Positions 1 through 64,000 of a stretch of DNA of 64,000 bases are shown piece by piece. A model generated the notes under the pieces. The model ran no database searches. It was not told the origin of the DNA and was given only the letters and a program-made list of their open reading frames with translations. The DNA lies in the NCBI RefSeq assembly GCF_000426725.1, contig NZ_AUFX01000005.1, positions 124,001 through 188,000 of the forward strand. The letters run 5' to 3'. The position numbers and the translations under genes are program-made. How positions within the stretch are numbered: position 1 is the stretch's first letter; each line of letters starts with the position of its first letter. The DNA is from Sporocytophaga myxococcoides DSM 11118. Lineage in GTDB: Bacteria; Bacteroidota; Bacteroidia; Cytophagales; Cytophagaceae.

Positions 1-705
1 AAATCACCTGAAAACTCCTTGTTGATTCTTTCCAGTAAATTGAGATTGAACTTCGCAGTAATGCCCTCTGAGTCGTCATAAGCTTTTAAAATCAATCTTG
101 GATCTTTTTTCAGATCAAAACCTGTGAGAACTAAATCTCCTGCCTTAAGACAGCTGCTAAGCTCTTTATAAAAGTTAATACTTTCTTTCGTGCTGAAATT
201 ACCAATATTACCTCCCATAAACAGCACTACTTTTCTTTTTCCTTCAAATTTCCGAAGTTCAGACATGGCGCTGAAATAATCATTACATTGAGGTTTTAAT
301 ACTAGTTCCGGAAATTCTTCGCTGAGTTCGGATGATAATAAGTTGAGAATATTTTCTGAAATATCTACCGGCATGTATTGAAAGGCAGCTTTTTTATCAG
401 TTAAAAATTTTAGGAGTATTCTGGTCTTAAGTCCATCACCTGCGCCCAGTTCAATAAGGTCAAAAGGTTTGTTGTAGTGGATAAAATAATCAAGAAGATC
501 TTCCTTATTGTTTTGCAGAATTTGAAATTCAGCTCTTGTAAGATAATATTCCTCAAGATTCATTATCTTCTGGAATAAAACATCTCCTTTATCATCATAC
601 AAATATCTTGATGGAAGATATTTCGGGATGCTACTTAACCCTTTGATAAGGTCTTCTGCAAAGTTCTCCTGGTTAATAGTTTTCACAATATCTGATATGT
701 CCATT
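1..705 (-). CDS. egtD: L-histidine N-alpha-methyltransferase EgtD (partial, 3' end outside window)
   Basis: SAM-dependent enzyme that trimethylates histidine to hercynine, the first step of ergothioneine synthesis, in the cytoplasm. I translated this frame by hand; 235 codons are present and the reading frame stays open to the window edge, so the C-terminus is missing. The protein opens MDISDIVKTINQEN and contains the family's SAM-binding stretch LIELGAGDGLKTRILLKF, followed by a VVLFMGGNIGNF segment typical of the EgtD fold, with an early PSRYLYDDKG region also typical. The ATG is only 5 nt after the stop codon of the upstream egtB gene, so the two are cotranscribed. Confident for family; substrate is supported by the egtB neighbour. 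Confidence 0.88.
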
Positions 706-710
706 ACTTT

Positions 711-2024
711 TTATATATAGTCTGCCAATCTTATTCCTGTATACTGCCATCTTTTTTCTGTTTGAAAAAAATTTCTGTAGGTTGGTCGTATATGCGATAA
801 TGGCGTTGCGCAAGAACCCCCTCTAAGCACCATCTGGTTTATCATAAATTTACCATTGTATTCCCCAATAGCTCCAGGTTCTTTTTTATAGTAGGGATAA
901 GGTAAATATGCACTGTTTGTCCATTCCCAGCAGTCTCCGAATAACTGAAGGTTGTTTTCGCTTTCTCTTACCTTTGGCTCAAAAGCCAGACTTTCCATAA
1001 AGTTATTTTTATTACCAGGGTTTGGTGTGTAGAGCAGACATGCACTTTCCCATTCCTGCTCTGTTAGTAATCTTTTATTCTTCCATTTGGCATAAGCATC
1101 GGCTTCATAAAAGCTGATATGTGTAACGGGTTTGTTTCTATCAACTTTTGTAAGACCTTCTGTGAGAGTATAGTAATGCCATTCATTCTCTAATCTATGC
1201 CAATATAGAGGAGCTTCTATATGATTCTGATTCACCCATTCCCATCCTGAAGAAAGCCAGAATGTAAAATTTTTATATCCCTTGTCTTCAATGAAGTCAA
1301 TGTATTCTCCATTGGTTACAAGTCGGTTTAGAAAACGAAAGGGATGAAGATATACTTTATGTTTAGCTCTTTCATTATCGTAAGAGAAATTATCTGTATC
1401 TGAAGTTCCTATTTCGTACAGTCCTTCTTCTACTTCCAGATATTTCTCAACTGATTCACCATGGAGAACTGATGCAACGGATGTTTCTATTCTGGGAAAT
1501 AAAGACGGATATAAAGGGTTATGACCTAATATGTATTTTATATCCGTAATCATAAGTTCCTGATGTTGTTGTTCGTGGTTAATTCCAAGAGTTATCAGTT
1601 TTGATAATTCATCAGAAGGAAAAGGAACAGAATCTAGGAGCGTTATAATAGCCTCGTCAACAAAGATTCTATATTGATATATTTCTTCTACTGAAGGTCT
1701 TGTCATATTACCTCTGTCACCTCTGGATACCCTGTTCCCTAAGCTTTCATAATAACTGTTAAAAAAAAAGGCAAAAGATGGATTGTATTCCTTGTATTTA
1801 TCTGAGTACACCATCAATATAAAGTATTCGAAGAACCATGTTGTATGTCCAAGGTGCCATTTGGGTGGGCTTACATCCATGATTGGTTGTGCAACGTAAT
1901 CTTCAGTTTTCAGGTGTTTGCAAATTGCTACCGTTGAGCTTCTGGTTTCCAGATATTTTACTTTAAGTATCTCCTTAGTTGGTGATACAATCTTTTTTTC
2001 CAAAATGGAATTTTTCCCCTTCAT
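711..2024 (-). CDS. egtB: Ergothioneine biosynthesis protein EgtB (iron-dependent sulfoxide synthase)
   Basis: Non-heme iron enzyme joining hercynine to a cysteine-containing thiol with O2 to form the sulfoxide intermediate of ergothioneine. At 437 aa it has the normal EgtB length, with no fused methyltransferase domain as in OvoA. The N-terminal DinB_2-like half carries the probable iron ligands: PPKWHLGHTTWFFE (His60) and HEQQHQELM (His150, His154). The C-terminal half is a formylglycine-generating-enzyme-like domain ending RGGSCATPLSHIRPTYRNFF and RWQYTGIRLA, both typical of the family. Directly upstream of egtD with a 5-nt gap. No egtA or egtC is seen in the window, so whether the thiol donor is cysteine or gamma-glutamylcysteine cannot be told. 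Confidence 0.9.
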   Translation of the reverse strand: MKGKNSILEKKIVSPTKEILKVKYLETRSSTVAICKHLKTEDYVAQPIMDVSPPKWHLGHTTWFFEYFILMVYSDKYKEYNPSFAFFFNSYYESLGNRVSRGDRGNMTRPSVEEIYQYRIFVDEAIITLLDSVPFPSDELSKLITLGINHEQQHQELMITDIKYILGHNPLYPSLFPRIETSVASVLHGESVEKYLEVEEGLYEIGTSDTDNFSYDNERAKHKVYLHPFRFLNRLVTNGEYIDFIEDKGYKNFTFWLSSGWEWVNQNHIEAPLYWHRLENEWHYYTLTEGLTKVDRNKPVTHISFYEADAYAKWKNKRLLTEQEWESACLLYTPNPGNKNNFMESLAFEPKVRESENNLQLFGDCWEWTNSAYLPYPYYKKEPGAIGEYNGKFMINQMVLRGGSCATPLSHIRPTYRNFFQTEKRWQYTGIRLADYI

Positions 2025-2386
2025 ATTATAAGTAAACCAGCTTATAATCCTCTTTGTTAATGCGCATTAAAAACTTAAGAAGTAGAGAAATTAATATTTG
2101 TATGGAAATGTTCTTTTAATGTAAGAATGTTCACTCCGGATATGACGATGGTGAATATAACAGGCTTGTGAGCTTATCTTTTTCTTTTAATCAGGTAATT
2201 TATTTACCAGATTTAAATCTAAGTTTTTCATTAGAAAAAGATAAAGTTATTATGATCTTTGGTTTGATAAGGATTGAGGTTGAATGGAATCTTTTAATTC
2301 CCTTATAAAATCGATAACCTTGGAAAGACCTTGAGATCTGTATTATAAGAAATCTTAATAAATTATAATTTGTGAATTTTAAAGTT
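2025..2386. other. Divergent intergenic region, no gene seen
   Basis: About 360 bases between the egtB start on the minus strand and the small DUF2892 gene on the plus strand. It must hold both promoters. I found no exact TAnnTTTG element for egtB; just upstream of the DUF2892 gene TATAATTTG (2364-2372) is one base longer than the consensus. No open frame here has a recognisable protein signature. Confidence 0.5.
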
Positions 2387-2611
2387 ATGGCTGCGAACGT
2401 ATGTGGTAGGGAAAAGACAGCACGATGGATTGTTGGAATTATTTTATTTGTTGCAGGGATCGTTGTTGCCGGTACGGCAGGATGGATCATGGGGATTGGA
2501 GGAGTGGTATTGATATTAACAGCAATGTTCTCATACTGTCCGGTAAATGCTATGTTTCATAGAAATACCTGCATGGTCCGAACTCCTGGAAACAGGGATA
2601 TTGATATATGA
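2387..2611 (+). CDS. DUF2892-type small inner membrane protein
   Basis: Small membrane protein of about 74 residues with a short cytoplasmic start (MAANVCGREKTARWIVG), two closely spaced hydrophobic segments around IILFVAGIVVAGTAG and GIGGVVLILTAMFS, and a C-terminal YCPVNAMFHRNTC motif. This pattern (charged start, two membrane helices, then CP...NTC) is that of the DUF2892/YgaP-transmembrane family, whose role is unknown though it often accompanies rhodanese domains. An in-frame GTG at 2372 could give five more residues; I prefer the ATG because the -7-like TATAATTTG overlaps that GTG. It converges on the next gene with a shared terminator. Confidence 0.75.
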   Translation: MAANVCGREKTARWIVGIILFVAGIVVAGTAGWIMGIGGVVLILTAMFSYCPVNAMFHRNTCMVRTPGNRDIDI

Positions 2612-2643
2612 AAAAAGAAGTGGTTATTCGCCACTTCTTTTTT
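2611..2643. terminator. Bidirectional terminator
   Basis: Perfect 13-bp inverted repeat: AAAAAAGAAGTGG (2611-2623), loop TTATTCG, CCACTTCTTTTTT (2631-2643). An A-run precedes it and a T-run follows, so it can serve both the plus-strand DUF2892 gene ending at 2611 and the minus-strand gene whose stop lies in the loop at 2624-2626. Confidence 0.85.
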
Positions 2644-3208
2644 TAGTTTTTGTTACTTTTGAAGTATTTTTTACAAGTTTCGCATCCCGGGATGCAGGTG
2701 CAGAAGTTGCACGAGCAATGGGAATCTCAAATTCCAGAGTGGTAAGTAAAACCTGCTCTATTGGTTTTTGAGGAAGACCTTCAATTCTACTTATTTCTTT
2801 TCCGTCTCGTTCTATAATATAAGTAGGAATCTGCGCAATCTGATAATTTTTTTCCAATTCTTCAGGGCTTTTTAAATTTCCATCTACAAGATAAATTTGA
2901 ATCTGGTCTTCTGTAAACCCCGCCATATCTGCTGTTTTATATAATTTTGCCAAAGCCTCCTGAGTCTTGTCCTGCCATATACCTCCGAAAAAAACTACTT
3001 TTATTCCGGCGGGTAACTGTTGAAGTGAAGCAATTTCATTTTCAAGAGGAATATATCTATTGTAAACTTTCTGAAACCATCTTGAATCTTCCAGATAATA
3101 AATATCTACAGTACCAATCATTCTGTTTTCTGAAGACCCTTGATTACTAACACAAGATAAACACACGCTAATTAAACATAATAGTAAAATCTGTCTCAAA
3201 CTTTTCAT
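2624..3208 (-). CDS. Thioredoxin-fold lipoprotein lacking the CxxC motif
   Basis: Exported protein of about 194 residues with the start chosen at MKSLRQILLL, seven codons into the longest frame, because it gives a clean signal peptide ending ...CLSC with a probable lipidated cysteine. The body looks like a thioredoxin fold: a first strand KVVFFGG, the position where WCxxC would be (GGIWQDKTQEAL) and later QIPTYIIERDGKEISRIEG, whose IPT resembles the cis-proline loop. Both active-site cysteines are absent, so it is unlikely to be a redox enzyme. The C-terminal 30 residues are low-complexity and lysine-rich. Ends inside a shared terminator. Family by fold pattern only; function unknown. Confidence 0.6.
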   Translation of the reverse strand: MKSLRQILLLCLISVCLSCVSNQGSSENRMIGTVDIYYLEDSRWFQKVYNRYIPLENEIASLQQLPAGIKVVFFGGIWQDKTQEALAKLYKTADMAGFTEDQIQIYLVDGNLKSPEELEKNYQIAQIPTYIIERDGKEISRIEGLPQKPIEQVLLTTLEFEIPIARATSAPASRDAKLVKNTSKVTKTKKRSGE

Positions 3209-3271
3209 ACCAACAATTGAATATTGCACTTCTGATACAATTGTAACAGCTGGTTTTGATGTCTTGTTAAT

Positions 3272-3296
3272 AAAAAAGCCGGCTTTCAGTCCGGCT
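3272..3296 (-). terminator. Terminator downstream of the 3320-3745 gene
   Basis: Stem AGCCGG (3277-3282), 8-nt loop, CCGGCT (3291-3296). Read on the minus strand the stem is followed by six T residues, as expected for intrinsic termination of the minus-strand gene ending at 3320. Confidence 0.8.
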
Positions 3297-3319
3297 GTGG
3301 GTTTCAGAAGAAGTATGTT

Positions 3320-3745
3320 TTAAAGATACTTGTTCTTTTCTATTATTTCATAATTATAGACGAAGGTGTCTAATTCCTCTTGATCAATGATATTGCCTGT
3401 TGTAATAATTTCCTGTTCAGTATCTAATAGATCAGGGAAGCCGTCTGGCAAAATAAAATCTTCATAATTATTTCTCTCGTCCTGAAGATAAAGGTGCGGC
3501 AAGTCTGGGTATTCAGGATCATCAATAATGTCTATCAAATAGAAATGTCCCGTTCTTATTACTTCAAAAGTAGTATCGCCTGATTTTTCTTTAACTCCTT
3601 CTGTCTGTATCAGATATTCATAATCTCCAGACACATTCCAGAAAAATTTTTCTTTTTTAATGCTCGAATTGATCAGTAATAAAAGCCTACCTTCTACGCT
3701 TTTAAGTAATTCAAAATTTCCCTGATTTAGCACTTTACCTCTCAT
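3320..3745 (-). CDS. Hypothetical acidic cytoplasmic protein, 141 aa
   Basis: I do not recognise this family. The protein has no signal peptide or membrane segment. It begins MRGKVLNQGNFELLKSVEGR, is rich in Asp and Glu in its second half (DDPEYPDLPHLYLQDERNN, LLDTEQEI) and looks like a beta-rich single domain. Followed by a good terminator and flanked upstream by a divergent small gene, so it is probably a single transcription unit. Confidence 0.55.
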   Translation of the reverse strand: MRGKVLNQGNFELLKSVEGRLLLLINSSIKKEKFFWNVSGDYEYLIQTEGVKEKSGDTTFEVIRTGHFYLIDIIDDPEYPDLPHLYLQDERNNYEDFILPDGFPDLLDTEQEIITTGNIIDQEELDTFVYNYEIIEKNKYL

Positions 3746-3794
3746 AATATAGCCCTCCTGTTCTATTACTTCCTTAACAGAATAAAAAAAATTA

Positions 3795-3802
3795 TAGTTT
3801 TG
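3795..3802 (+). promoter_or_regulatory. Candidate -7 promoter element
   Basis: TAGTTTTG matches the Bacteroidota -7 consensus TAnnTTTG, 26 nt before the ATG at 3829. No clear TTG -33 element was found at the usual spacing, so support is moderate. Confidence 0.45.
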
Positions 3803-3828
3803 TATCTGTAATCACATAGGGAACAATT

Positions 3829-4038
3829 ATGGCATTATCGTTTGAAAATATAAGAGTAGGGAAGAAGTATATTTTGAAAAACTATGGTGAAAAGGCATTA
3901 TTTCAGGTTTTAGAGAAGACTGCAGATAATGACTTTCGGGTAAAAGACCTTCAAACCCTTGAAAATTATATGATTTCAGATCTTATTAGATATGGGAAAG
4001 GTAACGATTATGATTTTTATGAACTGGAAAAATATTAG
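3829..4038 (+). CDS. Small hypothetical protein, 69 aa
   Basis: A short soluble protein starting MALSFENIRVGKKYILKNYG, with no signal peptide. The pattern 'IRVGKKYILKNYGEKALFQVLEK...DFRVKDLQTLENYMISDLIRYGKGNDYDFYEL' suggests a compact beta-barrel (SH3- or KOW-like), but this is an impression only. Supported as a gene by the matching promoter element upstream and the absence of overlapping alternatives. Function unknown. Confidence 0.6.
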   Translation: MALSFENIRVGKKYILKNYGEKALFQVLEKTADNDFRVKDLQTLENYMISDLIRYGKGNDYDFYELEKY

Positions 4039-4144
4039 ATTATAGTGACTTTATAAAAGTATTCTCAATTAATCTTAGGGGGCTTTCTTTGAGATAAACA
4101 ATCGAATCTCCTGCGGGGTTTTATAAAGGAAGGGAGGATGTGTT

Positions 4145-4369
4145 ATGAGAAATTTGGTGATCATTTTGGCATTGTCAGGACTGATGTCCTGTAAAGATTT
4201 TACTATTGCAGAGAGTGCAGATCACTTTGGGACAGGAACTATAAATGAGCCTGGTACAGCGGTGAATCCTCAGCCGGGGGTGGATCTCTATGAAGAAATT
4301 AATAGAGAAAACTTTGAAAACATCAATGCTGAAAATAGAGCAGACTCGCTGCAGCAAGAGGGGATATAA
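4145..4369 (+). CDS. Small lipoprotein, 74 aa
   Basis: Begins with a lipoprotein signal (MRNLVIILALSGLMSC, lipobox LMSC with Cys16). The remainder is polar, predicted disordered, Pro/Gly-rich then acidic (PGTAVNPQPGVDLYEEINREN) and has no known domain. It is preceded by AAGGGAGG about 7 nt before the ATG, a Shine-Dalgarno-like sequence that is unusual beside the other genes here. Lies upstream of the DsbA-like gene with a 58-nt gap and may be cotranscribed with it. Function unknown. Confidence 0.6.
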   Translation: MRNLVIILALSGLMSCKDFTIAESADHFGTGTINEPGTAVNPQPGVDLYEEINRENFENINAENRADSLQQEGI

Positions 4370-4427
4370 AATTATGATGTTACCTTTTACTAGCTCTTTT
4401 AATTTTTAATTTTATATATTAAAAAAT

Positions 4428-5147
4428 ATGTCTTTTAAATCTCTTATTGCAACAGCTATTGTAATCGTTGTTATTGCTGTTTTTTCTATGGCCTTTAAGT
4501 TAAGGCAGGAAAACAACATTATAAAGCCTGAACTGATTTATGTAGGTGATGTCATGTGTTCCTGGTGCTATGGCTTCTCTCCGGAGATTACAGCTGTAAA
4601 AGAACATTTTAAAGATGAAGTAGATTTTAAGCTTTTAAACGGAGGATTAAGGCCAAATACAAAGGAACCAATGGATGCTGAAATGAAAAAATTTCTGAGG
4701 CAGCATTGGAAAGAGGTGACAAAGGCAACCGGACAGCCATTTAGTTATAATATGCTGGCAGACTCAAGCAAGTTTGTTTTCAACACTGAGCCAGCGGCCA
4801 GAGCGGTTGCAACAGTACGTAAATTAAAACCAGGTTCGGAATTTGAATTCTTTAAAAGAGTTCAAAATTCGTTTTATGTTAAAAATAGAAATACTTCAGA
4901 TATAAACACCTACTTGGAATTGCTTCCAGAGTTTAACATAGATAGGGAATCATTTAAGGAAAGCTTTAACACAGAACAAATGAAGCAGTCAGTTGCCGGA
5001 GAATTTAAACAGGCTGAATCTTTAGGTGTCAGTGGTTTTCCTGCCGTATTGTTAAATGTAAATGGGCAGTATATCATGATCACTAACGGATATTCTAAAA
5101 GAGGAGAGGTGATCAGAGTAATCGAAAAAGCATTGGGAAAAAAATAA
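4428..5147 (+). CDS. DsbA-family oxidoreductase, FrnE-like, membrane-anchored
   Basis: Thiol-disulfide oxidoreductase of the DsbA superfamily, 239 aa. An N-terminal hydrophobic segment (residues about 5-24) places it in the periplasm, either anchored or cleaved. The active site is VMCSWCYGF with Cys44 and Cys47, the CSWCYGF form characteristic of FrnE-like proteins. The usual helical insertion follows (KKFLRQHWKEVTKATG), and the C-terminal part has SGFPAVLLN with the cis-proline. The FrnE subfamily is linked to oxidative stress defence in other bacteria; the substrate here is unknown. Its TAA stop forms part of the hairpin shared with the convergent protease gene. Confidence 0.8.
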   Translation: MSFKSLIATAIVIVVIAVFSMAFKLRQENNIIKPELIYVGDVMCSWCYGFSPEITAVKEHFKDEVDFKLLNGGLRPNTKEPMDAEMKKFLRQHWKEVTKATGQPFSYNMLADSSKFVFNTEPAARAVATVRKLKPGSEFEFFKRVQNSFYVKNRNTSDINTYLELLPEFNIDRESFKESFNTEQMKQSVAGEFKQAESLGVSGFPAVLLNVNGQYIMITNGYSKRGEVIRVIEKALGKK

Positions 5148-5165
5148 GGGAGTGTTGCTCCCTTA
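5145..5165. terminator. Compact convergent terminator containing both stop codons
   Basis: TAAGGGAG (5145-5152), loop TGTTG, CTCCCTTA (5158-5165). The left arm begins with the TAA of the plus-strand DsbA gene and the right arm ends with the complement of the TAA of the minus-strand protease gene. The upstream A-run gives a T-run on the minus strand. Confidence 0.7.
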
Positions 5166-5795
5166 CAATGAATCTTCAGAAGATGTTGTTTCCTTTATAA
5201 TTTCATTCAGCCCCTTCTGCTGCCAGTCGGCTTTATTCCAGCCTTTTTCAATAGCATTCAGTCTCGACTTTTTTCCCGGGTGAGTAGGGAATTCCTGATC
5301 TCTGCATAAACCGTTTACAGCAGCTTGCGATTCTTTCAGAGATGCCCCCATTTTCCTTAATATAAATCCTGAGAATTCATCACACTCCAGTTCCACTCTG
5401 TGATTACTTCCTCCCTTTATCAGTGTATGTCCGTTAAGATGGTGTCCTATCTCATGAGCAAGTATGCTGATAGCAGCCCAATTGGTATGCACCGAATTGT
5501 TTATTGATGAAATAAAGCTAGGATTGTATAATATATACCTTTTGTCTTTCTGTATAATAGCTGTGGCATTAGGTACATTGGCAGGTTTTATTTCAAAGTT
5601 GGCTTTTAATCCTATTACACCAAGGATAGCTTTAATGACAACTCTGGTGTCTTTATCTGATTTTATACCTGATTTAAAAATGGATTCTATACTGGTATTT
5701 TCGTCAGTATTTCCGGGTGTTTTAGCAAAACTACAAAAGGTTGTTGCAGCGCAAAAGGACAGTGTTAAAAGGGAGAGGCGGATTTTATTTATCAT
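5163..5795 (-). CDS. M48-like zinc metalloprotease, exported
   Basis: Protein of 210 aa with an N-terminal signal peptide (MINKIRLSLLTLSFCAATTF). It carries the zinc-protease motif LAHEIGHHLNGH (His114, Glu115, His118) and downstream ELECDEFSGF, where Glu135 and Asp139 fit the third-ligand ExxxD pattern of M48/gluzincin peptidases. The overall arrangement resembles M48 but lacks the membrane helices of HtpX, so a soluble periplasmic protease is most likely. Substrate unknown. Shares a hairpin terminator with the convergent DsbA-like gene. Confidence 0.75.
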   Translation of the reverse strand: MINKIRLSLLTLSFCAATTFCSFAKTPGNTDENTSIESIFKSGIKSDKDTRVVIKAILGVIGLKANFEIKPANVPNATAIIQKDKRYILYNPSFISSINNSVHTNWAAISILAHEIGHHLNGHTLIKGGSNHRVELECDEFSGFILRKMGASLKESQAAVNGLCRDQEFPTHPGKKSRLNAIEKGWNKADWQQKGLNEIIKETTSSEDSL

Positions 5796-5845
5796 GTTTC
5801 TTAAACAAATATCTAGGATGAAATCGTTCGGAAATTTTTAGGTAT

Positions 5846-6349
5846 TTAGAAAATATGAATAATGAAACTTACAAATTTAAATATCGAAAATAAAAGCAAC
5901 GCAAAGAGGCCTATTAAAGCAAGCATAATTGTCAGTATAATACCATTTCCATTACCTTGGTGTTTACCTTCGTAATAATGCTCTTTCAGTAATTCTATAT
6001 TTCTTTTGTTTGCTTTAAATCCGAAATCAAATAAAGAACCTATAAATGGAACTGTGCCAATCATGGCATCCAGAAGTATATTAAGGCTCATGACAATAAC
6101 TACTTTTCTGCTGGCTCCATATCTTGTCAAGTACAACATAAGTATTGCAGATATGATAAAGCCTGCGAAATCACCTATCCCTGGTATAAGACCGATCAAA
6201 GGATCCCAGCCAAATTTTAATTTAGTTCCGGGTATTCTGAACTTACTATCAAGAAAATTGGATATCTTTTCTACCAAAGCGAGATTGGGAGCTTCCGTTA
6301 AGTTTTGGTTTTGAATCATTTGTTTAATTAATAATTTTTTAACAGGCAA
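5846..6349 (-). CDS. DUF4112 membrane protein
   Basis: Protein of 167 aa with the DUF4112 signature: FRIPGTKLKFGWDPLIGLIPGIGDF, membrane segment GFIISAILMLYLTRYG, NILLDAMIGTVPFIGSLFD and FKANKRNIELLKEH. A second hydrophobic stretch (ILTIMLALIGLFALLLFSIF) closes the protein. An internal ATG (Met12, MIQNQNLTEAPN) is a possible alternative start, because the first eleven residues are not conserved-looking. Function of the family is unknown. Confidence 0.8.
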   Translation of the reverse strand: MPVKKLLIKQMIQNQNLTEAPNLALVEKISNFLDSKFRIPGTKLKFGWDPLIGLIPGIGDFAGFIISAILMLYLTRYGASRKVVIVMSLNILLDAMIGTVPFIGSLFDFGFKANKRNIELLKEHYYEGKHQGNGNGIILTIMLALIGLFALLLFSIFKFVSFIIHIF

Positions 6350-6375
6350 GTAATAACTCAGTTATTTTAGGGCGC

Positions 6376-6383
6376 TAGTTTTG
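6376..6383 (+). promoter_or_regulatory. Candidate -7 promoter element
   Basis: TAGTTTTG matches TAnnTTTG and lies 29 nt before the ATG at 6413; no convincing -33 TTG was found at the usual distance. Confidence 0.4.
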
Positions 6384-6412
6384 GCTTAATAACTCATTAA
6401 ACAATCCGCGCT

Positions 6413-6823
6413 ATGTCTCTTTCTCTTTCTTTGTCAAATACTCATTCAGGAAGCATAAAAAAAAATACCCATATTAAGTTCATTTTTTCCTGGGTAGCGT
6501 TATTCCTCACCTTTGTTTTTTGCTGGGAAATGTTGATTTTTTATACACTTAAACCATGCACAATTATGCTTGGAGTTATTTCATTTGTAATGGTTTATTA
6601 TTTCAAGGGAAGTGGCTCGATTATCTTAATCGCTTTATTATCCTGTGTATTGGCTCTTTCAGGATATTTAATTGCCATGTATACCTATTGCACAGTTATA
6701 CTAACTTCAAATTTCTATACGACTAATGATTTTTATCTTTCATTCGTGCAAGAAAATTTTTCGTCTGTAGAATATTCTTTGTTGATGGCTGGTACATACT
6801 TTGCATATGCATTAAAAAAATAG
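6413..6823 (+). CDS. Hypothetical membrane protein, 136 aa
   Basis: Unrecognised protein with a serine-rich N-terminus (MSLSLSLSNTHSGS) and about four hydrophobic segments: IFSWVALFLTFVFCWEML, CTIMLGVISFVMVYYF, SIILIALLSCVLALSGYLI and the C-terminal YSLLMAGTYFAYAL. It is probably an inner-membrane protein with no soluble domain. The TAG stop is built into the hairpin shared with the next, convergent gene. Function unknown. Confidence 0.6.
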   Translation: MSLSLSLSNTHSGSIKKNTHIKFIFSWVALFLTFVFCWEMLIFYTLKPCTIMLGVISFVMVYYFKGSGSIILIALLSCVLALSGYLIAMYTYCTVILTSNFYTTNDFYLSFVQENFSSVEYSLLMAGTYFAYALKK

Positions 6824-6854
6824 CTGGTCCTTTTATATAGAAAAGACCAGCTAT
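6820..6854. terminator. Bidirectional terminator
   Basis: Long hairpin ATAGCTGGTC-C-TTTT (6820-6834) / AAAAGACCAGCTAT (6841-6854) with one bulged C and a 6-nt loop. The plus-strand stop codon lies in the left arm. It separates convergent genes at 6823 and 6868. Confidence 0.75.
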
Positions 6855-6867
6855 CATTTGGAAAGAA

Positions 6868-8049
6868 TCAAAATCTGAATACAGCAACCATTGGCTTACC
6901 AGCTTCCGGCATTTCCTCTGCAGTTACCTCGTAAACAAATCCACCGTTTTCAATAGTGAATGCAGCAGCTTTAGTAGTCAAAGAGGTACTATCTTTGTCG
7001 GTAGCTTTACCCATCTTGGTTTCCTTTGACTGTTCATTAAAGGTTCCCCATAAATGGTTATTTTTTTCGATAAAGAGTGTATCAATTCTTCCGGCCTGGG
7101 CTTCTCTTACAATTTCATCTATTGAGTAAGATGTTTTGCCAGTGCCTGCAAAAGCGTGATAAGTATCAATTTTCTTTTTAAGAGGTTTGAGCATTTCTCC
7201 TCTCATTACATTAATAGATTTTTCAAAAATCTCTTGATCAAGAAGGTGATCAGGGTTTCCATTTACACCTTCTTTGAAAAGGTTAGGATATGAATTTGCC
7301 TTCTGATAAACTGAATGCATATTATCAACAGCATAAAGCACTAAAGGTAATTTTTCTTCGTCCCTTAAAGCTTCGTTGACCCCAGTATTGATCTGTCTGA
7401 AGAATTCCAGAGTATACTGATCATTGTAGAAACTATCTGTATGAGAATGGAGAATAGTGCCGCCCCCCATGTTTTTGCTTCCCATATTTTTGCCTTGCAT
7501 GGTTCTTTTGGTAAATTCATACTGGGATAATATTTCATCTATGTTTTGTGGAACTGAAGAAGGAAGGGCAATTTCCTCAAAGTGATACCTGCTATTCCTG
7601 AATAATTTTACTTTTTTCTGACTTAAAGCCAATGTATAAAATTTCCCTTCTTCTCTGAAAAAGATAAATAAAGGATCAAGTACAAATGCATTACCCACAT
7701 AGTTTTCAGCTTCAAATGAAACTGGCAAGCGGAAGTAACTTATGTTTTCATCATTCATAAACACTGCCAGGCCTTTGTCTTGAAGATGCCAGAACCCGGT
7801 ATCATTCAAAAGGTTAAAAGCCGGAGCCAATAGTTCTGTAACATACTTTTCCTGATAATTCTTTTTCAGAAGTTTATCTCTAACCTCTGTCAGTTGGTTC
7901 TTAAACTGCAACCAGTCAAGGCCTTCATTTACTTCCATCCCTTTATTGTGGGTTGGTATAAATATAGAAATACAGTTTTGGCTTTTAATACCTGCAAGTC
8001 TTTCGAAATCTTCCCTCGTTAATCTATCCATATCCATATCTATCATCAT
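6868..8049 (-). CDS. baeRF-type protein (bacterial release-factor-1-like fold)
   Basis: Cytoplasmic protein of 393 aa. It begins MMIDMDMDRLTREDFERLAG, then CISIFIPTHNKGMEVNEGLD, which resembles the start of the bacterial archaeo-eukaryotic release factor (baeRF) families. The C-terminal third has a helix-rich segment (YSIDEIVREAQAGRIDTLFI) and ends ENGGFVYEVTAEEMPEAGKP, matching the L7Ae-like end domain with a variable charged stretch. The middle holds the LYAVDNMHSVYQKANSYPN region seen in baeRF members. The family is thought to act on ribosomes or stress translation, but no function is established. Single gene, convergent with 6413-6823. Confidence 0.65.
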   Translation of the reverse strand: MMIDMDMDRLTREDFERLAGIKSQNCISIFIPTHNKGMEVNEGLDWLQFKNQLTEVRDKLLKKNYQEKYVTELLAPAFNLLNDTGFWHLQDKGLAVFMNDENISYFRLPVSFEAENYVGNAFVLDPLFIFFREEGKFYTLALSQKKVKLFRNSRYHFEEIALPSSVPQNIDEILSQYEFTKRTMQGKNMGSKNMGGGTILHSHTDSFYNDQYTLEFFRQINTGVNEALRDEEKLPLVLYAVDNMHSVYQKANSYPNLFKEGVNGNPDHLLDQEIFEKSINVMRGEMLKPLKKKIDTYHAFAGTGKTSYSIDEIVREAQAGRIDTLFIEKNNHLWGTFNEQSKETKMGKATDKDSTSLTTKAAAFTIENGGFVYEVTAEEMPEAGKPMVAVFRF

Positions 8050-8237
8050 TCCCCTATGTTACATCATAAAAACAACATGTGCCTTCCAATTAGTTTGCTT
8101 ATTGATAAGGCAAAAATAGTTCAGTAATTGTTGAATTTTTGTGGATAAAATCCCTTGGTAAGCTGAGAAACAATTTCATTTTTATCATGTTAAAATCAAA
8201 CAATTACCGCCCAAGTTTAAAAAAAGCGAGAAACAGA

Positions 8238-8274
8238 GCGAGAGCGAATGTACTTGCTTGTAGCATTCTCTCGC
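8238..8274. repeat. Inverted repeat in a divergent promoter region
   Basis: GCGAGAGCGAATG (8238-8250) and CATTCTCTCGC (8264-8274) pair over 11-12 positions with one bulged C and a 13-nt loop. It sits between the divergent starts at 8049 (minus) and 8325 (plus), so it is unlikely to be a terminator for either. It could be an operator or an RNA leader hairpin. Confidence 0.5.
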
Positions 8275-8324
8275 ACTATAAATACTAATAAAATTTAGTT
8301 CAGGACTCTCAAATTTCAAGCTCT

Positions 8325-8861
8325 ATGAAAAGAAAAGAATTAGTAATGGTTTTTTGGAATGACCTAAAACTCTCTTTTGAACAGCTTGAGTCTATTATCA
8401 GGTTGTTAAAGCCGGTTGTATCTGAAATATTTGTTTTTTCCAAAACAGAAGAAGGACGTCTTGCAGCTCAGTGTTTGTGCACGGGCAGCTACGTGCAGTT
8501 CGGTGATACATTTCCTGAAAAGGTACATAATGCTTTTCTTAAAGCTTATATGAAGAATTTTGATCATACAATTTTTCTTGATTATACCGAGGTGTGTCTT
8601 ACTTTAAATCCTCGCACAATCATAGAAGTTTTTAGTTTGCTTGATGAAAAAAAGCTGGTAGTTGGACGAAATGAAGTAAACAGGATGGTCCTCTTAGGAA
8701 TGGCTGGTTTCCTGCCTCACGTATTTGAGGAGAAATTTTATTTCGAAATGCTGGGAGAGTCTATTTTGGAAGAAAGATCATTTAATAAAAAGAATATTAT
8801 CGAATTTGGTATCGTGCCGGATAAACGTACTTCATTCGTTTTTTCATTAAAAGATAACTAA
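8325..8861 (+). CDS. Divergent DUF2064/MobA-like nucleotidyl- or glycosyltransferase fold protein
   Basis: Protein of 178 aa, no signal peptide. The order of elements recalls the DUF2064 (TIGR04282) GT-A-like family: a KELVMVFW start, IFVFSKTEEGR, QFGDTFPEKVHNAFLKAYMK (family: G-L-G-E-R-M-x-N-A-F), then FLDYTEVCLTLNPRTI where the family has a GSDCPxL metal-binding motif, then VVGRNEVNRMVLLGM where it has GPAxDGGYxLIG. The metal-binding and glycine-rich positions are changed, so catalysis in the usual way is doubtful. This assignment is an inference from residue order and needs a profile search. Confidence 0.45.
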   Translation: MKRKELVMVFWNDLKLSFEQLESIIRLLKPVVSEIFVFSKTEEGRLAAQCLCTGSYVQFGDTFPEKVHNAFLKAYMKNFDHTIFLDYTEVCLTLNPRTIIEVFSLLDEKKLVVGRNEVNRMVLLGMAGFLPHVFEEKFYFEMLGESILEERSFNKKNIIEFGIVPDKRTSFVFSLKDN

Positions 8862-8978
8862 GCCCAAAATAAAGATTGAACGTAAGTATGGTGTTAGAAC
8901 TCCTTAAATTCCTTAAACTCCTCAAAATATTCCTATCTTAAGTCTTTAAGCTCTGTGCTGCAAAACAATATTCATGCA

Positions 8979-8986
8979 TAGTTTTG
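8979..8986 (+). promoter_or_regulatory. Candidate -7 promoter element
   Basis: TAGTTTTG matches TAnnTTTG, 25 nt before the ATG at 9011. It overlaps an upstream in-frame start at 8984, which argues that the shorter start at 9011 is the real one. Confidence 0.45.
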
Positions 8987-9010
8987 TTTCCTTTAAAAAG
9001 AAAAGAAATT

Positions 9011-9382
9011 ATGAATGGAATGAAGTGTTGGTTGTTGGGAGCAATGATATTCTTCTCAGCAAATATAATGGCACAGAGTGGTCAAAATTACAAACAGCAA
9101 TTTGCACCATTAACAAAAAAAGAAGTGGCAGTACAGCAAAAATATTATGGAACCACTGAAGATAAGCAATACAGCGCAATTCATAATTATAAAAAAAATC
9201 TTTCAAAACCTTATGATGCTTCTGCTGTCATTGAAGAGTGTGATGGAGTTTTAGTTTATGAATCTTCCAGCGGGAGTGAAAGGGAAGCTTCTCAAAAAAA
9301 TGAATGTGATTTATCCGGTGGAGCTTATATAGAACAAAACTATAAAAAAACCTTTAGTGCTGACAAAGGTGAGCTGATGTAG
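9011..9382 (+). CDS. Small exported hypothetical protein
   Basis: Start set at 9011 (MNGMKCWLLGAMIFFSANIMAQ), giving a typical signal peptide cleaved after MAQ; the longer frame from 8984 would start inside the promoter element. The mature part of about 100 residues is polar, Lys- and Tyr-rich, and contains two similar stretches, GQNYKQQFAPLTKKE and EQNYKKTFSADKGE, which hint at an internal repeat of a NYKxxF motif. Two cysteines (ECDGV, ECDLSG) could form a disulfide. No family recognised; probably periplasmic or secreted. Confidence 0.55.
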   Translation: MNGMKCWLLGAMIFFSANIMAQSGQNYKQQFAPLTKKEVAVQQKYYGTTEDKQYSAIHNYKKNLSKPYDASAVIEECDGVLVYESSSGSEREASQKNECDLSGGAYIEQNYKKTFSADKGELM

Positions 9383-9393
9383 ATAATTTTAAT

Positions 9394-9432
9394 AAAAAAC
9401 TCATTGATAAAAAAGATATCAATGAGTTTTTT
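9394..9432. terminator. Bidirectional terminator
   Basis: Perfect 16-bp stem, AAAAAACTCATTGATA (9394-9409) and TATCAATGAGTTTTTT (9417-9432), with a 7-nt loop and T-runs on both strands, between convergent genes. Confidence 0.9.
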
Positions 9433-9456
9433 ATTGGTATTAATTATTCTTGATTT

Positions 9457-11007
9457 TTATTCTTTCAATATCGTAATTTCTACCATATTGCCACCCTCAT
9501 TAGATTTGTTTCCTTTTTTCTTGTCTCCATAACCTACTGGTTTTATCCTTGTACTTGCAGTGCCTTTTTGGGTGAGATAAGATGCTATAGCATCTGCCTG
9601 CTTTTGTGTAATATCATTATGATAAATTTTGCGGATAAATTGTGTTGTGTCTAGAGTTACAGTTTCCTCCTTGACTTCTGTAAGTTCAGGAGATTGTACT
9701 GTGTCTGACTTTACTTCAGGAATAGAAGTCCCTATTTCAATTGCAGCAGTTGGATTTTCCTGAAGCCATTTTACCAGTTTATCAAGATCCATAGAAGAGG
9801 ATGGAGATAAAGAACTTCCTTCAAACTGGATATTGGAAAGATCAATAGCAGTGTTAAGTTTTACTGCCGGTAATTTGAAATCCTTTTCCTTGTATACAGA
9901 TTTTGTAAGCGTATCAAGTGGAATATGGTTGCCATTGTAGAACCAGCCTTTGATGCTGCCATAAGCTGTGACATCAAATGTTTTTCCTTTGGGCAGTATG
10001 ATCAGGTAGGGCTCATCTTGTTTCAGATTAATAACTGAAATAAGTTTTTTGGAAGGAAGTTCTGTTACTATAATTTTGCCGGCAACAGTTTTTCCAGTTT
10101 CTTCTTTTATTTTTCCTGCAAGCAGAAATACTCTGTCGGGTTGGAACTCCGGAGAAAGCTTACTTCTATAAATATCTTTTGATTTGCCATTGACCGCAGT
10201 ATAATAGATCATTTCAGCATTGGCAGGAATCGCTGCATAAACCTCATCAGTTTTAGAATTGATATAGGTGAGTGGTATTGGTGTTGTCCAGCTTCCGTCA
10301 TCTTTACGCTGAGTCTTGTAAAAGTCAAATCCTCCTTTTCCTCCTGCTCTTTCGGAAGAAAAGATTAATGTTTTTCCATCTGAAAGAATTCTTGGAGAGC
10401 ATTCACAGCCGGAGTTAACTGGAGCGGGAAGGTCAACAGGTTCTCTGAAGCCTTCTTTGCTTGTACGTTGAGAAACAGTTATCTTACCGCAGGGCAGCCC
10501 TGTAGATGATTTTTTGTCTGTCCATTTTACAAAGTATAGTTGTTTGCCATCGGGAGATAGACTTGGATCAGCTTCTCCTAGTGTTGAATTTAAAGGTTTT
10601 CCGGGGTTCTTGGGAGTAGACCATCCGGTTGGTGTTTTTTCAATCATCCAGATATCATTGCTTCCTATACCACCATACCTGTTGCTAGAAAAGAATATTT
10701 CATTCCCCATAGGGCTTAAATTATATCCAAGATTGTTGTTAAGCTTAGTAGAAGGGGTATTCAGAGCTGTTACTTCATCAGGCCTTGTCCAGACCCCTGA
10801 TTTAAGATAGCTTATAACCGGGTATGGTTTTTCCTCACCATAGTTGGATAGGAATAGTAATGTCTTGCCATCAGCGCTAACGCTGGGGTTTAATTCTTCT
10901 CCCAGTGGTGAATTGATCGGCTGACTGAGGCTTGTGCCTTGAGAATAAGCCTTTTTTGTTGTGTTGAAACAAATAATGAAAAAAAGTAAGAATGAAAGTC
11001 TTTTCAT
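9457..11007 (-). CDS. PD40 beta-propeller / OmpA-like outer membrane protein
   Basis: Exported protein of 516 aa with signal peptide MKRLSFLLFFIICFNTTKKAYSQ. Residues about 30-290 contain repeated PD40/WD40-like blades with the signatures SVSADGKTLLFLSNYG, LSPMGNEIFFSSNRYGGIGS, LSPDGKQLYFVKW and ILSDGKTLIFSSERAGGKGG, the pattern of a TolB-like propeller. After a linker, the C-terminal 130 residues resemble an OmpA domain (LDKLVKWLQENPTAAIEIG, then QADAIASYLTQKGTASTRIK and PVGYGDKKKGN), the peptidoglycan-binding module. The domain is divided by a threonine-rich insert. Such proteins are common in the Bacteroidota cell envelope; specific role unknown. Confidence 0.8.
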   Translation of the reverse strand: MKRLSFLLFFIICFNTTKKAYSQGTSLSQPINSPLGEELNPSVSADGKTLLFLSNYGEEKPYPVISYLKSGVWTRPDEVTALNTPSTKLNNNLGYNLSPMGNEIFFSSNRYGGIGSNDIWMIEKTPTGWSTPKNPGKPLNSTLGEADPSLSPDGKQLYFVKWTDKKSSTGLPCGKITVSQRTSKEGFREPVDLPAPVNSGCECSPRILSDGKTLIFSSERAGGKGGFDFYKTQRKDDGSWTTPIPLTYINSKTDEVYAAIPANAEMIYYTAVNGKSKDIYRSKLSPEFQPDRVFLLAGKIKEETGKTVAGKIIVTELPSKKLISVINLKQDEPYLIILPKGKTFDVTAYGSIKGWFYNGNHIPLDTLTKSVYKEKDFKLPAVKLNTAIDLSNIQFEGSSLSPSSSMDLDKLVKWLQENPTAAIEIGTSIPEVKSDTVQSPELTEVKEETVTLDTTQFIRKIYHNDITQKQADAIASYLTQKGTASTRIKPVGYGDKKKGNKSNEGGNMVEITILKE

Positions 11008-11180
11008 AGAATTTTAATACTTGTTTTTGGAAATAAAGTAAAAACCGATGTCAGGTCCAAGCTTTAACGTGGAAAATAAAAAGATAGATAATCTTTGAAT
11101 CAATTTACGTAAATTTTAACAAGCCTGATGTGTCCTGAAGAATAGGAGGATAGATAAATTGGAGGAAAGTACAAAAGATT

Positions 11181-11209
11181 TAAATAAAAGCACACAAAGA
11201 TGGTGTGCT
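11181..11209 (-). terminator. Terminator of the THX gene
   Basis: AGCACAC (11189-11195), 7-nt loop, GTGTGCT (11203-11209). On the minus strand the stem is followed by TTTATTT, downstream of the small ribosomal gene. Confidence 0.7.
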
Positions 11210-11231
11210 TCTAAAATTGTGGTGAAAATAA

Positions 11232-11378
11232 TCAGGCTGATTTTTTCTTTGGAACTGCGACAGGAGCTGCAGGTGCAGAAGGTTTAGCATCAGCTTTTTC
11301 AATTTTACTTTTTCTTGAGTTTCCAAAGCTCCCCTTAAAGAGCTTTCCTCTTTTTGATTTTTTATCTCCTTTTCCCAT
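11232..11378 (-). CDS. 30S ribosomal protein THX (48 aa)
   Basis: Read directly from the minus strand: ATG at 11378-11376, TGA at 11234-11232, 48 residues. It opens MGKGDKKSKRGKLFKGSFGN and continues SRKSKIEKADAKPS, then a short Ala/Pro-rich tail ending KKKSA. The basic N-terminus is the hallmark of bacterial THX (bTHX), a tiny protein that packs into the head of the 30S subunit in Thermus and is widespread in Bacteroidota. Single gene with its own downstream hairpin. The tail beyond residue 30 is longer than in Thermus and probably disordered. Confidence 0.9.
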   Translation of the reverse strand: MGKGDKKSKRGKLFKGSFGNSRKSKIEKADAKPSAPAAPVAVPKKKSA

Positions 11379-11755
11379 AGTTATAAGTTTAGATAATTTA
11401 TGAAAACTGAGAACCTTAAGTTAAATAGTGGCAAAATTGTTTAAGAAATAGTAAAGTTTTTTTGGTATTCGATTTAAAAGTTTAAATTCTTGTTTTAATG
11501 GATTGAATTTTAGGTGAAAATCGTGTTTGTAGATTTCTAAGAAAGGAGTCTGTTTTATTTATTTTTAATTAATGGGAACGAATGTTACTTTTTAAATCTA
11601 TTTTTTAAATGATTCTGAATAAAGGAAAAGTTATTTACACTTCGAGATTGTGAAAACTAATCTGCAAGGCTATAGAAGGCCTCAGGAATTATCCTAAGTT
11701 TTTTAGTTGTGATAAGTTTTGAATATTTTTAAAATACATTTTTAATAAAAACTTT
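11379..11755. other. Divergent intergenic region, no gene seen
   Basis: About 377 AT-rich bases between the THX start (minus) and the 11756 gene (plus). No convincing reading frame, hairpin or exact -7 element was found; TAAGTTTTG near 11715 is one base longer than consensus. Confidence 0.45.
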
Positions 11756-13255
11756 ATGAAAAAAATTTTACAACTAATTCTTGTGTTCTTGTCTGTAAAA
11801 TCATTTGCGCAGTTTAAGACTATTCATTCTGATCGCACAACTTTTTTCAAGTGCAGTGATACCTTTATGGACGATGAAATAATAGGGAACCCAGGTAGTT
11901 TTATACCTGTTCAGATTCAAAATCTAAGGGTAGTTAACTCAGATACTCTTTATAATAACTTTCGCATTCTTAGCTATACAGGTTCTGATGATTATGAATG
12001 TAAGGTAACAAACAAAGGGTATGCATGGACTGGCAAAAATATCATTATGACTAAAGATTATCAAGAGATCTTTATTAACTCAGGCGATGACTCTCTTATC
12101 TTCAAAAAATATGCGAACGTAAATGACTCATGGATTTTTTACCGAACAGAACAGAATTATTTTGAGGCTAAAGTAACAGGTAAAAAACTGGAAACTTTTT
12201 CAATATATAAAGATGAGGTTACAGATTCTGTTTTGACTTTCTCTATTTCCCTGAAGAGAAATGAGAATAACAGCGCATTAGCTCATCCTTTCAATGGTAA
12301 GGAATGGAAAATAAGTAAAAAATATGGATTTGTAAAAACATACGATCTTCTCCATTTTCCTGAGGATACCAATGCTTTGATACTTGCTGGAGTTGATAAA
12401 TTTAATATTGGAGTTCAGAATCTAACAGAAAAGGAAATTTATGATTTTGAAGTGGGGGATGAATTACATATCAAGGAATTTGCCATTTATGAGGCAATAG
12501 TGGAAAATAAGATTCGTCAGACAATCCTGATGAAAACTTTCAGCAATAATTCTGTAGATTACCAGATAGAAGTTTTAGAAAATAAAACCAGAAAAAACCT
12601 CTGGGGTGGAGAAGAAACTTTTACTGTAAATATAGATACGATTTCACTTAAGATCTCATTAACCTCAGATCTTTATGGTATCAATCAACTTCCCTTAAAG
12701 CAAATTGAAAAAGGATGGGCGTCTTATAATTTTCAGTTTTTAAATTCCGGAGATCCTTCAGTTATGGTAAAATCTACAAATGAAGGATATCATTCATCTA
12801 TGGGATCAACAGATGATTCCTGCTATAGTGAAATAATTACGCTGTCACCTGTAGTAAGCTCCAATGATGAATACTGGCAAGGTTTAGGAGGACCTTACTA
12901 TGATAGAGTTCTTGGAATAGTGCAGGTAGAACGTCGTCAATTGGTTTATTATAAAAAGGGAACGACAAAAGAGGGAGAGCCTATAGATTTTGTATTAGGC
13001 CTTTATCCAAATAAGTTAAGTGTTTCTGTAAGCCTCTCTCCAAACCCAGCTACAGACAAAATCAAAATTTCAAGCGAAGGTATTCAGAATACTTACTATA
13101 AAATTTTTAACAATGAAGGAAGAGAAGTTCTCTCCGGTAATTTCTCGACAACTGAAGAAACAATTGAAATAAATAGTTTGAGAGCAGGGATTTATTCAGT
13201 GATGATATTGAATGAAGGAGGAGTTGTTTATACTTCAAGACTTGTGAAGAATTGA
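11756..13255 (+). CDS. Secreted protein with T9SS C-terminal sorting domain
   Basis: Exported protein of 499 aa with signal peptide MKKILQLILVFLSVKSFAQ. Residues 20-410 have no family I recognise; they are beta-rich with a conserved-looking middle. The last 75 residues are a type A T9SS sorting domain: VSLSPNPATDKIKISSEG, then YYKIFNNEGREVLSGNF, EINSLRAGIYSVMILNEGG and a basic end RLVKN. It should therefore cross the outer membrane by the type IX system and be released or anchored after CTD cleavage. Substrate or role unknown. Followed by a strong terminator. Confidence 0.75.
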   Translation: MKKILQLILVFLSVKSFAQFKTIHSDRTTFFKCSDTFMDDEIIGNPGSFIPVQIQNLRVVNSDTLYNNFRILSYTGSDDYECKVTNKGYAWTGKNIIMTKDYQEIFINSGDDSLIFKKYANVNDSWIFYRTEQNYFEAKVTGKKLETFSIYKDEVTDSVLTFSISLKRNENNSALAHPFNGKEWKISKKYGFVKTYDLLHFPEDTNALILAGVDKFNIGVQNLTEKEIYDFEVGDELHIKEFAIYEAIVENKIRQTILMKTFSNNSVDYQIEVLENKTRKNLWGGEETFTVNIDTISLKISLTSDLYGINQLPLKQIEKGWASYNFQFLNSGDPSVMVKSTNEGYHSSMGSTDDSCYSEIITLSPVVSSNDEYWQGLGGPYYDRVLGIVQVERRQLVYYKKGTTKEGEPIDFVLGLYPNKLSVSVSLSPNPATDKIKISSEGIQNTYYKIFNNEGREVLSGNFSTTEETIEINSLRAGIYSVMILNEGGVVYTSRLVKN

Positions 13256-13258
13256 TTT

Positions 13259-13294
13259 TAAAGTTAGCCTTCATTGTATTGAAGGCTAACTTTA
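13259..13294. terminator. Bidirectional terminator
   Basis: Perfect 15-bp stem TAAAGTTAGCCTTCA (13259-13273) / TGAAGGCTAACTTTA (13280-13294) between convergent genes ending at 13255 and 13299. Confidence 0.8.
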
Positions 13295-13298
13295 CATT

Positions 13299-14588
13299 TT
13301 ATATATTCAGCAGATTCCATCGATTCAAAGCTTCTCCCGAATCAAGCTTTTCCTTCAATACAGCAATCAGATCTTTATGTTGTACCAGGTTAAACTTGGT
13401 GATAATAACTGCAGCCTGATAAATGATGGCTTCCCTTGCATAATTTTTGTTTCCCTTCAGCGCCGCTATTCCTTCCGATAATACATCTTCTGGTTTGATG
13501 CTTTTATCTTGTTTACTTTCCAAAAGTGGAAGCCCAAAGTCCTCGGGAGAAACCAATGACTCATTAATTTCATTGCCATCATAAAATATCGCAGTAGAAC
13601 CTCTGCTTAGCGTTAACTGTGTTGATCCCTCAAGTCCTTTAAAGATAAGGGCCATTTTACATTCACCTTGCTCTTTAAGTTGCTTAACAACCTCTTCCTT
13701 ATAGTGAGGATGTGTGTATCCGGAAACTAGATAATTTCCCTGAGTACTTTGAATTGGTTGTAAAAGCTTTTCAAAAGTTGCAAGGAAAGGACGTTTAACC
13801 ATTTCCTTTCTCATTCTCTTAAGCAGAAAAAGGTCATTGAAAAATATCTGCTGGTCCAGATAACAAAATCCTATAGATTTGTTTTCTAATGCTTGTTGAG
13901 CCTGGAAAACAGATATGAGTGGATTTTTACCTGCCAGTTTCAAAAGTTGATGAGAAGTATAGCCCTCTTTAGGTGCAACTTTATCGATGGAGTGAACAAT
14001 GCAGGGAATGTCTAATGATGCCAGCAATGCTGCAGTAAATAATGAAAAATTAGAAGTCCTGTTAAAGCCATCATAACTATCGGCAATATCAACAATTACA
14101 GGAAGATCAGTTTTTACTCTCTCTGCTTTATTCCATAGGCCTGAAAAGAAAGCTTTGTTTTCAATGAAGGTCTCTCGTTTTAACCTTTGTGATTCAAGGA
14201 AAGCACCTTTAAGATATTCTGGTGTTTGAATGTTAAATAATTGTTCTATTCCACTTTCAGCCTCTTCTTGAGACAAGTCTTCATGTTTTATGACTTTAAG
14301 GATCAGCTTATAAAAATCATCCCTTGTATCACCTGAGAAAAATGGTACTATTTCATTCGGAAGAAATTCTGAAGGAGCAGCTTTAACCTTTTCTATCCAT
14401 TCTCTTTCGTGATTATTGGGTTCAAGGGTAAGCAGAGCCGTAACCATGGTAGCGACAGTGGTAAGGCTTACATCGGGAGATTTAAATAAATTTTTAAGCT
14501 CATTGAGCTCTTCTGCTATAAGACTTTTGCTGCCTTCAGGCCCTATGCCTTTTTTCTTCAGCAATTCCGCTAATCTCTCCTGTACCAT
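13299..14588 (-). CDS. TrpD2/YbiB-like protein (anthranilate phosphoribosyltransferase fold)
   Basis: Cytoplasmic protein of 429 aa. The N-terminus is a helical bundle with a TrpD-like layout (GSKSLIAEELNELKNLFKS, TTVATMVTALLTLEPNNHE). The alpha/beta part has VIVDIADSYDGFNRTSNFSL where true TrpD carries the GTGGD pyrophosphate loop, followed by AALLASLDIPCIVHSIDKVAPKEG and later MALIFKGLEGSTQLTLSRGS. The loss of the phosphoribosyl-pyrophosphate motif and the ending match the TrpD2/YbiB group, reported to bind nucleic acid rather than make tryptophan. No trp genes nearby. Function in this organism unknown. Confidence 0.7.
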   Translation of the reverse strand: MVQERLAELLKKKGIGPEGSKSLIAEELNELKNLFKSPDVSLTTVATMVTALLTLEPNNHEREWIEKVKAAPSEFLPNEIVPFFSGDTRDDFYKLILKVIKHEDLSQEEAESGIEQLFNIQTPEYLKGAFLESQRLKRETFIENKAFFSGLWNKAERVKTDLPVIVDIADSYDGFNRTSNFSLFTAALLASLDIPCIVHSIDKVAPKEGYTSHQLLKLAGKNPLISVFQAQQALENKSIGFCYLDQQIFFNDLFLLKRMRKEMVKRPFLATFEKLLQPIQSTQGNYLVSGYTHPHYKEEVVKQLKEQGECKMALIFKGLEGSTQLTLSRGSTAIFYDGNEINESLVSPEDFGLPLLESKQDKSIKPEDVLSEGIAALKGNKNYAREAIIYQAAVIITKFNLVQHKDLIAVLKEKLDSGEALNRWNLLNI

Positions 14589-14872
14589 AATATTTTATTT
14601 GTCATTAAATCTATAGAAATGTTTTTTAAAGTGAAAGATAAAATTGATGGGATGTTCAGTTTTTTGAATACTTAATTTTAATTAATTGATCCTGAGGGGG
14701 CAAACATAGTATGAGATATGAAATGCCAGAGGGGCAGCCAAAGCCAATGTTTGGACTGAACAAATAATATGCTGTTGAGTTGAAATTATGTAAGCAGCAC
14801 ACAAAGCTGCTGTATAATCCAATGAGAATTTATAATTAGATACGAGGCAGAAGGCGATAATATTTATTTAGT

Positions 14873-15301
14873 ATGGAAATAATGGAAAAGGCATTGCCAA
14901 AAGTTGAAAAACTTGTGGCAGAGAAGGGGAAAACTATTCTTGCAATTGATGACGTTGAGTCAACTTTAGATATAATTAATTGCACTTTGTGCAAAAAATA
15001 TAATGTAGTAAAAAAGGCAAACGGTAAGGAAGCGTTTGAGTGGATGCATGAGGGGAATATACCGGATTTAATTATTTGTGATTTGCGTATGCCCGAGATG
15101 GATGGATTTGAATTTATAAAACATATCCGGTCCAGTGGATTTTTCAGAGAGGTGCCACTCCTAATTCTATCAAGTTATGAATCAAGCAGCGTGAGGATTC
15201 AGTGTCTTAAATGTGGCGCTGATGATTTTATGATGAAACCATTCAATCCTGAAGAACTTGAAATAAGAGTAGAAAATATTTTCAAAAGAATTTATAAGTA
15301 A
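14873..15301 (+). CDS. Single-domain response regulator (CheY-like receiver)
   Basis: Protein of 142 aa consisting of one receiver domain after a 20-residue N-terminal extension. The acidic pair is Asp26-Asp27 (AIDDVES), the phospho-acceptor Asp70 (IICDLRMPEMDG), the switch Ser100 (LILSSYES) and Lys122 (MMKPFNPEEL). All the residues needed for phosphotransfer are present and there is no output domain. Nine bases separate it from the next gene, whose N-terminus is a receiver without these residues, and it is the first gene of the polysaccharide operon. It is likely to control that pathway through protein contact; no histidine kinase is in the window. Confidence 0.88.
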   Translation: MEIMEKALPKVEKLVAEKGKTILAIDDVESTLDIINCTLCKKYNVVKKANGKEAFEWMHEGNIPDLIICDLRMPEMDGFEFIKHIRSSGFFREVPLLILSSYESSSVRIQCLKCGADDFMMKPFNPEELEIRVENIFKRIYK

Positions 15302-15310
15302 AAAATCAGT

Positions 15311-16534
15311 ATGGAGCTTATTACACAGAAGAAGCTGGCTTATATAGACAATCAGGCAGATCGGCTAGAATCATTTTCAAATCGAATGGCAGATGGGTTT
15401 GATGTTATACATTTTGAAAACGGATTTAAGTTTTTCGAATGGCATTCTAAGGGTAATAAAATCGATGCAATAATTTCTGCTGGACAATTACACAGCCCGA
15501 ATGGGCTGTTATTGTTGCAGCATTTAAAACAATCGGATGTAGAGCCGGTTCCTTTTGTTTTTCTTGTAGACAGCATTACAGGACAAGTCCGTTCTGAAAT
15601 GCTTAAACATAGTGTGTCTGAAATTTTCGAGCAGAATGTTTCAAAAGATCCATTTGCATTAAGATTAAATTACCTTATAGAAAATAAAATTCATTACAAA
15701 CGAGCATATAAAGAAGGCTTTGTAAGGCATCCTGAGTACAAGATTCCTTTAGTTAAGAGGATATTTGATATAGTATTTGCAACACTAGCACTTATATTTC
15801 TAAGTCCATTCTTTCTTTTGCTTGCTATATTAATAAGGCTTGAATCAAGAGGTCCAGTTTTTTATGCGGCGAAAAGGGTTGGTACCGGCTACAAGATTTT
15901 TGACTTCTATAAGTTTCGATCGATGAGTGCCGATGCTGATAAAAAGCTAAAGGACCTTGCACACTTGAATCAATACAATAAAAATAAAAAAGGTGCCGAA
16001 AGTGACAATAAAAAAGAAACAACAGGAGCTGTGGAAGAAAAGTCTCAGCACACAAACCTTTGTGAAGAGTGTGCCAGGGGAAATAAAGTTTGTCAGTCCA
16101 TGCTTTTCCTAGATGGAAAAGAAATCTGTGAAAAGAGATTCCTTTTGGAAAAGAAAGAAAAGGATGCGGCTGCATTTATAAAAATAAGTAATGACCCAAG
16201 AATTACCAAGATTGGTAAGTTTATAAGGAATACTAGTATAGATGAATTGCCTCAACTTTTCAACGTATTGAAAGGGGATATGTCTATTGTTGGTAATCGT
16301 CCGCTTCCGCTTTATGAAGCTGAAAAGATTACAGTGGATCAGTTTACCCTAAGATTCCTAGCACCTGCAGGCATTACAGGTCTTTGGCAGGTAACAAAAA
16401 GAGGAACCAAGGAAATGTCAGAGGCTGAAAGAATTCAACTAGATAATGACTATGCCAGGAATTATTCATTCTTGAGAGATCTTAAAATTATTGCGAAAAC
16501 AATTCCTGCATTATTACAGAAAGAAAATGTATAG
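15311..16534 (+). CDS. Pseudo-receiver fused to polyprenyl-phosphate sugar-1-phosphate transferase
   Basis: Initiating sugar-phosphate transferase (WbaP/WcaJ C-terminal type), 407 aa. Residues 8-125 form a receiver-like domain in which the phospho-acceptor region reads AIISAG and the lysine region IFEQN, so it cannot be phosphorylated normally. Residues 148-178 contain the membrane segment (RIFDIVFATLALIFLSPFFL), then GPVFYAAKRVGTGYKIFDFY and KFRSM. The catalytic core resumes at NDPRITKIGKFIRNTSIDEL, PQLFNVLKGDMSIVGNRPLP and GITGLWQV. Between them (about 207-288) lies an extra stretch with four cysteines at 251, 254, 261 and 273, not part of the standard fold. It would load the first sugar on undecaprenyl phosphate. 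Confidence 0.85.
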   Translation: MELITQKKLAYIDNQADRLESFSNRMADGFDVIHFENGFKFFEWHSKGNKIDAIISAGQLHSPNGLLLLQHLKQSDVEPVPFVFLVDSITGQVRSEMLKHSVSEIFEQNVSKDPFALRLNYLIENKIHYKRAYKEGFVRHPEYKIPLVKRIFDIVFATLALIFLSPFFLLLAILIRLESRGPVFYAAKRVGTGYKIFDFYKFRSMSADADKKLKDLAHLNQYNKNKKGAESDNKKETTGAVEEKSQHTNLCEECARGNKVCQSMLFLDGKEICEKRFLLEKKEKDAAAFIKISNDPRITKIGKFIRNTSIDELPQLFNVLKGDMSIVGNRPLPLYEAEKITVDQFTLRFLAPAGITGLWQVTKRGTKEMSEAERIQLDNDYARNYSFLRDLKIIAKTIPALLQKENV

Positions 16535-16535
16535 T

Positions 16536-17288
16536 ATGAATACCCTTTGGAATAATAAGCATTACGCTTATGGTATGCTTCTTTTGATATTCACTGTGAT
16601 TTCCCGTTCTACGTTCGGACAAGTAAAAAATGATAGTATTGTAGTACTTCAGGATCTTGAAACACAATTACTTCCCCTGGATGAAATCGTTTCGATTGCG
16701 GTGGAGAGATCTCCCTACATAAAAGTGGAGGATGCTAGTATAAAAGCTCGTAAACAGGAGATTCACTTAGCCAGAAAGGATTGGCAAAAAGACATCCAGG
16801 CCTTTGGTAACTATGCCACTGGTGACCAAAAGTTTGGTGTATCATATGGAGACTTTAATCGTCAGACTAATTTCCTTAATGGATACAGAGTAGGAGTAAA
16901 CGTGAGTGTACCATTGTTTGATATAACGGCCAGACATAATAGAATAAAGTTTAGTAAAGCAGAGCTGGAAATGGCTCAAAGTAATAGAGATAGGGTAATA
17001 GTAGAATTAAAAAGGCAAATAGCGGCTGAATATAATAACCTGATTGTTGCCCAGAAGCTTCTGAAGATAAGAAGCGAAGGCCTTCAGAATTCACAGCTTG
17101 TATATCAGATGGCTGAAAAGCAATTTAAGGAAGGAACAATCTCTCTGGAAGATTATTCCTCAGTAAGTAATACTCTTTATATGGCTGAATCTAACTATGA
17201 GATTGCCAGAAAAGATTATAATACAGTTTACAAACAATTTGAATATTTAATAGGGGTAAGTATTGGTTCTTTAATTAAACAAAAATGA
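16536..17288 (+). CDS. Short TolC-like outer membrane efflux family protein
   Basis: Exported protein of about 250 residues. I set the start at MNTLWNNKHYAYGMLLL, just after the stop of the transferase gene; an earlier ATG at 16527 would overlap by 8 nt. A signal peptide ending TFGQ is followed by LDEIVSIAVERSPYIKVEDA and long amphipathic coiled coil (SKAELEMAQSNRDRVIVELKRQI; MAEKQFKEGTISLEDYSSV), features of the TolC/OEP family. TolC proteins have two such repeats and over 400 residues; only one repeat is present. In this operon it could be the outer-membrane or periplasmic exit component for polysaccharide, a job normally done by Wza. Confidence 0.7.
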   Translation: MNTLWNNKHYAYGMLLLIFTVISRSTFGQVKNDSIVVLQDLETQLLPLDEIVSIAVERSPYIKVEDASIKARKQEIHLARKDWQKDIQAFGNYATGDQKFGVSYGDFNRQTNFLNGYRVGVNVSVPLFDITARHNRIKFSKAELEMAQSNRDRVIVELKRQIAAEYNNLIVAQKLLKIRSEGLQNSQLVYQMAEKQFKEGTISLEDYSSVSNTLYMAESNYEIARKDYNTVYKQFEYLIGVSIGSLIKQK

Positions 17289-19504
17289 CCTTTGGTGATA
17301 TATTTAGGATACTCAGAAAGCACTTGATGCTTCTGATACTTTTTCCTGTTGCAGTGGCTTCACTCGTATACATGAAAACAAGGAAGAGGGAAATGGAATA
17401 TGCTTCTACATGTCTGATTTATACAGGAGTTGCAAGCGGATACAATGTAACCACAGAAGAACATCCAAGGCTTGATCACAATGCTGTAAGTAATGCATTC
17501 GACAACCTTTTAAATACGTTAAAGTCAAGAGAAACAATACAGGAGGTTTCTTTAAGGCTTGTGGCATCTCATATTACCTTAGATAAACCTGATCTGAGAT
17601 ATATCTCTCCTCAGAAGTATAGTGAAATAAAATCTATAGTGCCAGATTCTGTTTTGCGTCAGGTAAAAGCAGCCACTCCTGAGGCTACTTATGAAAAGAT
17701 GCAAACTTATATAAGTAAGAATAAATTCAATGTATTTTCAGCGCTTGTAGCATCTCAAAATGGTATTTATGGTGTTGATAAAATCCGTGGAAGAGTAAAT
17801 GCTATCAGAAAGGAAAACAGTGATATGCTGGACGTGTCTTACAGTGCTAATGATGCGGCAATATGTCAGCAAACATTGTTATTGTTGGCTCAGGTTTTTA
17901 TAAGAAAATATAGTGATATAAAAGAGTCTGAAGTCAAGCATGTAGTTACTTATTATTCAGATCAGACAGATAAAGCAAGGAGAAGACTGACGGATGCTGA
18001 ACTTAAGCTTAAAGAGTTTCAGGTAAAAAATAGAATCATCAATTTCGACGAACAGGCAAAAGTATTGTCAGAGTCAAGACAAACATATGCAGACGAGATT
18101 GAAAAGGAAAAAATGACGCTTGCTTCAGCTCAGGCAAGCCTTGTAAGTCTTGAAGAAAGACTGAAGGGGAGAAAGAATATTATGGAGAGTAATGACAGGG
18201 TATTGGCTAAAAGACAAGAGCTGTCCGATATTAATTATAAGATTGCTAATGCTCAGAATTTTGGGGAAACGAAAGAAAAAGTTAAAGAATTAACCGACAA
18301 AGCAGATGCTATAAAAAAAGAACTTAAAGATCTTGTTAATAATCTTTACTCTATCAATAATAGTCATGAAGGTATTCCAAGCGATAATATACTTCAGCAA
18401 TGGCTAAGCAATGTTTTAACTGTCGAGGAGAGTTCGGCAAGGCTTAAGATTATGCAAGAGCGTTTGAATTCCTTTAATTCTGCTTATAATGATTTTACTC
18501 CGCTGGGTTCTTTGTTGCTTACTTTAAAAAGAGAAGTGCAGGTAGCAGAGAAAGAATATATGGATAAGCTGGAAGCTCTTAATATGAACCAGCAGAGATA
18601 TCAGAATGTGAAGATGTCAAGTAATATCAAGCTTCTGGATCAGCCTTTTTATCCGGTGAAGCCTATCGCTTCAAAAGATTTTGTATTGATTCCGCTTGCA
18701 ATGATAGCTTCGTTTTTGCTGCTACTAAGTTTTTATCTGGCGAAGGAATTATTGGACTCTTCAGTTAAAAATTCTGCAAGAGCACAGCGCTTGACTGGAT
18801 TTGAAGTGGCAGGTGTATTACCTAAAGTGACTCAGAGGAACAGAATTACAGAATATTTCGAAGATTCTCTAATAGAGCAAGCAGTAAACAGAATAGTGCT
18901 GGAAACAGAAAAAACCGCTCCTACAAAGAAAACCAAAATTATTCTTGTTGCTGGTACACAGATCTCAGAAGGGAAGACATGGATGATTTATAAAATGGCC
19001 AAACGTATTTCCGACCTTGGATATGTTTCAGAAATATTTACACCAGGTTCAGAAAAAGGCTATCGTCCTGAAACTATTGATAAACGAGAGGTTGTAGATA
19101 TTTCAAAGGTGAAAATCAGACATTATGAAATTATTGAAAGGATGGTTCCTGCCAGTAAAATCAATGAAATACTTAAGACGATAGATAAAGCAGATTTTGT
19201 TTTTCTTGAAATACCTTCTCTTCAGGAATATCAGCTTCCTCTGCAGCTGGTTAAAGAAGCTGATCTGTGCCTATTGGTTCTTAGAGCAGATAGACCTTGG
19301 AAAGATTCTGATAACTATCTTTCAGGTCTTCTGACAAAGGTATTAAAATCAAAACCATTATTGGTTCTTAACAAAGTTACTACAGACAGACTGATACAGA
19401 TTTATGGAAGGGTGCCAAAATGGTTCTCTGCTAAACTTGTCAGCAAAGATAATCAGGATAAAAATGTGACCAAGAAAAATAAAGTATCTTATGATCCGGA
19501 ATAA
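17285..19504 (+). CDS. Wzz/GumC-like polysaccharide co-polymerase with degenerate kinase domain
   Basis: Inner-membrane protein of 739 aa, overlapping the previous gene by ATGA. The N-terminus has the Wzz layout: TFGDIFRILRKHLMLLILFP membrane segment, then a long periplasmic coiled-coil region (residues about 210-440), then KPIASKDFVLIPLAMIASFL with a second helix. The cytoplasmic C-terminal part is a BY-kinase-like P-loop domain: ILVAGTQISEGKTWMIYKMA resembles Walker A with GKT kept, and VFLEIPS resembles the Walker B end. The C-terminal tyrosine cluster of active BY-kinases is missing. It should set chain length and drive export. Confidence 0.85.
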   Translation: MTFGDIFRILRKHLMLLILFPVAVASLVYMKTRKREMEYASTCLIYTGVASGYNVTTEEHPRLDHNAVSNAFDNLLNTLKSRETIQEVSLRLVASHITLDKPDLRYISPQKYSEIKSIVPDSVLRQVKAATPEATYEKMQTYISKNKFNVFSALVASQNGIYGVDKIRGRVNAIRKENSDMLDVSYSANDAAICQQTLLLLAQVFIRKYSDIKESEVKHVVTYYSDQTDKARRRLTDAELKLKEFQVKNRIINFDEQAKVLSESRQTYADEIEKEKMTLASAQASLVSLEERLKGRKNIMESNDRVLAKRQELSDINYKIANAQNFGETKEKVKELTDKADAIKKELKDLVNNLYSINNSHEGIPSDNILQQWLSNVLTVEESSARLKIMQERLNSFNSAYNDFTPLGSLLLTLKREVQVAEKEYMDKLEALNMNQQRYQNVKMSSNIKLLDQPFYPVKPIASKDFVLIPLAMIASFLLLLSFYLAKELLDSSVKNSARAQRLTGFEVAGVLPKVTQRNRITEYFEDSLIEQAVNRIVLETEKTAPTKKTKIILVAGTQISEGKTWMIYKMAKRISDLGYVSEIFTPGSEKGYRPETIDKREVVDISKVKIRHYEIIERMVPASKINEILKTIDKADFVFLEIPSLQEYQLPLQLVKEADLCLLVLRADRPWKDSDNYLSGLLTKVLKSKPLLVLNKVTTDRLIQIYGRVPKWFSAKLVSKDNQDKNVTKKNKVSYDPE

Positions 19505-20699
19505 AAATATCCTGTGCATGGCGCTTACTACGTGGGATAAGGACTTTGTAAATACTGTTGTGAAAATGATGAGTATTTTAAGTAAGCAAAACAGAGTTCT
19601 GTTTGTTGATTATGAGTATACGGTAAAAGATATTATTGCGGCTTTATCCGGAAAGCAGAAAGTTCCTATTACAAGAATGATAGGACTTGAAAACCGCTTG
19701 AGAACAGTTAATACTGTTTATGGAAGCGAAATTCATGTGCTTACACCTCCGCCAGTATTACCTATTAACTGGATAAAAAATGAAAATCCTTACAGGGTAA
19801 TGCTGAAGCTTAACGGTAATCTGGTAAGGGGAGCAATTCAAAGAGCTTTAAAGACATTAAACATGGAAAATCCAATTGTAGTGAATGGATACAATCCCTT
19901 CTTTGGACTTCCTTTGGTAGGTGATTTTAATGAACTCTTGAATATTTATTATTGCTACGATGAAATTAAAGGAGATCAATGGTACCATTTTCATGGTCCT
20001 GAGATAGAAAAGGAATACATTAAAAAAACAGATGCAGTTATTACAACATCTGATGCTTTGTATAAATCCAAGAGTCCTCTTCATCAGAACTGCTTTGTTG
20101 TTAAAAATGGCGTGGATTTTGAACATTTCAATGCTGTTGCTGATGTTAAATTGAAATCTCCTCATGCCCCCAGAATTGTTGGCTATACAGGAAGTATAGA
20201 TGAAAGGTTTGATTATGAACTTCTATCTTATTCAATAAAAATGCTTCCTGAAGTGCAATTCAATTTTATTGGAAGGGTTACCAATGAAATGGCAAGAATG
20301 GCATTGAAGAAATATCCGAATGCCAAATTTATGGGAAGTCGGAAGCCTTATGAAATTCCATCTCTTCTTAAAGATATGGACGTAGGTATCATACCATATC
20401 TCAAGAATGAGGTTACAAGCGGAGTATATCCGCTTAAGATTAACGAATACATGGCCGCTGGCAAGCCTGTTGTTATGACTGATTTTGCAAAGATACCTGA
20501 GTTTGATAAGCATGTCTGGATAGCGAATTCAAAAGAAACTTTTCTCAATAGTCTCAGAGATGCTTTGTACAATGACTCTTTAGTGAGAATGAAATCCAGA
20601 ATAGAATTTTCAAAACATAATTCGTGGGAAAATAGAGTTGAGCAGTTCTCTTCAATAATAGAGAGGATGCTGGAGTTGAAAAAGGAAAGAGTTATATGA
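19491..20699 (+). CDS. Glycosyltransferase, GT4-type (GT-B fold)
   Basis: Cytoplasmic protein of 402 aa whose start overlaps the previous gene by 14 nt. The C-terminal half has the GT4/GT1 signatures VVKNGVDFEHFN, IVGYTGSIDERFDYELL, FNFIGRV, NAKFMGSRKPYEIPSLLKD and VYPLKINEYMAAGKPVVMTD, with the E-x7-E-type segment that contacts the nucleotide sugar donor. The N-terminal half includes YYCYDEIKGDQWYH, seen in related TuaH-like enzymes. It would add a sugar to the lipid-linked repeat unit of the polysaccharide. Sugar specificity cannot be read from sequence. Confidence 0.85.
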   Translation: MIRNKNILCMALTTWDKDFVNTVVKMMSILSKQNRVLFVDYEYTVKDIIAALSGKQKVPITRMIGLENRLRTVNTVYGSEIHVLTPPPVLPINWIKNENPYRVMLKLNGNLVRGAIQRALKTLNMENPIVVNGYNPFFGLPLVGDFNELLNIYYCYDEIKGDQWYHFHGPEIEKEYIKKTDAVITTSDALYKSKSPLHQNCFVVKNGVDFEHFNAVADVKLKSPHAPRIVGYTGSIDERFDYELLSYSIKMLPEVQFNFIGRVTNEMARMALKKYPNAKFMGSRKPYEIPSLLKDMDVGIIPYLKNEVTSGVYPLKINEYMAAGKPVVMTDFAKIPEFDKHVWIANSKETFLNSLRDALYNDSLVRMKSRIEFSKHNSWENRVEQFSSIIERMLELKKERVI

Positions 20700-22033
20700 A
20701 GTTTTTAAAGAAGATTTTGTCCAATAATAATATTCTCTCTTTAACTGGTAATGTCATTGCGGCAGGTTTAGGTTTTGTAAGTTTTGCCTTACTCGCAAGA
20801 ATATTCTCAAAGGAAGATTTCGGTAATTGGATCTTGTTCGTTACTGTTTATGTCTTTATTGAATTACTAAGAGTGGGCTTCTTGCAGACTCCCCTTGTTA
20901 AATTTTGTTCAGGTGTGAGTGAAAAGGAGAAGGAGAAAGTAATCGGAAGTTCATGGTTGTTTGCGATTCTGATTACCATTTCTTTTGTGCTTTTAAGCTT
21001 CATGCTTAGGGGAGTAATGCTTTATTACATTAATTCTGATGGAGCAATTTATTTTTTTAACTATTTCTGGATATTAATAATTGTTACACTTCCTTATAAT
21101 TTTTCTTCTTGGATACTGCAGGTGGATATGAAGTTTAGTAAAATTATATATATACGTTTGATTAGTCAAGGTGTGTTTATAGTGCTGCTATGTGCAGAAT
21201 TATTCTTGCATAGAGGAAAAGAGTTTATTGTACAGTCTTATCTGATCTCAAATTTATCCGGAAGTTTATTTTGTCTGATAGCTGGATGGACTAATATCAA
21301 AAGCATTAGATTGGCAGAGTGGAAGAGGGTTAAAGATTTATTTAATTTCGGAAAGTTTAGTATGGGCACTATGGTTGGTGCTAATTTATTGAGAAGTTCT
21401 GACACATTCTTAATCGGAGCTTTCTTGGGAGGTGAGGCAGTTGCTATTTTTAATATTCCTCTTAAATTATTTGAATTGGTTGAAATCCCTTTAAGGAGCT
21501 TTGCTGCAACTGCTCTGCCTTCTTTTTCGAGATTGGTAAATAATAAAAATCTTCAGGGGCTTAGTAAAAAACTTGAGAGTACAGCAGGTATGTTCAGTAT
21601 TATGTTACTTCCTGTTGTTGTGTTCTGTATAGTGTTTGCTGAGTATTTGGTGGTTTTATTAGGAGGTGAAGGATATGCTGAATCTGCAAATATTCTCAGA
21701 ATATTTGCGCTTCATGCTGCTTTAATGCCACTCGACAGATATTCAGGTATGGCTTTGGATGTCCTCAGCCGTCCTCAACAAAATATGTTCAAGGTTATTG
21801 TTATGGTGTGCATCAATTCCCTGGGTGTGTTCATCGTAATTAAGTCCTTTGGCATGTTATGGCCTATTGCCATTGTCTCAATACTTACCTTTTCTGTAGG
21901 AGTCGTTATGGGGGTATTCTTCTTGAGAAAAGATATTAAGATTATTCCTTCAAGGTTATTTTCAGAAGGATTTAAAGAAATCAAAAGTTCTGCTAAAAAG
22001 TTGAAGAGTAAACTAAACCTCAGTATTGACTGA
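20696..22033 (+). CDS. Wzx-type polysaccharide flippase
   Basis: Integral membrane protein of 445 aa with about twelve hydrophobic segments, starting NNNILSLTGNVIAAGLGFVSFALLARIFSKEDFGNW (read in parts), the typical opening of the polysaccharide transporter (PST/MVF) family. Internal features such as GANLLRSSDTFLIGAFLGGE and LFELVEIPLRSFAATALPSF match Wzx proteins. It would turn the lipid-linked repeat unit to the outer face of the inner membrane. Overlaps the upstream glycosyltransferase by ATGA and the next gene by one base, showing translational coupling. Confidence 0.85.
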   Translation: MKFLKKILSNNNILSLTGNVIAAGLGFVSFALLARIFSKEDFGNWILFVTVYVFIELLRVGFLQTPLVKFCSGVSEKEKEKVIGSSWLFAILITISFVLLSFMLRGVMLYYINSDGAIYFFNYFWILIIVTLPYNFSSWILQVDMKFSKIIYIRLISQGVFIVLLCAELFLHRGKEFIVQSYLISNLSGSLFCLIAGWTNIKSIRLAEWKRVKDLFNFGKFSMGTMVGANLLRSSDTFLIGAFLGGEAVAIFNIPLKLFELVEIPLRSFAATALPSFSRLVNNKNLQGLSKKLESTAGMFSIMLLPVVVFCIVFAEYLVVLLGGEGYAESANILRIFALHAALMPLDRYSGMALDVLSRPQQNMFKVIVMVCINSLGVFIVIKSFGMLWPIAIVSILTFSVGVVMGVFFLRKDIKIIPSRLFSEGFKEIKSSAKKLKSKLNLSID

Positions 22034-23478
22034 TGTCTGATCGTGATATCTTAATCGAAAATGTGAAAAAATATGGCCAATGGCCTTTACTGTTGCTATT
22101 TGCATATTTTTTAGGTTTGCTGTTTGCCAAAGGAGGCATTATTATTACCGCTGCAGCGGCTTCTCTTCCATTGATACTTGTGGTTTTTGCCATTATATTC
22201 TCATATCCTTTATCAGGTATGATTATGGCCATGGTAGTAGGCTTGATTGTCAATGGTGTTACCAGGTATGTGTCAGCTCCTTTAGGGACATCTCTCGATA
22301 TTGTGTTAGTCATTAGTATATTCTCTGCACTGTTCAGTGTTTCTTATGAAAATATCAAAAAACTGAATAATAGCTTAATTTGGGTATTGTTAGTGTGGAC
22401 AGGGTTTACTATGCTCGAAATACTAAATCCTGAAGCTGTAAGCTTTGAAGCATGGTTCTATGCAGTAAGAGCGATATCCTTTTATATTATTTTTCTTATT
22501 ATACTAACATTCCTGGTACTGAAAACAGAGAAATTCATTGATGTGTTTATTAATTTATGGATGATTGGGGCTTTGGTTGCTGCTCTATATGGAATGAAGC
22601 AAATGTATATAGGTCTTGATCATGTAGAGAAGGCTTGGTTGGAAACAGCTGCAGACACGCATATTTTGTTTGGGAAAATAAGGTATTTTTCATTTTGCTC
22701 AGATGCAGGGCAGTTTGGTGCCTTTATGTCTTTTTCTACTCTTGTAGCAGTTATATTGTCACTGAAATCTGACTCCACTTTTAAGTCGGTATTTTATTTT
22801 ATAGTAGCTGTACTGTGTTTCTGGGGAATGGCTATATCAGGAACCAGAGGTGCTATGTTTGTGTTTGTTGGAGTTTTGTTTTATCTCTTGCTCACTAAGA
22901 ACTTTAGGATATTCACACTTGGGTTTATTGTGATGGCTGCAATATTTTGTTTCTTACGGTTTACTTTCATCGGCCAGTCTAATTATCAGATACAAAGGAT
23001 GAGAAGTGCAGTAAATCCCCAAAGTGACCCTTCTTTCAAAGTAAGGCTCGAAAACCAGAGAAAGTTAAAAGCTTATCTTGCATCGAGGCCAATAGGTGGC
23101 GGAATAGGTACAATTGGCTACTGGGGCAGCCGTTTCAGTCCTGGAACATTTTTAGCTGAAACACCTCCGGATAGTCACTATGTCAGGATTTGGGCAGAAA
23201 CAGGAATCGTTGGATTGACGATTCATATACTTACTTTATTGTTTATTCTCGCAAGAGGTTTCTATCTTGTTTATAACCTTCGAAATCCTTACCTGAAACA
23301 GAAGATGATGGCTTTGTACGCTGGTGTATTTGGGATTCTTGTAGCGAGTTATGGTAATCAAGTTTTAGCTCAGTTTCCTACAATCGTGTTTTGGAGCATC
23401 TCCGTTGGTGTTATTTTTCTTGCTCCATCTTTGGATACTGACAAGACTTCTGATACTGTGAAGCCTGTAATGTATTGA
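22033..23478 (+). CDS. Wzy-type polymerase / O-antigen ligase family membrane protein
   Basis: Membrane protein of 481 aa with many hydrophobic segments. The O-antigen ligase/polymerase signature region is visible: a large loop starting around RMRSAVNPQSDPSFKVRLEN and GGGIGTIGYWGSRFSPGTFL, then ETPPDSHYVRIWAETGIVGL, the conserved H-x-x-x-x-x-x-E-x-G segment after which membrane helices resume. Upstream DAGQFGAFMSFSTLVAVIL and AISGTRGAMFVFVGVLFYLL also fit. In a Wzx/Wzz operon it is most likely the polymerase joining repeat units in the periplasm. Its end forms part of a terminator hairpin. Confidence 0.85.
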   Translation: MSDRDILIENVKKYGQWPLLLLFAYFLGLLFAKGGIIITAAAASLPLILVVFAIIFSYPLSGMIMAMVVGLIVNGVTRYVSAPLGTSLDIVLVISIFSALFSVSYENIKKLNNSLIWVLLVWTGFTMLEILNPEAVSFEAWFYAVRAISFYIIFLIILTFLVLKTEKFIDVFINLWMIGALVAALYGMKQMYIGLDHVEKAWLETAADTHILFGKIRYFSFCSDAGQFGAFMSFSTLVAVILSLKSDSTFKSVFYFIVAVLCFWGMAISGTRGAMFVFVGVLFYLLLTKNFRIFTLGFIVMAAIFCFLRFTFIGQSNYQIQRMRSAVNPQSDPSFKVRLENQRKLKAYLASRPIGGGIGTIGYWGSRFSPGTFLAETPPDSHYVRIWAETGIVGLTIHILTLLFILARGFYLVYNLRNPYLKQKMMALYAGVFGILVASYGNQVLAQFPTIVFWSISVGVIFLAPSLDTDKTSDTVKPVMY

Positions 23479-23504
23479 TCGGTATTGGGTTACAGGCTCT
23501 TTTT
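23462..23504 (+). terminator. Terminator at the end of the Wzx/Wzy operon
   Basis: AGCCTGTAA (23462-23470) pairs with TTACAGGCT (23490-23498), followed by CTTTTT. The stop codon of the polymerase gene (23476-23478) is in the loop. It suggests partial or full termination before the two GT2 genes. Confidence 0.6.
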
Positions 23505-23687
23505 AACAATCTGTATTTTTAGTAAGTTTCTCTTAAAAGAACTCATTAACTAACGATGTAATAAGAGAATAGGTGGAACTGCGGATAGGATAATAAATTT
23601 TTTACAGATAATCTGATTCTTTATTCCTTACTAATTCTATGATACACATCAAGGTTGTGGGTTGGTATTATTAAATTTCATTTTGAT

Positions 23688-24623
23688 ATGAGAAATGTGA
23701 GAGAGGATATTTACCCGTTGGTCTCAATAGTAACAATAAATTATAATGGAGCTGATGTGACATGTGCACTTCTTGAATCTTTAAGGAAAATTACCTATCC
23801 CAATGTTGAAATCATTGTAGTGGATAATCATTCAAAAGAAGATCCTGGAGTTATAAAGGAAAGATTTCCAGAGATAAGGCTGATCAGAAATAAGAATAAC
23901 AACGGTTTTGCTGGTGGCAATAATGTGGGTTTTAAAGCTGCTAAAGGTAAATACTTTCTTATGCTGAATAATGATACAGAAGTGGCTCCGGATTTTATGG
24001 AACCTCTTGTCTCCAAGTTGGAGTCAGACCCTGACGCGGGCGCAGCAACTGCAAAGCTGATATACTATCATAGTGATAGAAGAATTCAATTCGCAGGAAG
24101 TACTGCCATTAATCCTATTTCAGGGAGAAATAAATATATCGGTCAGCATGAAAAAGATAACGGGCAATATAACCATTGCTGCTGTACTCCTTATGGACAT
24201 GGGGCTGCAATGATGATTCCAAGAAAGGTAATTCAGGAAGTGGGTTTAATGCCTGAAATGTATTTTCTTTATTATGAAGAGCTTGATTTTTGTGAAAGAA
24301 TAAAAGATGCCGGATATACGATCTGGTTTGTGGGTAATTCAAATGTGTTTCATAAAGAGTCTGTGACAGTGGGTAAACTTAATCCTATGAAAATTTATTA
24401 CCTTACCAGAAACAGGTTGTTGTTTATGCGCAGAAATGTAAAAGGATTAAAGCTCTATCTAAGCATGATCTATTTTACTTTTGTGGCGTTGCCAAAAAAT
24501 TTATTGACTTATCTGTTCTCAAAGAAGGTAGATTTTGCAAAGGCTTTTATGAAAGGTTATTTATGGAATTTTAAGAATAAAGCATTATTGGAGAATAAAA
24601 GGATTAAACTTGAAGCCGCATGA
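23688..24623 (+). CDS. Glycosyltransferase family 2 (rhamnosyltransferase-like)
   Basis: Protein of about 311 residues from the ATG at 23688 (MRNVREDIYPLVSIVTINYN); an upstream in-frame ATG at 23655 adds eleven residues without conserved sequence. GT2 motifs are IVTINYNGADVTCALLESL, EIIVVDNHSKED, NNGFAGGNNVGFKAAKGKYF, LMLNNDTEVAPDFME (DxD-like metal site) and YYEELDFCERIKDAGY. These are typical of GT2 rhamnosyltransferase-like enzymes. Separated from the polymerase by 209 bases and coupled to the next GT2 by an ATGA overlap. Confidence 0.85.
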   Translation: MRNVREDIYPLVSIVTINYNGADVTCALLESLRKITYPNVEIIVVDNHSKEDPGVIKERFPEIRLIRNKNNNGFAGGNNVGFKAAKGKYFLMLNNDTEVAPDFMEPLVSKLESDPDAGAATAKLIYYHSDRRIQFAGSTAINPISGRNKYIGQHEKDNGQYNHCCCTPYGHGAAMMIPRKVIQEVGLMPEMYFLYYEELDFCERIKDAGYTIWFVGNSNVFHKESVTVGKLNPMKIYYLTRNRLLFMRRNVKGLKLYLSMIYFTFVALPKNLLTYLFSKKVDFAKAFMKGYLWNFKNKALLENKRIKLEAA

Positions 24624-25819
24624 TTGCTATTAAAATTATACTATTAATTCTGTTTGTTTATTTATCGGTCTGTGTATTTTATGGATTTCTGTTCTCTTTA
24701 GCCGGAAGACTTGGTGGACTGCGAAGGTATAAATTACGGGAACCTTCGGGAAGATTTGCAGTGTTTATACCATCATATAAAGAAGATGAGGTAATTCTTA
24801 ACTCAGCCAAGGAAGCTTTGAAACAAGATTATCCTCAGCATCTGTATGATGTCATAGTGATAGCAGATTCATTACAAAACAGCACATTGAATTTGTTGAA
24901 ATCAATGCCTGTTAAAGTGATTGAAGTTTCCTTTGATAAAAGTACTAAGGCCAAGTCTCTTAATGTAGCTTTAAGTCAGCTCGATGAAAACGCATATGAC
25001 TATGCACTCGTGTTAGATGCTGATAACATTATGAAAGCAGATTTTATAAGAAAATTAAATTCCGTTATTTCTGTTAAGGGCATAGGTGCTGTACAAGGGC
25101 ACAGGGTCGCAAAAAATATGAATACTAATTTTGCCATACTGGATGCCGTGAGTGAAGAGATTAACAATCATATTTACAGAAGAGGTCACAGAGTTTTAGG
25201 ACTTTCTTCCGGGCTTATTGGCTCAGGGATGGCTTTTCATTATAAGTATTTTAAGAACGTTATGGCTACCAATAATGCTATTGGAGGCTTTGATAAAGAA
25301 CTGGAGCATAAGCTTCTCAGGGATAAAGTTAAAATTGAATATGTAGAAGATGCCTATATATTGGATGAAAAGGTTGAAAATGCTGAAGTGTTTCAGAATC
25401 AGCGCAGGAGGTGGATATCTGCTCAGTTGCACTATTTCAGAAAATATTTCTTTCAGGGGCTTTGGCATCTTATAACAAAAGGAAATATGGACTTCTTTGA
25501 CAAAGCTTTCCAGCAATTTTTGGCACCAAGGGTCTTGCTTTTAGGAGTGACAGGTGTGACAGCAGTAGTATCCGCAATATTCGAATTTGCAACGGGGATT
25601 ATAGCATTTCCTGGAGCGTTCTATTGGATAAGCTTGTTCCTTGTGCAGATGTTGGGCTTGACTATTGCAGTACCAGCTGAATTCTTTACTAAAAAGAATT
25701 TAAAGGCAATAGCACAGCTGCCTAAGGCTTTTATAGTTATGCTTTTGGTACTATTTAAATTAAAGGGAGCTAATAAAAAATTTATCCATACGCCTCACTC
25801 AGGAAGTTCGAAAGTATAG
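24620..25819 (+). CDS. Membrane glycosyltransferase family 2
   Basis: Protein of 399 aa with an N-terminal membrane helix (IKIILLILFVYLSVCVFYGF) and two or three C-terminal helices (VLLLGVTGVTAVVSAIFEFA; SLFLVQMLGLTIAVPAEFF). The GT domain has AVFIPSYKEDEVILNSAKEA, YDVIVIADS, KAKSLNVALSQL, YALVLDADN (DxD) and the processive-type NQRRRWISAQL motif. The membrane topology and QxxRW-like motif resemble GT2 enzymes that make or extend beta-linked glycans, so it may be processive. Overlaps the previous GT by ATGA; followed by a convergent terminator. Confidence 0.8.
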   Translation: MIAIKIILLILFVYLSVCVFYGFLFSLAGRLGGLRRYKLREPSGRFAVFIPSYKEDEVILNSAKEALKQDYPQHLYDVIVIADSLQNSTLNLLKSMPVKVIEVSFDKSTKAKSLNVALSQLDENAYDYALVLDADNIMKADFIRKLNSVISVKGIGAVQGHRVAKNMNTNFAILDAVSEEINNHIYRRGHRVLGLSSGLIGSGMAFHYKYFKNVMATNNAIGGFDKELEHKLLRDKVKIEYVEDAYILDEKVENAEVFQNQRRRWISAQLHYFRKYFFQGLWHLITKGNMDFFDKAFQQFLAPRVLLLGVTGVTAVVSAIFEFATGIIAFPGAFYWISLFLVQMLGLTIAVPAEFFTKKNLKAIAQLPKAFIVMLLVLFKLKGANKKFIHTPHSGSSKV

Positions 25820-25843
25820 ATATTAAGATTGGGTTTAATGTTT

Positions 25844-25876
25844 ATGATAATCCTTCTTTTAATGGAGGATTATCAT
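25844..25876. terminator. Bidirectional terminator
   Basis: ATGATAATCCT (25844-25854) and AGGATTATCAT (25866-25876), an 11-bp perfect stem between the convergent ends at 25819 and 25880. Confidence 0.75.
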
Positions 25877-25879
25877 TTC

Positions 25880-26614
25880 TTAGTTCTTAATATCTTGTTT
25901 CATAAGTTTTGGTGATTCAGTAATATGTTGTTTTTTGAAAGTATATATAATTCCTGCTATCAATACAATACTTCCCAATAGTAACACTTTTATTTGAATG
26001 AAGTCATAAAGGATTCCGGCAAATAATCCTCCGAGAAAGAAAAATGATATGATGGTAAATCGAAGTTTTATTGATCTATATAACTTTTGTTTTTGATCTA
26101 TCTCTGAATAAAAAAAAAGTTGAGAAAGTTCAATACCTAAATCAGTAAAGAGTCCTGTCAAATGTGTTGTTCGCACAGTAGCATTGCTTATTTTGGTAAC
26201 CAGGGAATTTTGCAGGCCCATAGTAAAAAGTAATAATGTTGCAATAAGATTTGCATTGTTATCTATAAAGTTCTTGCTCAGTAGACCTGCAGATGTGAGA
26301 ATAATACTCTCAAGGATAATTGGAACTATAAAGACAAATTTTGCACTTTTCCTCGAAAATATTTCTATCAGCAAGCCGGAAGCAAATGAACCTGAAAAAA
26401 AAGCAACAATAAATACAAAGTATAAGATTGTCTGAATTGTGTTCAACTTAAATGCTTCGTCAATAAAAAAAGCAAAATGACCTGTAATATTTGTAGTCAG
26501 TTTCGCTACTGATAAAAAGCCCGCAACGTTTACTATTCCTGCCACAAAGGAAAGTAGGGATGCAATCTGAAGATTATGTTTGAAGGTTCTTTCTCTTCCA
26601 TGGTGAATAAACAT
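25880..26614 (-). CDS. DUF1275 (YoaK-like) membrane protein
   Basis: Protein of 244 aa with six or so hydrophobic segments. The family signatures are LLSFVAGIVNVAGFLSVAKL, TTNITGHFAFFIDEAF, FFSGSFASGLLIE, LLFTMGLQNSLVTKISNATV and RTTHLTGLFTDLGIELSQL. The function of DUF1275 is not established. It interrupts the polysaccharide genes and is in opposite orientation to the operon, so it is probably not part of the pathway. Confidence 0.85.
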   Translation of the reverse strand: MFIHHGRERTFKHNLQIASLLSFVAGIVNVAGFLSVAKLTTNITGHFAFFIDEAFKLNTIQTILYFVFIVAFFSGSFASGLLIEIFSRKSAKFVFIVPIILESIILTSAGLLSKNFIDNNANLIATLLLFTMGLQNSLVTKISNATVRTTHLTGLFTDLGIELSQLFFYSEIDQKQKLYRSIKLRFTIISFFFLGGLFAGILYDFIQIKVLLLGSIVLIAGIIYTFKKQHITESPKLMKQDIKN

Positions 26615-26782
26615 TGCAAGCTAATTTTCGAGGTTATGATTTTCAAAATTGATCGTATCCTGCAATTTATTAAAAATACAAAGAAAGGGAAATGTATAGC
26701 CATCACACGTCAGGAAGAATAATAACTTTATATTTTTCTCCTCTACATTTTCCTTTAGCACTCTTTCTCCTAATCTGTTATA

Positions 26783-28390
26783 TTATTTCTTTTTCCAGTA
26801 TATCTTACTAATTCTCAACTTATCGTCGTCTGACTTGATCCTTATGTAATACATAGATTCAGAAAGGTTAAATGGCACGAGATTTATTTCAATTGTATTA
26901 TTATCAGTAAAAGTATATGAATTGACAGGAGTACAATTACCATTCATATCGACAATTGCTATTTCTGGATTATTGGAAGCTATTTCAGGTATGGTTAATA
27001 AAAGCTTGTCAGAAACTGGATTGGGATATGCATTTAACTTATTGTCTGAAAATATACTGGGAATATTGCTTAGTGGAATTGGAGGTTGTCCGGTTTCGTA
27101 TTCTGTTTGAGGTTTAGAGCTCCATTTTATATTGATAAGTTTGGTGGTATCCTCATTGTTATAGCTAATGAAACTAACGTTATCTTCAGTGATTATTTTA
27201 GCAATATTTTCATCAGTGTTTAAGTTAAGGGAAAGCTGGTATCTTCTTTGGTCAGGCATTTCTGAAAGATCAAGATAAAGTATTAACGTGTCTCCATATT
27301 GTTCTGTAATTGGTCTAGCACAGTTACGGGTCTGTATATATTCATAAACTTCCTGAAGTGGAGCCATATACATATTGTCCTTTCCCTTTATACCGAATCT
27401 TTGTTCAAGACTGTTCATGTAGTTTTCAAAAGTTGGATAAGCAATACTACCTCCTTGAAGAACTTCGCCCACCTGATGAGTAAAAGCTGAATACCAGATA
27501 TGATTATCAGGTGAACTTTGAGCATCTATCTCGTCTAATTTACTAATGTATCTATTCAGATTAACTTCATCCAAAAATTGTCTGAACATTTCATAATGCT
27601 TAAGATTTTTAAGAGTATCGGTTTTTATACCATTAATGCCTTTATAAAATTTCTGGTTATAAATTGATTTCATACCCAGCTTTATCGCAGGCTCAGCATA
27701 TCCGGTGTCTCCTCCTGGTATTACAAAATGTGTCATCGTAATATTTGTCTTATCATATACATATTTTATGTTTTGTGATATCTGGTATTCATAGTCGGTG
27801 TCCGGGCCTGTTTGATGTGAAAAACTATGATTGAGGACATCCCAGTCACTTTGATACATTATCTTCAGCTCATCCCATGTCATGTCTTCATTGTTCTTTT
27901 TTACGTGATTGTCGTCTCCTCTCCCGTTGGTACTACACATGGCTATGCCAAGTTTAAAAGGAATGCTATTGCCACAACCGTCAGAAAAGAATAGTCCGGG
28001 GAAATCTCTATCGAGTTTATAATTTTTACCTCCATTCACCAATGGATAGGCATAATCATAAGCACAGGCTTTTCCGTCATCCAGTGTGAAACTAAAGGCG
28101 AAAGCTTTATTATACATTAGAGGACATTTTGTAAGACTATAAGATAAAGGTTTGGAGTTGAATATGATTGTTATTTTAGCTCCAGTTACCTTTTCGGTGG
28201 AGCTTATTCTTCTTAATAGATTACTATTCCGCGTAAGCCTTTTATTATTTGATTTCTTATTAAGCACTACTTTTGATAAATATTTTTTTGTGGTATCTCT
28301 TGATGATGCTTTTACCAGAAAATAAAACATTGAGGGGAAAAGCAGAAACAGTAAAATACAAATTGTTATTTTTCTTTCGCTGAATAACAT
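26783..28390 (-). CDS. T9SS-secreted polysaccharide deacetylase family protein
   Basis: Carbohydrate esterase-4-like protein of 535 aa. An N-terminal hydrophobic segment (ICILLFLLFPSMFYFLVKA) is the signal. The NodB-type domain shows AFSFTLDDG (Asp104, Asp105) and the metal-binding WDVLNHSFSH (His188, His192), followed by FVIPGGDTGYAEP. Residues 300-430 form a linker and second beta-rich domain. The last 80 residues are a T9SS sorting domain (LNAYPNPVSDKLLLTIPE, EIAIVDMNG, SMYYIRIKSDDDKLRISKI, ending KKK). It should be exported to the cell surface, where it could deacetylate the polymer made by the adjacent locus or chitin-like substrates. Confidence 0.75.
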   Translation of the reverse strand: MLFSERKITICILLFLLFPSMFYFLVKASSRDTTKKYLSKVVLNKKSNNKRLTRNSNLLRRISSTEKVTGAKITIIFNSKPLSYSLTKCPLMYNKAFAFSFTLDDGKACAYDYAYPLVNGGKNYKLDRDFPGLFFSDGCGNSIPFKLGIAMCSTNGRGDDNHVKKNNEDMTWDELKIMYQSDWDVLNHSFSHQTGPDTDYEYQISQNIKYVYDKTNITMTHFVIPGGDTGYAEPAIKLGMKSIYNQKFYKGINGIKTDTLKNLKHYEMFRQFLDEVNLNRYISKLDEIDAQSSPDNHIWYSAFTHQVGEVLQGGSIAYPTFENYMNSLEQRFGIKGKDNMYMAPLQEVYEYIQTRNCARPITEQYGDTLILYLDLSEMPDQRRYQLSLNLNTDENIAKIITEDNVSFISYNNEDTTKLINIKWSSKPQTEYETGQPPIPLSNIPSIFSDNKLNAYPNPVSDKLLLTIPEIASNNPEIAIVDMNGNCTPVNSYTFTDNNTIEINLVPFNLSESMYYIRIKSDDDKLRISKIYWKKK

Positions 28391-28598
28391 ATGATTAGAG
28401 AATTGAATTTAATGCGTTTAACTGCTAAGGGTAGAAGAAGTTTGTAAAACTTTTTAATGGAATAGTTGCATGTGATTTCGGTGACTTATTATTTAGATAA
28501 GATCTGTTAAGAATAAGACGATGAATGGAAATCAAAAAGTTTTGAATTTATTGGTGAGGAATAAAAAAAAAATTTGAAAAAAGAACCTTATTGAAATT

Positions 28599-28628
28599 AA
28601 AAAGGCAGATGTATTACCTGCCCTTTTT
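28599..28628 (-). terminator. Terminator of the 28644-31448 gene
   Basis: On the minus strand GGGCAG, 9-nt loop, CTGCC and then TTTTTAA; arms at 28604-28608 and 28618-28623. Confidence 0.75.
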
Positions 28629-28643
28629 AATGATTAACTCTAA

Positions 28644-31448
28644 TTATTGTTTAATAAATTTAAGCGTTGCTGATTTCGCATCTCCATTAAGTAGTTGCAT
28701 GAAATATACACCAGGCTCCAGATCTGATACATTTACTGGAAAATCCAATCCGCTATTTGCAGAGCCCACTGTTGTTTCCTTTATCGACTGACTCATACTG
28801 TTGAAGATCTTAATACTACAGTTTTGATTGGTTTTATCTTTCAAACTGATATTGATAATATCTTTAGTAGGGTTTGGATATGCAAGTATATCAGAAGCAG
28901 AAGAGGAATTATTCCATTTGATTGAAGAGATAATTGAAGGCTCAACTTCAATATAATCCCATGTAGCGTTGAAAGTTGAATTAGCGTTTCTGGATGTTGA
29001 GATGATACCTACTGCCAAAGATGTGTCTGATCTTTGTATTGCTCCTTTGGTTTTTCCTGAAGCTATGACTGGATCAAAGCTATAAGCAGTCTTACCGATC
29101 TGATATCTAGGATAGACGGTTGCGGTAGCAGGATCTATATGAAACTGGAAAACAATAGCTTCTGATGGGATAGTTGCTGTTGGGAGATCATTTTGAACTG
29201 TTGTTGCTTTACCATTTACTTCTGTAACTAATGCAATACCTCCTTTACCCCCGTTAGAGTTAATAACAAGTTTGATATAGTTATCTTGATCGCCATTTCC
29301 GATAAATATTCCCTGAGACTGTTCATCTATAGGAGTTTCTGCATTAAAGTAGCTTGGAAGTATGGCTGCTGAAACTACATATGTTCCTGAATTTTTATCT
29401 GCGTTTACACCGAACTGAAATCCATTCATCTGTGTATTGATATCTTCAAATGCATCACCAGGTGTAACTCCTTCAAGAGTGAGTGCTCCGGCAGCACCTC
29501 CTGCAATCATATTGTAAGGGTCATACAAATTAAGATAATCAGTTTTGTAGTTGGTCATCAATCCAGTAAAGCCAAGGCCAAAGAAACCTGTACCCGGATC
29601 ATAGTTGAACAATGCATAATGTGTTGGAATGGTAGTAGAGGAACCATTATCCTTATCTCGTACATAAAGATCTACAATATCTTTGATTCCATCATTGTCA
29701 TCATCGTCATCAAGTAAGTCACCCTTTAAGTCTGCGTCAAAATCAGTTGGTTTATCTGCCCCATTGCAAGGATCTGTTCCAGTTTTGGTTTCCTCATCAT
29801 TTGAGTAGCCATCCTGATCATCATCATTAGGGGAGTTAGGGCCGCTGTTACATTCTATTGCAGCGCCTGGCTCAAAGATATCTATCCTGCTTTTGCCCCA
29901 GCTTGCAATCCAGATACTGCCTTCAAATATTTCACCATCTGCTTGCGCTGTAATGTCAAGTGGTTTTGCATCTCCGATTGACCATCCTTTATCCAGATTA
30001 ACTCTGTTGGGTTTTTTGCTATTGAGAATTACCTTAGGATCATCTGATGTTTTTATTCTGAAAATATCTCCTTCATATCCAACAGCTAATATATCGCCAT
30101 ACATGCTGTTTCCCGAGTAAAGGTATTCACACATGCCATTGGTAGATTGTTCAAAGTATATTAATGATTTATCTGCAGTAGTGCCTGCGTCATAATAATC
30201 AGCTTCCCTGATATCTTTCATGCTTTCTGGAACAGGAGGCCAGTCAATAGGAAGAGGAAAGTTTGGATCAGAATTATCATTTCTCCATTTGCTACCATGA
30301 ACTGAATCATTTGTGAATAAACCAGCTCCTGAAGGGTTAGCTCTTATAGGTGTTGGATGTCCTGCATAATATTCACCTGGTTGATATGTATTAATATTAC
30401 CAATATATTCTAAGCCATCGAAGTTACCGACTGTCAAAGAACCTGGCTCACCTGCAGGATACTTATTGGTAACTGTTCCGTTTTCTTTTACTGGATACCC
30501 ACCCCAGTTTCTGTTAGGTCCGTTATCTATACTATAGACTCTGCCACTTCTTGAAGGGTGTTTGGTAACTACTATGTCATAAGGATTTCTAAAACCTCCT
30601 GCATAAATCTGAACCGGCCCGCCAGGAATTATCTTTGTCTGGTTAAGTCCGTCATTTCCTCCCCAAGGATCAAAGATATCTGTACCGTCTGGCTTATTAG
30701 ATCTTGTGGGGTCATCCAAAGTTGGTATGTCATATTTGTAGGGATTCTTACCAGTGGAGTCAGTCAAAGTGGGCAACGCTTCAATTGTTGCCAGATCCAC
30801 TTCAAGTATGGCAGCGCTAAGGGCATATTCTGTAATGTATGTCCACAAAGCTGATGGAGCTCCAGAGTTTGTTCCTCCTCCCTGACAAACTAAAAGTTTA
30901 TTCCCGTATTTTACTAGTCCGTTTGTTGCATGGTTTTCTTCAGATCTTGGAAGGCCTCTTACAAGATCTATCTTTTTCCACTGTCCACTTTCTTTGTATA
31001 ATTTTGAAATTACACCTGAGTTGGTGCAAAGGTTAACATCTCCAAAGCTACCAGCTCCAATACGGGAATCGCTGGATGTTATATATATAATTGGATTAGT
31101 GGCATCTCCTTCAACTAATATTCCGGTTACTTGCCTTTTTTTTCCCGGGGCGTATGTGCCATCGTCATTATGGTTGGGAATGTCTCTGACTAATGTAATA
31201 GTTTCAGTACTTGTAGCTGTATAGTCATTAGGGCCGTTACGCTGGATTGTTGCAATTTTTATCTGCCCATCCTGCTGTGCTATATATAATTTACCATCCG
31301 GACCAAATTGCAGAGAAGTAGGATTATTTAAGTTTATATTTTTTAACTGACTATTTGTAAAATTCTGGCCAAATACACTGACCAGATTAATCAGGGAGCA
31401 TATCAGAATTGATGATGCTGTTCTTAAAAAGCTGTACAAATTTTTCAT
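28644..31448 (-). CDS. T9SS-secreted glucose/sorbosone dehydrogenase-like protein with TSP3 repeats
   Basis: Large exported protein, about 934 residues from the ATG at 31448 (MKNLYSFLRTASSILICSLI); the longer frame has 22 extra residues that spoil the signal peptide. Residues about 30-500 resemble the soluble sugar dehydrogenase (PQQ/GSDH) propeller: NPTSLQFGPDGKLYIAQQDG, RGLPRSEENHATNGLVKY, AGGFRNPYDIVV and YSIDNGPNRNWGGYP. Next are thrombospondin type 3 calcium repeats (NDDDQDGYSNDEETKTGTDP, DDDDDNDGIKDIVD), a lectin-like beta domain (AVGIISTSRNANSTFNATWD) and a T9SS sorting domain (ILAYPNPTKDIINISLKD). Paralog of the next gene. Substrate unknown. Confidence 0.8.
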   Translation of the reverse strand: MKNLYSFLRTASSILICSLINLVSVFGQNFTNSQLKNINLNNPTSLQFGPDGKLYIAQQDGQIKIATIQRNGPNDYTATSTETITLVRDIPNHNDDGTYAPGKKRQVTGILVEGDATNPIIYITSSDSRIGAGSFGDVNLCTNSGVISKLYKESGQWKKIDLVRGLPRSEENHATNGLVKYGNKLLVCQGGGTNSGAPSALWTYITEYALSAAILEVDLATIEALPTLTDSTGKNPYKYDIPTLDDPTRSNKPDGTDIFDPWGGNDGLNQTKIIPGGPVQIYAGGFRNPYDIVVTKHPSRSGRVYSIDNGPNRNWGGYPVKENGTVTNKYPAGEPGSLTVGNFDGLEYIGNINTYQPGEYYAGHPTPIRANPSGAGLFTNDSVHGSKWRNDNSDPNFPLPIDWPPVPESMKDIREADYYDAGTTADKSLIYFEQSTNGMCEYLYSGNSMYGDILAVGYEGDIFRIKTSDDPKVILNSKKPNRVNLDKGWSIGDAKPLDITAQADGEIFEGSIWIASWGKSRIDIFEPGAAIECNSGPNSPNDDDQDGYSNDEETKTGTDPCNGADKPTDFDADLKGDLLDDDDDNDGIKDIVDLYVRDKDNGSSTTIPTHYALFNYDPGTGFFGLGFTGLMTNYKTDYLNLYDPYNMIAGGAAGALTLEGVTPGDAFEDINTQMNGFQFGVNADKNSGTYVVSAAILPSYFNAETPIDEQSQGIFIGNGDQDNYIKLVINSNGGKGGIALVTEVNGKATTVQNDLPTATIPSEAIVFQFHIDPATATVYPRYQIGKTAYSFDPVIASGKTKGAIQRSDTSLAVGIISTSRNANSTFNATWDYIEVEPSIISSIKWNNSSSASDILAYPNPTKDIINISLKDKTNQNCSIKIFNSMSQSIKETTVGSANSGLDFPVNVSDLEPGVYFMQLLNGDAKSATLKFIKQ

Positions 31449-31571
31449 GGTGTAGGTATTATTGACATAAAAAATAACTGAATAAACAGACCAGTGTTTA
31501 TTGATAAATGTCAATTTTGATGGATAGTTATCAGTCTATCGTGTAGAAAACTGGATTATTAATAAGTTTGA

Positions 31572-31619
31572 TAAAAAAATAAAGATGAGTTTTCTATTAA
31601 TGAAGAACCCATCTTTATG
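31572..31619 (-). terminator. Terminator of the 31634-34447 gene
   Basis: ATAAAGATG (31579-31587) and CATCTTTAT (31610-31618), with a partly paired interior; on the minus strand followed by TTTTTTTAT. Confidence 0.7.
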
Positions 31620-31633
31620 TAAATCAGATATAT

Positions 31634-34447
31634 CTACTTCTTGATAAATTTTATTGTTGCAGAATGTTCCTGACTTTCTGAAATTAATTGAAAATAGTAG
31701 ATCCCGCTTGGATAATCTCCCATTTTAATTCCATAATCATCGCTGCCTGGAGTAAAGTTTATAATTCTTTCATCAACTTGCTGACATAAGTTATTGAAAA
31801 TTTTTAATGTGTAGTTCTGCGAAGATTCTTCATTGATATTGAGATGAACAAAGTCACTGGATGGGTTTGGGTATAAGTTTATATTTTTTGATTTGGCACC
31901 ATTGTGCCAGAAGTTTATTGAAGTGATGTCTCCGGGATTGACTTCAATGTAATCCCAGGTTGCACTGAATCTTTTACTGGAGCCCCTTGATGTCGCAATG
32001 AGCCCTACAGCTAAAGCAGTTTCTTCGTTCTGTATCGCAGTAGCTAACTTGCCCGTTATCTGAATTGGATCAAAGCTATACATTGCATTATCTATTTTAT
32101 ATTTAGGATAAATTGTGTTTGATGCTGGGTCAATGGTGAGGTAAAAGACGATATTGGTTTGAGGAATGGCTCCCGGCAATGCATCTTCAATACTGGTAGC
32201 AACACCATCTTTTTCTGTCAACAGTTCAATTCCTCCGGCACCTCCATTTGCGTTTAATGAAAGTTTAACATAATTATCCTGATCACCTGTACCTATGAAC
32301 ATCCCCTGTGATTGAAAATCTTCAGGAGTTCCGGAGCTAAAGTAATTGGGAAGGATCCCTGTTTTTACAGTGAATATTCCCGTGTTTTGGGTAGTGTTTA
32401 TACCAACCTGAAATGCATACTGTTGGTTGTTATTTCCTTGATAAGCATCACCTTCTGGAATTTCTTCTACTGTGAGCGCTCCGATTGCTCCTCCAGCAAT
32501 AATATTATTACTATTATAGAGAGCACTGTAATCGGTTGTTCCATTTGACATTAATCCTGTTAGTCCCACTCCAAAAAAGCCTGTACCAGGATCTGCATTG
32601 GTAAGATTAAATATTTTGGGAATATTATTTTGTAATCCATTTTGATTATCCAATGCGAAGAAATCCTGATTGTCAAGGATGCCATCATTATCATCGTCAT
32701 TATCCCACTTGTCACTTATTTTGTCGCTATCATTGTCTGATGGGGCATCAGCAGCATTACATGGATCTGTTTGGTTGTCATTTTCTTCTGCATTGGAAAA
32801 TCCATCGTTATCATCATCTGCTGTGGGTACGGTATTACTGCATACAACTGTTGCCGGTTCGAATACTTTTATTACGTTTGCAGAATAAACAGCAACCCAT
32901 ATTGTTCCTTCATAAATTTCTCCATCTCCTTGTGAAGTAACATCCAGAGCTTTTCCTTCAAGCGCACTTCCAAGAGGTTTGTCTAAATTTAATCTGGTAG
33001 CATCTTTATTGTTAAGCACAGCGTCTCCTGTTGCATTAAGTTTTATCCTATACAAATTTCCGTCAAATCCGGCAGCAAGAATATCACCATATAGTGCATT
33101 GCCTGAATATCTGTATTCACAGATACCATCAGTAGAATTGTCAAAATAGAGCAGTGCTTTATCTGCATCAGTTCCGGCTTTTCTATATTCGCTTTGCCTT
33201 GGATCTGCAACTGGAACCGGAGGCCAGTCTGAAGGTAATGGTAATGAGGCATTGCTGTTGTCATTACGCCAGCCTGCACCACTAGGTGAATTGGTATATA
33301 AACCTGCACCTGAAGGGTTTGCCCTTATTGGATTTGGATGACCTCCATAAAAAGAGCCAGTAACATAAGTGTTCATATCTCCAATAAATTCCAAGCCATC
33401 ATAGTTGCCGACATCCTGTGATCCGGGCTCTGAGGATGTATATTTGTTAGTTGCATTTCCATTTTCAAGAGTAGGATTGCCTCCCCAGTTTTTGTTGGGT
33501 CCATTGTCGATGGAGAAAATTTTTCCAGCTTTGGAAGGATGTTTCAATACCAATATATCATAAGGGTTTCGGAAACCTGAAGCAAAAACCTGAACAGGAC
33601 CATTGAGAACTATCTTTGCCTGATTTAATCCATCGTTACCTCCCCATGGGTCATTTTGATCGGAACCATCTGTGTTATTAGGCCTTGTCGGGTCATCAAG
33701 GGTAGGTATATCATATTTATAAGGGTGTTTTCCTGTGGGGTCCTGCTTATCCGGAAGGTTTTCAACAACGTTTAAATCTACAGAAAGGATAGCAGCTGAA
33801 AGTGCATACTCGCATATATATGCAAATACATTTGAGGGAGCGCCCGCATTTGTCTGGCCACCCACTGCAACTAACATTATTTTTTTACCATTCCCTTCAT
33901 AGAGATATATTCCATTGGTGGAATGTGTTTCCTCTGATCTGGAAAGCCCTCTGACAAGGTCTACTTTAGTCCATGTATTTCCGGTTTTGGTCAATTTGGA
34001 TAATACTCCGGAATTAGTGCAAAGATTGATGTCACCATTGCTTGCTCCACCAATCCTGGGATCACTGGATACAACATATAGTATAGGATTATCAGAAGTT
34101 CCGGCAACAGTAAGGCCGGTAACAAGTCTTTTAGGTGAAGGCTGCGCCAGCATTGTGCCATCATCATTGTGATTTGGTATTTCTTTTACAAGGGTTATAG
34201 TTTCAGATCCCGTTACTGAATAATTGTTCGCTGACGTTCTGTTAATTGTCAATACCTTTATAGAACCATCCTGTTGCGAGACATAAAGTTTACCATCTGG
34301 TCCGAATTGAAGAGATGTAGGTGTAATAACTCCTGCATTCTGAAGGGTACTTGATGTAAAACTCTGACCAAATGCAAAAAACTGATTTAGAAATAGGAGC
34401 AAAGTAGCAGTGAAGATTTTTTTCGGAAATGAGCATGTATTTTTCAT
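31634..34447 (-). CDS. T9SS-secreted glucose/sorbosone dehydrogenase-like protein with TSP3 repeats (paralog)
   Basis: Exported protein of 937 aa with signal peptide MKNTCSFPKKIFTATLLLFL and the same domain order as its downstream neighbour: sugar-dehydrogenase propeller (TPTSLQFGPDGKLYVSQQDG, RGLSRSEETHSTNGIYLY, ASGFRNPYDILVL, FSIDNGPNKNWGGNP), TSP3 repeats (DDDNDGFSNAEENDNQTDPC, DNDDDNDGILDNQD), a beta-sandwich (AVGLIATSRGSSKRFSATWD) and a T9SS sorting domain (INLYPNPSSDFVHLNINEE). Sequence is about half identical by eye throughout, so the pair arose by tandem duplication, each with its own terminator. Probably calcium-binding surface proteins acting on or binding carbohydrate. Confidence 0.8.
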   Translation of the reverse strand: MKNTCSFPKKIFTATLLLFLNQFFAFGQSFTSSTLQNAGVITPTSLQFGPDGKLYVSQQDGSIKVLTINRTSANNYSVTGSETITLVKEIPNHNDDGTMLAQPSPKRLVTGLTVAGTSDNPILYVVSSDPRIGGASNGDINLCTNSGVLSKLTKTGNTWTKVDLVRGLSRSEETHSTNGIYLYEGNGKKIMLVAVGGQTNAGAPSNVFAYICEYALSAAILSVDLNVVENLPDKQDPTGKHPYKYDIPTLDDPTRPNNTDGSDQNDPWGGNDGLNQAKIVLNGPVQVFASGFRNPYDILVLKHPSKAGKIFSIDNGPNKNWGGNPTLENGNATNKYTSSEPGSQDVGNYDGLEFIGDMNTYVTGSFYGGHPNPIRANPSGAGLYTNSPSGAGWRNDNSNASLPLPSDWPPVPVADPRQSEYRKAGTDADKALLYFDNSTDGICEYRYSGNALYGDILAAGFDGNLYRIKLNATGDAVLNNKDATRLNLDKPLGSALEGKALDVTSQGDGEIYEGTIWVAVYSANVIKVFEPATVVCSNTVPTADDDNDGFSNAEENDNQTDPCNAADAPSDNDSDKISDKWDNDDDNDGILDNQDFFALDNQNGLQNNIPKIFNLTNADPGTGFFGVGLTGLMSNGTTDYSALYNSNNIIAGGAIGALTVEEIPEGDAYQGNNNQQYAFQVGINTTQNTGIFTVKTGILPNYFSSGTPEDFQSQGMFIGTGDQDNYVKLSLNANGGAGGIELLTEKDGVATSIEDALPGAIPQTNIVFYLTIDPASNTIYPKYKIDNAMYSFDPIQITGKLATAIQNEETALAVGLIATSRGSSKRFSATWDYIEVNPGDITSINFWHNGAKSKNINLYPNPSSDFVHLNINEESSQNYTLKIFNNLCQQVDERIINFTPGSDDYGIKMGDYPSGIYYFQLISESQEHSATIKFIKK

Positions 34448-34514
34448 GTCGAATAACTAATAATTTCAGTACTTAACTGAAGTGTTAGCTCAGTGTTTAT
34501 GCATTTAAACAGAC

Positions 34515-34551
34515 AAGGGAGAAAGAATAAAATGTATATTCTTTCTCCCTT
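34515..34551 (-). terminator. Terminator of the Kelch gene
   Basis: Perfect 15-bp stem AAGGGAGAAAGAATA (34515-34529) / TATTCTTTCTCCCTT (34537-34551), 7-nt loop, just downstream of the minus-strand gene ending at 34578. Confidence 0.7.
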
Positions 34552-34577
34552 AGACTTAAGGTGTGATGATTTAATAT

Positions 34578-36203
34578 TTAGTCCCTGATAATCTTTATCG
34601 AAAATTTTTCAGAAGTTTTTTCAGAAATTATATTTACTATGTAAAAGCCCTTGGAAAATTCATTAAAGTTTATGATTTGGCTATTGTATCCTGTTATTAC
34701 TTTGTTCCCGGTGCTGTTTAATATTTCCCAATATAAAGTTTCCCTATTATGTTCATCAATCAGATGGAGATAATCTTTTACCGGATTTGGATAAATTGTT
34801 ATACCTGTAAGTTTATTTTTTATTGAAGCTACATCTCCTAGTTCTTCACCATATACGCCTATTGATGCGGGGTTATTAATACCGGAATGATCTATATCAA
34901 TGAATGATGATTTAAATCCAGCTTCTATTGGAGAAAAGCAAAGGTCCAAGGGAAGGTTGCTTTGAGGAGTGATGATATGTGGGAATGTGAGGTTGGTTGA
35001 AAAACAAAAATCCGGACAATTCTCCCTTATAGAAATTCCATTGATCTGAATATTCCTCGATGTTGTATTTGAAAGGTTAACCCTTAATGTTTTGCTCGGA
35101 ACAAGATTGTCAACTTTCCCGAAGTTTATTGAATCGGGAACTGTAAGCACTATTTGTTCTTCGACAGAAGGGTCATGATATATTTCCTGATTTGCAAGTT
35201 CTGTAGCTCCATTTCCTCCGCTGGTTTTACTTCCTGCTGCAATATAAATTTTGTTATTGTATACAATTGCCTGAGTTGCATGTCTTCCGCTATCAAGGGG
35301 AGCAAGTGTTTTCCATGTTTTGGTTGTGAGGTTCAGAGCTTCTGTCTTATTGAAAGCAAGGTTGTTAGATGTCCCAGGACCTTCTCCTCCGATAACAAGT
35401 AGTTCATTTCCCAATATCACCGATGAGCATCCTGCTCTTGGGGTTGGGATATTATTGGGCCAGCTTTCCCATGTCTGACTTGCAAAGTCAAATACATCTA
35501 TTGCTGCAACTGTAAGGTTGTTCGTCTGTCCCGTAGCGAGAGAAGAAGTTCTCCCTCCTGTAAGGTAAATTTTTCCACTATGAGTAACAGCTTGGAAATG
35601 ATCTCTGGCATTAGGTGCATCTGGCATTATTTTCCATTCGTTCGTCTGGGGGTTGTATTCGTCAAACCATGATACAAAGCCGCTGTTGTGACCATTTATT
35701 ATACCTCCTGCAATGTAAAATTTATCACCATAAACAACTACTCCTGCAGATCCTCTTCGTCTTTCCACTGGGATGATAGGCCCTTCAGACCAAGTGTCAG
35801 TAGCTGGATCATAAATATATATCCTGTCTACCGGAGTTTCAGAAGGGTAATTTCCTGTAAATGCGTTTACTATAAAAATTTTGTGCTTGTATGCAACAGC
35901 TTGAAAATGGTGTATTTCCAACGCTTTTGTCGGGGCGTCTGGGGAAGGAGGCAAAGTTGTTCCTTTAATCCAATCTTTTGTTGAAGGGTCATAAATATTT
36001 ACATATTTATCTAATCCTAATCTTCTCCCACCTATAAGATAAAATTTACCATCACATTCGACATACCCACATTCATGTCGGTGTATTAGATCTGGGTCAC
36101 CCGATTCTATTTCCCAGTGGCCTGTATCCTGGCAGAATGATTTGTTGAAGAATAAAAGTATGTAAAGGGAAATGCTAAAAAGCAATTGTAAATTTATTTT
36201 CAT
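34578..36203 (-). CDS. T9SS-secreted Kelch-repeat protein
   Basis: Exported protein of 541 aa with signal peptide MKINLQLLFSISLYILLFFN. Residues about 25-335 contain six Kelch blades with GG doublets and W/Y positions: KFYLIGGRRLGLDKYVNIYD, KFYIAGGIINGHNSGFVSWF, KIYLTGGRTSS, ELLVIGGEGPGTSNNLAFNK and KIYIAAGSKTSGG. A HYDIN-like immunoglobulin domain follows (DSINFGKVDNLVPSKTLRVN, ...LDLCFSPIEAGFKSSFIDI), then a T9SS sorting domain (GITIYPNPVKDYLHLIDEHN, KGFYIVNIISEKTSEKFSIK). Likely a surface protein binding protein or glycan; galactose-oxidase-like catalysis is possible but the metal ligands were not checked. Confidence 0.78.
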   Translation of the reverse strand: MKINLQLLFSISLYILLFFNKSFCQDTGHWEIESGDPDLIHRHECGYVECDGKFYLIGGRRLGLDKYVNIYDPSTKDWIKGTTLPPSPDAPTKALEIHHFQAVAYKHKIFIVNAFTGNYPSETPVDRIYIYDPATDTWSEGPIIPVERRRGSAGVVVYGDKFYIAGGIINGHNSGFVSWFDEYNPQTNEWKIMPDAPNARDHFQAVTHSGKIYLTGGRTSSLATGQTNNLTVAAIDVFDFASQTWESWPNNIPTPRAGCSSVILGNELLVIGGEGPGTSNNLAFNKTEALNLTTKTWKTLAPLDSGRHATQAIVYNNKIYIAAGSKTSGGNGATELANQEIYHDPSVEEQIVLTVPDSINFGKVDNLVPSKTLRVNLSNTTSRNIQINGISIRENCPDFCFSTNLTFPHIITPQSNLPLDLCFSPIEAGFKSSFIDIDHSGINNPASIGVYGEELGDVASIKNKLTGITIYPNPVKDYLHLIDEHNRETLYWEILNSTGNKVITGYNSQIINFNEFSKGFYIVNIISEKTSEKFSIKIIRD

Positions 36204-36259
36204 ACCAATGAATTATATTTTGTATAAATATGTTCGCTTTGTTTTTTTCTGAAAAAATG

Positions 36260-36284
36260 TAAAAAGCCCTGAGTAATTAAGGGC
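36260..36284 (-). terminator. Terminator of the 36306-37193 gene
   Basis: GCCCT (36266-36270) / AGGGC (36280-36284), followed on the minus strand by TTTTTACATTTTTT. Confidence 0.7.
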
Positions 36285-36305
36285 CTATCTAAATTGTTAG
36301 TTGAA

Positions 36306-37193
36306 TTAAAATTTCTTTGCTTTCTCTTCTTCTATATTTATCTCTCCTTTGGCAGTGAAATAAATTCCAATTCTGGATATTTCTTTTTTTGCTCTGTTAT
36401 AAAGAGCTTTTCCTAAGGATCCATCATCCATTAATCTTCTGTCGCTGGTCCAAACCCTTGCAAGGGGGGATTCAACCAAATGAAGATCACCTTTTCTTGT
36501 AAGACACATAGCCATCCAGCCATCTTCACTTCTTTTGGTGACCTTTCGGTTAAGCTGATGATAAAAACCTCCTACTTCAAGAGCATCAGCTTTGCGATAG
36601 GCAAAATTAAAACCCATAACGTTTACACATTCTCTTTGCTTTCTTTTTAGTGCAAAGAAGGCATTAGCTGCGGTTTCGTATAGTCCTAAAGTCAATCTAT
36701 TATTCTCATCCCCGGGTATAAATGAATACGTCCCATAGCTACAGGATACAGTGGGATTGTGTAATGGTGCAATAATAGTATCAAGCCACTCAACGGGATA
36801 TATAGAGTCTGCATCTGCATTAGCAATAAGAGGAGCTTTTGCTGCTTCAAGTCCGCCTTGTCTGGCATAGCTGATCCCTTGGTCTTTGACAAAGACTGAA
36901 CGCACACCACATTTATCCAATATTTCCTGTGTTCTGTCTTTTGAATTGTTATTTGCAACTATCAATTCAGTCCGATAACTGGTTTTTAATTCTGAAAGGG
37001 ATGACAGAGTTCTCAGGATATTCTTTTCTTCATTATATGCCGGAATTACAATAGTTACTTCCGGATCGTCTTGATGGAACCTTTTTAACTTTTCTTTGAT
37101 TTTATCTACTACCTGAAGGGAATATAGATCATTCTCTTTGAATTGAATATTATTATGCCTGTATACCCAAGACGGCATTGTAAATCTTGACAT
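36306..37193 (-). CDS. Glycosyltransferase family 2
   Basis: Cytoplasmic protein of 295 aa with the GT2 core: VTIVIPAYNEEKNILRTLSS, ELIVANNNSKDRTQEIL, VKDQGISYARQGGLEAAKAP, LIANADADSIYPVEWLD (DxD) and GFNFAYRKADALEVGGFYHQ, then RSEDGWMAMCLTRKGDLHLV, which supplies the ED acceptor-site pair. No membrane helices. It is alone and on the minus strand, next to the beta-helix genes; it may act in polysaccharide synthesis or in glycosylation of the secreted proteins. Confidence 0.82.
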   Translation of the reverse strand: MSRFTMPSWVYRHNNIQFKENDLYSLQVVDKIKEKLKRFHQDDPEVTIVIPAYNEEKNILRTLSSLSELKTSYRTELIVANNNSKDRTQEILDKCGVRSVFVKDQGISYARQGGLEAAKAPLIANADADSIYPVEWLDTIIAPLHNPTVSCSYGTYSFIPGDENNRLTLGLYETAANAFFALKRKQRECVNVMGFNFAYRKADALEVGGFYHQLNRKVTKRSEDGWMAMCLTRKGDLHLVESPLARVWTSDRRLMDDGSLGKALYNRAKKEISRIGIYFTAKGEINIEEEKAKKF

Positions 37194-37330
37194 AGTTATT
37201 TTATATGTTTTAATAAAATAAAAGGAAGACTAAATCTCCTGTTAAAAATAGAACTGAATCAGAAGTGATAGTGTTTAGACAAGAACAAATAATAAGAAGC
37301 TCAACAGGTATTAATAAATTAAAAATCAGC

Positions 37331-37353
37331 TTATAGGAACAACCTCTACTTTT
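37331..37353 (+). promoter_or_regulatory. Upstream element shared with the paralogous gene at 39644
   Basis: A 23-base block ending AACCTCTACTTTT matches the block at 39474-39496 in 19 of 23 positions, the last 13 identical. It is 84 nt before the ATG at 37438 and contains TACTTTTA, one base from the -7 consensus. A leader hairpin follows: GAAG-TC-CCGGT pairs with ACCGGCTTC about 20 nt later. Confidence 0.55.
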
Positions 37354-37437
37354 ATGGAAGTCCCGGTGTAATCATATAAAATCATACCAAACCGGCTTCA
37401 TAAATAAATCTCTAATATTTAACTAAATAAATTTCAA

Positions 37438-39237
37438 ATGAGACGATCCAGTATTTTGATGGCATTATGTGCCATAGGTATTTCTTTTGCCTCTTGTAAA
37501 AAGGAACATGACATTGAAAATGTTAAACCTTCTATGGCTGTAAGTGACAGCGCAGGAGTCGAAGGATATGCATGTACCTATACCATAAAGGCCAATCAAC
37601 CTATTGTAGATGGAAGTACCCTTAATATTCCAGCAGGAAGTGTAGTTTGTATAGAAGCAGGTACAAGAGGACCGCTTGTTCTTAAAAACTTCTCAGGACA
37701 ACCTGGTAAACCAATTACCTTTGTTAATGGGAATGGGAAAGTTACAATACAGTGTTCATCAAGTAATGGATACGGTTTGAAACTTGCCAATTGTAAATAT
37801 GTAAAAGTTGCCGGTAATGGTTCTTCTGATCAATACGGAATTCATGTAACTGGATCTCATATTGGTGTTAGCTTTGAAGCATTGTCTACAAATTGGGAAA
37901 TCTCTAATGTAGAAATTAGCAAAATAGGATTTGCAGGTCTGATGGGAAAAACAGATCCTTCCTGTGATCCGGCTACATGGAGAGGAAATTTTACAATGAG
38001 AGATGTATCTGCTCATGATAACTATGTTCACGATGTAACAGGAGAAGGTTTCTATGTTGGAAACTCATTCTATCAGGGAGGAAGAAATCTTTCTTGTGGA
38101 AATATTGCTCCCCACAGTATTGAAGGAGTTAAAATCTATAACAACAAAGTGTATAACAGTGGTTGTGAAGGTATTCAGGTCGGATGTGCTATCAAAGGCT
38201 GTGAAATCTATAACAACTCAATAGAAAACTTTGGTAAAGATCCATTTGCTGCAAACCAGAACAATGGCCTTCAGATAGGTGAAGGAACAGGTGGTCTGTG
38301 TTATAATAACACAATCAAAAACGGTCCGGGTAATGGTATCATCTGTCTTGGTTATGGTGATAATGTTGTATACAACAACTTAATTATAAACGCAGGAGCT
38401 TTCGGTATCTTCACTGATTCAAGATTTACACCGGGACAGTTTTTTAAGTTAGCTAACAATACTATTGTTAATAGTGGTAAAGACGGTATAATGGTTTATT
38501 CAGAATCTATTCCGATGAATTATGTAGTAAATAACATTATTGCGGCACCCAAAAATGGTAAGTTTGTCACAACAAGAAGTGGTAGTGTAAAACTCACATC
38601 TTCCAATAACCTTAATGCGGCTACTGTTGGTGAAGTTAAATTCTTGAATCCTACAGGAAACGATTACAGAATAGCTTCTGGCTCACCGGCGCTTGATAAA
38701 GGTTTGAATACATCATCATATGGTATTGCTTCTGACTTTGGAGGTGGAAGAAGACCAAATGGAGTAGCATATGATATCGGAGCATTTGAAGGAAGTGGTT
38801 CTTCACTTTCAAATAACACTCCAACAACTCCAACAAGTCCGACGGCTCCAACAAGTCCGACAGCTCCAGCAGCTCCAACAACAGGAACTGCTCAGGTTAC
38901 AAGCTTAACTCTTGTAAATGCAAATACAGGAAAAGACATCATGACTATATCTAATGGTGCAAAGATAAGCTATAGTGCGCTTGGTACGAATAAAATAAAC
39001 GTTCGTGCAAATACATCAACAGGAACGAAAAGCGTGATTTTTAAGTTTGATGGAGTAAATGTAAGAACTGAAAGTGGCGCGCCATTTACCATGTATGGCG
39101 ATGCAGGAATAGGAAACTACAACCCATGGACACCAGCATATGGAACACATACTATTACTCTGGTTCCATATACTAAAGAAGGAGCTTCAGGAACAGCAGG
39201 AGCTTTGTATACAGTATCAATTAATGTAGTAAGCTGA
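37438..39237 (+). CDS. Lipoprotein with right-handed parallel beta-helix and C-terminal beta-sandwich
   Basis: Protein of 599 aa. A lipoprotein signal (MRRSSILMALCAIGISFASC, Cys20 followed by KK) precedes a beta-helix domain of about 400 residues with Asn- and Gly-rich coils: GLMGKTDPSCDPATW, DNYVHDVTGEGFYVGNSFYQ, SGCEGIQVGCAIKGCEIYNN, NGPGNGIICLGYGDNVVYNN. A Pro/Thr linker then leads to a C-terminal domain (VTSLTLVNANTGKDIMTISN ... INVRANTSTGTKSVIFKFDG, ending YTVSINVVS). Beta-helix proteins of this type are often polysaccharide lyases or epimerases, but the catalytic residues are not identified here. First of four paralogs. Confidence 0.8.
   Translation: MRRSSILMALCAIGISFASCKKEHDIENVKPSMAVSDSAGVEGYACTYTIKANQPIVDGSTLNIPAGSVVCIEAGTRGPLVLKNFSGQPGKPITFVNGNGKVTIQCSSSNGYGLKLANCKYVKVAGNGSSDQYGIHVTGSHIGVSFEALSTNWEISNVEISKIGFAGLMGKTDPSCDPATWRGNFTMRDVSAHDNYVHDVTGEGFYVGNSFYQGGRNLSCGNIAPHSIEGVKIYNNKVYNSGCEGIQVGCAIKGCEIYNNSIENFGKDPFAANQNNGLQIGEGTGGLCYNNTIKNGPGNGIICLGYGDNVVYNNLIINAGAFGIFTDSRFTPGQFFKLANNTIVNSGKDGIMVYSESIPMNYVVNNIIAAPKNGKFVTTRSGSVKLTSSNNLNAATVGEVKFLNPTGNDYRIASGSPALDKGLNTSSYGIASDFGGGRRPNGVAYDIGAFEGSGSSLSNNTPTTPTSPTAPTSPTAPAAPTTGTAQVTSLTLVNANTGKDIMTISNGAKISYSALGTNKINVRANTSTGTKSVIFKFDGVNVRTESGAPFTMYGDAGIGNYNPWTPAYGTHTITLVPYTKEGASGTAGALYTVSINVVS
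38821..38880 (+). repeat. Pro/Thr/Ser-coding linker repeat
   Basis: Two adjacent 18-base copies, CCAACAAGTCCGACGGCT (38830-38847) and CCAACAAGTCCGACAGCT (38848-38865), plus degenerate flanking units. They encode a Pro-Thr/Ser-Ala spacer between the beta-helix and the C-terminal domain. Confidence 0.75.
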
Positions 39238-39266
39238 TAAGTAAATCATAATCAGTAAGAGGTGTT

Positions 39267-39295
39267 CGGAAGCCTCTATTTTTAAGAGGCTTCCG
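39267..39295 (+). terminator. Terminator-like hairpin
   Basis: CGGAAGCCTCT (39267-39277), loop ATTTTTA, AGAGGCTTCCG (39285-39295). The stem is strong but no T-run follows. It lies 30 nt after the stop of the beta-helix lipoprotein gene, in the 406-base gap (39238-39643) before its paralog, which otherwise holds only the shared promoter element. Confidence 0.6.
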
Positions 39296-39473
39296 GATAT
39301 TTCATTAAAAAGATATTCCAAAATATAATTTTCATAAAATAATAAAGTTTTTAAAATGTATGAAATGGAGCTCAGAACAGCAATATGATATTAGTTACTC
39401 CGTTTCTTAATTATACAAACCAAAGATGTAAAGTATAATTTGTCAATACTATTTTCCATTAAATCTCAAGTAC

Positions 39474-39496
39474 CTATAAGTAAAACCTCTACTTTT
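39474..39496 (+). promoter_or_regulatory. Upstream element shared with the gene at 37438
   Basis: Second copy of the conserved block ending AACCTCTACTTTT. It is 147 nt before the ATG at 39644, implying a long leader. A small hairpin GTGCT-GGAA-AAGCAC lies inside the leader near 39550. Confidence 0.5.
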
Positions 39497-39643
39497 TATC
39501 GCGTTCAAGGCAGTTAATTTCTGCGCAGAAACAATAAGTAATTCGCCCCGTGCTGGAAAAGCACCTTATTAAACAATCGATTGGCCTTTGATTCCGGTAA
39601 AATTCAAACAAATCTTTTGTACTCTTAACAAAACACATTAAAA

Positions 39644-41848
39644 ATGAAAAGATCGAGTATTTTGATGGCCTTATGTGTCATGGGTATTTCTATTACCTCC
39701 TGTAAAAAAGAACATGATGTCACCAAAAATAATGCAGCTGAAAGTAGTTTAGCAGCTGTTCAAGGTTATTCATGCGTCTATACAATTAAAACAAGTCAAT
39801 CAGTAGTTGACGGAAGTACGCTTAATCTTCCTGCGGGAAGCGTTGTATGTATCGAAGCTGGTACCAGAGGCCCGCTTTGGTTGAAGAATTTTCAAGGCCA
39901 GGCTGGCAAACCAATTACCTTTGTAAACTCAAACGGTAAAGTGACTATCAGTGCATCCAGCAGCAATGGTTATGGTTTGAAATTTTCAAATTGTAAATAT
40001 GTAAAAGTAGCCGGAAACGGATCTGATGATCAGTATGGTATCCATGTAAAAGGTTCACACATAGGTGTTACTTTTGAAAGCCTGTCTACCAACTGGGAGA
40101 TCTCTAATGTAGAAATCAGCAACATTGGCTTTGCAGGTTTAATGGGGAAAACAGACCCTACTTGTGATCCTGCAACTTGGAATGGAAACTTTGTCATGAG
40201 AGATTGTTCTATTCATGACAACTATGTTCACGATGTTACTGGTGAAGGTTTCTATGTTGGTAACTCATTCTATGCTTCAGGAAGATCTCTATCATGTGGA
40301 ACTATTACACCTCACACTGTAGAAGGGCTTCGTCTGTACAAAAACAAGGTTGTTAACTCTGGCTGTGAAGGTATTCAGGTTGGTTGTGCAACAAAAGGAT
40401 GTGAGATTTTCGATAATACTATTGAGAACTTTGGTAAAGATCCATTTGCTGCTAATCAGAATAACGGTCTACAGTTAGGTGAAGGTACTGGAGGAAAATG
40501 TTACAATAACATTATCAAAAATGGTCCAGGTAACGGTATTATCTGTCTTGGATACGGTGATAATGTTGTGTACAACAACGTAGTACTTAATGCAGGTGCA
40601 TATGGTGTATATTGCGATACTAGATACACTCCTGGGCAAGCATTCAGCTTCATCAACAACACAATTGTCAATAGTGGATCAGATGGTTTCATGATTGCTG
40701 CCGGAAAGATATCGATGAATAATGTTATCAATAACATCATCGTAAATCCTAAAACAGGTAAGTATATCAATACCAGAAACAGTGCTAAAGTAACTGACAA
40801 AAATAACTATACGACAATGAATATTGCTGATGTTAAGTTTGTGAATGCTACTGGTGGTGACTATCGTCTTGCTGCAGGTTCTCCTTCAATTGATAAAGGT
40901 GCTGATGTTTCTTCATTCGGTGTAACTTATGACTTATCTAACACAGCAAGACCTACTGGTGGTACATATGATATCGGAGCTTATGAAGGTACATCTTCTG
41001 GAACTTCAGTTCCAAATCCAGGTACTGGAACAGGCGGTGGTACAACTCCAACTGATCCAGGAACAGGTGGCGGTACAACAAATCCTCCAACTACTCCAAC
41101 TCCTGGTGTTTCAAAAGTAACAAGCATCACTCTTGTTAATGCCGATACTGATAAAGATATCATGACTTTAGCGAATGGTTCAGTTATTGATTATTCTAAA
41201 ATCGGTACTAAAAACATCAATGTAAGAGCGAATGTTGCTTCAGGATTTGCAGGAAGTGTTCAGTTTAAATTAGATGGTGCTGTTGCTGCTACAGAAAGCG
41301 CTGTTCCTTTAACTTTATTCGGGGATGCAGGTACTGACTATAAACCAGGTACATTTGCAGCAGGAAGCCATAAATTGTCTGCGACTGATTATTCTAGCGC
41401 AAGCGCTCAGGGAACTGTTGGTGGAACTATTGAGGTATCTTTCACTGTAACTAACGGAGAGGTAGTAACAACTCCTCCAACAACTCCAACTCCTTCAACT
41501 GGTAATTCTATTGTTAGTTTCACATTGATCAATTCTGAAACCAATAAAGAAATTGCAACTATTACCAATGGAGCAACTATCAGCCTTTCAGCTCTTAATA
41601 CAAGCAAGATCAATATTAAGGCTAATACAGGAAGCGATGTGAAAAGTGTTGCTTTCAAAATGGATGGTAAATCAGGCAGAATCGAAAGCGAAGCTCCTTA
41701 TGCTATAGGAGGAGATTCTAACGGAGATTATGCTGCTTATTACCTTGCCCTTGGAAACCACACTGTATCAGCAACTCCTTATACCCTAGCTGGGACTAAA
41801 GGTATTGCAGGAGCTGTATTGTCAGTGAATTTCAATCTTGTGAAATAA
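39644..41848 (+). CDS. Lipoprotein with parallel beta-helix and two tandem C-terminal beta-sandwiches
   Basis: Protein of 734 aa, close paralog of 37438-39237: nearly the same lipoprotein signal (MKRSSILMALCVMGISITSC, then KKEHD) and beta-helix (GLMGKTDPTCDPATW, HDNYVHDVTGEGFYVGNSFY, SGCEGIQVGCATKGCEIFDN). It has a Gly/Thr/Pro-rich linker and two copies of the C-terminal domain: KVTSITLVNADTDKDIMTLA with INVRANVASGFAGSVQFKLD, and SIVSFTLINSETNKEIATIT with INIKANTGSDVKSVAFKMDG, where the neighbour has one. The extra domain, joined by short Thr/Pro linkers, explains the length difference. Should be a surface or periplasmic lipoprotein binding or cleaving polysaccharide; activity unproven. Confidence 0.8.
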   Translation: MKRSSILMALCVMGISITSCKKEHDVTKNNAAESSLAAVQGYSCVYTIKTSQSVVDGSTLNLPAGSVVCIEAGTRGPLWLKNFQGQAGKPITFVNSNGKVTISASSSNGYGLKFSNCKYVKVAGNGSDDQYGIHVKGSHIGVTFESLSTNWEISNVEISNIGFAGLMGKTDPTCDPATWNGNFVMRDCSIHDNYVHDVTGEGFYVGNSFYASGRSLSCGTITPHTVEGLRLYKNKVVNSGCEGIQVGCATKGCEIFDNTIENFGKDPFAANQNNGLQLGEGTGGKCYNNIIKNGPGNGIICLGYGDNVVYNNVVLNAGAYGVYCDTRYTPGQAFSFINNTIVNSGSDGFMIAAGKISMNNVINNIIVNPKTGKYINTRNSAKVTDKNNYTTMNIADVKFVNATGGDYRLAAGSPSIDKGADVSSFGVTYDLSNTARPTGGTYDIGAYEGTSSGTSVPNPGTGTGGGTTPTDPGTGGGTTNPPTTPTPGVSKVTSITLVNADTDKDIMTLANGSVIDYSKIGTKNINVRANVASGFAGSVQFKLDGAVAATESAVPLTLFGDAGTDYKPGTFAAGSHKLSATDYSSASAQGTVGGTIEVSFTVTNGEVVTTPPTTPTPSTGNSIVSFTLINSETNKEIATITNGATISLSALNTSKINIKANTGSDVKSVAFKMDGKSGRIESEAPYAIGGDSNGDYAAYYLALGNHTVSATPYTLAGTKGIAGAVLSVNFNLVK

Positions 41849-41872
41849 TCAAGCTTAAAAAAAGTTAAACTT

Positions 41873-41902
41873 AAATACCCGGCCTTGCCGGGTATTTTTT
41901 TT
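41873..41902 (+). terminator. Terminator
   Basis: AAATACCCGGC (41873-41883), loop CTT, GCCGGGTATTT (41887-41897) followed by more T. Classical intrinsic terminator for the 39644-41848 gene. Confidence 0.92.
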
Positions 41903-41958
41903 ATTAATATTTTTAAACAAATGTTTTCTTATTTCTTTTTTTATCTAAATACTTTATA

Positions 41959-43269
41959 ATGATAATCAGATTGATTCTTCTCCTAACCTTTCTATTCCTT
42001 TTCGGGCAATTCAATTTTGAACAACCTTCATGTCACTGTGATTTTACCCTGGCACCGGAAACAGAACAGATTAACGGATTTAAAACTCATGTAAAGCCAG
42101 GTGATATTATTTGTATTATGGCAGGTAAAAGAAAGAATCTTCAACTTATTAATATACAAGGAGATTCTCTCAATTTTGTAAAGGTCATTAATTGTGGAGG
42201 AAGGGTTGAAGTTGCTAATATGGAGTTAGGTTATGGAATAAAATTGGACAACTGTCATTATATACAACTTACAGGTACTGGGGATGATAAGATTAAATAT
42301 GGTTTTTTAATTGATTCCACCAAAAAAGGAGCAATGGGAGTGATGGTGGGTAAAGGAAGTTCAGATTTTGAAATAGACCATTTGGAGATAAAGCATAGTG
42401 GTTTCGCTGGTATCATGGCAAAAACTGACCCGGAATGTGATGGCAGTTATACCAGAGGTACCTTCATACAGAAAAATGTATCTATTCATCATAATTATAT
42501 TCATCATGTGAATGGTGAAGGACTTTATGTGGGAAACTCTTTTTATACTGGTTGGAATGGAAATAAAAAATGCCCTGATACCCTTCTATTTCCTCATGAG
42601 TTAAAGAATATAAAAATTTATGACAATAAAATAGAGAATACTAAATGGGATGGTATACAACTTGGATGTGCAGTAAGCAAATCGGAAATTTATAATAACA
42701 GTATTGATAGTTTTGGTCTTGCTAATATTGGATCTCAGAGAAATGGTATTCAAGTAGGACTTGGCACAACTGGCCTTGTATATAACAACCGTATAATAAA
42801 TGGAAAAGGCAATGGTATTATAGTTCTTGGGCTAGGAGATAATATTATTTACAATAATCTTATTTCTGACTGCAGTGAATTCGGCATTTTCTGCGACAAT
42901 AGAGAAGTAAGAGATTCCTCAAAAATTATTTTAATCAATAATTCTATTTTAAATCCTAAAATGCAAGGGATTAAGATGTCAAATGAATTAACCGATAATT
43001 ACATCCTAAATAATTTGATAATAAGAACTGGAGAATATGGTGATAAGAAAGATTATTTCATATCCTTTGGTGATAAGGCTGTAGCCAAGACTGAAGGAAA
43101 CTTTACTTCAAATAAAAAATCATTGATTAAACCTTTGCGTGAAAATAATTTTGTTTCTGATGTTGTTCAAAAGGGAAAACATCAGGATGTTTTTTCTGTT
43201 GACAAAGACATAAATGGAAAAGCCAGAAGGAAATCCGGATCCCCTGATCCAGGTTGTATTGAATTCTGA
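41959..43269 (+). CDS. Exported parallel beta-helix protein (third paralog)
   Basis: Protein of 436 aa with an N-terminal hydrophobic signal (MIIRLILLLTFLFLFGQFNF). The mature protein starts CHCDFTLAPETEQINGFKTH, matching the family opening, and has VKPGDIICIMAGKRKNLQLI, SGFAGIMAKTDPECDGSYTR, YIHHVNGEGLYVGNSFYTGW, WDGIQLGCAVSKSEIYNNSI and GKGNGIIVLGLGDNIIYNNL. It ends with KARRKSGSPDPGCIEF, the usual closing strand of the helix, and lacks both the linker and the C-terminal beta-sandwich. No lipobox or T9SS domain, so it is likely periplasmic. Confidence 0.78.
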   Translation: MIIRLILLLTFLFLFGQFNFEQPSCHCDFTLAPETEQINGFKTHVKPGDIICIMAGKRKNLQLINIQGDSLNFVKVINCGGRVEVANMELGYGIKLDNCHYIQLTGTGDDKIKYGFLIDSTKKGAMGVMVGKGSSDFEIDHLEIKHSGFAGIMAKTDPECDGSYTRGTFIQKNVSIHHNYIHHVNGEGLYVGNSFYTGWNGNKKCPDTLLFPHELKNIKIYDNKIENTKWDGIQLGCAVSKSEIYNNSIDSFGLANIGSQRNGIQVGLGTTGLVYNNRIINGKGNGIIVLGLGDNIIYNNLISDCSEFGIFCDNREVRDSSKIILINNSILNPKMQGIKMSNELTDNYILNNLIIRTGEYGDKKDYFISFGDKAVAKTEGNFTSNKKSLIKPLRENNFVSDVVQKGKHQDVFSVDKDINGKARRKSGSPDPGCIEF

Positions 43270-43361
43270 TTTTTTTTATTCCAGGATTATTCATATCCTC
43301 TGTGTATAAAGGCTTACGGAGATTTTAAAAACAAATAAAGTGAAGTTGAGATTTTTTAAAT

Positions 43362-44966
43362 ATGGAAAAGCTCAACCGCACTTTATTATATTTATTGAAT
43401 GCAGTATTTTTTTCATTTATCTGTTCTGGCTTTTGTTATGGAGCATCAGGATGTGACTGCGACTTTACCATTGAAGAAAATATTCAATATGTAGATGGTA
43501 ATGCTTTAAAGATTACGCCCGGATCTATAGTTTGCATCAAATCGTCTGTAAAAAAATATTTAGGTTTTGCCAATATACATGGGACTGCAGAAAATCCGGT
43601 TACAATTATTAACTGTGGCGGAAAGGTAACAGTCAAGAATAATGATTGGTATTATGGAATCAGAGTAAACAGCTGCTCCCATTTCAGACTTACTGGTACA
43701 GGTGATTCTAAATCAACATATGGTTTTGCAGTATTGCAAACAGGAGAACAGATACCTGGAATTTCTATAGGAATGCTATCAACCGATATGGAGATCGATC
43801 ATGTCGAAATTGCAAATACTGGCTTTGCCGGAATACTTGCAAAGACAGATCCTGATTGTAGTGGTATTCCTAATAGAGGTAATTTTATTCAGACAAATAC
43901 CTTTATTCACGATAATTATATTCATAATACTAAAGGTGAAGGTGTTTATCTCGGTTTTCCTCATTACCGCGGAGTCGTAAAGGATTGTAACGGAGCATCT
44001 ATAAGGGTTTTGCCTCATGATCTGGCAGGAGTAAGGGTTTATGATAATATCATCGAAAACACTGGCAGAGAAGGTATACAAGTCGGATGTGCAACAAGCG
44101 ATGTTAAAATTTATTCTAATAAGATTGAAAATTACGGCACTATCAACGAGAAATTTCAATCTGCAGGAGTACATCTCAGTACAGGTACCACAGGTGAGTT
44201 ATATAATAATATGATATCTGATGGCAGTGGGCCAGGTTTATGGCTTAATGGTGCCGGAGATAATTTTGTATATAATAATATCTTTACTGGAATAGCTAAG
44301 AACGGAGAGATGGCAATGCTGCTGGAAGATAGTATGGTGACTCAAGGTAAAGGATATCATATAATTAATAATACAATTCTTTCAGAAGCTTCCTCAGGTG
44401 TCGTCTTGAATAATAACTTCAATAGTGTAGGAAATGAATTTATCAATAACATTCTCGTGACTTCAAGAGGGGATAGTTATTTCAATGTTGCTAATCCTGA
44501 TTCATGGAGAGAGATTGCAAATATTAAATCAGAGAATACAGATGAACTTTATCTTGATGGTTTTAAACTGTCTGATAAATCGCCTATGGTAGATCTGGGA
44601 ATAGAAGTTCCTGGATTGCCTGTACCTGATGATTACGAAGGGACTAAGAGACCGAGGGGGAACGGCATAGATATAGGAGCAATAGAATCGCCTTTTGCCA
44701 AAGAGCTCGATGATTTCTCAATTTACCCTTCTCCCTTTGCAGGAGAGGCTAAAATTGTCTTCTTTCTCAAGGAAGACAGCGAAGTTAGCCTTGGGCTTTA
44801 TGATGCAAGGGGAGTCCTGGTCAAAGAAATTATACCTGCCAGAAAGATGTATTCAATGTTTTATAACTATTCGGTAAGTGATACTGATCTTAGTTCAGGC
44901 GTTTATTTCTGTCGTTTGCAGCGAGGTAAAAAATTTAAAGCAAAGAAAGTTGTAGTGCAGAAGTAA
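43362..44966 (+). CDS. T9SS-secreted parallel beta-helix protein (fourth paralog)
   Basis: Protein of 534 aa with signal peptide MEKLNRTLLYLLNAVFFSFI. The beta-helix repeats the family signatures: CDCDFTIEENIQYVDGNALK, TPGSIVCIKSSVKKYLGFAN, TGFAGILAKTDPDCSGIPNR, DNYIHNTKGEGVYLGFPHYR and GREGIQVGCATSDVKIYSNK. Closing strands GTKRPRGNGIDIGAIESPFA lead to a T9SS sorting domain (DFSIYPSPFAGEAKIVFFL, GLYDARGVLVKE, SGVYFCRLQRGKKFKAKKV). So of four paralogs one is routed by T9SS, two are lipoproteins and one is simply exported. Follows the third paralog by 92 bases without a visible terminator. Confidence 0.8.
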   Translation: MEKLNRTLLYLLNAVFFSFICSGFCYGASGCDCDFTIEENIQYVDGNALKITPGSIVCIKSSVKKYLGFANIHGTAENPVTIINCGGKVTVKNNDWYYGIRVNSCSHFRLTGTGDSKSTYGFAVLQTGEQIPGISIGMLSTDMEIDHVEIANTGFAGILAKTDPDCSGIPNRGNFIQTNTFIHDNYIHNTKGEGVYLGFPHYRGVVKDCNGASIRVLPHDLAGVRVYDNIIENTGREGIQVGCATSDVKIYSNKIENYGTINEKFQSAGVHLSTGTTGELYNNMISDGSGPGLWLNGAGDNFVYNNIFTGIAKNGEMAMLLEDSMVTQGKGYHIINNTILSEASSGVVLNNNFNSVGNEFINNILVTSRGDSYFNVANPDSWREIANIKSENTDELYLDGFKLSDKSPMVDLGIEVPGLPVPDDYEGTKRPRGNGIDIGAIESPFAKELDDFSIYPSPFAGEAKIVFFLKEDSEVSLGLYDARGVLVKEIIPARKMYSMFYNYSVSDTDLSSGVYFCRLQRGKKFKAKKVVVQK

Positions 44967-44991
44967 GTATATAATTTGATTGATAATTAAT

Positions 44992-45648
44992 ATGAAAACA
45001 ATTGACTCTTTTATAAAAAGAATAAAATCAGATCCGGTACTAAAAAAGATTATTCACAGATTACTTATCCCTAAAAATCAGGCAAGGCCGAGGGTATGGG
45101 TGAAATGGCTGATTAATCCTTTGTTGCATAAAAAGGGATCCGGAAGTGTTATTCGTCCTGTTACAAGGATGGATGTAGTTCCTTTCAACCCTTTTGTTCT
45201 TGGAAAGAATTCAACGATAGAAGACTTTTCTACTGTCAATAATGGAATGGGGCCTGTAGTGATCGGTGATCATGTAAGGGTAGGTATGTCAAATGTTATA
45301 ATTGGGCCAGTAAGTATTGGGAATTATGTTATCCTTGCTCAGAATATTGTCGTCTCTGGTTTAAATCATGGATACGAAGATATATCTATGCCGATTTGTC
45401 TTCAGAAGTGTTCCGTTGCAGATATTATAATAGAAGATGAAGTATGGATAGGTGCAAATTCTGTCATTACAGCCGGCATTAAAATTGGCAAACACTCAGT
45501 TGTAGCTGGTGGCAGTGTGGTTACCAAAGACGTACCTCCATATTCTATCGTTGCAGGCAATCCTGCTAAAATTATTAAGCAATATGACTTTGGTACAGGA
45601 AAATGGGAAAGGGTTAAAGAACTCGCGAAGCAAAACGGAGTTAATTAA
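44992..45648 (+). CDS. Hexapeptide-repeat acyltransferase (left-handed beta-helix)
   Basis: Protein of about 218 residues from the ATG at 44992 (MKTIDSFIKRIKSDPVLKKI); the upstream TTG at 44980 is less likely. The second half has hexapeptide repeats: VVIGDHVRVGMSNVIIGPVS, IGNYVILAQNIVVSGLNHGY (catalytic His), IIEDEVWIGANSVITAGIKI and GKHSVVAGGSVVTKDVPPYS, then IVAGNPAKIIKQYDFG. These are typical of WcaF/LacA/NodL-type O-acetyltransferases. It follows the beta-helix genes by 25 nt and precedes a GT2 by 16 nt, so it probably acetylates polysaccharide in the cytoplasm; deacetylase 26783-28390 could act opposite to it. Confidence 0.85.
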   Translation: MKTIDSFIKRIKSDPVLKKIIHRLLIPKNQARPRVWVKWLINPLLHKKGSGSVIRPVTRMDVVPFNPFVLGKNSTIEDFSTVNNGMGPVVIGDHVRVGMSNVIIGPVSIGNYVILAQNIVVSGLNHGYEDISMPICLQKCSVADIIIEDEVWIGANSVITAGIKIGKHSVVAGGSVVTKDVPPYSIVAGNPAKIIKQYDFGTGKWERVKELAKQNGVN

Positions 45649-45664
45649 TTAAATAGTTCGATAT

Positions 45665-46858
45665 ATGGATGGGATTACTCTTTATTCAAAAATAATTTTC
45701 TGGATTGGCCTGATTGCAGTATTCTATACCTATGTTGGTTATGGCATTGTTATGTTTTTCTTAGTGAAGATTAAGCGGTTATTTAAAGGTAGAACAAACA
45801 CCACTGATACTAATTATCAGCCAGAGGTGAGTTTTGTAGTTCCTTGTTATAACGAGGCTGAAGTAATAGAATCCAAAATTAAAAATTCTCTTGAGCTTGA
45901 TTATCCTAAAGATAAACTGAAAATAATCTTTATAACTGACGGATCTAATGATGGAACTCCGGAAATAGTAAAGCAATATGAAAATGTTCTTCTTCTGCAT
46001 GAAGATCAGAGAGGTGGCAAGTCTGCTGCCGAGAATAGGGCTATGAAGCATGTTACCTCTCCAATAGTAATATTTTCTGATGCAAACACTATTCTACCTG
46101 CTCAGACGGTTAAAGAAATAGTTAAACATTACGCTGATCCACTTACAGGTGCAGTGAGTGGAGAAAAAAGAATAATGTCAAAAGAAACGGAGACCGCCTC
46201 CAGCGCAGGAGAAGGCGTTTACTGGAAATATGAATCTTTTCTTAAACGAATGGATTCGGAAATGTTAACTATAGTAGGAGCGGCTGGAGAATTGTTTTCT
46301 TTCAGAAAGGAGTTATTTACTGAACTGGAAACAGATACGATTCTGGATGATTTTATGCTATCCATGAGAATAGCTGAAAAGGGCTATAGAGTTGTATATG
46401 AACCAAAAGCCTATGCTTTGGAAACAGCATCAGCATCAGTAAGGGAAGAACTAAAGAGAAAAGTAAGGATCTGTGCAGGTGGGTGGCAGTCTATGAGCAG
46501 ACTTTTGTCAGCAATGAATCCTTTTAAAAATTTCTGGCTTGCATTTCTATTCATTTCTCATAGAGTATTGAGATGGAGCATTACACCTTTATTATTGCTA
46601 CTGATGCTGCCGGCAAATGGTTTATTGTTCTTCGAGCATTACGTGTATCAGATTATATTTACTGCACAAGTATTCTTTTATATTGCTGCAATGATAGGCT
46701 GGTACCTGGCGAATCGGGAGTTAAGAGTAAAACTTTTGTTTATACCGTATTATTTCTTTATCATGAATTATGCGGTATTTGCTGGATTTATAAGATTTGT
46801 GAAAGGGAAGCAATCAGCTGCATGGGAAAGATCTAAGAGAGGTGCTGTGATTTCCTGA
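45665..46858 (+). CDS. Membrane glycosyltransferase family 2
   Basis: Protein of 397 aa with an N-terminal membrane helix (IIFWIGLIAVFYTYVGYGIV), a GT2 domain and several C-terminal helices (FWLAFLFISHRVLRWSITPL, VYQIIFTAQVFFYIAAMIGW). The GT2 motifs are EVSFVVPCYNEAEVIESKIK, IIFITDGSNDGTPEI, GGKSAAENRAMKH, IVIFSDANTILPAQTV (DxN instead of DxD), DTILDDFMLSMRIAEKGYRV and the RRVRICAGGW-type KRKVRICAGGWQSM. Similar proteins synthesise membrane-linked glycans. Last gene of the polysaccharide locus, followed by a strong terminator. Confidence 0.82.
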   Translation: MDGITLYSKIIFWIGLIAVFYTYVGYGIVMFFLVKIKRLFKGRTNTTDTNYQPEVSFVVPCYNEAEVIESKIKNSLELDYPKDKLKIIFITDGSNDGTPEIVKQYENVLLLHEDQRGGKSAAENRAMKHVTSPIVIFSDANTILPAQTVKEIVKHYADPLTGAVSGEKRIMSKETETASSAGEGVYWKYESFLKRMDSEMLTIVGAAGELFSFRKELFTELETDTILDDFMLSMRIAEKGYRVVYEPKAYALETASASVREELKRKVRICAGGWQSMSRLLSAMNPFKNFWLAFLFISHRVLRWSITPLLLLLMLPANGLLFFEHYVYQIIFTAQVFFYIAAMIGWYLANRELRVKLLFIPYYFFIMNYAVFAGFIRFVKGKQSAAWERSKRGAVIS

Positions 46859-46885
46859 TTTTATATAAATATTAAAACTCCAATG

Positions 46886-46923
46886 GCAGCCTTTAATCGC
46901 AGTAAAGGCTGCTTTTTTTTTTT
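46886..46923 (+). terminator. Strong terminator ending the polysaccharide locus
   Basis: GCAGCCTTTA (46886-46895), loop ATCGCAG, TAAAGGCTGC (46903-46912), then eleven T residues. Confidence 0.95.
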
Positions 46924-46924
46924 G

Positions 46925-47180
46925 AATAGACTTCAATTATTAATAAGAGCAAGAAAGAGATCGAGGGGAGCTATGCACGAAAGTTGTATCACCTCAGAAG
47001 TTTTCGGTTGGTTTCCTCTGCATTAAGAATTCATCTAAGTTGACGATCTTTCCCATTATGCAAGGGATGAGATGTTTAATATCATTTTTATAAACACCTA
47101 GCATCATTACAGGTTTTTAACCAGGTAGTTTCTGATTTTAATTTTTCATCATAATGATTTATTCTTCTCGCATATAGGAT
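46925..47180. other. Intergenic region with a possible 37-residue reading frame
   Basis: Mostly non-coding. On the minus strand 47107-46994 reads MMLGVYKNDIKHLIPCIMGK and continues to a TGA after 37 residues. It has no known signature or promoter and may be a gene remnant or chance; I do not call it a gene. Confidence 0.2.
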
Positions 47181-48518
47181 ATGAGATTTAAAGTCTGCTG
47201 TTTGCTTCTTGCTCTTCCTTTGGCATCTCTTGCACAGACGATCGTTCCTGCTATTGCATCTTATAAATTTGCAGGTTTAACTTCTTATTATCAGCCTGCA
47301 TTTATAAATGAAAACGGTGACCAATTTGAAATTTATTTTCCATTAAATGGATATGCAGGAATAGGCAATAATTTCATTAAGCACAACAAATTGGTTTCAG
47401 CTCTTACTGGCAATAAAAATATGCAGACTCAAATTCTCGATCATCCAGAGAATTTCAGGTATTCAAACAGAATACATTTGAATGCAATAGCTTTTGCTTT
47501 TTTAGGATATTATATTCCTGATAGATTGCGTGGGAACTGGGCTTTTAATGCTGGAATTGCAGATAGGGCTAAGGCTGATATTGTGTTTCCTGGTGACCTC
47601 ATGAAGCTTGTCCTAAAAGGAGATCAAAGCTATGCCGGTCAGAACTTGAAGCTAAATAATATTAAACTCAATGGAATTTATTATAGAGAATTATTTATAG
47701 GGACAGCAGGGAAAATTTTCAAAAGAAAAAAATTTTCAGTTTCTGCGGGAGGAAGGGTAAAGCTCCTCTGGGGTATAGCATCTGTATATACCAAAAATGC
47801 TTCAGTAGATTTTTATATGGATAAAAGTGGAAAGAATATTGATGTCAATTCTGATTTTGATCTACATACTTCCAATATTTTAAACAGTTCTTTAAATCCA
47901 TGGAATATTGCCGGCACTGGTATGGCAATGGATGCGGGAGTTTCTTTTAACTTGAAAAATTATTCTGCTTCGGTCTCTGTTGTGGATTTTGGCAGTATCA
48001 GATTTAATAAATCTGTTGAGAATCTTCAACACAGTTCATCCGTTCATTTTGGGGGATTCAATCCTGATGAGGGATTCAAGGGGATTAAAGACGACACCGT
48101 ATTTAATGATTTAACAGTAAATAGAACTCAAAAAAGTTATCTCCAATCTTTGAATAAAAGGTTGAATGTCCTGTTTTCCTGGCAAAGCGACATTGATGAT
48201 AAAATATTATTTAACCGAGCACTTGTGCATTATAGCAAACACAGGGCATATTTTTCTTTTTCAGGTACATTGGAAGAATTCAAAGTAAATGAGTTTTCCA
48301 ATCAAATATCTGTCGGATATACATATAACTGGAAAGACTTTTTCGAAATAGGTCCTGGATTCTTTGCAGGAGGAAATGCCAGGCTTGGATTAGGATGTAT
48401 GACTTCTCTGAAGTATAAATATTTTACTATAGGAGCAGCGACCTCCAACTTATTTCCATTCGTATTTCAAAGTGGAAAAGGTTCAGATTTTTCGATCAGT
48501 TCTCTGTTTTCCTTTTGA
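47181..48518 (+). CDS. Outer membrane beta-barrel protein (DUF5723-like)
   Basis: Exported protein of 445 aa, signal peptide MRFKVCCLLLALPLASLAQ. The mature part consists of alternating hydrophobic strands ending in aromatic residues (RLKLLWGIASVYTKN-type, RAYFSFSGTLEEFKVN, ISVGYTYNWKDFFEIGPGFF) and a terminal strand FSISSLFSF, as in outer-membrane barrels. Openings such as FAGLTSYYQPAFINENGDQF and GYYIPDRLRGNWAFNAGIAD resemble the DUF5723 family of Bacteroidota. The exact role is unknown. Single gene between the polysaccharide locus and lysS. Confidence 0.6.
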   Translation: MRFKVCCLLLALPLASLAQTIVPAIASYKFAGLTSYYQPAFINENGDQFEIYFPLNGYAGIGNNFIKHNKLVSALTGNKNMQTQILDHPENFRYSNRIHLNAIAFAFLGYYIPDRLRGNWAFNAGIADRAKADIVFPGDLMKLVLKGDQSYAGQNLKLNNIKLNGIYYRELFIGTAGKIFKRKKFSVSAGGRVKLLWGIASVYTKNASVDFYMDKSGKNIDVNSDFDLHTSNILNSSLNPWNIAGTGMAMDAGVSFNLKNYSASVSVVDFGSIRFNKSVENLQHSSSVHFGGFNPDEGFKGIKDDTVFNDLTVNRTQKSYLQSLNKRLNVLFSWQSDIDDKILFNRALVHYSKHRAYFSFSGTLEEFKVNEFSNQISVGYTYNWKDFFEIGPGFFAGGNARLGLGCMTSLKYKYFTIGAATSNLFPFVFQSGKGSDFSISSLFSF

Positions 48519-48767
48519 GTATATTAAATTTTATAAGAGGAAAGGTCTTATTATTAATAGGAGAATGTTAAGTGTTTGTTGTTCAGATTTTTGGAGTGAT
48601 TTTTTGTATGGGTAATAGCAAATTAAGCTAAATCAAAGCCAGATGGAAGTATTCATTTCATGTAAAAATAATCTTCCATACGCGAACTAATACATAAAAA
48701 ACACCTTTTTAATATTATTCTGTAAGATTTCAATCTAAAACCTGTCAGGAAATTGACGGAATCTTTA

Positions 48768-48775
48768 TAGATTTG
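48768..48775 (+). promoter_or_regulatory. Candidate -7 element for lysS
   Basis: TAGATTTG matches TAnnTTTG, 21 nt before the ATG at 48797. It supports that start over the in-frame TTG at 48773, which would lie inside the promoter. Confidence 0.5.
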
Positions 48776-48796
48776 TCCTCTCATTGGAAAAATATT

Positions 48797-50527
48797 ATGC
48801 AATTAAGTGAACAGGAACTAATTAGAAGAGAAGAAAGGGAAACTTTGATGAAAATGGGTATAAACCCTTATCCATCAGAAACTTTTCATGTAAACGTATC
48901 GGCAAAAGACATCCATCAGCATTACGAACAGCGAAAGACGGATTATAAGAATGTTTCCATTGCAGGAAGGATCATGAGCAGAAGGATCATGGGAAACGCG
49001 TCTTTTGTAGAGCTTCAGGATAGTTCCGGCAGAATTCAATTATACGTCAGAAGAGATGATCTTTGTCCAGAAGAGGATAAAACATATTATAACACTTTCT
49101 TCAGAAAGCTTCTTGGAATTGGAGACTTTATAGGAGTGACAGGATATGTATTCACCACTCAGACCGGCGAGATTTCTATTCACGTTACAAGCCTTACATT
49201 ACTTACGAAAGCCTTGAAACCGTTGCCAATCGTTAAGGAAGCAGAAGATGAAGAAGGTAACAAGAAAATATTCGATGCATTCTCAGATCCTGAGCAGAGA
49301 TACCGCCAAAGATATGTTGATCTTATCGTAAATCCGGATGTAAAAGATACTTTCATTAAGAGAACTGCTCTGGTGAACACTATGAGAGACTATCTTAACA
49401 ACAAAGGTTATCTTGAAGTGGAAACTCCGATTCTGCAGCCTCTTTACGGAGGTGCTGCTGCAAGACCGTTTAAAACTCATCACAATACCTTAGACATGAC
49501 GCTTTACCTCAGGATTGCAAATGAGCTATACCTGAAGAGGCTTATAGTTGGCGGTTTCGATGGCGTTTATGAGTTTTCAAAAGACTTCAGAAACGAAGGG
49601 ATGTCTCGTTTCCACAATCCGGAGTTTACCCAGATAGAATTGTATGTCGCTTACAAAGACTACAACTGGATGGCAGACCTTGTAGAGGAGATGGTTGAGA
49701 AAATTGCTTTGAAGCTTCATGGAACTACAGAGGTAAAGGTTGGAAATAATGTGATCAGCTTCCAGAGACCATGGAAGAGATATACAATGTTCGAAGCAAT
49801 CAAGCATTTCACTGGCATCACCATTGATGATATGAATGAGACAGAACTTAGAAATGTAGCTAAAAGTCTTGATATAAACGTGGATGATACAATGGGTAAA
49901 GGAAAGTTGATAGATGAGATATTCGGAGCTAAATGCGAACCGAATCTTATTCAACCGACATTTATCATGGATTATCCTGTTGAAATGTCGCCACTTGCAA
50001 AGAGGCACAGAACAAAAGAAGGCCTGGTAGAACGTTTTGAAGCGATTTGTAATGGAAAAGAAATATGCAACTCATTCTCTGAATTAAATGACCCTGTGGA
50101 TCAAAGAGCAAGATTTGAAGAGCAATTGGAGTTAGGGAAAAGAGGAGACACGGAGGCAATGGTTCTTGATGAAGATTTCTTAAGATCTCTTGAATATGGT
50201 ATGCCACCGACTGCTGGTCTTGGTATTGGTATAGATCGTCTTGCAATGATCATGACCAACTCAAATTCTATTCAGGATGTTATCTTCTTTCCTCAGATGA
50301 AGCCTGAGAAGCAGATACAACAGACACCAGATGCTGAGTATCTTGCAAGAGGAATTCAGAAAGAATGGATCCCTTTGATGCAGAAAGCCGGAATTAATAA
50401 CATTGAACAATTGAAATCCGCAAATGCTAACAAGTTATTCAACGATCTTTGCGGGATGAGAAAAAAGATGAAGCTTGAAATTAAAGCTCCAACAATCGAT
50501 GAGGTGAAATCCTGGATTGAAGCTTAA
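48797..50527 (+). CDS. lysS: Lysyl-tRNA synthetase, class II
   Basis: Charges tRNA-Lys with lysine. 576 residues from ATG 48797 ([20 protein letters not shown]). The N-terminal anticodon-binding OB-fold includes [20 protein letters not shown] and [10 protein letters not shown]. Class II motifs are motif 1 around [20 protein letters not shown], motif 2 [20 protein letters not shown] and motif 3 [16 protein letters not shown], with the lysine-binding [20 protein letters not shown] in between. The extra C-terminal segment after motif 3 (about 70 residues) is longer than in E. coli but common in Bacteroidota. Essential housekeeping gene; assignment certain. Confidence 0.98.
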
Positions 50528-50547
50528 TTTCAAAATAGTAGTTATAA

Positions 50548-50579
50548 AAAGTGTAAGTATCGAAAGGTGCTTACACTTT
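50548..50579 (+). terminator. Terminator of lysS
   Basis: AAAGTGTAAG (50548-50557) / CTTACACTTT (50570-50579), followed by ATGTTTTT. Confidence 0.75.
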
Positions 50580-50634
50580 ATGTTTTTAATAGAATAGAGA
50601 TTTTCATATAATTCCTTTAACCTCCTTTAACATA

Positions 50635-51537
50635 ATGAAATTACTTACTCCCGAAAACTGGAAAAGCTATGAACTGATAGACTCGGGAAATTATAAAAAG
50701 CTGGAGAAGTTCGGTGAATTCATTCTTTCCAGACCAGAACCTCAGGCTGTCTGGGATCCGTCGATGAGAGAAGATGAATGGAGCAGAATGAACAACGCCG
50801 CTTTCGTTAAGAAAAAAGAAGAAGGCAATAAAAACTTTGACAGCGAAAGAGGGGAGTGGGTGCTGAAGAAAGGAATGAAAGAGCAATGGCTGATGCCATA
50901 TTCTTACAAGGGAATGGAGCTTAAGTTCAGGCTTGGCCTTTCAAGCTTTAAGCACGTGGGAATTTTTCCTGAGCAGGCCTCCAATTGGGATTATATTTAT
51001 GATACTGTAAAGGCCATGCCAGGAAAGCCGAAAGTGTTAAACCTTTTCGCTTATACCGGTGGGGCTTCTATTGCAGCCAAAGCAGCTGGTGCAGATGTAA
51101 CACACGTAGATTCGGTAAAGCAGGTAATTACATGGTCAAGAGAAAATATGGAGGCATCTCAGCTGACCGATATTCGTTGGGTTGTTGAAGATGCTATGAA
51201 GTTTGTGCAAAGGGAAGTGAAGAGAGGTAACAAGTATCAGGGCATTATTCTTGATCCACCAGCCTATGGGAGAGGTCCTACTGGAGAGAAGTGGATCATC
51301 GAGGAGCACTTGAATCAAATGCTGAAGTACTGTGCAGAGCTACTGGATAATGAAAATTATTTCTTTATCATTAACCTGTATTCAATAGGATTTTCTGCAC
51401 TTATCTTGGAAACATTTACCAGACAGCTTTTTGGAGATAGAAAGAATTTTGAGATAGGCGAGTTATTCCTTCAGGATAGATTTAAAAAGAAATTGCCCTT
51501 AGGTGTATTCTCAAGATTCAGTTCTGCGAAAGGTTAA
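50635..51537 (+). CDS. RlmI-like SAM-dependent methyltransferase
   Basis: Class I SAM-dependent methyltransferase of 300 aa. The SAM-binding core is KVLNLFAYTGGASIAAKAAG, ADVTHVDSVKQVITWSRENM and IRWVVEDAMKFVQREVKRGN; the catalytic region is YQGIILDPPAYGRGPTGEKW. The LDPPAYGRG motif and the order of parts match the RlmI/RlmK group of 23S rRNA cytosine methyltransferases. It lacks the N-terminal PUA domain of E. coli RlmI, so the target nucleotide is uncertain. Its own terminator follows at 51565. Confidence 0.8.
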   Translation: MKLLTPENWKSYELIDSGNYKKLEKFGEFILSRPEPQAVWDPSMREDEWSRMNNAAFVKKKEEGNKNFDSERGEWVLKKGMKEQWLMPYSYKGMELKFRLGLSSFKHVGIFPEQASNWDYIYDTVKAMPGKPKVLNLFAYTGGASIAAKAAGADVTHVDSVKQVITWSRENMEASQLTDIRWVVEDAMKFVQREVKRGNKYQGIILDPPAYGRGPTGEKWIIEEHLNQMLKYCAELLDNENYFFIINLYSIGFSALILETFTRQLFGDRKNFEIGELFLQDRFKKKLPLGVFSRFSSAKG

Positions 51538-51564
51538 TATCTGGTTTTGAATTTTAAGAGATTG

Positions 51565-51593
51565 AAAACAGGAATAAATTCCTGTTTTTTTTA
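51565..51593 (+). terminator. Terminator
   Basis: AAAACAGGAA (51565-51574), loop TAAA, TTCCTGTTTT (51579-51588), followed by more T. Confidence 0.9.
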
Positions 51594-51878
51594 TTTAAAC
51601 CTGTTTTAATCTTAAGAAAACTTTCAATAATGCTTAGCCTTCTCTGTGGCCCCCTTTGTCTTCTCTGTAATTCAAAATCATTTCCATATGAGTGAATATA
51701 GAGTTTACCAACATTATATCTTTTAGCAATACATCTATAAATCTGTTTTTTGAGCTCGTTTTTCCCTATAAATCGCGCTAAAAAATCTTCAAATAACTAT
51801 TGCTCATCATGCCCAGTTGAATAAATAAACAAGCAAATGACAACCAGTAAAACTGTCTTTGCCAAAAGATAGACGCGT
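51594..51878. other. Intergenic region before the HtrA gene
   Basis: About 285 bases without a reading frame. Two short similar blocks, CTTCTCTGTGG and CTTCTCTGTAA near 51632-51667, form a degenerate direct repeat. No exact -7 element was found upstream of 51879. Confidence 0.4.
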
Positions 51879-53339
51879 ATGAGAAGTTGGACAAAATTAA
51901 TGATGGCTCTGGTTCTATCCTTCACAGGAGTGAATCATTTTAGTTATGCAGGTTTGCAGGCGCCTGCTCCCAAAGACACAAATATTGTAGTTCCGGAGCG
52001 GATGAATTTTACCTATGCTGCAGAAAGATCAAGGCCTGCAGTGGTTTTTATTCAGACATATTCAAGTTCTCCTCAAGGTTCTGCTTCTTTGGAAAATCCG
52101 CTTCAGGATTTATTGGAAGAACTGTATGGTGGTCAGGCTGAGCCCCCACAAGGAGATCAAAGTAAGGAAAAAGAACAGAAACCGGAAGAGTATCCAGTTG
52201 CATCTGCATCAGGTGTAATTATTTCCGGAGAAGGATATATAGTGAGTAACAACCACGTTATTGAAGGCGCTGATAGAATTGAAATCGTGCTGAATGATAA
52301 AAGAAGTTATACAGCAAAGATTGTGGGCATAGATCCGGAAACAGATCTAAGTCTTTTGAAGATTGAAGGGGGAGAATTAACTCCTATCATTTATGGCAAT
52401 TCTGATATCATAAAAATTGGTGAATGGGTGCTGGCTGTTGGAAATCCGTTTAACCTGACATCGACAGTTACAGCGGGAATAGTTAGCGCCAAAGGACGAA
52501 ATGTAGGTGTGCTTGCAGAACAAAGCAATATGGCCATTGAATCATTTATTCAGACAGATGCTGTGGTTAACGTTGGTAATAGCGGTGGAGCACTGGTTAA
52601 TACGAAAGGGGAGTTGATCGGAATTAATACGGCTATTGCCAGCCCAACCGGATCTTATGCAGGCTATTCATTTGCTGTGCCTTCTAATATTGTATTTAAG
52701 GTAGTTGAAGACCTTAAAAAGTATGGCCAGGTTCAAAGAGCTATACTGGGAGTCACGATTCAGGATCTGGATGCAGCCCTTGTAAAAGCTAAGAAAATTC
52801 CGGATTTCCATGGTGTCTATGTCGACTCTGTAGTCAAGGGTAGTTCAGCAGCCGATGCAGGGCTTCAAAAAGGTGACATTATTAAAAAGATTGAAGGTCA
52901 TATTGTAGATTCTCCTTCTGAGCTTCAGGAAATAGTCGCAATTCACAGACCGGGGGATAAGATTAAATTATCTTACTCTCGTGGAGGTAAAGTTAATGAA
53001 ACTGAAGTACTCCTGAAAAACAGTACTGGCAATACCAAGCTGAGCAAGAAAGATCCGAATGAAATGGCTAGCCTTGTCGGAGCACAGTTAAGAGATCTTT
53101 CAAAAGAAGAAGCAAAGAAATTTAAGGTGAAAGGTGGTGTGAAAATAGAGAAAGTTATGCCTGGAAAATTTAAAAACGCCGGCATGAAAGATGGGTTCAT
53201 CATCACACATATTGATAAAATACCAGTGAAATCTATGGAGGATGCAACTAAGATTATCAATAAGAATAAACAGAATGAGGTGTTGGTACAGGGGGTTTAT
53301 CCCAATGGAGAAAAAGCCTTTTATGCTATAGCTTTTTAA
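51879..53339 (+). CDS. HtrA/DegP-family periplasmic serine protease
   Basis: Exported protein of 486 aa with signal peptide MRSWTKLMMALVLSFTGVNHFSYA (read in two parts). The trypsin-like domain has the catalytic triad His126 (VSNNHVIEGAD), Asp156 (PETDLSLLKI) and Ser235 (NVGNSGGALVN). Two PDZ domains follow (ILGVTIQDLDAALVKAKKIP... GLQKGDIIKKIEG; LVGAQLRDLSKEEAKKFKVK... DGFIITHIDKIPVK). A charged, disordered stretch (QGDQSKEKEQKPEE) sits in the N-terminal part, in the position of the DegP LA loop. It would degrade or chaperone misfolded envelope proteins. Confidence 0.93.
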   Translation: MRSWTKLMMALVLSFTGVNHFSYAGLQAPAPKDTNIVVPERMNFTYAAERSRPAVVFIQTYSSSPQGSASLENPLQDLLEELYGGQAEPPQGDQSKEKEQKPEEYPVASASGVIISGEGYIVSNNHVIEGADRIEIVLNDKRSYTAKIVGIDPETDLSLLKIEGGELTPIIYGNSDIIKIGEWVLAVGNPFNLTSTVTAGIVSAKGRNVGVLAEQSNMAIESFIQTDAVVNVGNSGGALVNTKGELIGINTAIASPTGSYAGYSFAVPSNIVFKVVEDLKKYGQVQRAILGVTIQDLDAALVKAKKIPDFHGVYVDSVVKGSSAADAGLQKGDIIKKIEGHIVDSPSELQEIVAIHRPGDKIKLSYSRGGKVNETEVLLKNSTGNTKLSKKDPNEMASLVGAQLRDLSKEEAKKFKVKGGVKIEKVMPGKFKNAGMKDGFIITHIDKIPVKSMEDATKIINKNKQNEVLVQGVYPNGEKAFYAIAF

Positions 53340-53367
53340 GTTTTTAAATAGAGGTTGTTGGAGGAGG

Positions 53368-53412
53368 AAATAAGCAGATAGGAGCTAATGCTCTCTTCTG
53401 CTTATTTTATTT
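53368..53412 (+). terminator. Terminator of the HtrA gene
   Basis: AAATAAGCAGA (53368-53378) pairs with TCTGCTTATTT (53397-53407), with inner GAGC/GCTC pairing and further T after the stem. Confidence 0.8.
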
Positions 53413-53509
53413 TAAAAATAGGATATACGATTTTGAGGTTATAAATTGTAATTAAAGTATTGAAATTTAATAATATGTGTCTTTTTTGAAATAAAGTTTA
53501 TATAATTTT

Positions 53510-53541
53510 TTGTTAAGTGAATGAACATTCATTTATATTTG
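53510..53541 (+). promoter_or_regulatory. Promoter with embedded TetR operator
   Basis: TTG (53510-53512), 21-base spacer, TATATTTG (53534-53541) fit the Bacteroidota -33/-7 consensus. Within the spacer is the palindrome AATGAACATTCATT (53520-53533), the exact reverse complement of the site at 54169-54182. Position between -33 and -7 predicts that the regulator represses its own gene. Confidence 0.8.
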
Positions 53542-53555
53542 CATGTAATTAAGTA

Positions 53556-54146
53556 ATGAGAGCAAGGGACGAAAATAAAGAAATAGCAATCAGGCAAAAG
53601 GCTGTTGAGATGATTGTGAAAGAGGGGCTCGATGGGCTGAGCATGCAAAAGTTAGCCAGGGCCGCCGGCGTTTCTCCTGCTACAATTTATATTTATTATA
53701 AAGATCGGGAGGACCTTATTATACAGCTTGCATTGTATGCCAGTGAAAAGCTAACCTGTACAAGCCTTGAAAATTTCGACCCGGAAATGAGTTTTGAAGA
53801 GGGAATGAAATTGCAGTGGAGAAACAGAGCCAGGTTTTTTACTGAAAATCCTACGGAAATGCTTTTTGTAGAACAAATCAAACATTCACAGCATTATGAA
53901 AGATTTGTAGAAGCAAATAAGGAACATTTCAGGGATGTTATGAAAAAATTTACCACCAATGCCATCAAAAACAAAGAATTAATTGAGCTCCCTTTTGAAG
54001 CTTACTGGTCTGTGGCATTTGGCCCTTTGTATCAATTAATCAAATTTCACTCTCAAGGTCATAGTTATGCAAACAAAAAATTTCACCTGACTGATGAATT
54101 GATGATGCAAACACTCCAGTTGGTTTTAAAAGCTTTAAAGCCATAA
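53556..54146 (+). CDS. TetR/AcrR-family transcriptional regulator
   Basis: DNA-binding repressor of 196 aa. The N-terminal helix-turn-helix is clear: AIRQKAVEMIVKEGLDGLSM, QKLARAAGVSPATIYIYYKD and REDLIIQLALYASEK. The C-terminal ligand-binding part is divergent. A palindromic operator lies in its own promoter, and an identical site lies 21-36 nt after its stop, in front of the small HMA-like and MFS genes. It therefore very likely controls itself and the exporter operon in response to a transported compound. Confidence 0.88.
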   Translation: MRARDENKEIAIRQKAVEMIVKEGLDGLSMQKLARAAGVSPATIYIYYKDREDLIIQLALYASEKLTCTSLENFDPEMSFEEGMKLQWRNRARFFTENPTEMLFVEQIKHSQHYERFVEANKEHFRDVMKKFTTNAIKNKELIELPFEAYWSVAFGPLYQLIKFHSQGHSYANKKFHLTDELMMQTLQLVLKALKP

Positions 54147-54166
54147 TATTCTTTTTGTTACTTGAC

Positions 54167-54182
54167 TAAATGAATGTTCATT
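54167..54182 (+). promoter_or_regulatory. Second TetR operator, upstream of the exporter operon
   Basis: TAAATGAATGTTCATT, of which AATGAA-TG-TTCATT is a perfect palindrome. It is the reverse complement of 53520-53535 over all 16 bases, 15 nt before the ATG at 54198. An in-frame ATG at 54174 lies inside the site and is thus unlikely to be the start. Confidence 0.8.
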
Positions 54183-54197
54183 TTAAAAAAGATCGCC

Positions 54198-54425
54198 ATG
54201 GAAACAACTCATACAGTGCTGGTCTTCCGGACTAATATCAGACTTAAGAAGGATCTGGAACTGATTAAACCTCTTTTTAGGAAAATAAAGGAGATTTCTT
54301 CGTGGAGTGTAGACCTGGAAGATAATGATAAAGTGCTGAGACTTGAAACTTCTGCAATTCAAATAGAAACAATAATAAAAACAATCAACGAAGCGGGCTT
54401 CTTTTGCGAGGAGCTAATGGATTAA
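54198..54425 (+). CDS. Small HMA-like (ferredoxin-fold) protein without CxxC
   Basis: Protein of about 75 residues, start chosen at METTHTVLVFRTNIRLKKD because an earlier ATG lies within the operator. The beta-alpha-beta order VLVFRTNI...KDLELIKPLFRKI...SWSVDLEDNDKVLRLET...IETIIKTINEAGFFCEEL resembles a heavy-metal-associated domain fold, but the metal-binding CxxC is absent; only one cysteine is present. Related small proteins occur in Bacteroidota. It sits 10 nt before the MFS gene and shares its operator, so it may assist the exporter or sense its substrate. Function unknown. Confidence 0.65.
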   Translation: METTHTVLVFRTNIRLKKDLELIKPLFRKIKEISSWSVDLEDNDKVLRLETSAIQIETIIKTINEAGFFCEELMD

Positions 54426-54435
54426 AATTAAAAAA

Positions 54436-55713
54436 ATGACAACTACAATACAAAAAGAAAAACTCTTCACCGGATATCAGGTCTTCATGATCGCAATGCT
54501 TGCGATTCTGCAGTTTACCGTTATTCTTGATTTTATGGTTTTATCTCCTCTGGGAGCTATACTTCTAAAAGAGCTGAATATGAAAACGTCACAGTTCGGG
54601 CTTGTTGTTTCAGGTTACGCACTGAGTGCAGGAGCTGCAGGTATAGCTGCTGCAGGTTTTGCCGATAAGTATGACAGAAAAAAAATGCTCATGTTATTTT
54701 ATGTGGGCTTTATTTTAGGAACAATATTCTGCGCTCTGGCAACAGATTTTCAGTCCTTGCTTATTGCCAGAATTGTTACCGGGCTATTTGGTGGAGTCAT
54801 TGGATCAATAGGGTTTGCCATTATCACAGATCTTTTCAAAATGGAAGTAAGAGGACGTGTAATGGGATTTGTTCAAATGGCCTTTTCTGTAAGCCAGATA
54901 TTAGGAATACCTGTAGGAATTTATCTTGCTAATCAATTTGGTTGGCATGCTCCTTTCTGGATGATTGCTGGTTTCGGAGCAATTATCGGAGTTGTTTTAT
55001 TTCTGTATATGAAACCGGTAACGGACCATCTCAAGGTTAAATCAGAAAGAAATGCATTTCAACATCTTCAAAAAACCATTTCAAATAAGTCTTATGTAAA
55101 AGCTTTTGCTGCTACTACATTGCTGGCTACCGGAGGCTTTATGATCATGCCATTTGCCAGTGCATTTACAACAAACAACCTTGGAATTTCAATTAAAAGT
55201 CTTCCGATTTTGTATGGTGTTACAGGTGTCTTTTCAATGGTTGCAGGCCCGCTTATAGGTAAATACAGCGATAAAATCGGAAAGTATAATATCTTCTTTA
55301 TCGGCACTATATTAAGTATGATTACAATGATGATATACTGCCATCTTGGAGTTACACCTCTATGGTTGTTGATAGTAATAAATATTTTCATGTTTGCAGG
55401 CATCACAGCTCGCATCATATCTTCTTCAGCATTAATGACAGGCATTCCGTCCGCTCAGGACAGAGGCGCATTTATGAGCGTTAATTCAGCTGTTCAGCAA
55501 ACATCAGGAGGTATCGGATCTGCTATTGCAGGTTTGATAGTCGTTCAAACCTCCGATGGTTATATACATAATTATGATATCCTTGGTTATGTTGTATTGG
55601 TCGCTATGATTGCAGCTTTAGTGATGACTTATTATGTAAACAAACAGGTTGAAGAGAAAAATAAGAATGCTTTAAAAACCTCCGAAAATCAACAAAAGAT
55701 AGCTGTAGGCTAA
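54436..55713 (+). CDS. MFS transporter, DHA1-like drug exporter
   Basis: Membrane protein of 425 aa with twelve hydrophobic segments. Features of the major facilitator superfamily include the loop 2-3 motif GFADKYDRKKMLMLFYVGFI (motif A, GxxxDxxxRK) and its second-half copy GKYSDKIGKYN, plus LDFMVLSPLGAILLKELNMK (motif D1-like) and RIVTGLFGGVIGSIGFAIIT. These place it with DHA1-type exporters. Transcribed with the small HMA-like gene and controlled by the adjacent TetR operator; substrate unknown. Confidence 0.88.
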   Translation: MTTTIQKEKLFTGYQVFMIAMLAILQFTVILDFMVLSPLGAILLKELNMKTSQFGLVVSGYALSAGAAGIAAAGFADKYDRKKMLMLFYVGFILGTIFCALATDFQSLLIARIVTGLFGGVIGSIGFAIITDLFKMEVRGRVMGFVQMAFSVSQILGIPVGIYLANQFGWHAPFWMIAGFGAIIGVVLFLYMKPVTDHLKVKSERNAFQHLQKTISNKSYVKAFAATTLLATGGFMIMPFASAFTTNNLGISIKSLPILYGVTGVFSMVAGPLIGKYSDKIGKYNIFFIGTILSMITMMIYCHLGVTPLWLLIVINIFMFAGITARIISSSALMTGIPSAQDRGAFMSVNSAVQQTSGGIGSAIAGLIVVQTSDGYIHNYDILGYVVLVAMIAALVMTYYVNKQVEEKNKNALKTSENQQKIAVG

Positions 55714-55732
55714 AGGCTGAAATGAACATCAG

Positions 55733-55764
55733 AAAGCCGGTCTATTCAGATCGGCTTTTTTATT
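55733..55764 (+). terminator. Terminator of the exporter operon
   Basis: AAAGCCGGTCT / AGATCGGCTTT (one G-T pair), loop ATTC, followed by TTTATTTT. Confidence 0.85.
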
Positions 55765-55804
55765 TTGGGAGAGAAAAAAAACAGTATCAATTTTTTCTTA
55801 TTCG

Positions 55805-55835
55805 TTGCTTTAATGGTTTACAGAAAATACTTTTA
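55805..55835 (+). promoter_or_regulatory. Candidate promoter of the dienelactone hydrolase gene
   Basis: TTG (55805-55807), 20-base spacer, TACTTTTA (55828-55835), one base from TAnnTTTG, 19 nt before the ATG. Confidence 0.4.
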
Positions 55836-55854
55836 ATAAAACATAATTATTAAT

Positions 55855-56625
55855 ATGAGATTGTTAAAAATAATCATTGCATTTGTTATGCTCACAAACA
55901 TTGCCTTTGCTCAGGGCAAAGATGTTACATATTCCGATGGCTCTGCTTCATTAAAGGGATTCTTTGTGAAGGCTCAAGGAGCAAAGGGGAAAGCTCCAGG
56001 CGTAATTGTAATCCATGCATGGATGGGCCTTGATGAACATGCAAAAAATTCAGCTGATCAATTAAGCAAACTAGGTTACAATGCATTTGCCGCTGATATC
56101 TATGGTGAAAACTCCAGACCAAAAGATAAACAGGAGGCCGCAAAAACTTCATCCTACTATAAAAGTAATCCTTCAATCTACCAGTCTAGAATTAAAGCAG
56201 CTATAGAGGAACTTATAAAACTGGGTGCTGATCCAGATAAGATTGTTGTAATGGGATATTGCTTTGGTGGCACAGGAGCTTTGGAGGCAGCAAGAGGACA
56301 GCTTCCTGTGGCAGGAATAGTTTCGTTTCATGGTGGTCTTGGTAAAGATACTACACGTGTAAATGTCTTAATTAAACCTAAAGTATTAGTGTTGCATGGG
56401 GCAGATGATCCTTATGTTTCAGATGCTGATATTAAAGGATTTCAAAAAGAAATGCGTGATGGTAAGGCAGACTGGCAGATGGTTTACTATGGCAACGCTG
56501 TTCATGCTTTCACCGAGGAACGTGCAGGCAATGACAATTCCAAAGGTGCAGCCTATAATGAGAAAGCTGCTAAACGTTCGTGGGAAGCTTTAGTGGTCTT
56601 TTTAAAAGAGGTTTTTAAAGCTTGA
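55855..56625 (+). CDS. Exported dienelactone hydrolase family protein
   Basis: Alpha/beta hydrolase of 256 aa with signal peptide MRLLKIIIAFVMLTNIAFAQ. The family residues are the nucleophile elbow VVMGYCFGGTGALEAA (Cys as nucleophile), the acid in VLHGADDPYVSDAD and the histidine in YYGNAVHAFTEE. APGVIVIHAWMGLDEHAKNS near the start is also typical. Known family members hydrolyse cyclic esters; the signal peptide indicates periplasmic action. Substrate unknown. Confidence 0.85.
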   Translation: MRLLKIIIAFVMLTNIAFAQGKDVTYSDGSASLKGFFVKAQGAKGKAPGVIVIHAWMGLDEHAKNSADQLSKLGYNAFAADIYGENSRPKDKQEAAKTSSYYKSNPSIYQSRIKAAIEELIKLGADPDKIVVMGYCFGGTGALEAARGQLPVAGIVSFHGGLGKDTTRVNVLIKPKVLVLHGADDPYVSDADIKGFQKEMRDGKADWQMVYYGNAVHAFTEERAGNDNSKGAAYNEKAAKRSWEALVVFLKEVFKA

Positions 56626-56644
56626 GAAGAAACTGACTTTATTA

Positions 56645-56669
56645 ATGCCATCGCCTCAAGCGATGGCAT
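56645..56669. terminator. Bidirectional terminator
   Basis: ATGCCATCGC (56645-56654), loop CTCAA, GCGATGGCAT (56660-56669), between convergent genes ending at 56625 and 56677. Confidence 0.85.
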
Positions 56670-56676
56670 CAATTTT

Positions 56677-57003
56677 TTAAAACAACTTCTCATTATTCTT
56701 ATGCCTGTCTTTATCTCTGATACTCTTCTTTTCCATACTTTTGGTGAGAGCTTCAGTTAGATCTACACCTGTCTGATTGGCAAGGCATATTAATACAAAT
56801 AAAACATCCGCAAATTCATCCCCAAGGTCCTTGCCGTCTTCCCCTTTTTTAAATGATTGTTCTCCATATTTTCTTGCCATGATTCTGGCTACTTCTCCGA
56901 CCTCTTCCATTAAAATAGCAGTATTGGTCAATTCGTTGAAATAGCGGACTCCGGTAGTTTTAATCCACTGATCAACAGATTCCTGCGCTTCTTTTATAGT
57001 CAT
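56677..57003 (-). CDS. MazG-like nucleotide pyrophosphohydrolase
   Basis: Protein of 108 aa with the MazG-type all-alpha fold: EAQESVDQWIKTTGVRYFNE, the metal-binding EEVGEVARIMARKYGEQSF (ExxE) and GDEFADVLFVLICLANQTG (ExxD). These enzymes hydrolyse (d)NTPs to monophosphate and pyrophosphate, clearing abnormal nucleotides. The start codon directly abuts the stop of dtd, so the two quality-control genes form an operon. Which nucleotide is preferred cannot be told. Confidence 0.85.
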   Translation of the reverse strand: MTIKEAQESVDQWIKTTGVRYFNELTNTAILMEEVGEVARIMARKYGEQSFKKGEDGKDLGDEFADVLFVLICLANQTGVDLTEALTKSMEKKSIRDKDRHKNNEKLF

Positions 57004-57456
57004 TTAATTTTTATTTTTTGTGTCAATAATGATAGTTACAGGCCCATCATTTAAGAGTTGGACCTGCATGTCCGCGCCAAATTCACCAGTATATACCGTT
57101 TTACCAAGTTCAATTTCACTTAATTGTACAAATTGTTCATACATGGGAATCCCTTTTTCCGGTCTTGCCGCTTCAATGAAGGAAGGTCTGTTACCCTTTT
57201 TAGTACTTGCATGCAAAGTAAACTGACTCACAACCAAGAGGTCTCCATTAATGTCTTTCAGAGATAAATTCATTTTGCCATCAGCATCAGAAAAAATTCT
57301 CAGGTTAATTATTTTTTTAGTGAGCCAGTCTGAATCTTCCTGTGTATCTTCATGTGCAATACCTAAAAGAACCAGCAGTCCTTCAGAGATACTGGATTTT
57401 AGCGTTTTGTCAATCGTTACAGAAGCATGTTTAACTCTTTGAATAACAGCAATCAT
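57004..57456 (-). CDS. dtd: D-aminoacyl-tRNA deacylase
   Basis: Removes D-amino acids from mischarged tRNAs. 150 aa, normal length. The family motifs are all visible: MIAVIQRVKHASVTID, GLLVLLGIAHEDT, LLVVSQFTLHASTKKGNRPS (SQFTL active-site strand) and the C-terminal NDGPVTIIIDT motif carrying the cis-Pro. Followed without a gap by the MazG-like gene. Assignment certain. Confidence 0.96.
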   Translation of the reverse strand: MIAVIQRVKHASVTIDKTLKSSISEGLLVLLGIAHEDTQEDSDWLTKKIINLRIFSDADGKMNLSLKDINGDLLVVSQFTLHASTKKGNRPSFIEAARPEKGIPMYEQFVQLSEIELGKTVYTGEFGADMQVQLLNDGPVTIIIDTKNKN

Positions 57457-57505
57457 TAATAAATTTTTCTAATTGAAATAAAAGTATAAATTTTGTAAAA
57501 AAATA

Positions 57506-60211
57506 ATGCAAATGCTTTCCAAAAGCAAATCAGAAGTAATCAATAAAATTAAAGAATTTTTAAGCGGAAAAAGGAAAGCTTTAATTGCTGCCGGAATCAC
57601 TGTTATAGCGGTATTCCTTATTTTCATTGCTTTCAGATTTAATAAAAGTGAAAAGGATGCAGTATATGAACTGTTGTCTCCTTCAGCTGTAGTATTAATG
57701 GAATCTGAAGACCTTACAGATATTATGAAAGAATGTCGGTCTTCTGCTTCCATGTTTTCCTCTGTTCCTTTTTTTGAATTTCTATACAGTCATTTAAATG
57801 AAGATCCGCTTCTGGATAGCCTTATTAAGTTTTCAGATAAACAAAAGGTATACATTTCTTTGAATGCTGCTGGTAAAAGTGATGTAGACCTTATTTTTTA
57901 TCTGAAGAAAGATGAAGAAAAAGCTCATTCTGATTTTGGAAAGCTTGTAAAGCAAGACGCTTCACTAACACTGGACCATCGTCTCTTCAACGATATCATG
58001 ATATATGATTTAGGCAGAAGAGGGGACAGGAAAAAGTTTTCCTTCATATTTTATCAGGGTTATTTTATCGGAAGTTTTTCAGGCTTTTTACTTGAAGATG
58101 TTATCAGAAATCTTAGTCAGGATAAAGATCTTGCCTGGACTAAGGCAAATAATCTTGCAGAAGATAAAACTTCAACAAAAATCCTTATAAATCATAAGAA
58201 CTTACCCAGATATTTATCTCTCTACTGTACAGCCAGATATACTGCAGGCCTCAAAGGACTTGCAAATTTTGCATCCTCTTCAGGTGTAACATGGGAAAAG
58301 ACTGATGCAGGATTAACATTGAATGGAAAAACAGTAGCAAATGAAAATCAATATCTAAATACGTTTAAAAATCAAACTCCTGTAAAGTTTTCAATGGGTG
58401 CTGTAATTCCTGAAAATGCATCAGCCGTTTTCAGGCTTGGCATATCAGATTGCCCCACCTGGTTTGCTGAGTATGATAAAATAAATGAAGAAATTCCTTT
58501 AAAAGGAGGAGCATATAAACAATTGACAAAAGCTATCGAACTTATTAAAGATGAAGTAGCCTGGGTAATCACTGAGCCTGAAATTTCCGATAGAGTTTTT
58601 CAATATTCAATTATAAAAACTTCAGATGCTAATGCATTTATGAAGGCTTTAAGAACCTTGGCAGACTCATCTACTTCGGTAACTACTCCTAATCCTAACA
58701 GAAAGATTTATGCCGTACATAAAAAGAACCTTCTTACTCATTTGTTCGGTCCTGTATTTTCTGATTTTAAAGAATACTTCATTACAAGTCACGGCAACTT
58801 TGTTGTAATTGGAAACCAGTTGGCTGCATTGGAAACTTACCTTCAGCAAGTGCAAAACGGATACGTTCTCAAAAAGACAGCTGGAATAAAGTTTTTTGCA
58901 GAACCTTCCAATATCTCACTTTATGTAAATCCGGATCGCTCTGAATTCCTTGCTGGTAAGTGCATTCGTGATCCGGAGATAAAGAAAAATTGGATAAGGT
59001 CTTCAGGTTCTTTTTCCTATACAGGTGTAAGCTTTTCTGCAGACTATGATAAGAAGTTTTTATTAAGGTATATTATTCAAAAGGGTAAAGGAAGCACGAC
59101 TGGAGTACCTAAATCTTTGGCTGTCAATAAAACTTTAGAGTTCAATGCTGGCCTTATATCGGAAGCCTTTCCCTTAAGAGCAATATCAGGACTGGATGAA
59201 CATTTTCTTGTTCAGGATTCATTGTTTAAAACCCACTTGTTCTCAAGATTTGGTACGTTATTGTGGAGTGCTAAAGTTGAAGGAAAACTAAGTTCAGATC
59301 CTGTGTGGGGAAATATTGACAAAGCAGGCAAGGATGAAATAGTTTTTGCAGTCAGAAATAAAATATATGCTATCAATAGTGCTAATGGTCAGTTAATAAA
59401 AGGTTATCCATTAACTATTCCTGGTAAAGTTTATATCACTTCTCTTGCTTTGATTGATTATGATGGAAGCAAAAATTACAGATTTTTTGCAGGCGATGAT
59501 TCAGGTAATATATATGCCTTGGATACTCAAGGAAAGTTACTTGATGGTTGGAAGCCGAAAAAGATTGATTACAGCTTGATAGGCAAGCCTGCCCATGTTC
59601 GTATAGATGATAAAGATTATATTGTAGCCTTGTCAAGAAAAGGGAAATTACATGTATTCAACAGAAAGGGTCAGCCAATTAAAGGTTTTCCTGTAAAGCT
59701 GGAGCATGCAACAACAAGTACTTTTTTTATAGAAAAGAGTTCTTCAAACATCAACAGTTACATTTCAATTTTATCAGAAAAAGGAGAATTGGTTAAAGTC
59801 GATTTTTCAGGTAAAATAGCAAAGAGGGCACAGCTTTTCCGCTTAAGCCCTGAGAGTAAATTCTCCCTATATCCTGATAACAGAATGAAGTCGTATACAA
59901 TTGTCCGAAAAGATAAAGACCGTCTGGATTTTCTTGATATGTCCCTAAGTCCTTTGTTTACTCAGACTAATTTTCCCCTGGAAAAGTATGATATCAAGTA
60001 TATACATTCTATTGCAGCTAACATTTCTTACTGGTTGGTAAATGACCTTACTAATCACAGAAGTATAGTGTTTGCTCCAAATGGAAAGTTTTTAGGAGAA
60101 GGATGGATTAAAAGCCATGAAAAGCCAACAGCGGTTTATCTGGAAAAATATAATGAGGGAAGTTTGGTTAAAGTGAATAAAAAAAGTATTGAGATCGCCC
60201 GAATAAAATAA
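57506..60211 (+). CDS. DUF3352-like membrane-anchored protein with C-terminal propeller
   Basis: Protein of 901 aa. One N-terminal membrane helix (KALIAAGITVIAVFLIFIAF, after a basic start) puts the rest in the periplasm. Residues about 50-540 recall the DUF3352 type (LLSPSAVVLMESEDLTDIMK, NQLAALETYLQQVQNGYVLK), made of repeated alpha/beta units. The C-terminal third is a propeller-like repeat: DKAGKDEIVFAVRNKIYAIN, GDDSGNIYALDTQGKLLDGW and IVALSRKGKLHVFNRKGQPI, resembling PQQ/FG-GAP blades. A second ATG at 57512 is an equally good start. Role unknown; it could be an envelope scaffold. Confidence 0.6.
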   Translation: MQMLSKSKSEVINKIKEFLSGKRKALIAAGITVIAVFLIFIAFRFNKSEKDAVYELLSPSAVVLMESEDLTDIMKECRSSASMFSSVPFFEFLYSHLNEDPLLDSLIKFSDKQKVYISLNAAGKSDVDLIFYLKKDEEKAHSDFGKLVKQDASLTLDHRLFNDIMIYDLGRRGDRKKFSFIFYQGYFIGSFSGFLLEDVIRNLSQDKDLAWTKANNLAEDKTSTKILINHKNLPRYLSLYCTARYTAGLKGLANFASSSGVTWEKTDAGLTLNGKTVANENQYLNTFKNQTPVKFSMGAVIPENASAVFRLGISDCPTWFAEYDKINEEIPLKGGAYKQLTKAIELIKDEVAWVITEPEISDRVFQYSIIKTSDANAFMKALRTLADSSTSVTTPNPNRKIYAVHKKNLLTHLFGPVFSDFKEYFITSHGNFVVIGNQLAALETYLQQVQNGYVLKKTAGIKFFAEPSNISLYVNPDRSEFLAGKCIRDPEIKKNWIRSSGSFSYTGVSFSADYDKKFLLRYIIQKGKGSTTGVPKSLAVNKTLEFNAGLISEAFPLRAISGLDEHFLVQDSLFKTHLFSRFGTLLWSAKVEGKLSSDPVWGNIDKAGKDEIVFAVRNKIYAINSANGQLIKGYPLTIPGKVYITSLALIDYDGSKNYRFFAGDDSGNIYALDTQGKLLDGWKPKKIDYSLIGKPAHVRIDDKDYIVALSRKGKLHVFNRKGQPIKGFPVKLEHATTSTFFIEKSSSNINSYISILSEKGELVKVDFSGKIAKRAQLFRLSPESKFSLYPDNRMKSYTIVRKDKDRLDFLDMSLSPLFTQTNFPLEKYDIKYIHSIAANISYWLVNDLTNHRSIVFAPNGKFLGEGWIKSHEKPTAVYLEKYNEGSLVKVNKKSIEIARIK

Positions 60212-60262
60212 CCTTTCGGGATTATTTCTGTAAATTTAAAATACTAAACTAGATAAAAATAC

Positions 60263-60703
60263 ATGGCGTTAAGATCTATAATTATCCTGGCATTGACTTT
60301 TGTTTCCCTGAATATCTTTGCTCAGGGTAAACCTAAAGAAGGTTCGGCTCCAAGAGCGAATATTTACCTTATTGAAGGAGATTCGGAGAACCTGATTACA
60401 CATTTGAAAAAGAACAAAGAAAACAAGATCAGAGTGAAGCTTGAAGGAGGAATTGAAAATGTAAAGCATACAATGTATGTTACCTCTAAGCATGCTTCTA
60501 TCAAACCAGATCCTAAAGTAGAAAATCAATACATTATCATTCCAAAAGAAGAAAACGTCGAGATCATCGTAGATATTAAGACAGAGGAAGACTACAATCA
60601 AATACAGATGGTTGATAAAAATGGCAAGCAGAAAAAAGAGGTTGTAAAGACTTTGACTCCAAAGACCTACATGGTAGGTTATGAAAAGGTGAAGGTAAAT
60701 TAA
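60263..60703 (+). CDS. Small exported hypothetical protein
   Basis: Exported protein of 146 aa with signal peptide MALRSIIILALTFVSLNIFAQ. The mature part is beta-rich (NKIRVKLEGGIENVKHTMYV, QYIIIPKEENVEIIVDIKTE) and looks like one immunoglobulin-like domain. A faint resemblance to the C-terminal domain of GldM is by pattern only. No family assigned. Followed by a hairpin just before the glucosidase gene. Confidence 0.6.
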   Translation: MALRSIIILALTFVSLNIFAQGKPKEGSAPRANIYLIEGDSENLITHLKKNKENKIRVKLEGGIENVKHTMYVTSKHASIKPDPKVENQYIIIPKEENVEIIVDIKTEEDYNQIQMVDKNGKQKKEVVKTLTPKTYMVGYEKVKVN

Positions 60704-60758
60704 ATTAAGCTGTAAGCTAAAAGCATAAAGCTGAAAGTTGAATATAGATCAATTAAAG

Positions 60759-60783
60759 TCCTTCTCCTTTAGGAGAAGGATTT
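60759..60783 (+). terminator. Hairpin between two genes, possible terminator
   Basis: TCCTTCTCCT (60759-60768), TT, AGGAGAAGGA (60771-60780), then TTT and the ATG at 60784. The right arm is a Shine-Dalgarno-like AGGAGAAGG that pairs with the left arm. Confidence 0.55.
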
Positions 60784-63552
60784 ATGATGAAGTCCTTTTT
60801 AGACTTTCAGAAAAAACTAAAGCCAGAAGTGGCGAAGTATACAGAGAGTGTAAGCTCTAATTACTCATTCAAATTAGCATTATCATTTTTTTATTTAATG
60901 GAAAATAGCTGGAATCCTGAACGGGAGCGTGTGAAACAATACAGAGAAAGTATTGGATGGAAAAAGTGGGGACCATATTTAACAGAACGTCAATGGGGCA
61001 CTGTAAGAGAAGATTATAGTACTTCTGGAAGTGCCTGGGAGTTTATCTCTCATGATATGGCCCGAAGTAGGGCCTATAGATGGGGAGAAGAAGGCATTGC
61101 AGGTATTTCAGATAATAAATCATTACTGTGTTTTGCCCTGGCACTTTGGAATGGTGAAGACCCTATACTGAAAGAGAGACTTTATGGTCTTTCAGGAAAC
61201 GAGGGGAATCACGGAGAAGATTGCAAGGAGTTATATTATTACCTTGATAATACGCCCTCACATTCTTATATGAAAATGCTCTACAAGTATCCTCAAAGGG
61301 CATTCCCTTATGATAAAATAGTAGCGGAAAATGGGAAAAGAACAAAGGCTGATCCGGAATATGAAATTCTGGAAACAGGAGTATTTGATGATAATCGCTA
61401 CTATGATGTTTTCATTGAATATGCAAAAGCTGACAAGGAAGATATCTTAGTAAAAATAAGCGTTACAAACAGGGGAGATGATCATTGCAAGCTCACAGTT
61501 TTACCTACTGTCTGGCTGAGGAATACATGGTCCTGGGATAACAAAACTTTTAAACCTGGAATGCAGGCCATTTCTAATGAGGAGATTTACATAAAATACA
61601 GGCCAGATAAATCTTTTCATTTGTATGCAGAAAATCACAACAGATCATTCCTCTTTTGCGATAATGAAACCAACTATAAACGATTATACAATTTCGCCAA
61701 CTCTACTGCTTATTGTAAGGATGGCATTAATGATTATATAGTTAATGGCAAGGCAGGAGCTGTAAACTTTAAAGAAGGAACTAAAGCTTCAGCATTTTAT
61801 GAACTTGATTTTGCGCCGGGAGAAACAAAGGTGATCAAACTCAGACTTGCTGATAAATCACATCAAGGAGCATTTGAAGAGTTTGATGATATATTCAGGT
61901 TGAGGTTAAATGAAGCGGATGCATTTTATAATGACTTACAGAAGAATGTTGCAGACCCGGAGCTGAAAATGATCCAGCGTCAGTCATATGCAGGAATGTT
62001 ATGGAGCAAGCAATTTTATTACTTTAATGTAAATCAATGGCTTGAAGGTGATCCTGGCCAACCAGCACCTCCTGAAGAAAGAAAGCATAAACGAAACAGT
62101 CAATGGAGGCATTTGAGTAATTCCAATATTATCTCTATGCCGGATAAATGGGAATATCCATGGTATGCTGCTTGGGATCTTGCGTTTCATTGTATTCCTC
62201 TTGCGCGACTAGATCCTAATTTCGCAAAGAGACAACTGGTAGTGCTGCTGAGAGAATATTATATGCATCCAAACGGACAAATTCCTGCATATGAATGGAA
62301 CTTCAGTGATGTTAACCCTCCTGTACATGCCTGGGCAGCATATAAAGTATATCAGATAGATAAAGAGTTTACCGGAAAAGGTGACTATGATTTTCTGGAG
62401 AAAGTACTTCATAAACTCTTGCTTAACTTTACTTGGTGGGTAAACCAAAAAGACATTAGCGGTAACAATATCTTTGAAGGTGGTTTTCTCGGCCTGGATA
62501 ATATCGGAGTGTTTGACAGAAGTCAGAAACTTCCTACCGGAGGATATCTTGAGCAAGCCGATGGCACAAGCTGGATGGCGATGTATTCATTGAACCTCCT
62601 TAAGATTAGTACGGAGCTGGCTATGGAAAGGCCTGTTTATCAGGATGTGGCCACGAAATTCTTCGAACACTTTCTTTATATCGCTGGAGCCATTACCAAT
62701 ATTGCTGGAAAAGGTATCAGTCTTTGGGATAATGAAGATGAGTTCTTTTATGACGTGCTTCATAAGCCTGAAGGAGAAAGCATTCCTATGAAGATCAGGT
62801 CAATGGTAGGTTTGATTCCGATGTTTGCAGTGGAAACAATTGAACCGGAAATGGTATCTGAACTTCCGGATTTTAAAAGAAGATTGGAATGGGTACTGGA
62901 AAATCGTCCTGATCTTTCTGTCTTGGTTTCGAGGTGGTATGAAGCAGGAAAGGGCGAGACAAGGCTACTGTCACTACTCAGAGGTTCAAGACTAAAAAAC
63001 TTGTTAAAGAGGGCTTTGGATGAAAAAGAATTCTTATCCGACTATGGTATTCGTGCCTTATCTAAGTATCATAAGGATAAGCCTTATGAAATAAAGGTCA
63101 ATGATAATTTATTCTCAGTGAGTTACCTTCCGGGTGAATCAGATTCGAAGCTGTTCGGTGGAAATTCAAACTGGAGAGGACCCATATGGTTTCCTGTGAA
63201 CTTCCTGCTGATCGAATCTCTGAATAAATTTTACCATTATTTCGGAGATGACTATAAAGTAGAATATCCGGTAGGTTCTGGAAATCTATTAAATCTTAAT
63301 GAGATCGCTCATCATCTTGGAGATCGTCTTATTAAGTTGTTTACAATGAATGCAGAAGGTAAAAGGCCTGTATTTGGGAATGTAGACAAGTTAAACAAAG
63401 ATCCTAATTTTAAAGACTACATCCTTTTTTACGAATATTTCCACGGTGATTCAGGCAAAGGACTGGGAGCTTCTCATCAGACAGGCTGGACGGGACTTGT
63501 AAGTGAATTGATATCTCAGAAATATGAATTTCTAAATCAAAAGAAAGTTTAG
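60784..63552 (+). CDS. GH63-like glucosidase (MGH1-type)
   Basis: Cytoplasmic protein of 922 aa, no signal peptide; the second ATG at 60787 is an equally good start. It opens with MENSWNPERERVKQYRESIG and TERQWGTVREDYSTSGSAWE, followed by LWNGEDPILKERLYGLSGNEGNHGEDCKELYYYLD (read in parts) of the bacterial GH63-related 'glucosidase' family. The alpha/alpha-barrel half has KWEYPWYAAWDLAFHCIPLA, GQIPAYEWNFSDVNPPVHAW, QADGTSWMAMYSLNLL and NSNWRGPIWFPVNFLLIESL, the acidic motifs expected at the active site. Members release glucose from alpha-glucosides such as glucosylglycerate-like compounds. Specific substrate unknown. Confidence 0.85.
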   Translation: MMKSFLDFQKKLKPEVAKYTESVSSNYSFKLALSFFYLMENSWNPERERVKQYRESIGWKKWGPYLTERQWGTVREDYSTSGSAWEFISHDMARSRAYRWGEEGIAGISDNKSLLCFALALWNGEDPILKERLYGLSGNEGNHGEDCKELYYYLDNTPSHSYMKMLYKYPQRAFPYDKIVAENGKRTKADPEYEILETGVFDDNRYYDVFIEYAKADKEDILVKISVTNRGDDHCKLTVLPTVWLRNTWSWDNKTFKPGMQAISNEEIYIKYRPDKSFHLYAENHNRSFLFCDNETNYKRLYNFANSTAYCKDGINDYIVNGKAGAVNFKEGTKASAFYELDFAPGETKVIKLRLADKSHQGAFEEFDDIFRLRLNEADAFYNDLQKNVADPELKMIQRQSYAGMLWSKQFYYFNVNQWLEGDPGQPAPPEERKHKRNSQWRHLSNSNIISMPDKWEYPWYAAWDLAFHCIPLARLDPNFAKRQLVVLLREYYMHPNGQIPAYEWNFSDVNPPVHAWAAYKVYQIDKEFTGKGDYDFLEKVLHKLLLNFTWWVNQKDISGNNIFEGGFLGLDNIGVFDRSQKLPTGGYLEQADGTSWMAMYSLNLLKISTELAMERPVYQDVATKFFEHFLYIAGAITNIAGKGISLWDNEDEFFYDVLHKPEGESIPMKIRSMVGLIPMFAVETIEPEMVSELPDFKRRLEWVLENRPDLSVLVSRWYEAGKGETRLLSLLRGSRLKNLLKRALDEKEFLSDYGIRALSKYHKDKPYEIKVNDNLFSVSYLPGESDSKLFGGNSNWRGPIWFPVNFLLIESLNKFYHYFGDDYKVEYPVGSGNLLNLNEIAHHLGDRLIKLFTMNAEGKRPVFGNVDKLNKDPNFKDYILFYEYFHGDSGKGLGASHQTGWTGLVSELISQKYEFLNQKKV

Positions 63553-64000
63553 ATTCTAATAATGAGCTTGTCCGGAAAGGAATCATCAGATTCTTGTTCT
63601 CCGGACAAGTCATCTTTTGTACTCTGTATTAACCTCTTTGAATCAAGAACCTGAGTCCAAATGAAATGTTTAACTACAACCTGTTTATAGCCTTTATACT
63701 GGTGCCAGATTTGGATTTTTTGTTGATGCCTATCCACCAATTTCGGGACAGTATATCTTAAACCGCCGACCAATATTGCCATTCATAGCTAATGAAGAGT
63801 AGGCATAGAATTACATTAATCGAAAGGTTATACTGTTTTATAATTTTTGGAGTATTTGTATTTTGTAGATGTTTGTTATTTATTTTTTTATACAAGGTGT
63901 TTAGCATCACTAAGCTTTGTCGATTTTGATATGGTATTTTTCTTACAATAATTATATATAATATTTGATGGGTTAAGTTTTTTGTCGAATCAGATAAACA
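63553..64000. other. Terminal stretch with an inverted repeat and no supported gene
   Basis: A 10-bp inverted repeat, CTTGTCCGGA (63567-63576) and TCCGGACAAG (63600-63609) with a 23-base loop, lies just after the glucosidase gene. A minus-strand frame of 77 codons (63549-63782) covers it but has no recognisable signature. From about 63785 the sequence is AT-rich and holds nothing I can name. Confidence 0.5.

Follow-up and report, generated by a model that had tools for sequence, protein, structure and literature searches.

By analogy, the closest described precedent for the gene pair examined here is EpsW/EpsZ of Myxococcus. In Myxococcus xanthus, phosphorylated EpsW, a single-domain response regulator, stimulates the phosphoglycosyl transferase (PGT) EpsZ post-translationally and controls, probably by direct contact, the enzyme that starts a Wzx/Wzy exopolysaccharide (EPS) pathway; in the published model EpsW touches both the cytoplasmic and the catalytic domains of EpsZ (PMC12802240). 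For the present locus the likeness lies in the pairing of the genes. EpsZ is a large PGT with a membrane bundle and a DUF (same source), whereas the enzyme described here carries a pseudo-receiver on a PglC-like core with a cysteine-bearing insert, and its receiver is encoded by the adjacent gene, unlike that of the EpsW/EpsZ pair. PleD of Caulobacter provides a precedent for the layout, with a live receiver, a dead receiver and a catalytic domain in the same order, and with rearrangement and dimerisation of receiver and pseudo-receiver driving function (PMC12632262). PleD is a single chain with a diguanylate cyclase (GGDEF) output, whereas here there are two genes and a PGT output. The large monotopic PGTs WbaP and WcaJ share the catalytic domain and its residues with our enzyme, but have a membrane bundle and a DUF, in place of which a pseudo-receiver is found here. 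That small monotopic PGTs can carry receiver domains has been published before (O'Toole et al. 2021, as cited in PMC12802240); no paper on the Bacteroidota receiver/PGT pair or its cysteines was found among the literature matches listed.

The window, by which we mean the whole stretch of DNA analysed (64,000 nucleotides of Sporocytophaga myxococcoides DSM 11118), encodes the pair at the head of a series of genes that are, judged by their domain content, a Wzx/Wzy-type exopolysaccharide cluster downstream of the PGT:

14873..15301, plus strand: single-domain response regulator, 142 aa (Pfam Response_reg, 88.5 bits; phospho-site D26/D27, D70, S100 and K122 complete)
15302..15310, plus strand: intergenic gap of 9 nt after the TAA stop, both genes sharing one frame
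15311..16534, plus strand: pseudo-receiver/PGT with a four-cysteine insertion, 407 aa (Bac_transf PF02397, 206.7 bits in two stretches; match to PglC)
16536..17288, plus strand: outer membrane efflux (OEP/TolC-like) protein (Pfam OEP; start codon uncertain)
17285..19504, plus strand: weakly matched Wzc/Wzz-like chain-length protein (GNVR, 23.4 bits against a cutoff of 27.7)
19491..20699, plus strand: glycosyltransferase group 1 (domain match)
20696..22033, plus strand: flippase, Wzx-like (Polysacc_synt)
22033..23478, plus strand: polymerase/ligase, Wzy-like (Wzy_C)
23655..24623, plus strand: glycosyltransferase family 2 (domain match)
24620..25819, plus strand: glycosyltransferase family 2 (domain match)

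The receiver frame ends in TAA, three codons follow and the PGT opens with ATG, all in a single frame. These coordinates, the 9-nt gap and the AIISAG and IFEQN stretches of the 15311-16534 product are all as an earlier note on this DNA had them, and the upstream receiver is complete, as that note had also claimed. The genome holds a second copy of the PGT (L002, 56% identity), preceded at 10 nt by a receiver gene of its own. The second copy of a sister species (L193, G003:C6:190000-193500) is broken into two overlapping frames, possibly a pseudogene or a sequencing error. Elsewhere in the window, positions 13299-14588, on the opposite strand and divergent from the receiver gene, give Glycos_transf_3 and Glycos_trans_3N domain matches, and positions 6868-8049 encode a bacterial release-factor-like protein of the baeRF family.

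Results of a Foldseek search show that the catalytic part of the PGT matches PglC (8e37, E 1.9e-10). Two segments carry the catalytic residues:

15749..15844, plus strand: re-entrant membrane helix, D153-x12-P166 (D153 and P166 invariant in a 21-sequence alignment)
16172..16531, plus strand: catalytic domain, C-terminal half, carrying D311-E312, R330 and D390 (invariant in the same alignment)

K201 is likewise invariant and R306 is present in at least 90% of the sequences, so that the D-x12-P re-entrant helix, lysine, arginine, D-E dyad, second arginine and distal aspartate that mark monotopic PGTs are all found; the meaning of the motif is taken from PMC12802240 and the residue-to-residue assignment was made in the present analysis. 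Because these seven catalytic and helix residues are invariant in 21 sequences, the PGT looks active. An AlphaFold2 model computed from 21 family sequences (pLDDT 73.2, pTM 0.40) displays a (beta-alpha)5 domain at residues 7-124 and a long helix at 147-178, the insert being poorly modelled. The N-terminal transmembrane bundle and DUF of large PGTs are not seen in it, no bundle preceding helix 147-178. The protein also scores below the cutoffs of TIGR03022 and TIGR03023, and no NCBIfam model listed for it reaches its cutoff. The earlier comparison with the WcaJ/WbaP fold thus needs adjusting: for an enzyme with no N-terminal membrane bundle and a PglC-like core, WcaJ/WbaP is a slightly wrong reference.

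The N-terminal domain of the PGT is a receiver that has lost its phosphotransfer residues:

15329..15682, plus strand: pseudo-receiver domain, residues 7-124 ((beta-alpha)5 in the AlphaFold2 model; Z 15.8 against the ArcA receiver; phospho-Asp and Lys absent)
15620..15622, plus strand: E104, acidic in 46 of 48 fused receivers (column counts)
15662..15664, plus strand: R118, Arg or Lys in 44 of 48 fused receivers (column counts)

Residues 4-127 adopt the receiver fold (VIA-align, r.m.s.d. 2.0 over 119 residues to 1xhf), which bears out the reading of a receiver-like N terminus without phospho-Asp or Lys, although Pfam Response_reg stays below threshold on this domain (17.1 bits against a cutoff of 30.2). 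A profile built from 57 upstream receivers scores above the HMMER inclusion threshold on 45 of 50 fused N-terminal domains (L040, L041, L048 and L143 left aside, the L127 N terminus being shortened), and fused and free receivers are therefore kin. A full canonical phospho-site is present in one of these 50 domains (L030), a count in which local alignments are gapped at the site columns in many cases; in a recount on the full alignment, with 48 fused domains left after de-duplication, Asp fills the phospho-Asp column in 13/48 and Lys the Lys column in 3/48. No separate receiver was found within 4.3 kb upstream of L030, or within 3.4 kb upstream of L029, whose fused domain is degenerate. A canonical fused receiver together with no free one is suggestive, and since L030 sits on a long tree branch it counts as one such case.

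Positions 104 and 118 are the best kept charged positions of the fused domains. A third above 60%, K73, is basic in 36/48, which takes it over 70% when charge is counted; when identity is counted, that level is exceeded only at P81, at position 104 (Asp in 38/48) and at position 118 (Arg in 39/48). With the place of the conserved lysine (K105 in PhoB) as reference, position 104 falls at -4 and position 118 at +10, and the two correspond to D101 and R115 of PhoB. In OmpR/PhoB receivers the salt bridge at the centre of the dimer is formed at these places (PMC2586830 and PMC4511772), and in PhoB an R115D substitution is partly rescued by D101R (PMC4511772). The dead second receiver of PleD retains the same acidic/Arg pair. 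The retention of an acidic/basic pair on the alpha4-beta5-alpha5 face of a dead receiver, as read from aligned columns, would fit a receiver-receiver contact; alternatively, the acidic/Arg pair may brace the receiver internally.

The product of 14873-15301 folds as a receiver (Z 22.4 against 4ja2 in structure comparison) and has the D, D, D, S/T and K residues and the lack of an output domain that characterise single-domain response regulators. Its list of PDB sequence matches is headed by PleD, which leads by summing two receivers (56.5 + 31.8 bits); by single-domain score an ordinary receiver, 1nxo, is the closer match (77.8 bits), which speaks against a PleD-like reading. PleD was rejected as nearest structure, 1nxo scoring higher per domain, and is therefore used as a precedent for the layout and not as the closest relative. 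Against the EpsW model NF041866 the free receiver reaches 64.9 bits (cutoff 200) and is not an equivalog, and the PGT reaches 157.4 bits against the EpsZ model (cutoff 800). Because both scores stay below their cutoffs and no GGDEF is present, the pair belongs to neither system; by analogy with both, it most likely works like EpsW/EpsZ with a PleD-like geometry.

Strong relatives of the PGT occur in at least 151 of 390 genomes of the order (E up to 1e-45) and, at E up to 1e-30, in 45 of the 395 phylum genomes, named ones including Sediminibacterium, Hymenobacter, Dyadobacter, Rufibacter, Flavobacterium, Mucilaginibacter and Prevotella; in the tree the named Cytophagia pair with order-mates of the window, which makes Cytophagales the probable order of the host. 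The best-hit loci were reduced to 69 distinct members by comparing the last 250 residues of each, and percentages drawn from this sampling are therefore not unbiased frequencies. A further 23 members, biased to close kin of the window, all have the four cysteines. An upstream receiver with KPF.P lies within 900 nt of the PGT in 57/69 members, the exceptions being L026, L029, L030, L052, L053, L127, L130, L131, L133, L134, L157 and L161; L053 has a degenerate receiver upstream and L127 a kinase gene at that place. Canonical phospho-site residues are found in 52 of the 57 upstream receivers. Three of the five that deviate have Glu at the phospho-site (L055, L132 and L138); L132 and L138 belong to one PGT clade, and their receivers could be permanently active.

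Tree and column counts use 61 rows, the near-duplicates L009, L010, L011, L013, L014, L022 and L147 and the start-truncated L127 having been dropped. Fused and upstream receivers are both present in 45/61 members. The fused receiver is missing in 13/61, five of which have the upstream receiver and eight neither; the pseudo-receiver is therefore not always needed. Homologues thus bear out the earlier expectation in part: all four cysteines occur in 40/69 and both receivers in 45/61, but 29/69 lack the full cysteine set and 13/61 the fused receiver. Co-occurrence of the two receivers gives a Fisher p of 1.6e-5 over the 61 rows, with the degenerate L053 receiver counted as present and kinship ignored; a kin-aware test gives p 1, with only 2 independent pairs on starred branches, so that co-occurrence is not significant once relatedness is counted, a point against the switch proposed below.

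The catalytic domain is interrupted by the insertion:

15974..16171, plus strand: insertion, residues 222-287 (low-confidence prediction of a hairpin-helix, pLDDT 38-69 in 10-residue blocks)
16061..16129, plus strand: C251-x2-C254-x6-C261-x11-C273

The four cysteines stand where the earlier note placed them, but its length of about 80 residues does not hold: KFRSM to NDPRIT spans 88-89 residues, and the net insertion is about 50-64, because ordinary PGTs also have residues between KFRSM and DELPQ. That distance is 105 residues here against 41-55 in the 61 PGTs outside the family (62 loci, one without a usable ORF), none of which has the insert or the four-cysteine pattern. An insert profile matches in 18/395 genomes of the phylum, and because 20 of its 21 places fall inside PGT genes the insert is not a chance feature; the odd place (L135) is a short open frame next to the end of what looks, by eye, like a catalase gene. 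Four short PGTs elsewhere in the phylum (L130, L131, L133 and L134) have the four-cysteine insert but lack a fused receiver, and no receiver was found upstream in the stretch examined; insert and receiver are therefore separable. No PDB sequence relative of the insert was found (best E 3.8).

Among the 69 members the four putative metal-ligand cysteines are conserved together: 40 have all of them, 28 none of the four and one (L030) only the last. Of the 28, 27 are cysteine-free in this region and L054 has one unrelated cysteine; the Prevotella members lack the cysteines. The four-cysteine state switches at least 6 times on the tree. A long insert persists in 21 of the 29 members without the full set and is absent from eight, and the long cysteine-less inserts show, by eye and in many cases, an LLxxDDxVVxExxY-like hairpin-helix pattern. 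Cysteine loss that is nearly all-or-none is what a joint metal site would show, and a set that comes and goes as a whole while its scaffold persists is the behaviour to expect if the zinc is structural and can be replaced. On this conservation pattern, the cysteines most likely hold one structural zinc, within a hairpin-helix of which many relatives have a cysteine-less version. It is possible, though we doubt it, that they instead ligate an iron-sulfur cluster or act as a redox switch gating the PGT: nearly all-or-none conservation suits any metal site, and the C2-C3 spacing varies while C3-C4 is nearly constant. However, retention of the hairpin-helix pattern in cysteine-less inserts speaks for a replaceable structural zinc, and with no PDB sequence resembling the insert nothing favours a known cluster fold.

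Taking these features together, free receiver, pseudo-receiver and PGT are probably a functional unit at the level of the family, and a two-component signal may switch the PGT directly instead of via its gene. We propose, with about even confidence for and against, that the two genes constitute a PleD-like switch, split over two chains, which acts on the initiating step of exopolysaccharide synthesis of the Wzx/Wzy type, with docking and a zinc-held lid. The proposal builds on the domain make-up, the pairing, the loss of the phospho-site, the conserved face residues and cysteines and the EPS gene context; phosphorylation, docking, the direction of the effect, the metal and the role of the lid are what we infer. 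A histidine kinase encoded elsewhere would phosphorylate the free receiver, which would then dock through its alpha4-beta5-alpha5 face to the same face of the pseudo-receiver on the PGT. Docking would alter the assembly, probably the dimerisation, of the membrane-embedded PGT and hence its activity, as has been suggested for phosphorylated EpsW and EpsZ, activation being assumed. The four-cysteine hairpin-helix would form a lid beside the catalytic segment, most likely with one structural zinc. The suggestion of heterodimerising receivers that control initiation, made in the earlier note, thus finds a fitting conserved acidic/basic face pair, but no confident contact: modelled by AlphaFold2 as one chain, receiver and pseudo-receiver are each well folded (pLDDT 81.8) with no confident orientation (pTM 0.50). 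In this model, TAA was read as Q and 23 aligned rows were taken from 45, since rows with the pseudo-receiver only aligned to the wrong half. The outcome counts against the split switch, but with a forced short artificial linker (4 residues) and 14 paired rows a pTM of 0.50 is therefore weak evidence either way. No single-chain fusion of receiver, pseudo-receiver and PGT was found among the matches listed. Within the list of strong matches the longest two frames, G652 and G724, were rejected as full fusions, being out-of-frame overlaps over the receiver gene.

Other arrangements of the same parts have been considered. The free receiver might contact the PGT catalytic domain directly, with the pseudo-receiver doing no more than fill the structural place that the cytoplasmic domain has in large PGTs; the five of 61 members with an upstream receiver and no fused one fit this reading, as does the contact of modelled EpsW with the EpsZ catalytic as well as cytoplasmic domain (PMC12802240). 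We nonetheless hold it unlikely, the fused domain being descended from receivers and keeping a dimer-face pair that a mere spacer would not need. That same conserved face would serve equally if pseudo-receivers homodimerised independently of phosphorylation and so assembled the PGT, the free receiver having another operon target or acting as a phosphate sink. Indeed, 15 pseudo-receiver structures are dimeric without phosphorylation, nearly all via part of alpha4-beta5-alpha5 (review, PMC12632262). Against such homodimers stands the free receiver encoded just upstream of the PGT in 57/69 members, and they seem to us distinctly improbable.

It is very unlikely that receiver and PGT are merely co-transcribed with no functional link, given that their adjacency is kept across Cytophagia, Flavobacteriia, Chitinophagia, Sphingobacteriia and Prevotella. 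Least of all would we expect the pseudo-receiver to sense a small ligand such as c-di-GMP, for which ShkA and Cle supply precedent only (PMC10333796 and PMC7288161); few polar positions are strongly kept, those charged above 60% being 73, 104 and 118, a weak argument against it.

A motif scan covering the window and L038-L055 found no kinase in the 64-kb window, which counts against the split switch; its kinase would have to be encoded elsewhere. Relatives offer hints of signal input. In G395, which is Flavobacterium-like (L164 and L165; G395:C1:841000-860000), genes for a receiver, an H-NOX (HNOB) protein, a PAS-type protein with, by eye, a kinase-like stretch, a FIST protein and a histidine kinase lie directly upstream of the PGT, a set compatible with possible nitric-oxide sensing. 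In Hymenobacter sp. UV11 the receiver is preceded, at a distance of 330 nt, by a hybrid kinase with Hpt, and in G041 a hybrid kinase is divergent to the receiver.

Post-synthesis control of the first polysaccharide-export step in bacteria is largely open. The EpsW/EpsZ case of a receiver acting on a PGT dates from late 2025, and its authors suggest a reach beyond myxobacteria (PMC12802240). If the present reading is true, the Bacteroidota family would extend receiver-on-PGT control across a second phylum, with Flavobacterium and Prevotella among its members. In its widest form, which we put forward tentatively and rate as somewhat improbable, Bacteroidota would widely use a two-gene PleD-like on/off switch on the first committed polysaccharide step, with a metal-held lid maybe moved by the switch or by zinc or redox state, and with nitric-oxide sensors (H-NOX, FIST) feeding it in some Flavobacterium relatives. 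How pseudo-receivers are activated remains a mystery according to a 2025 review (PMC12632262). Because the pair is common and its enzyme output can be measured, this activation becomes testable, and members with a fused live receiver, without a pseudo-receiver or without the cysteines are natural variants with which to do so.
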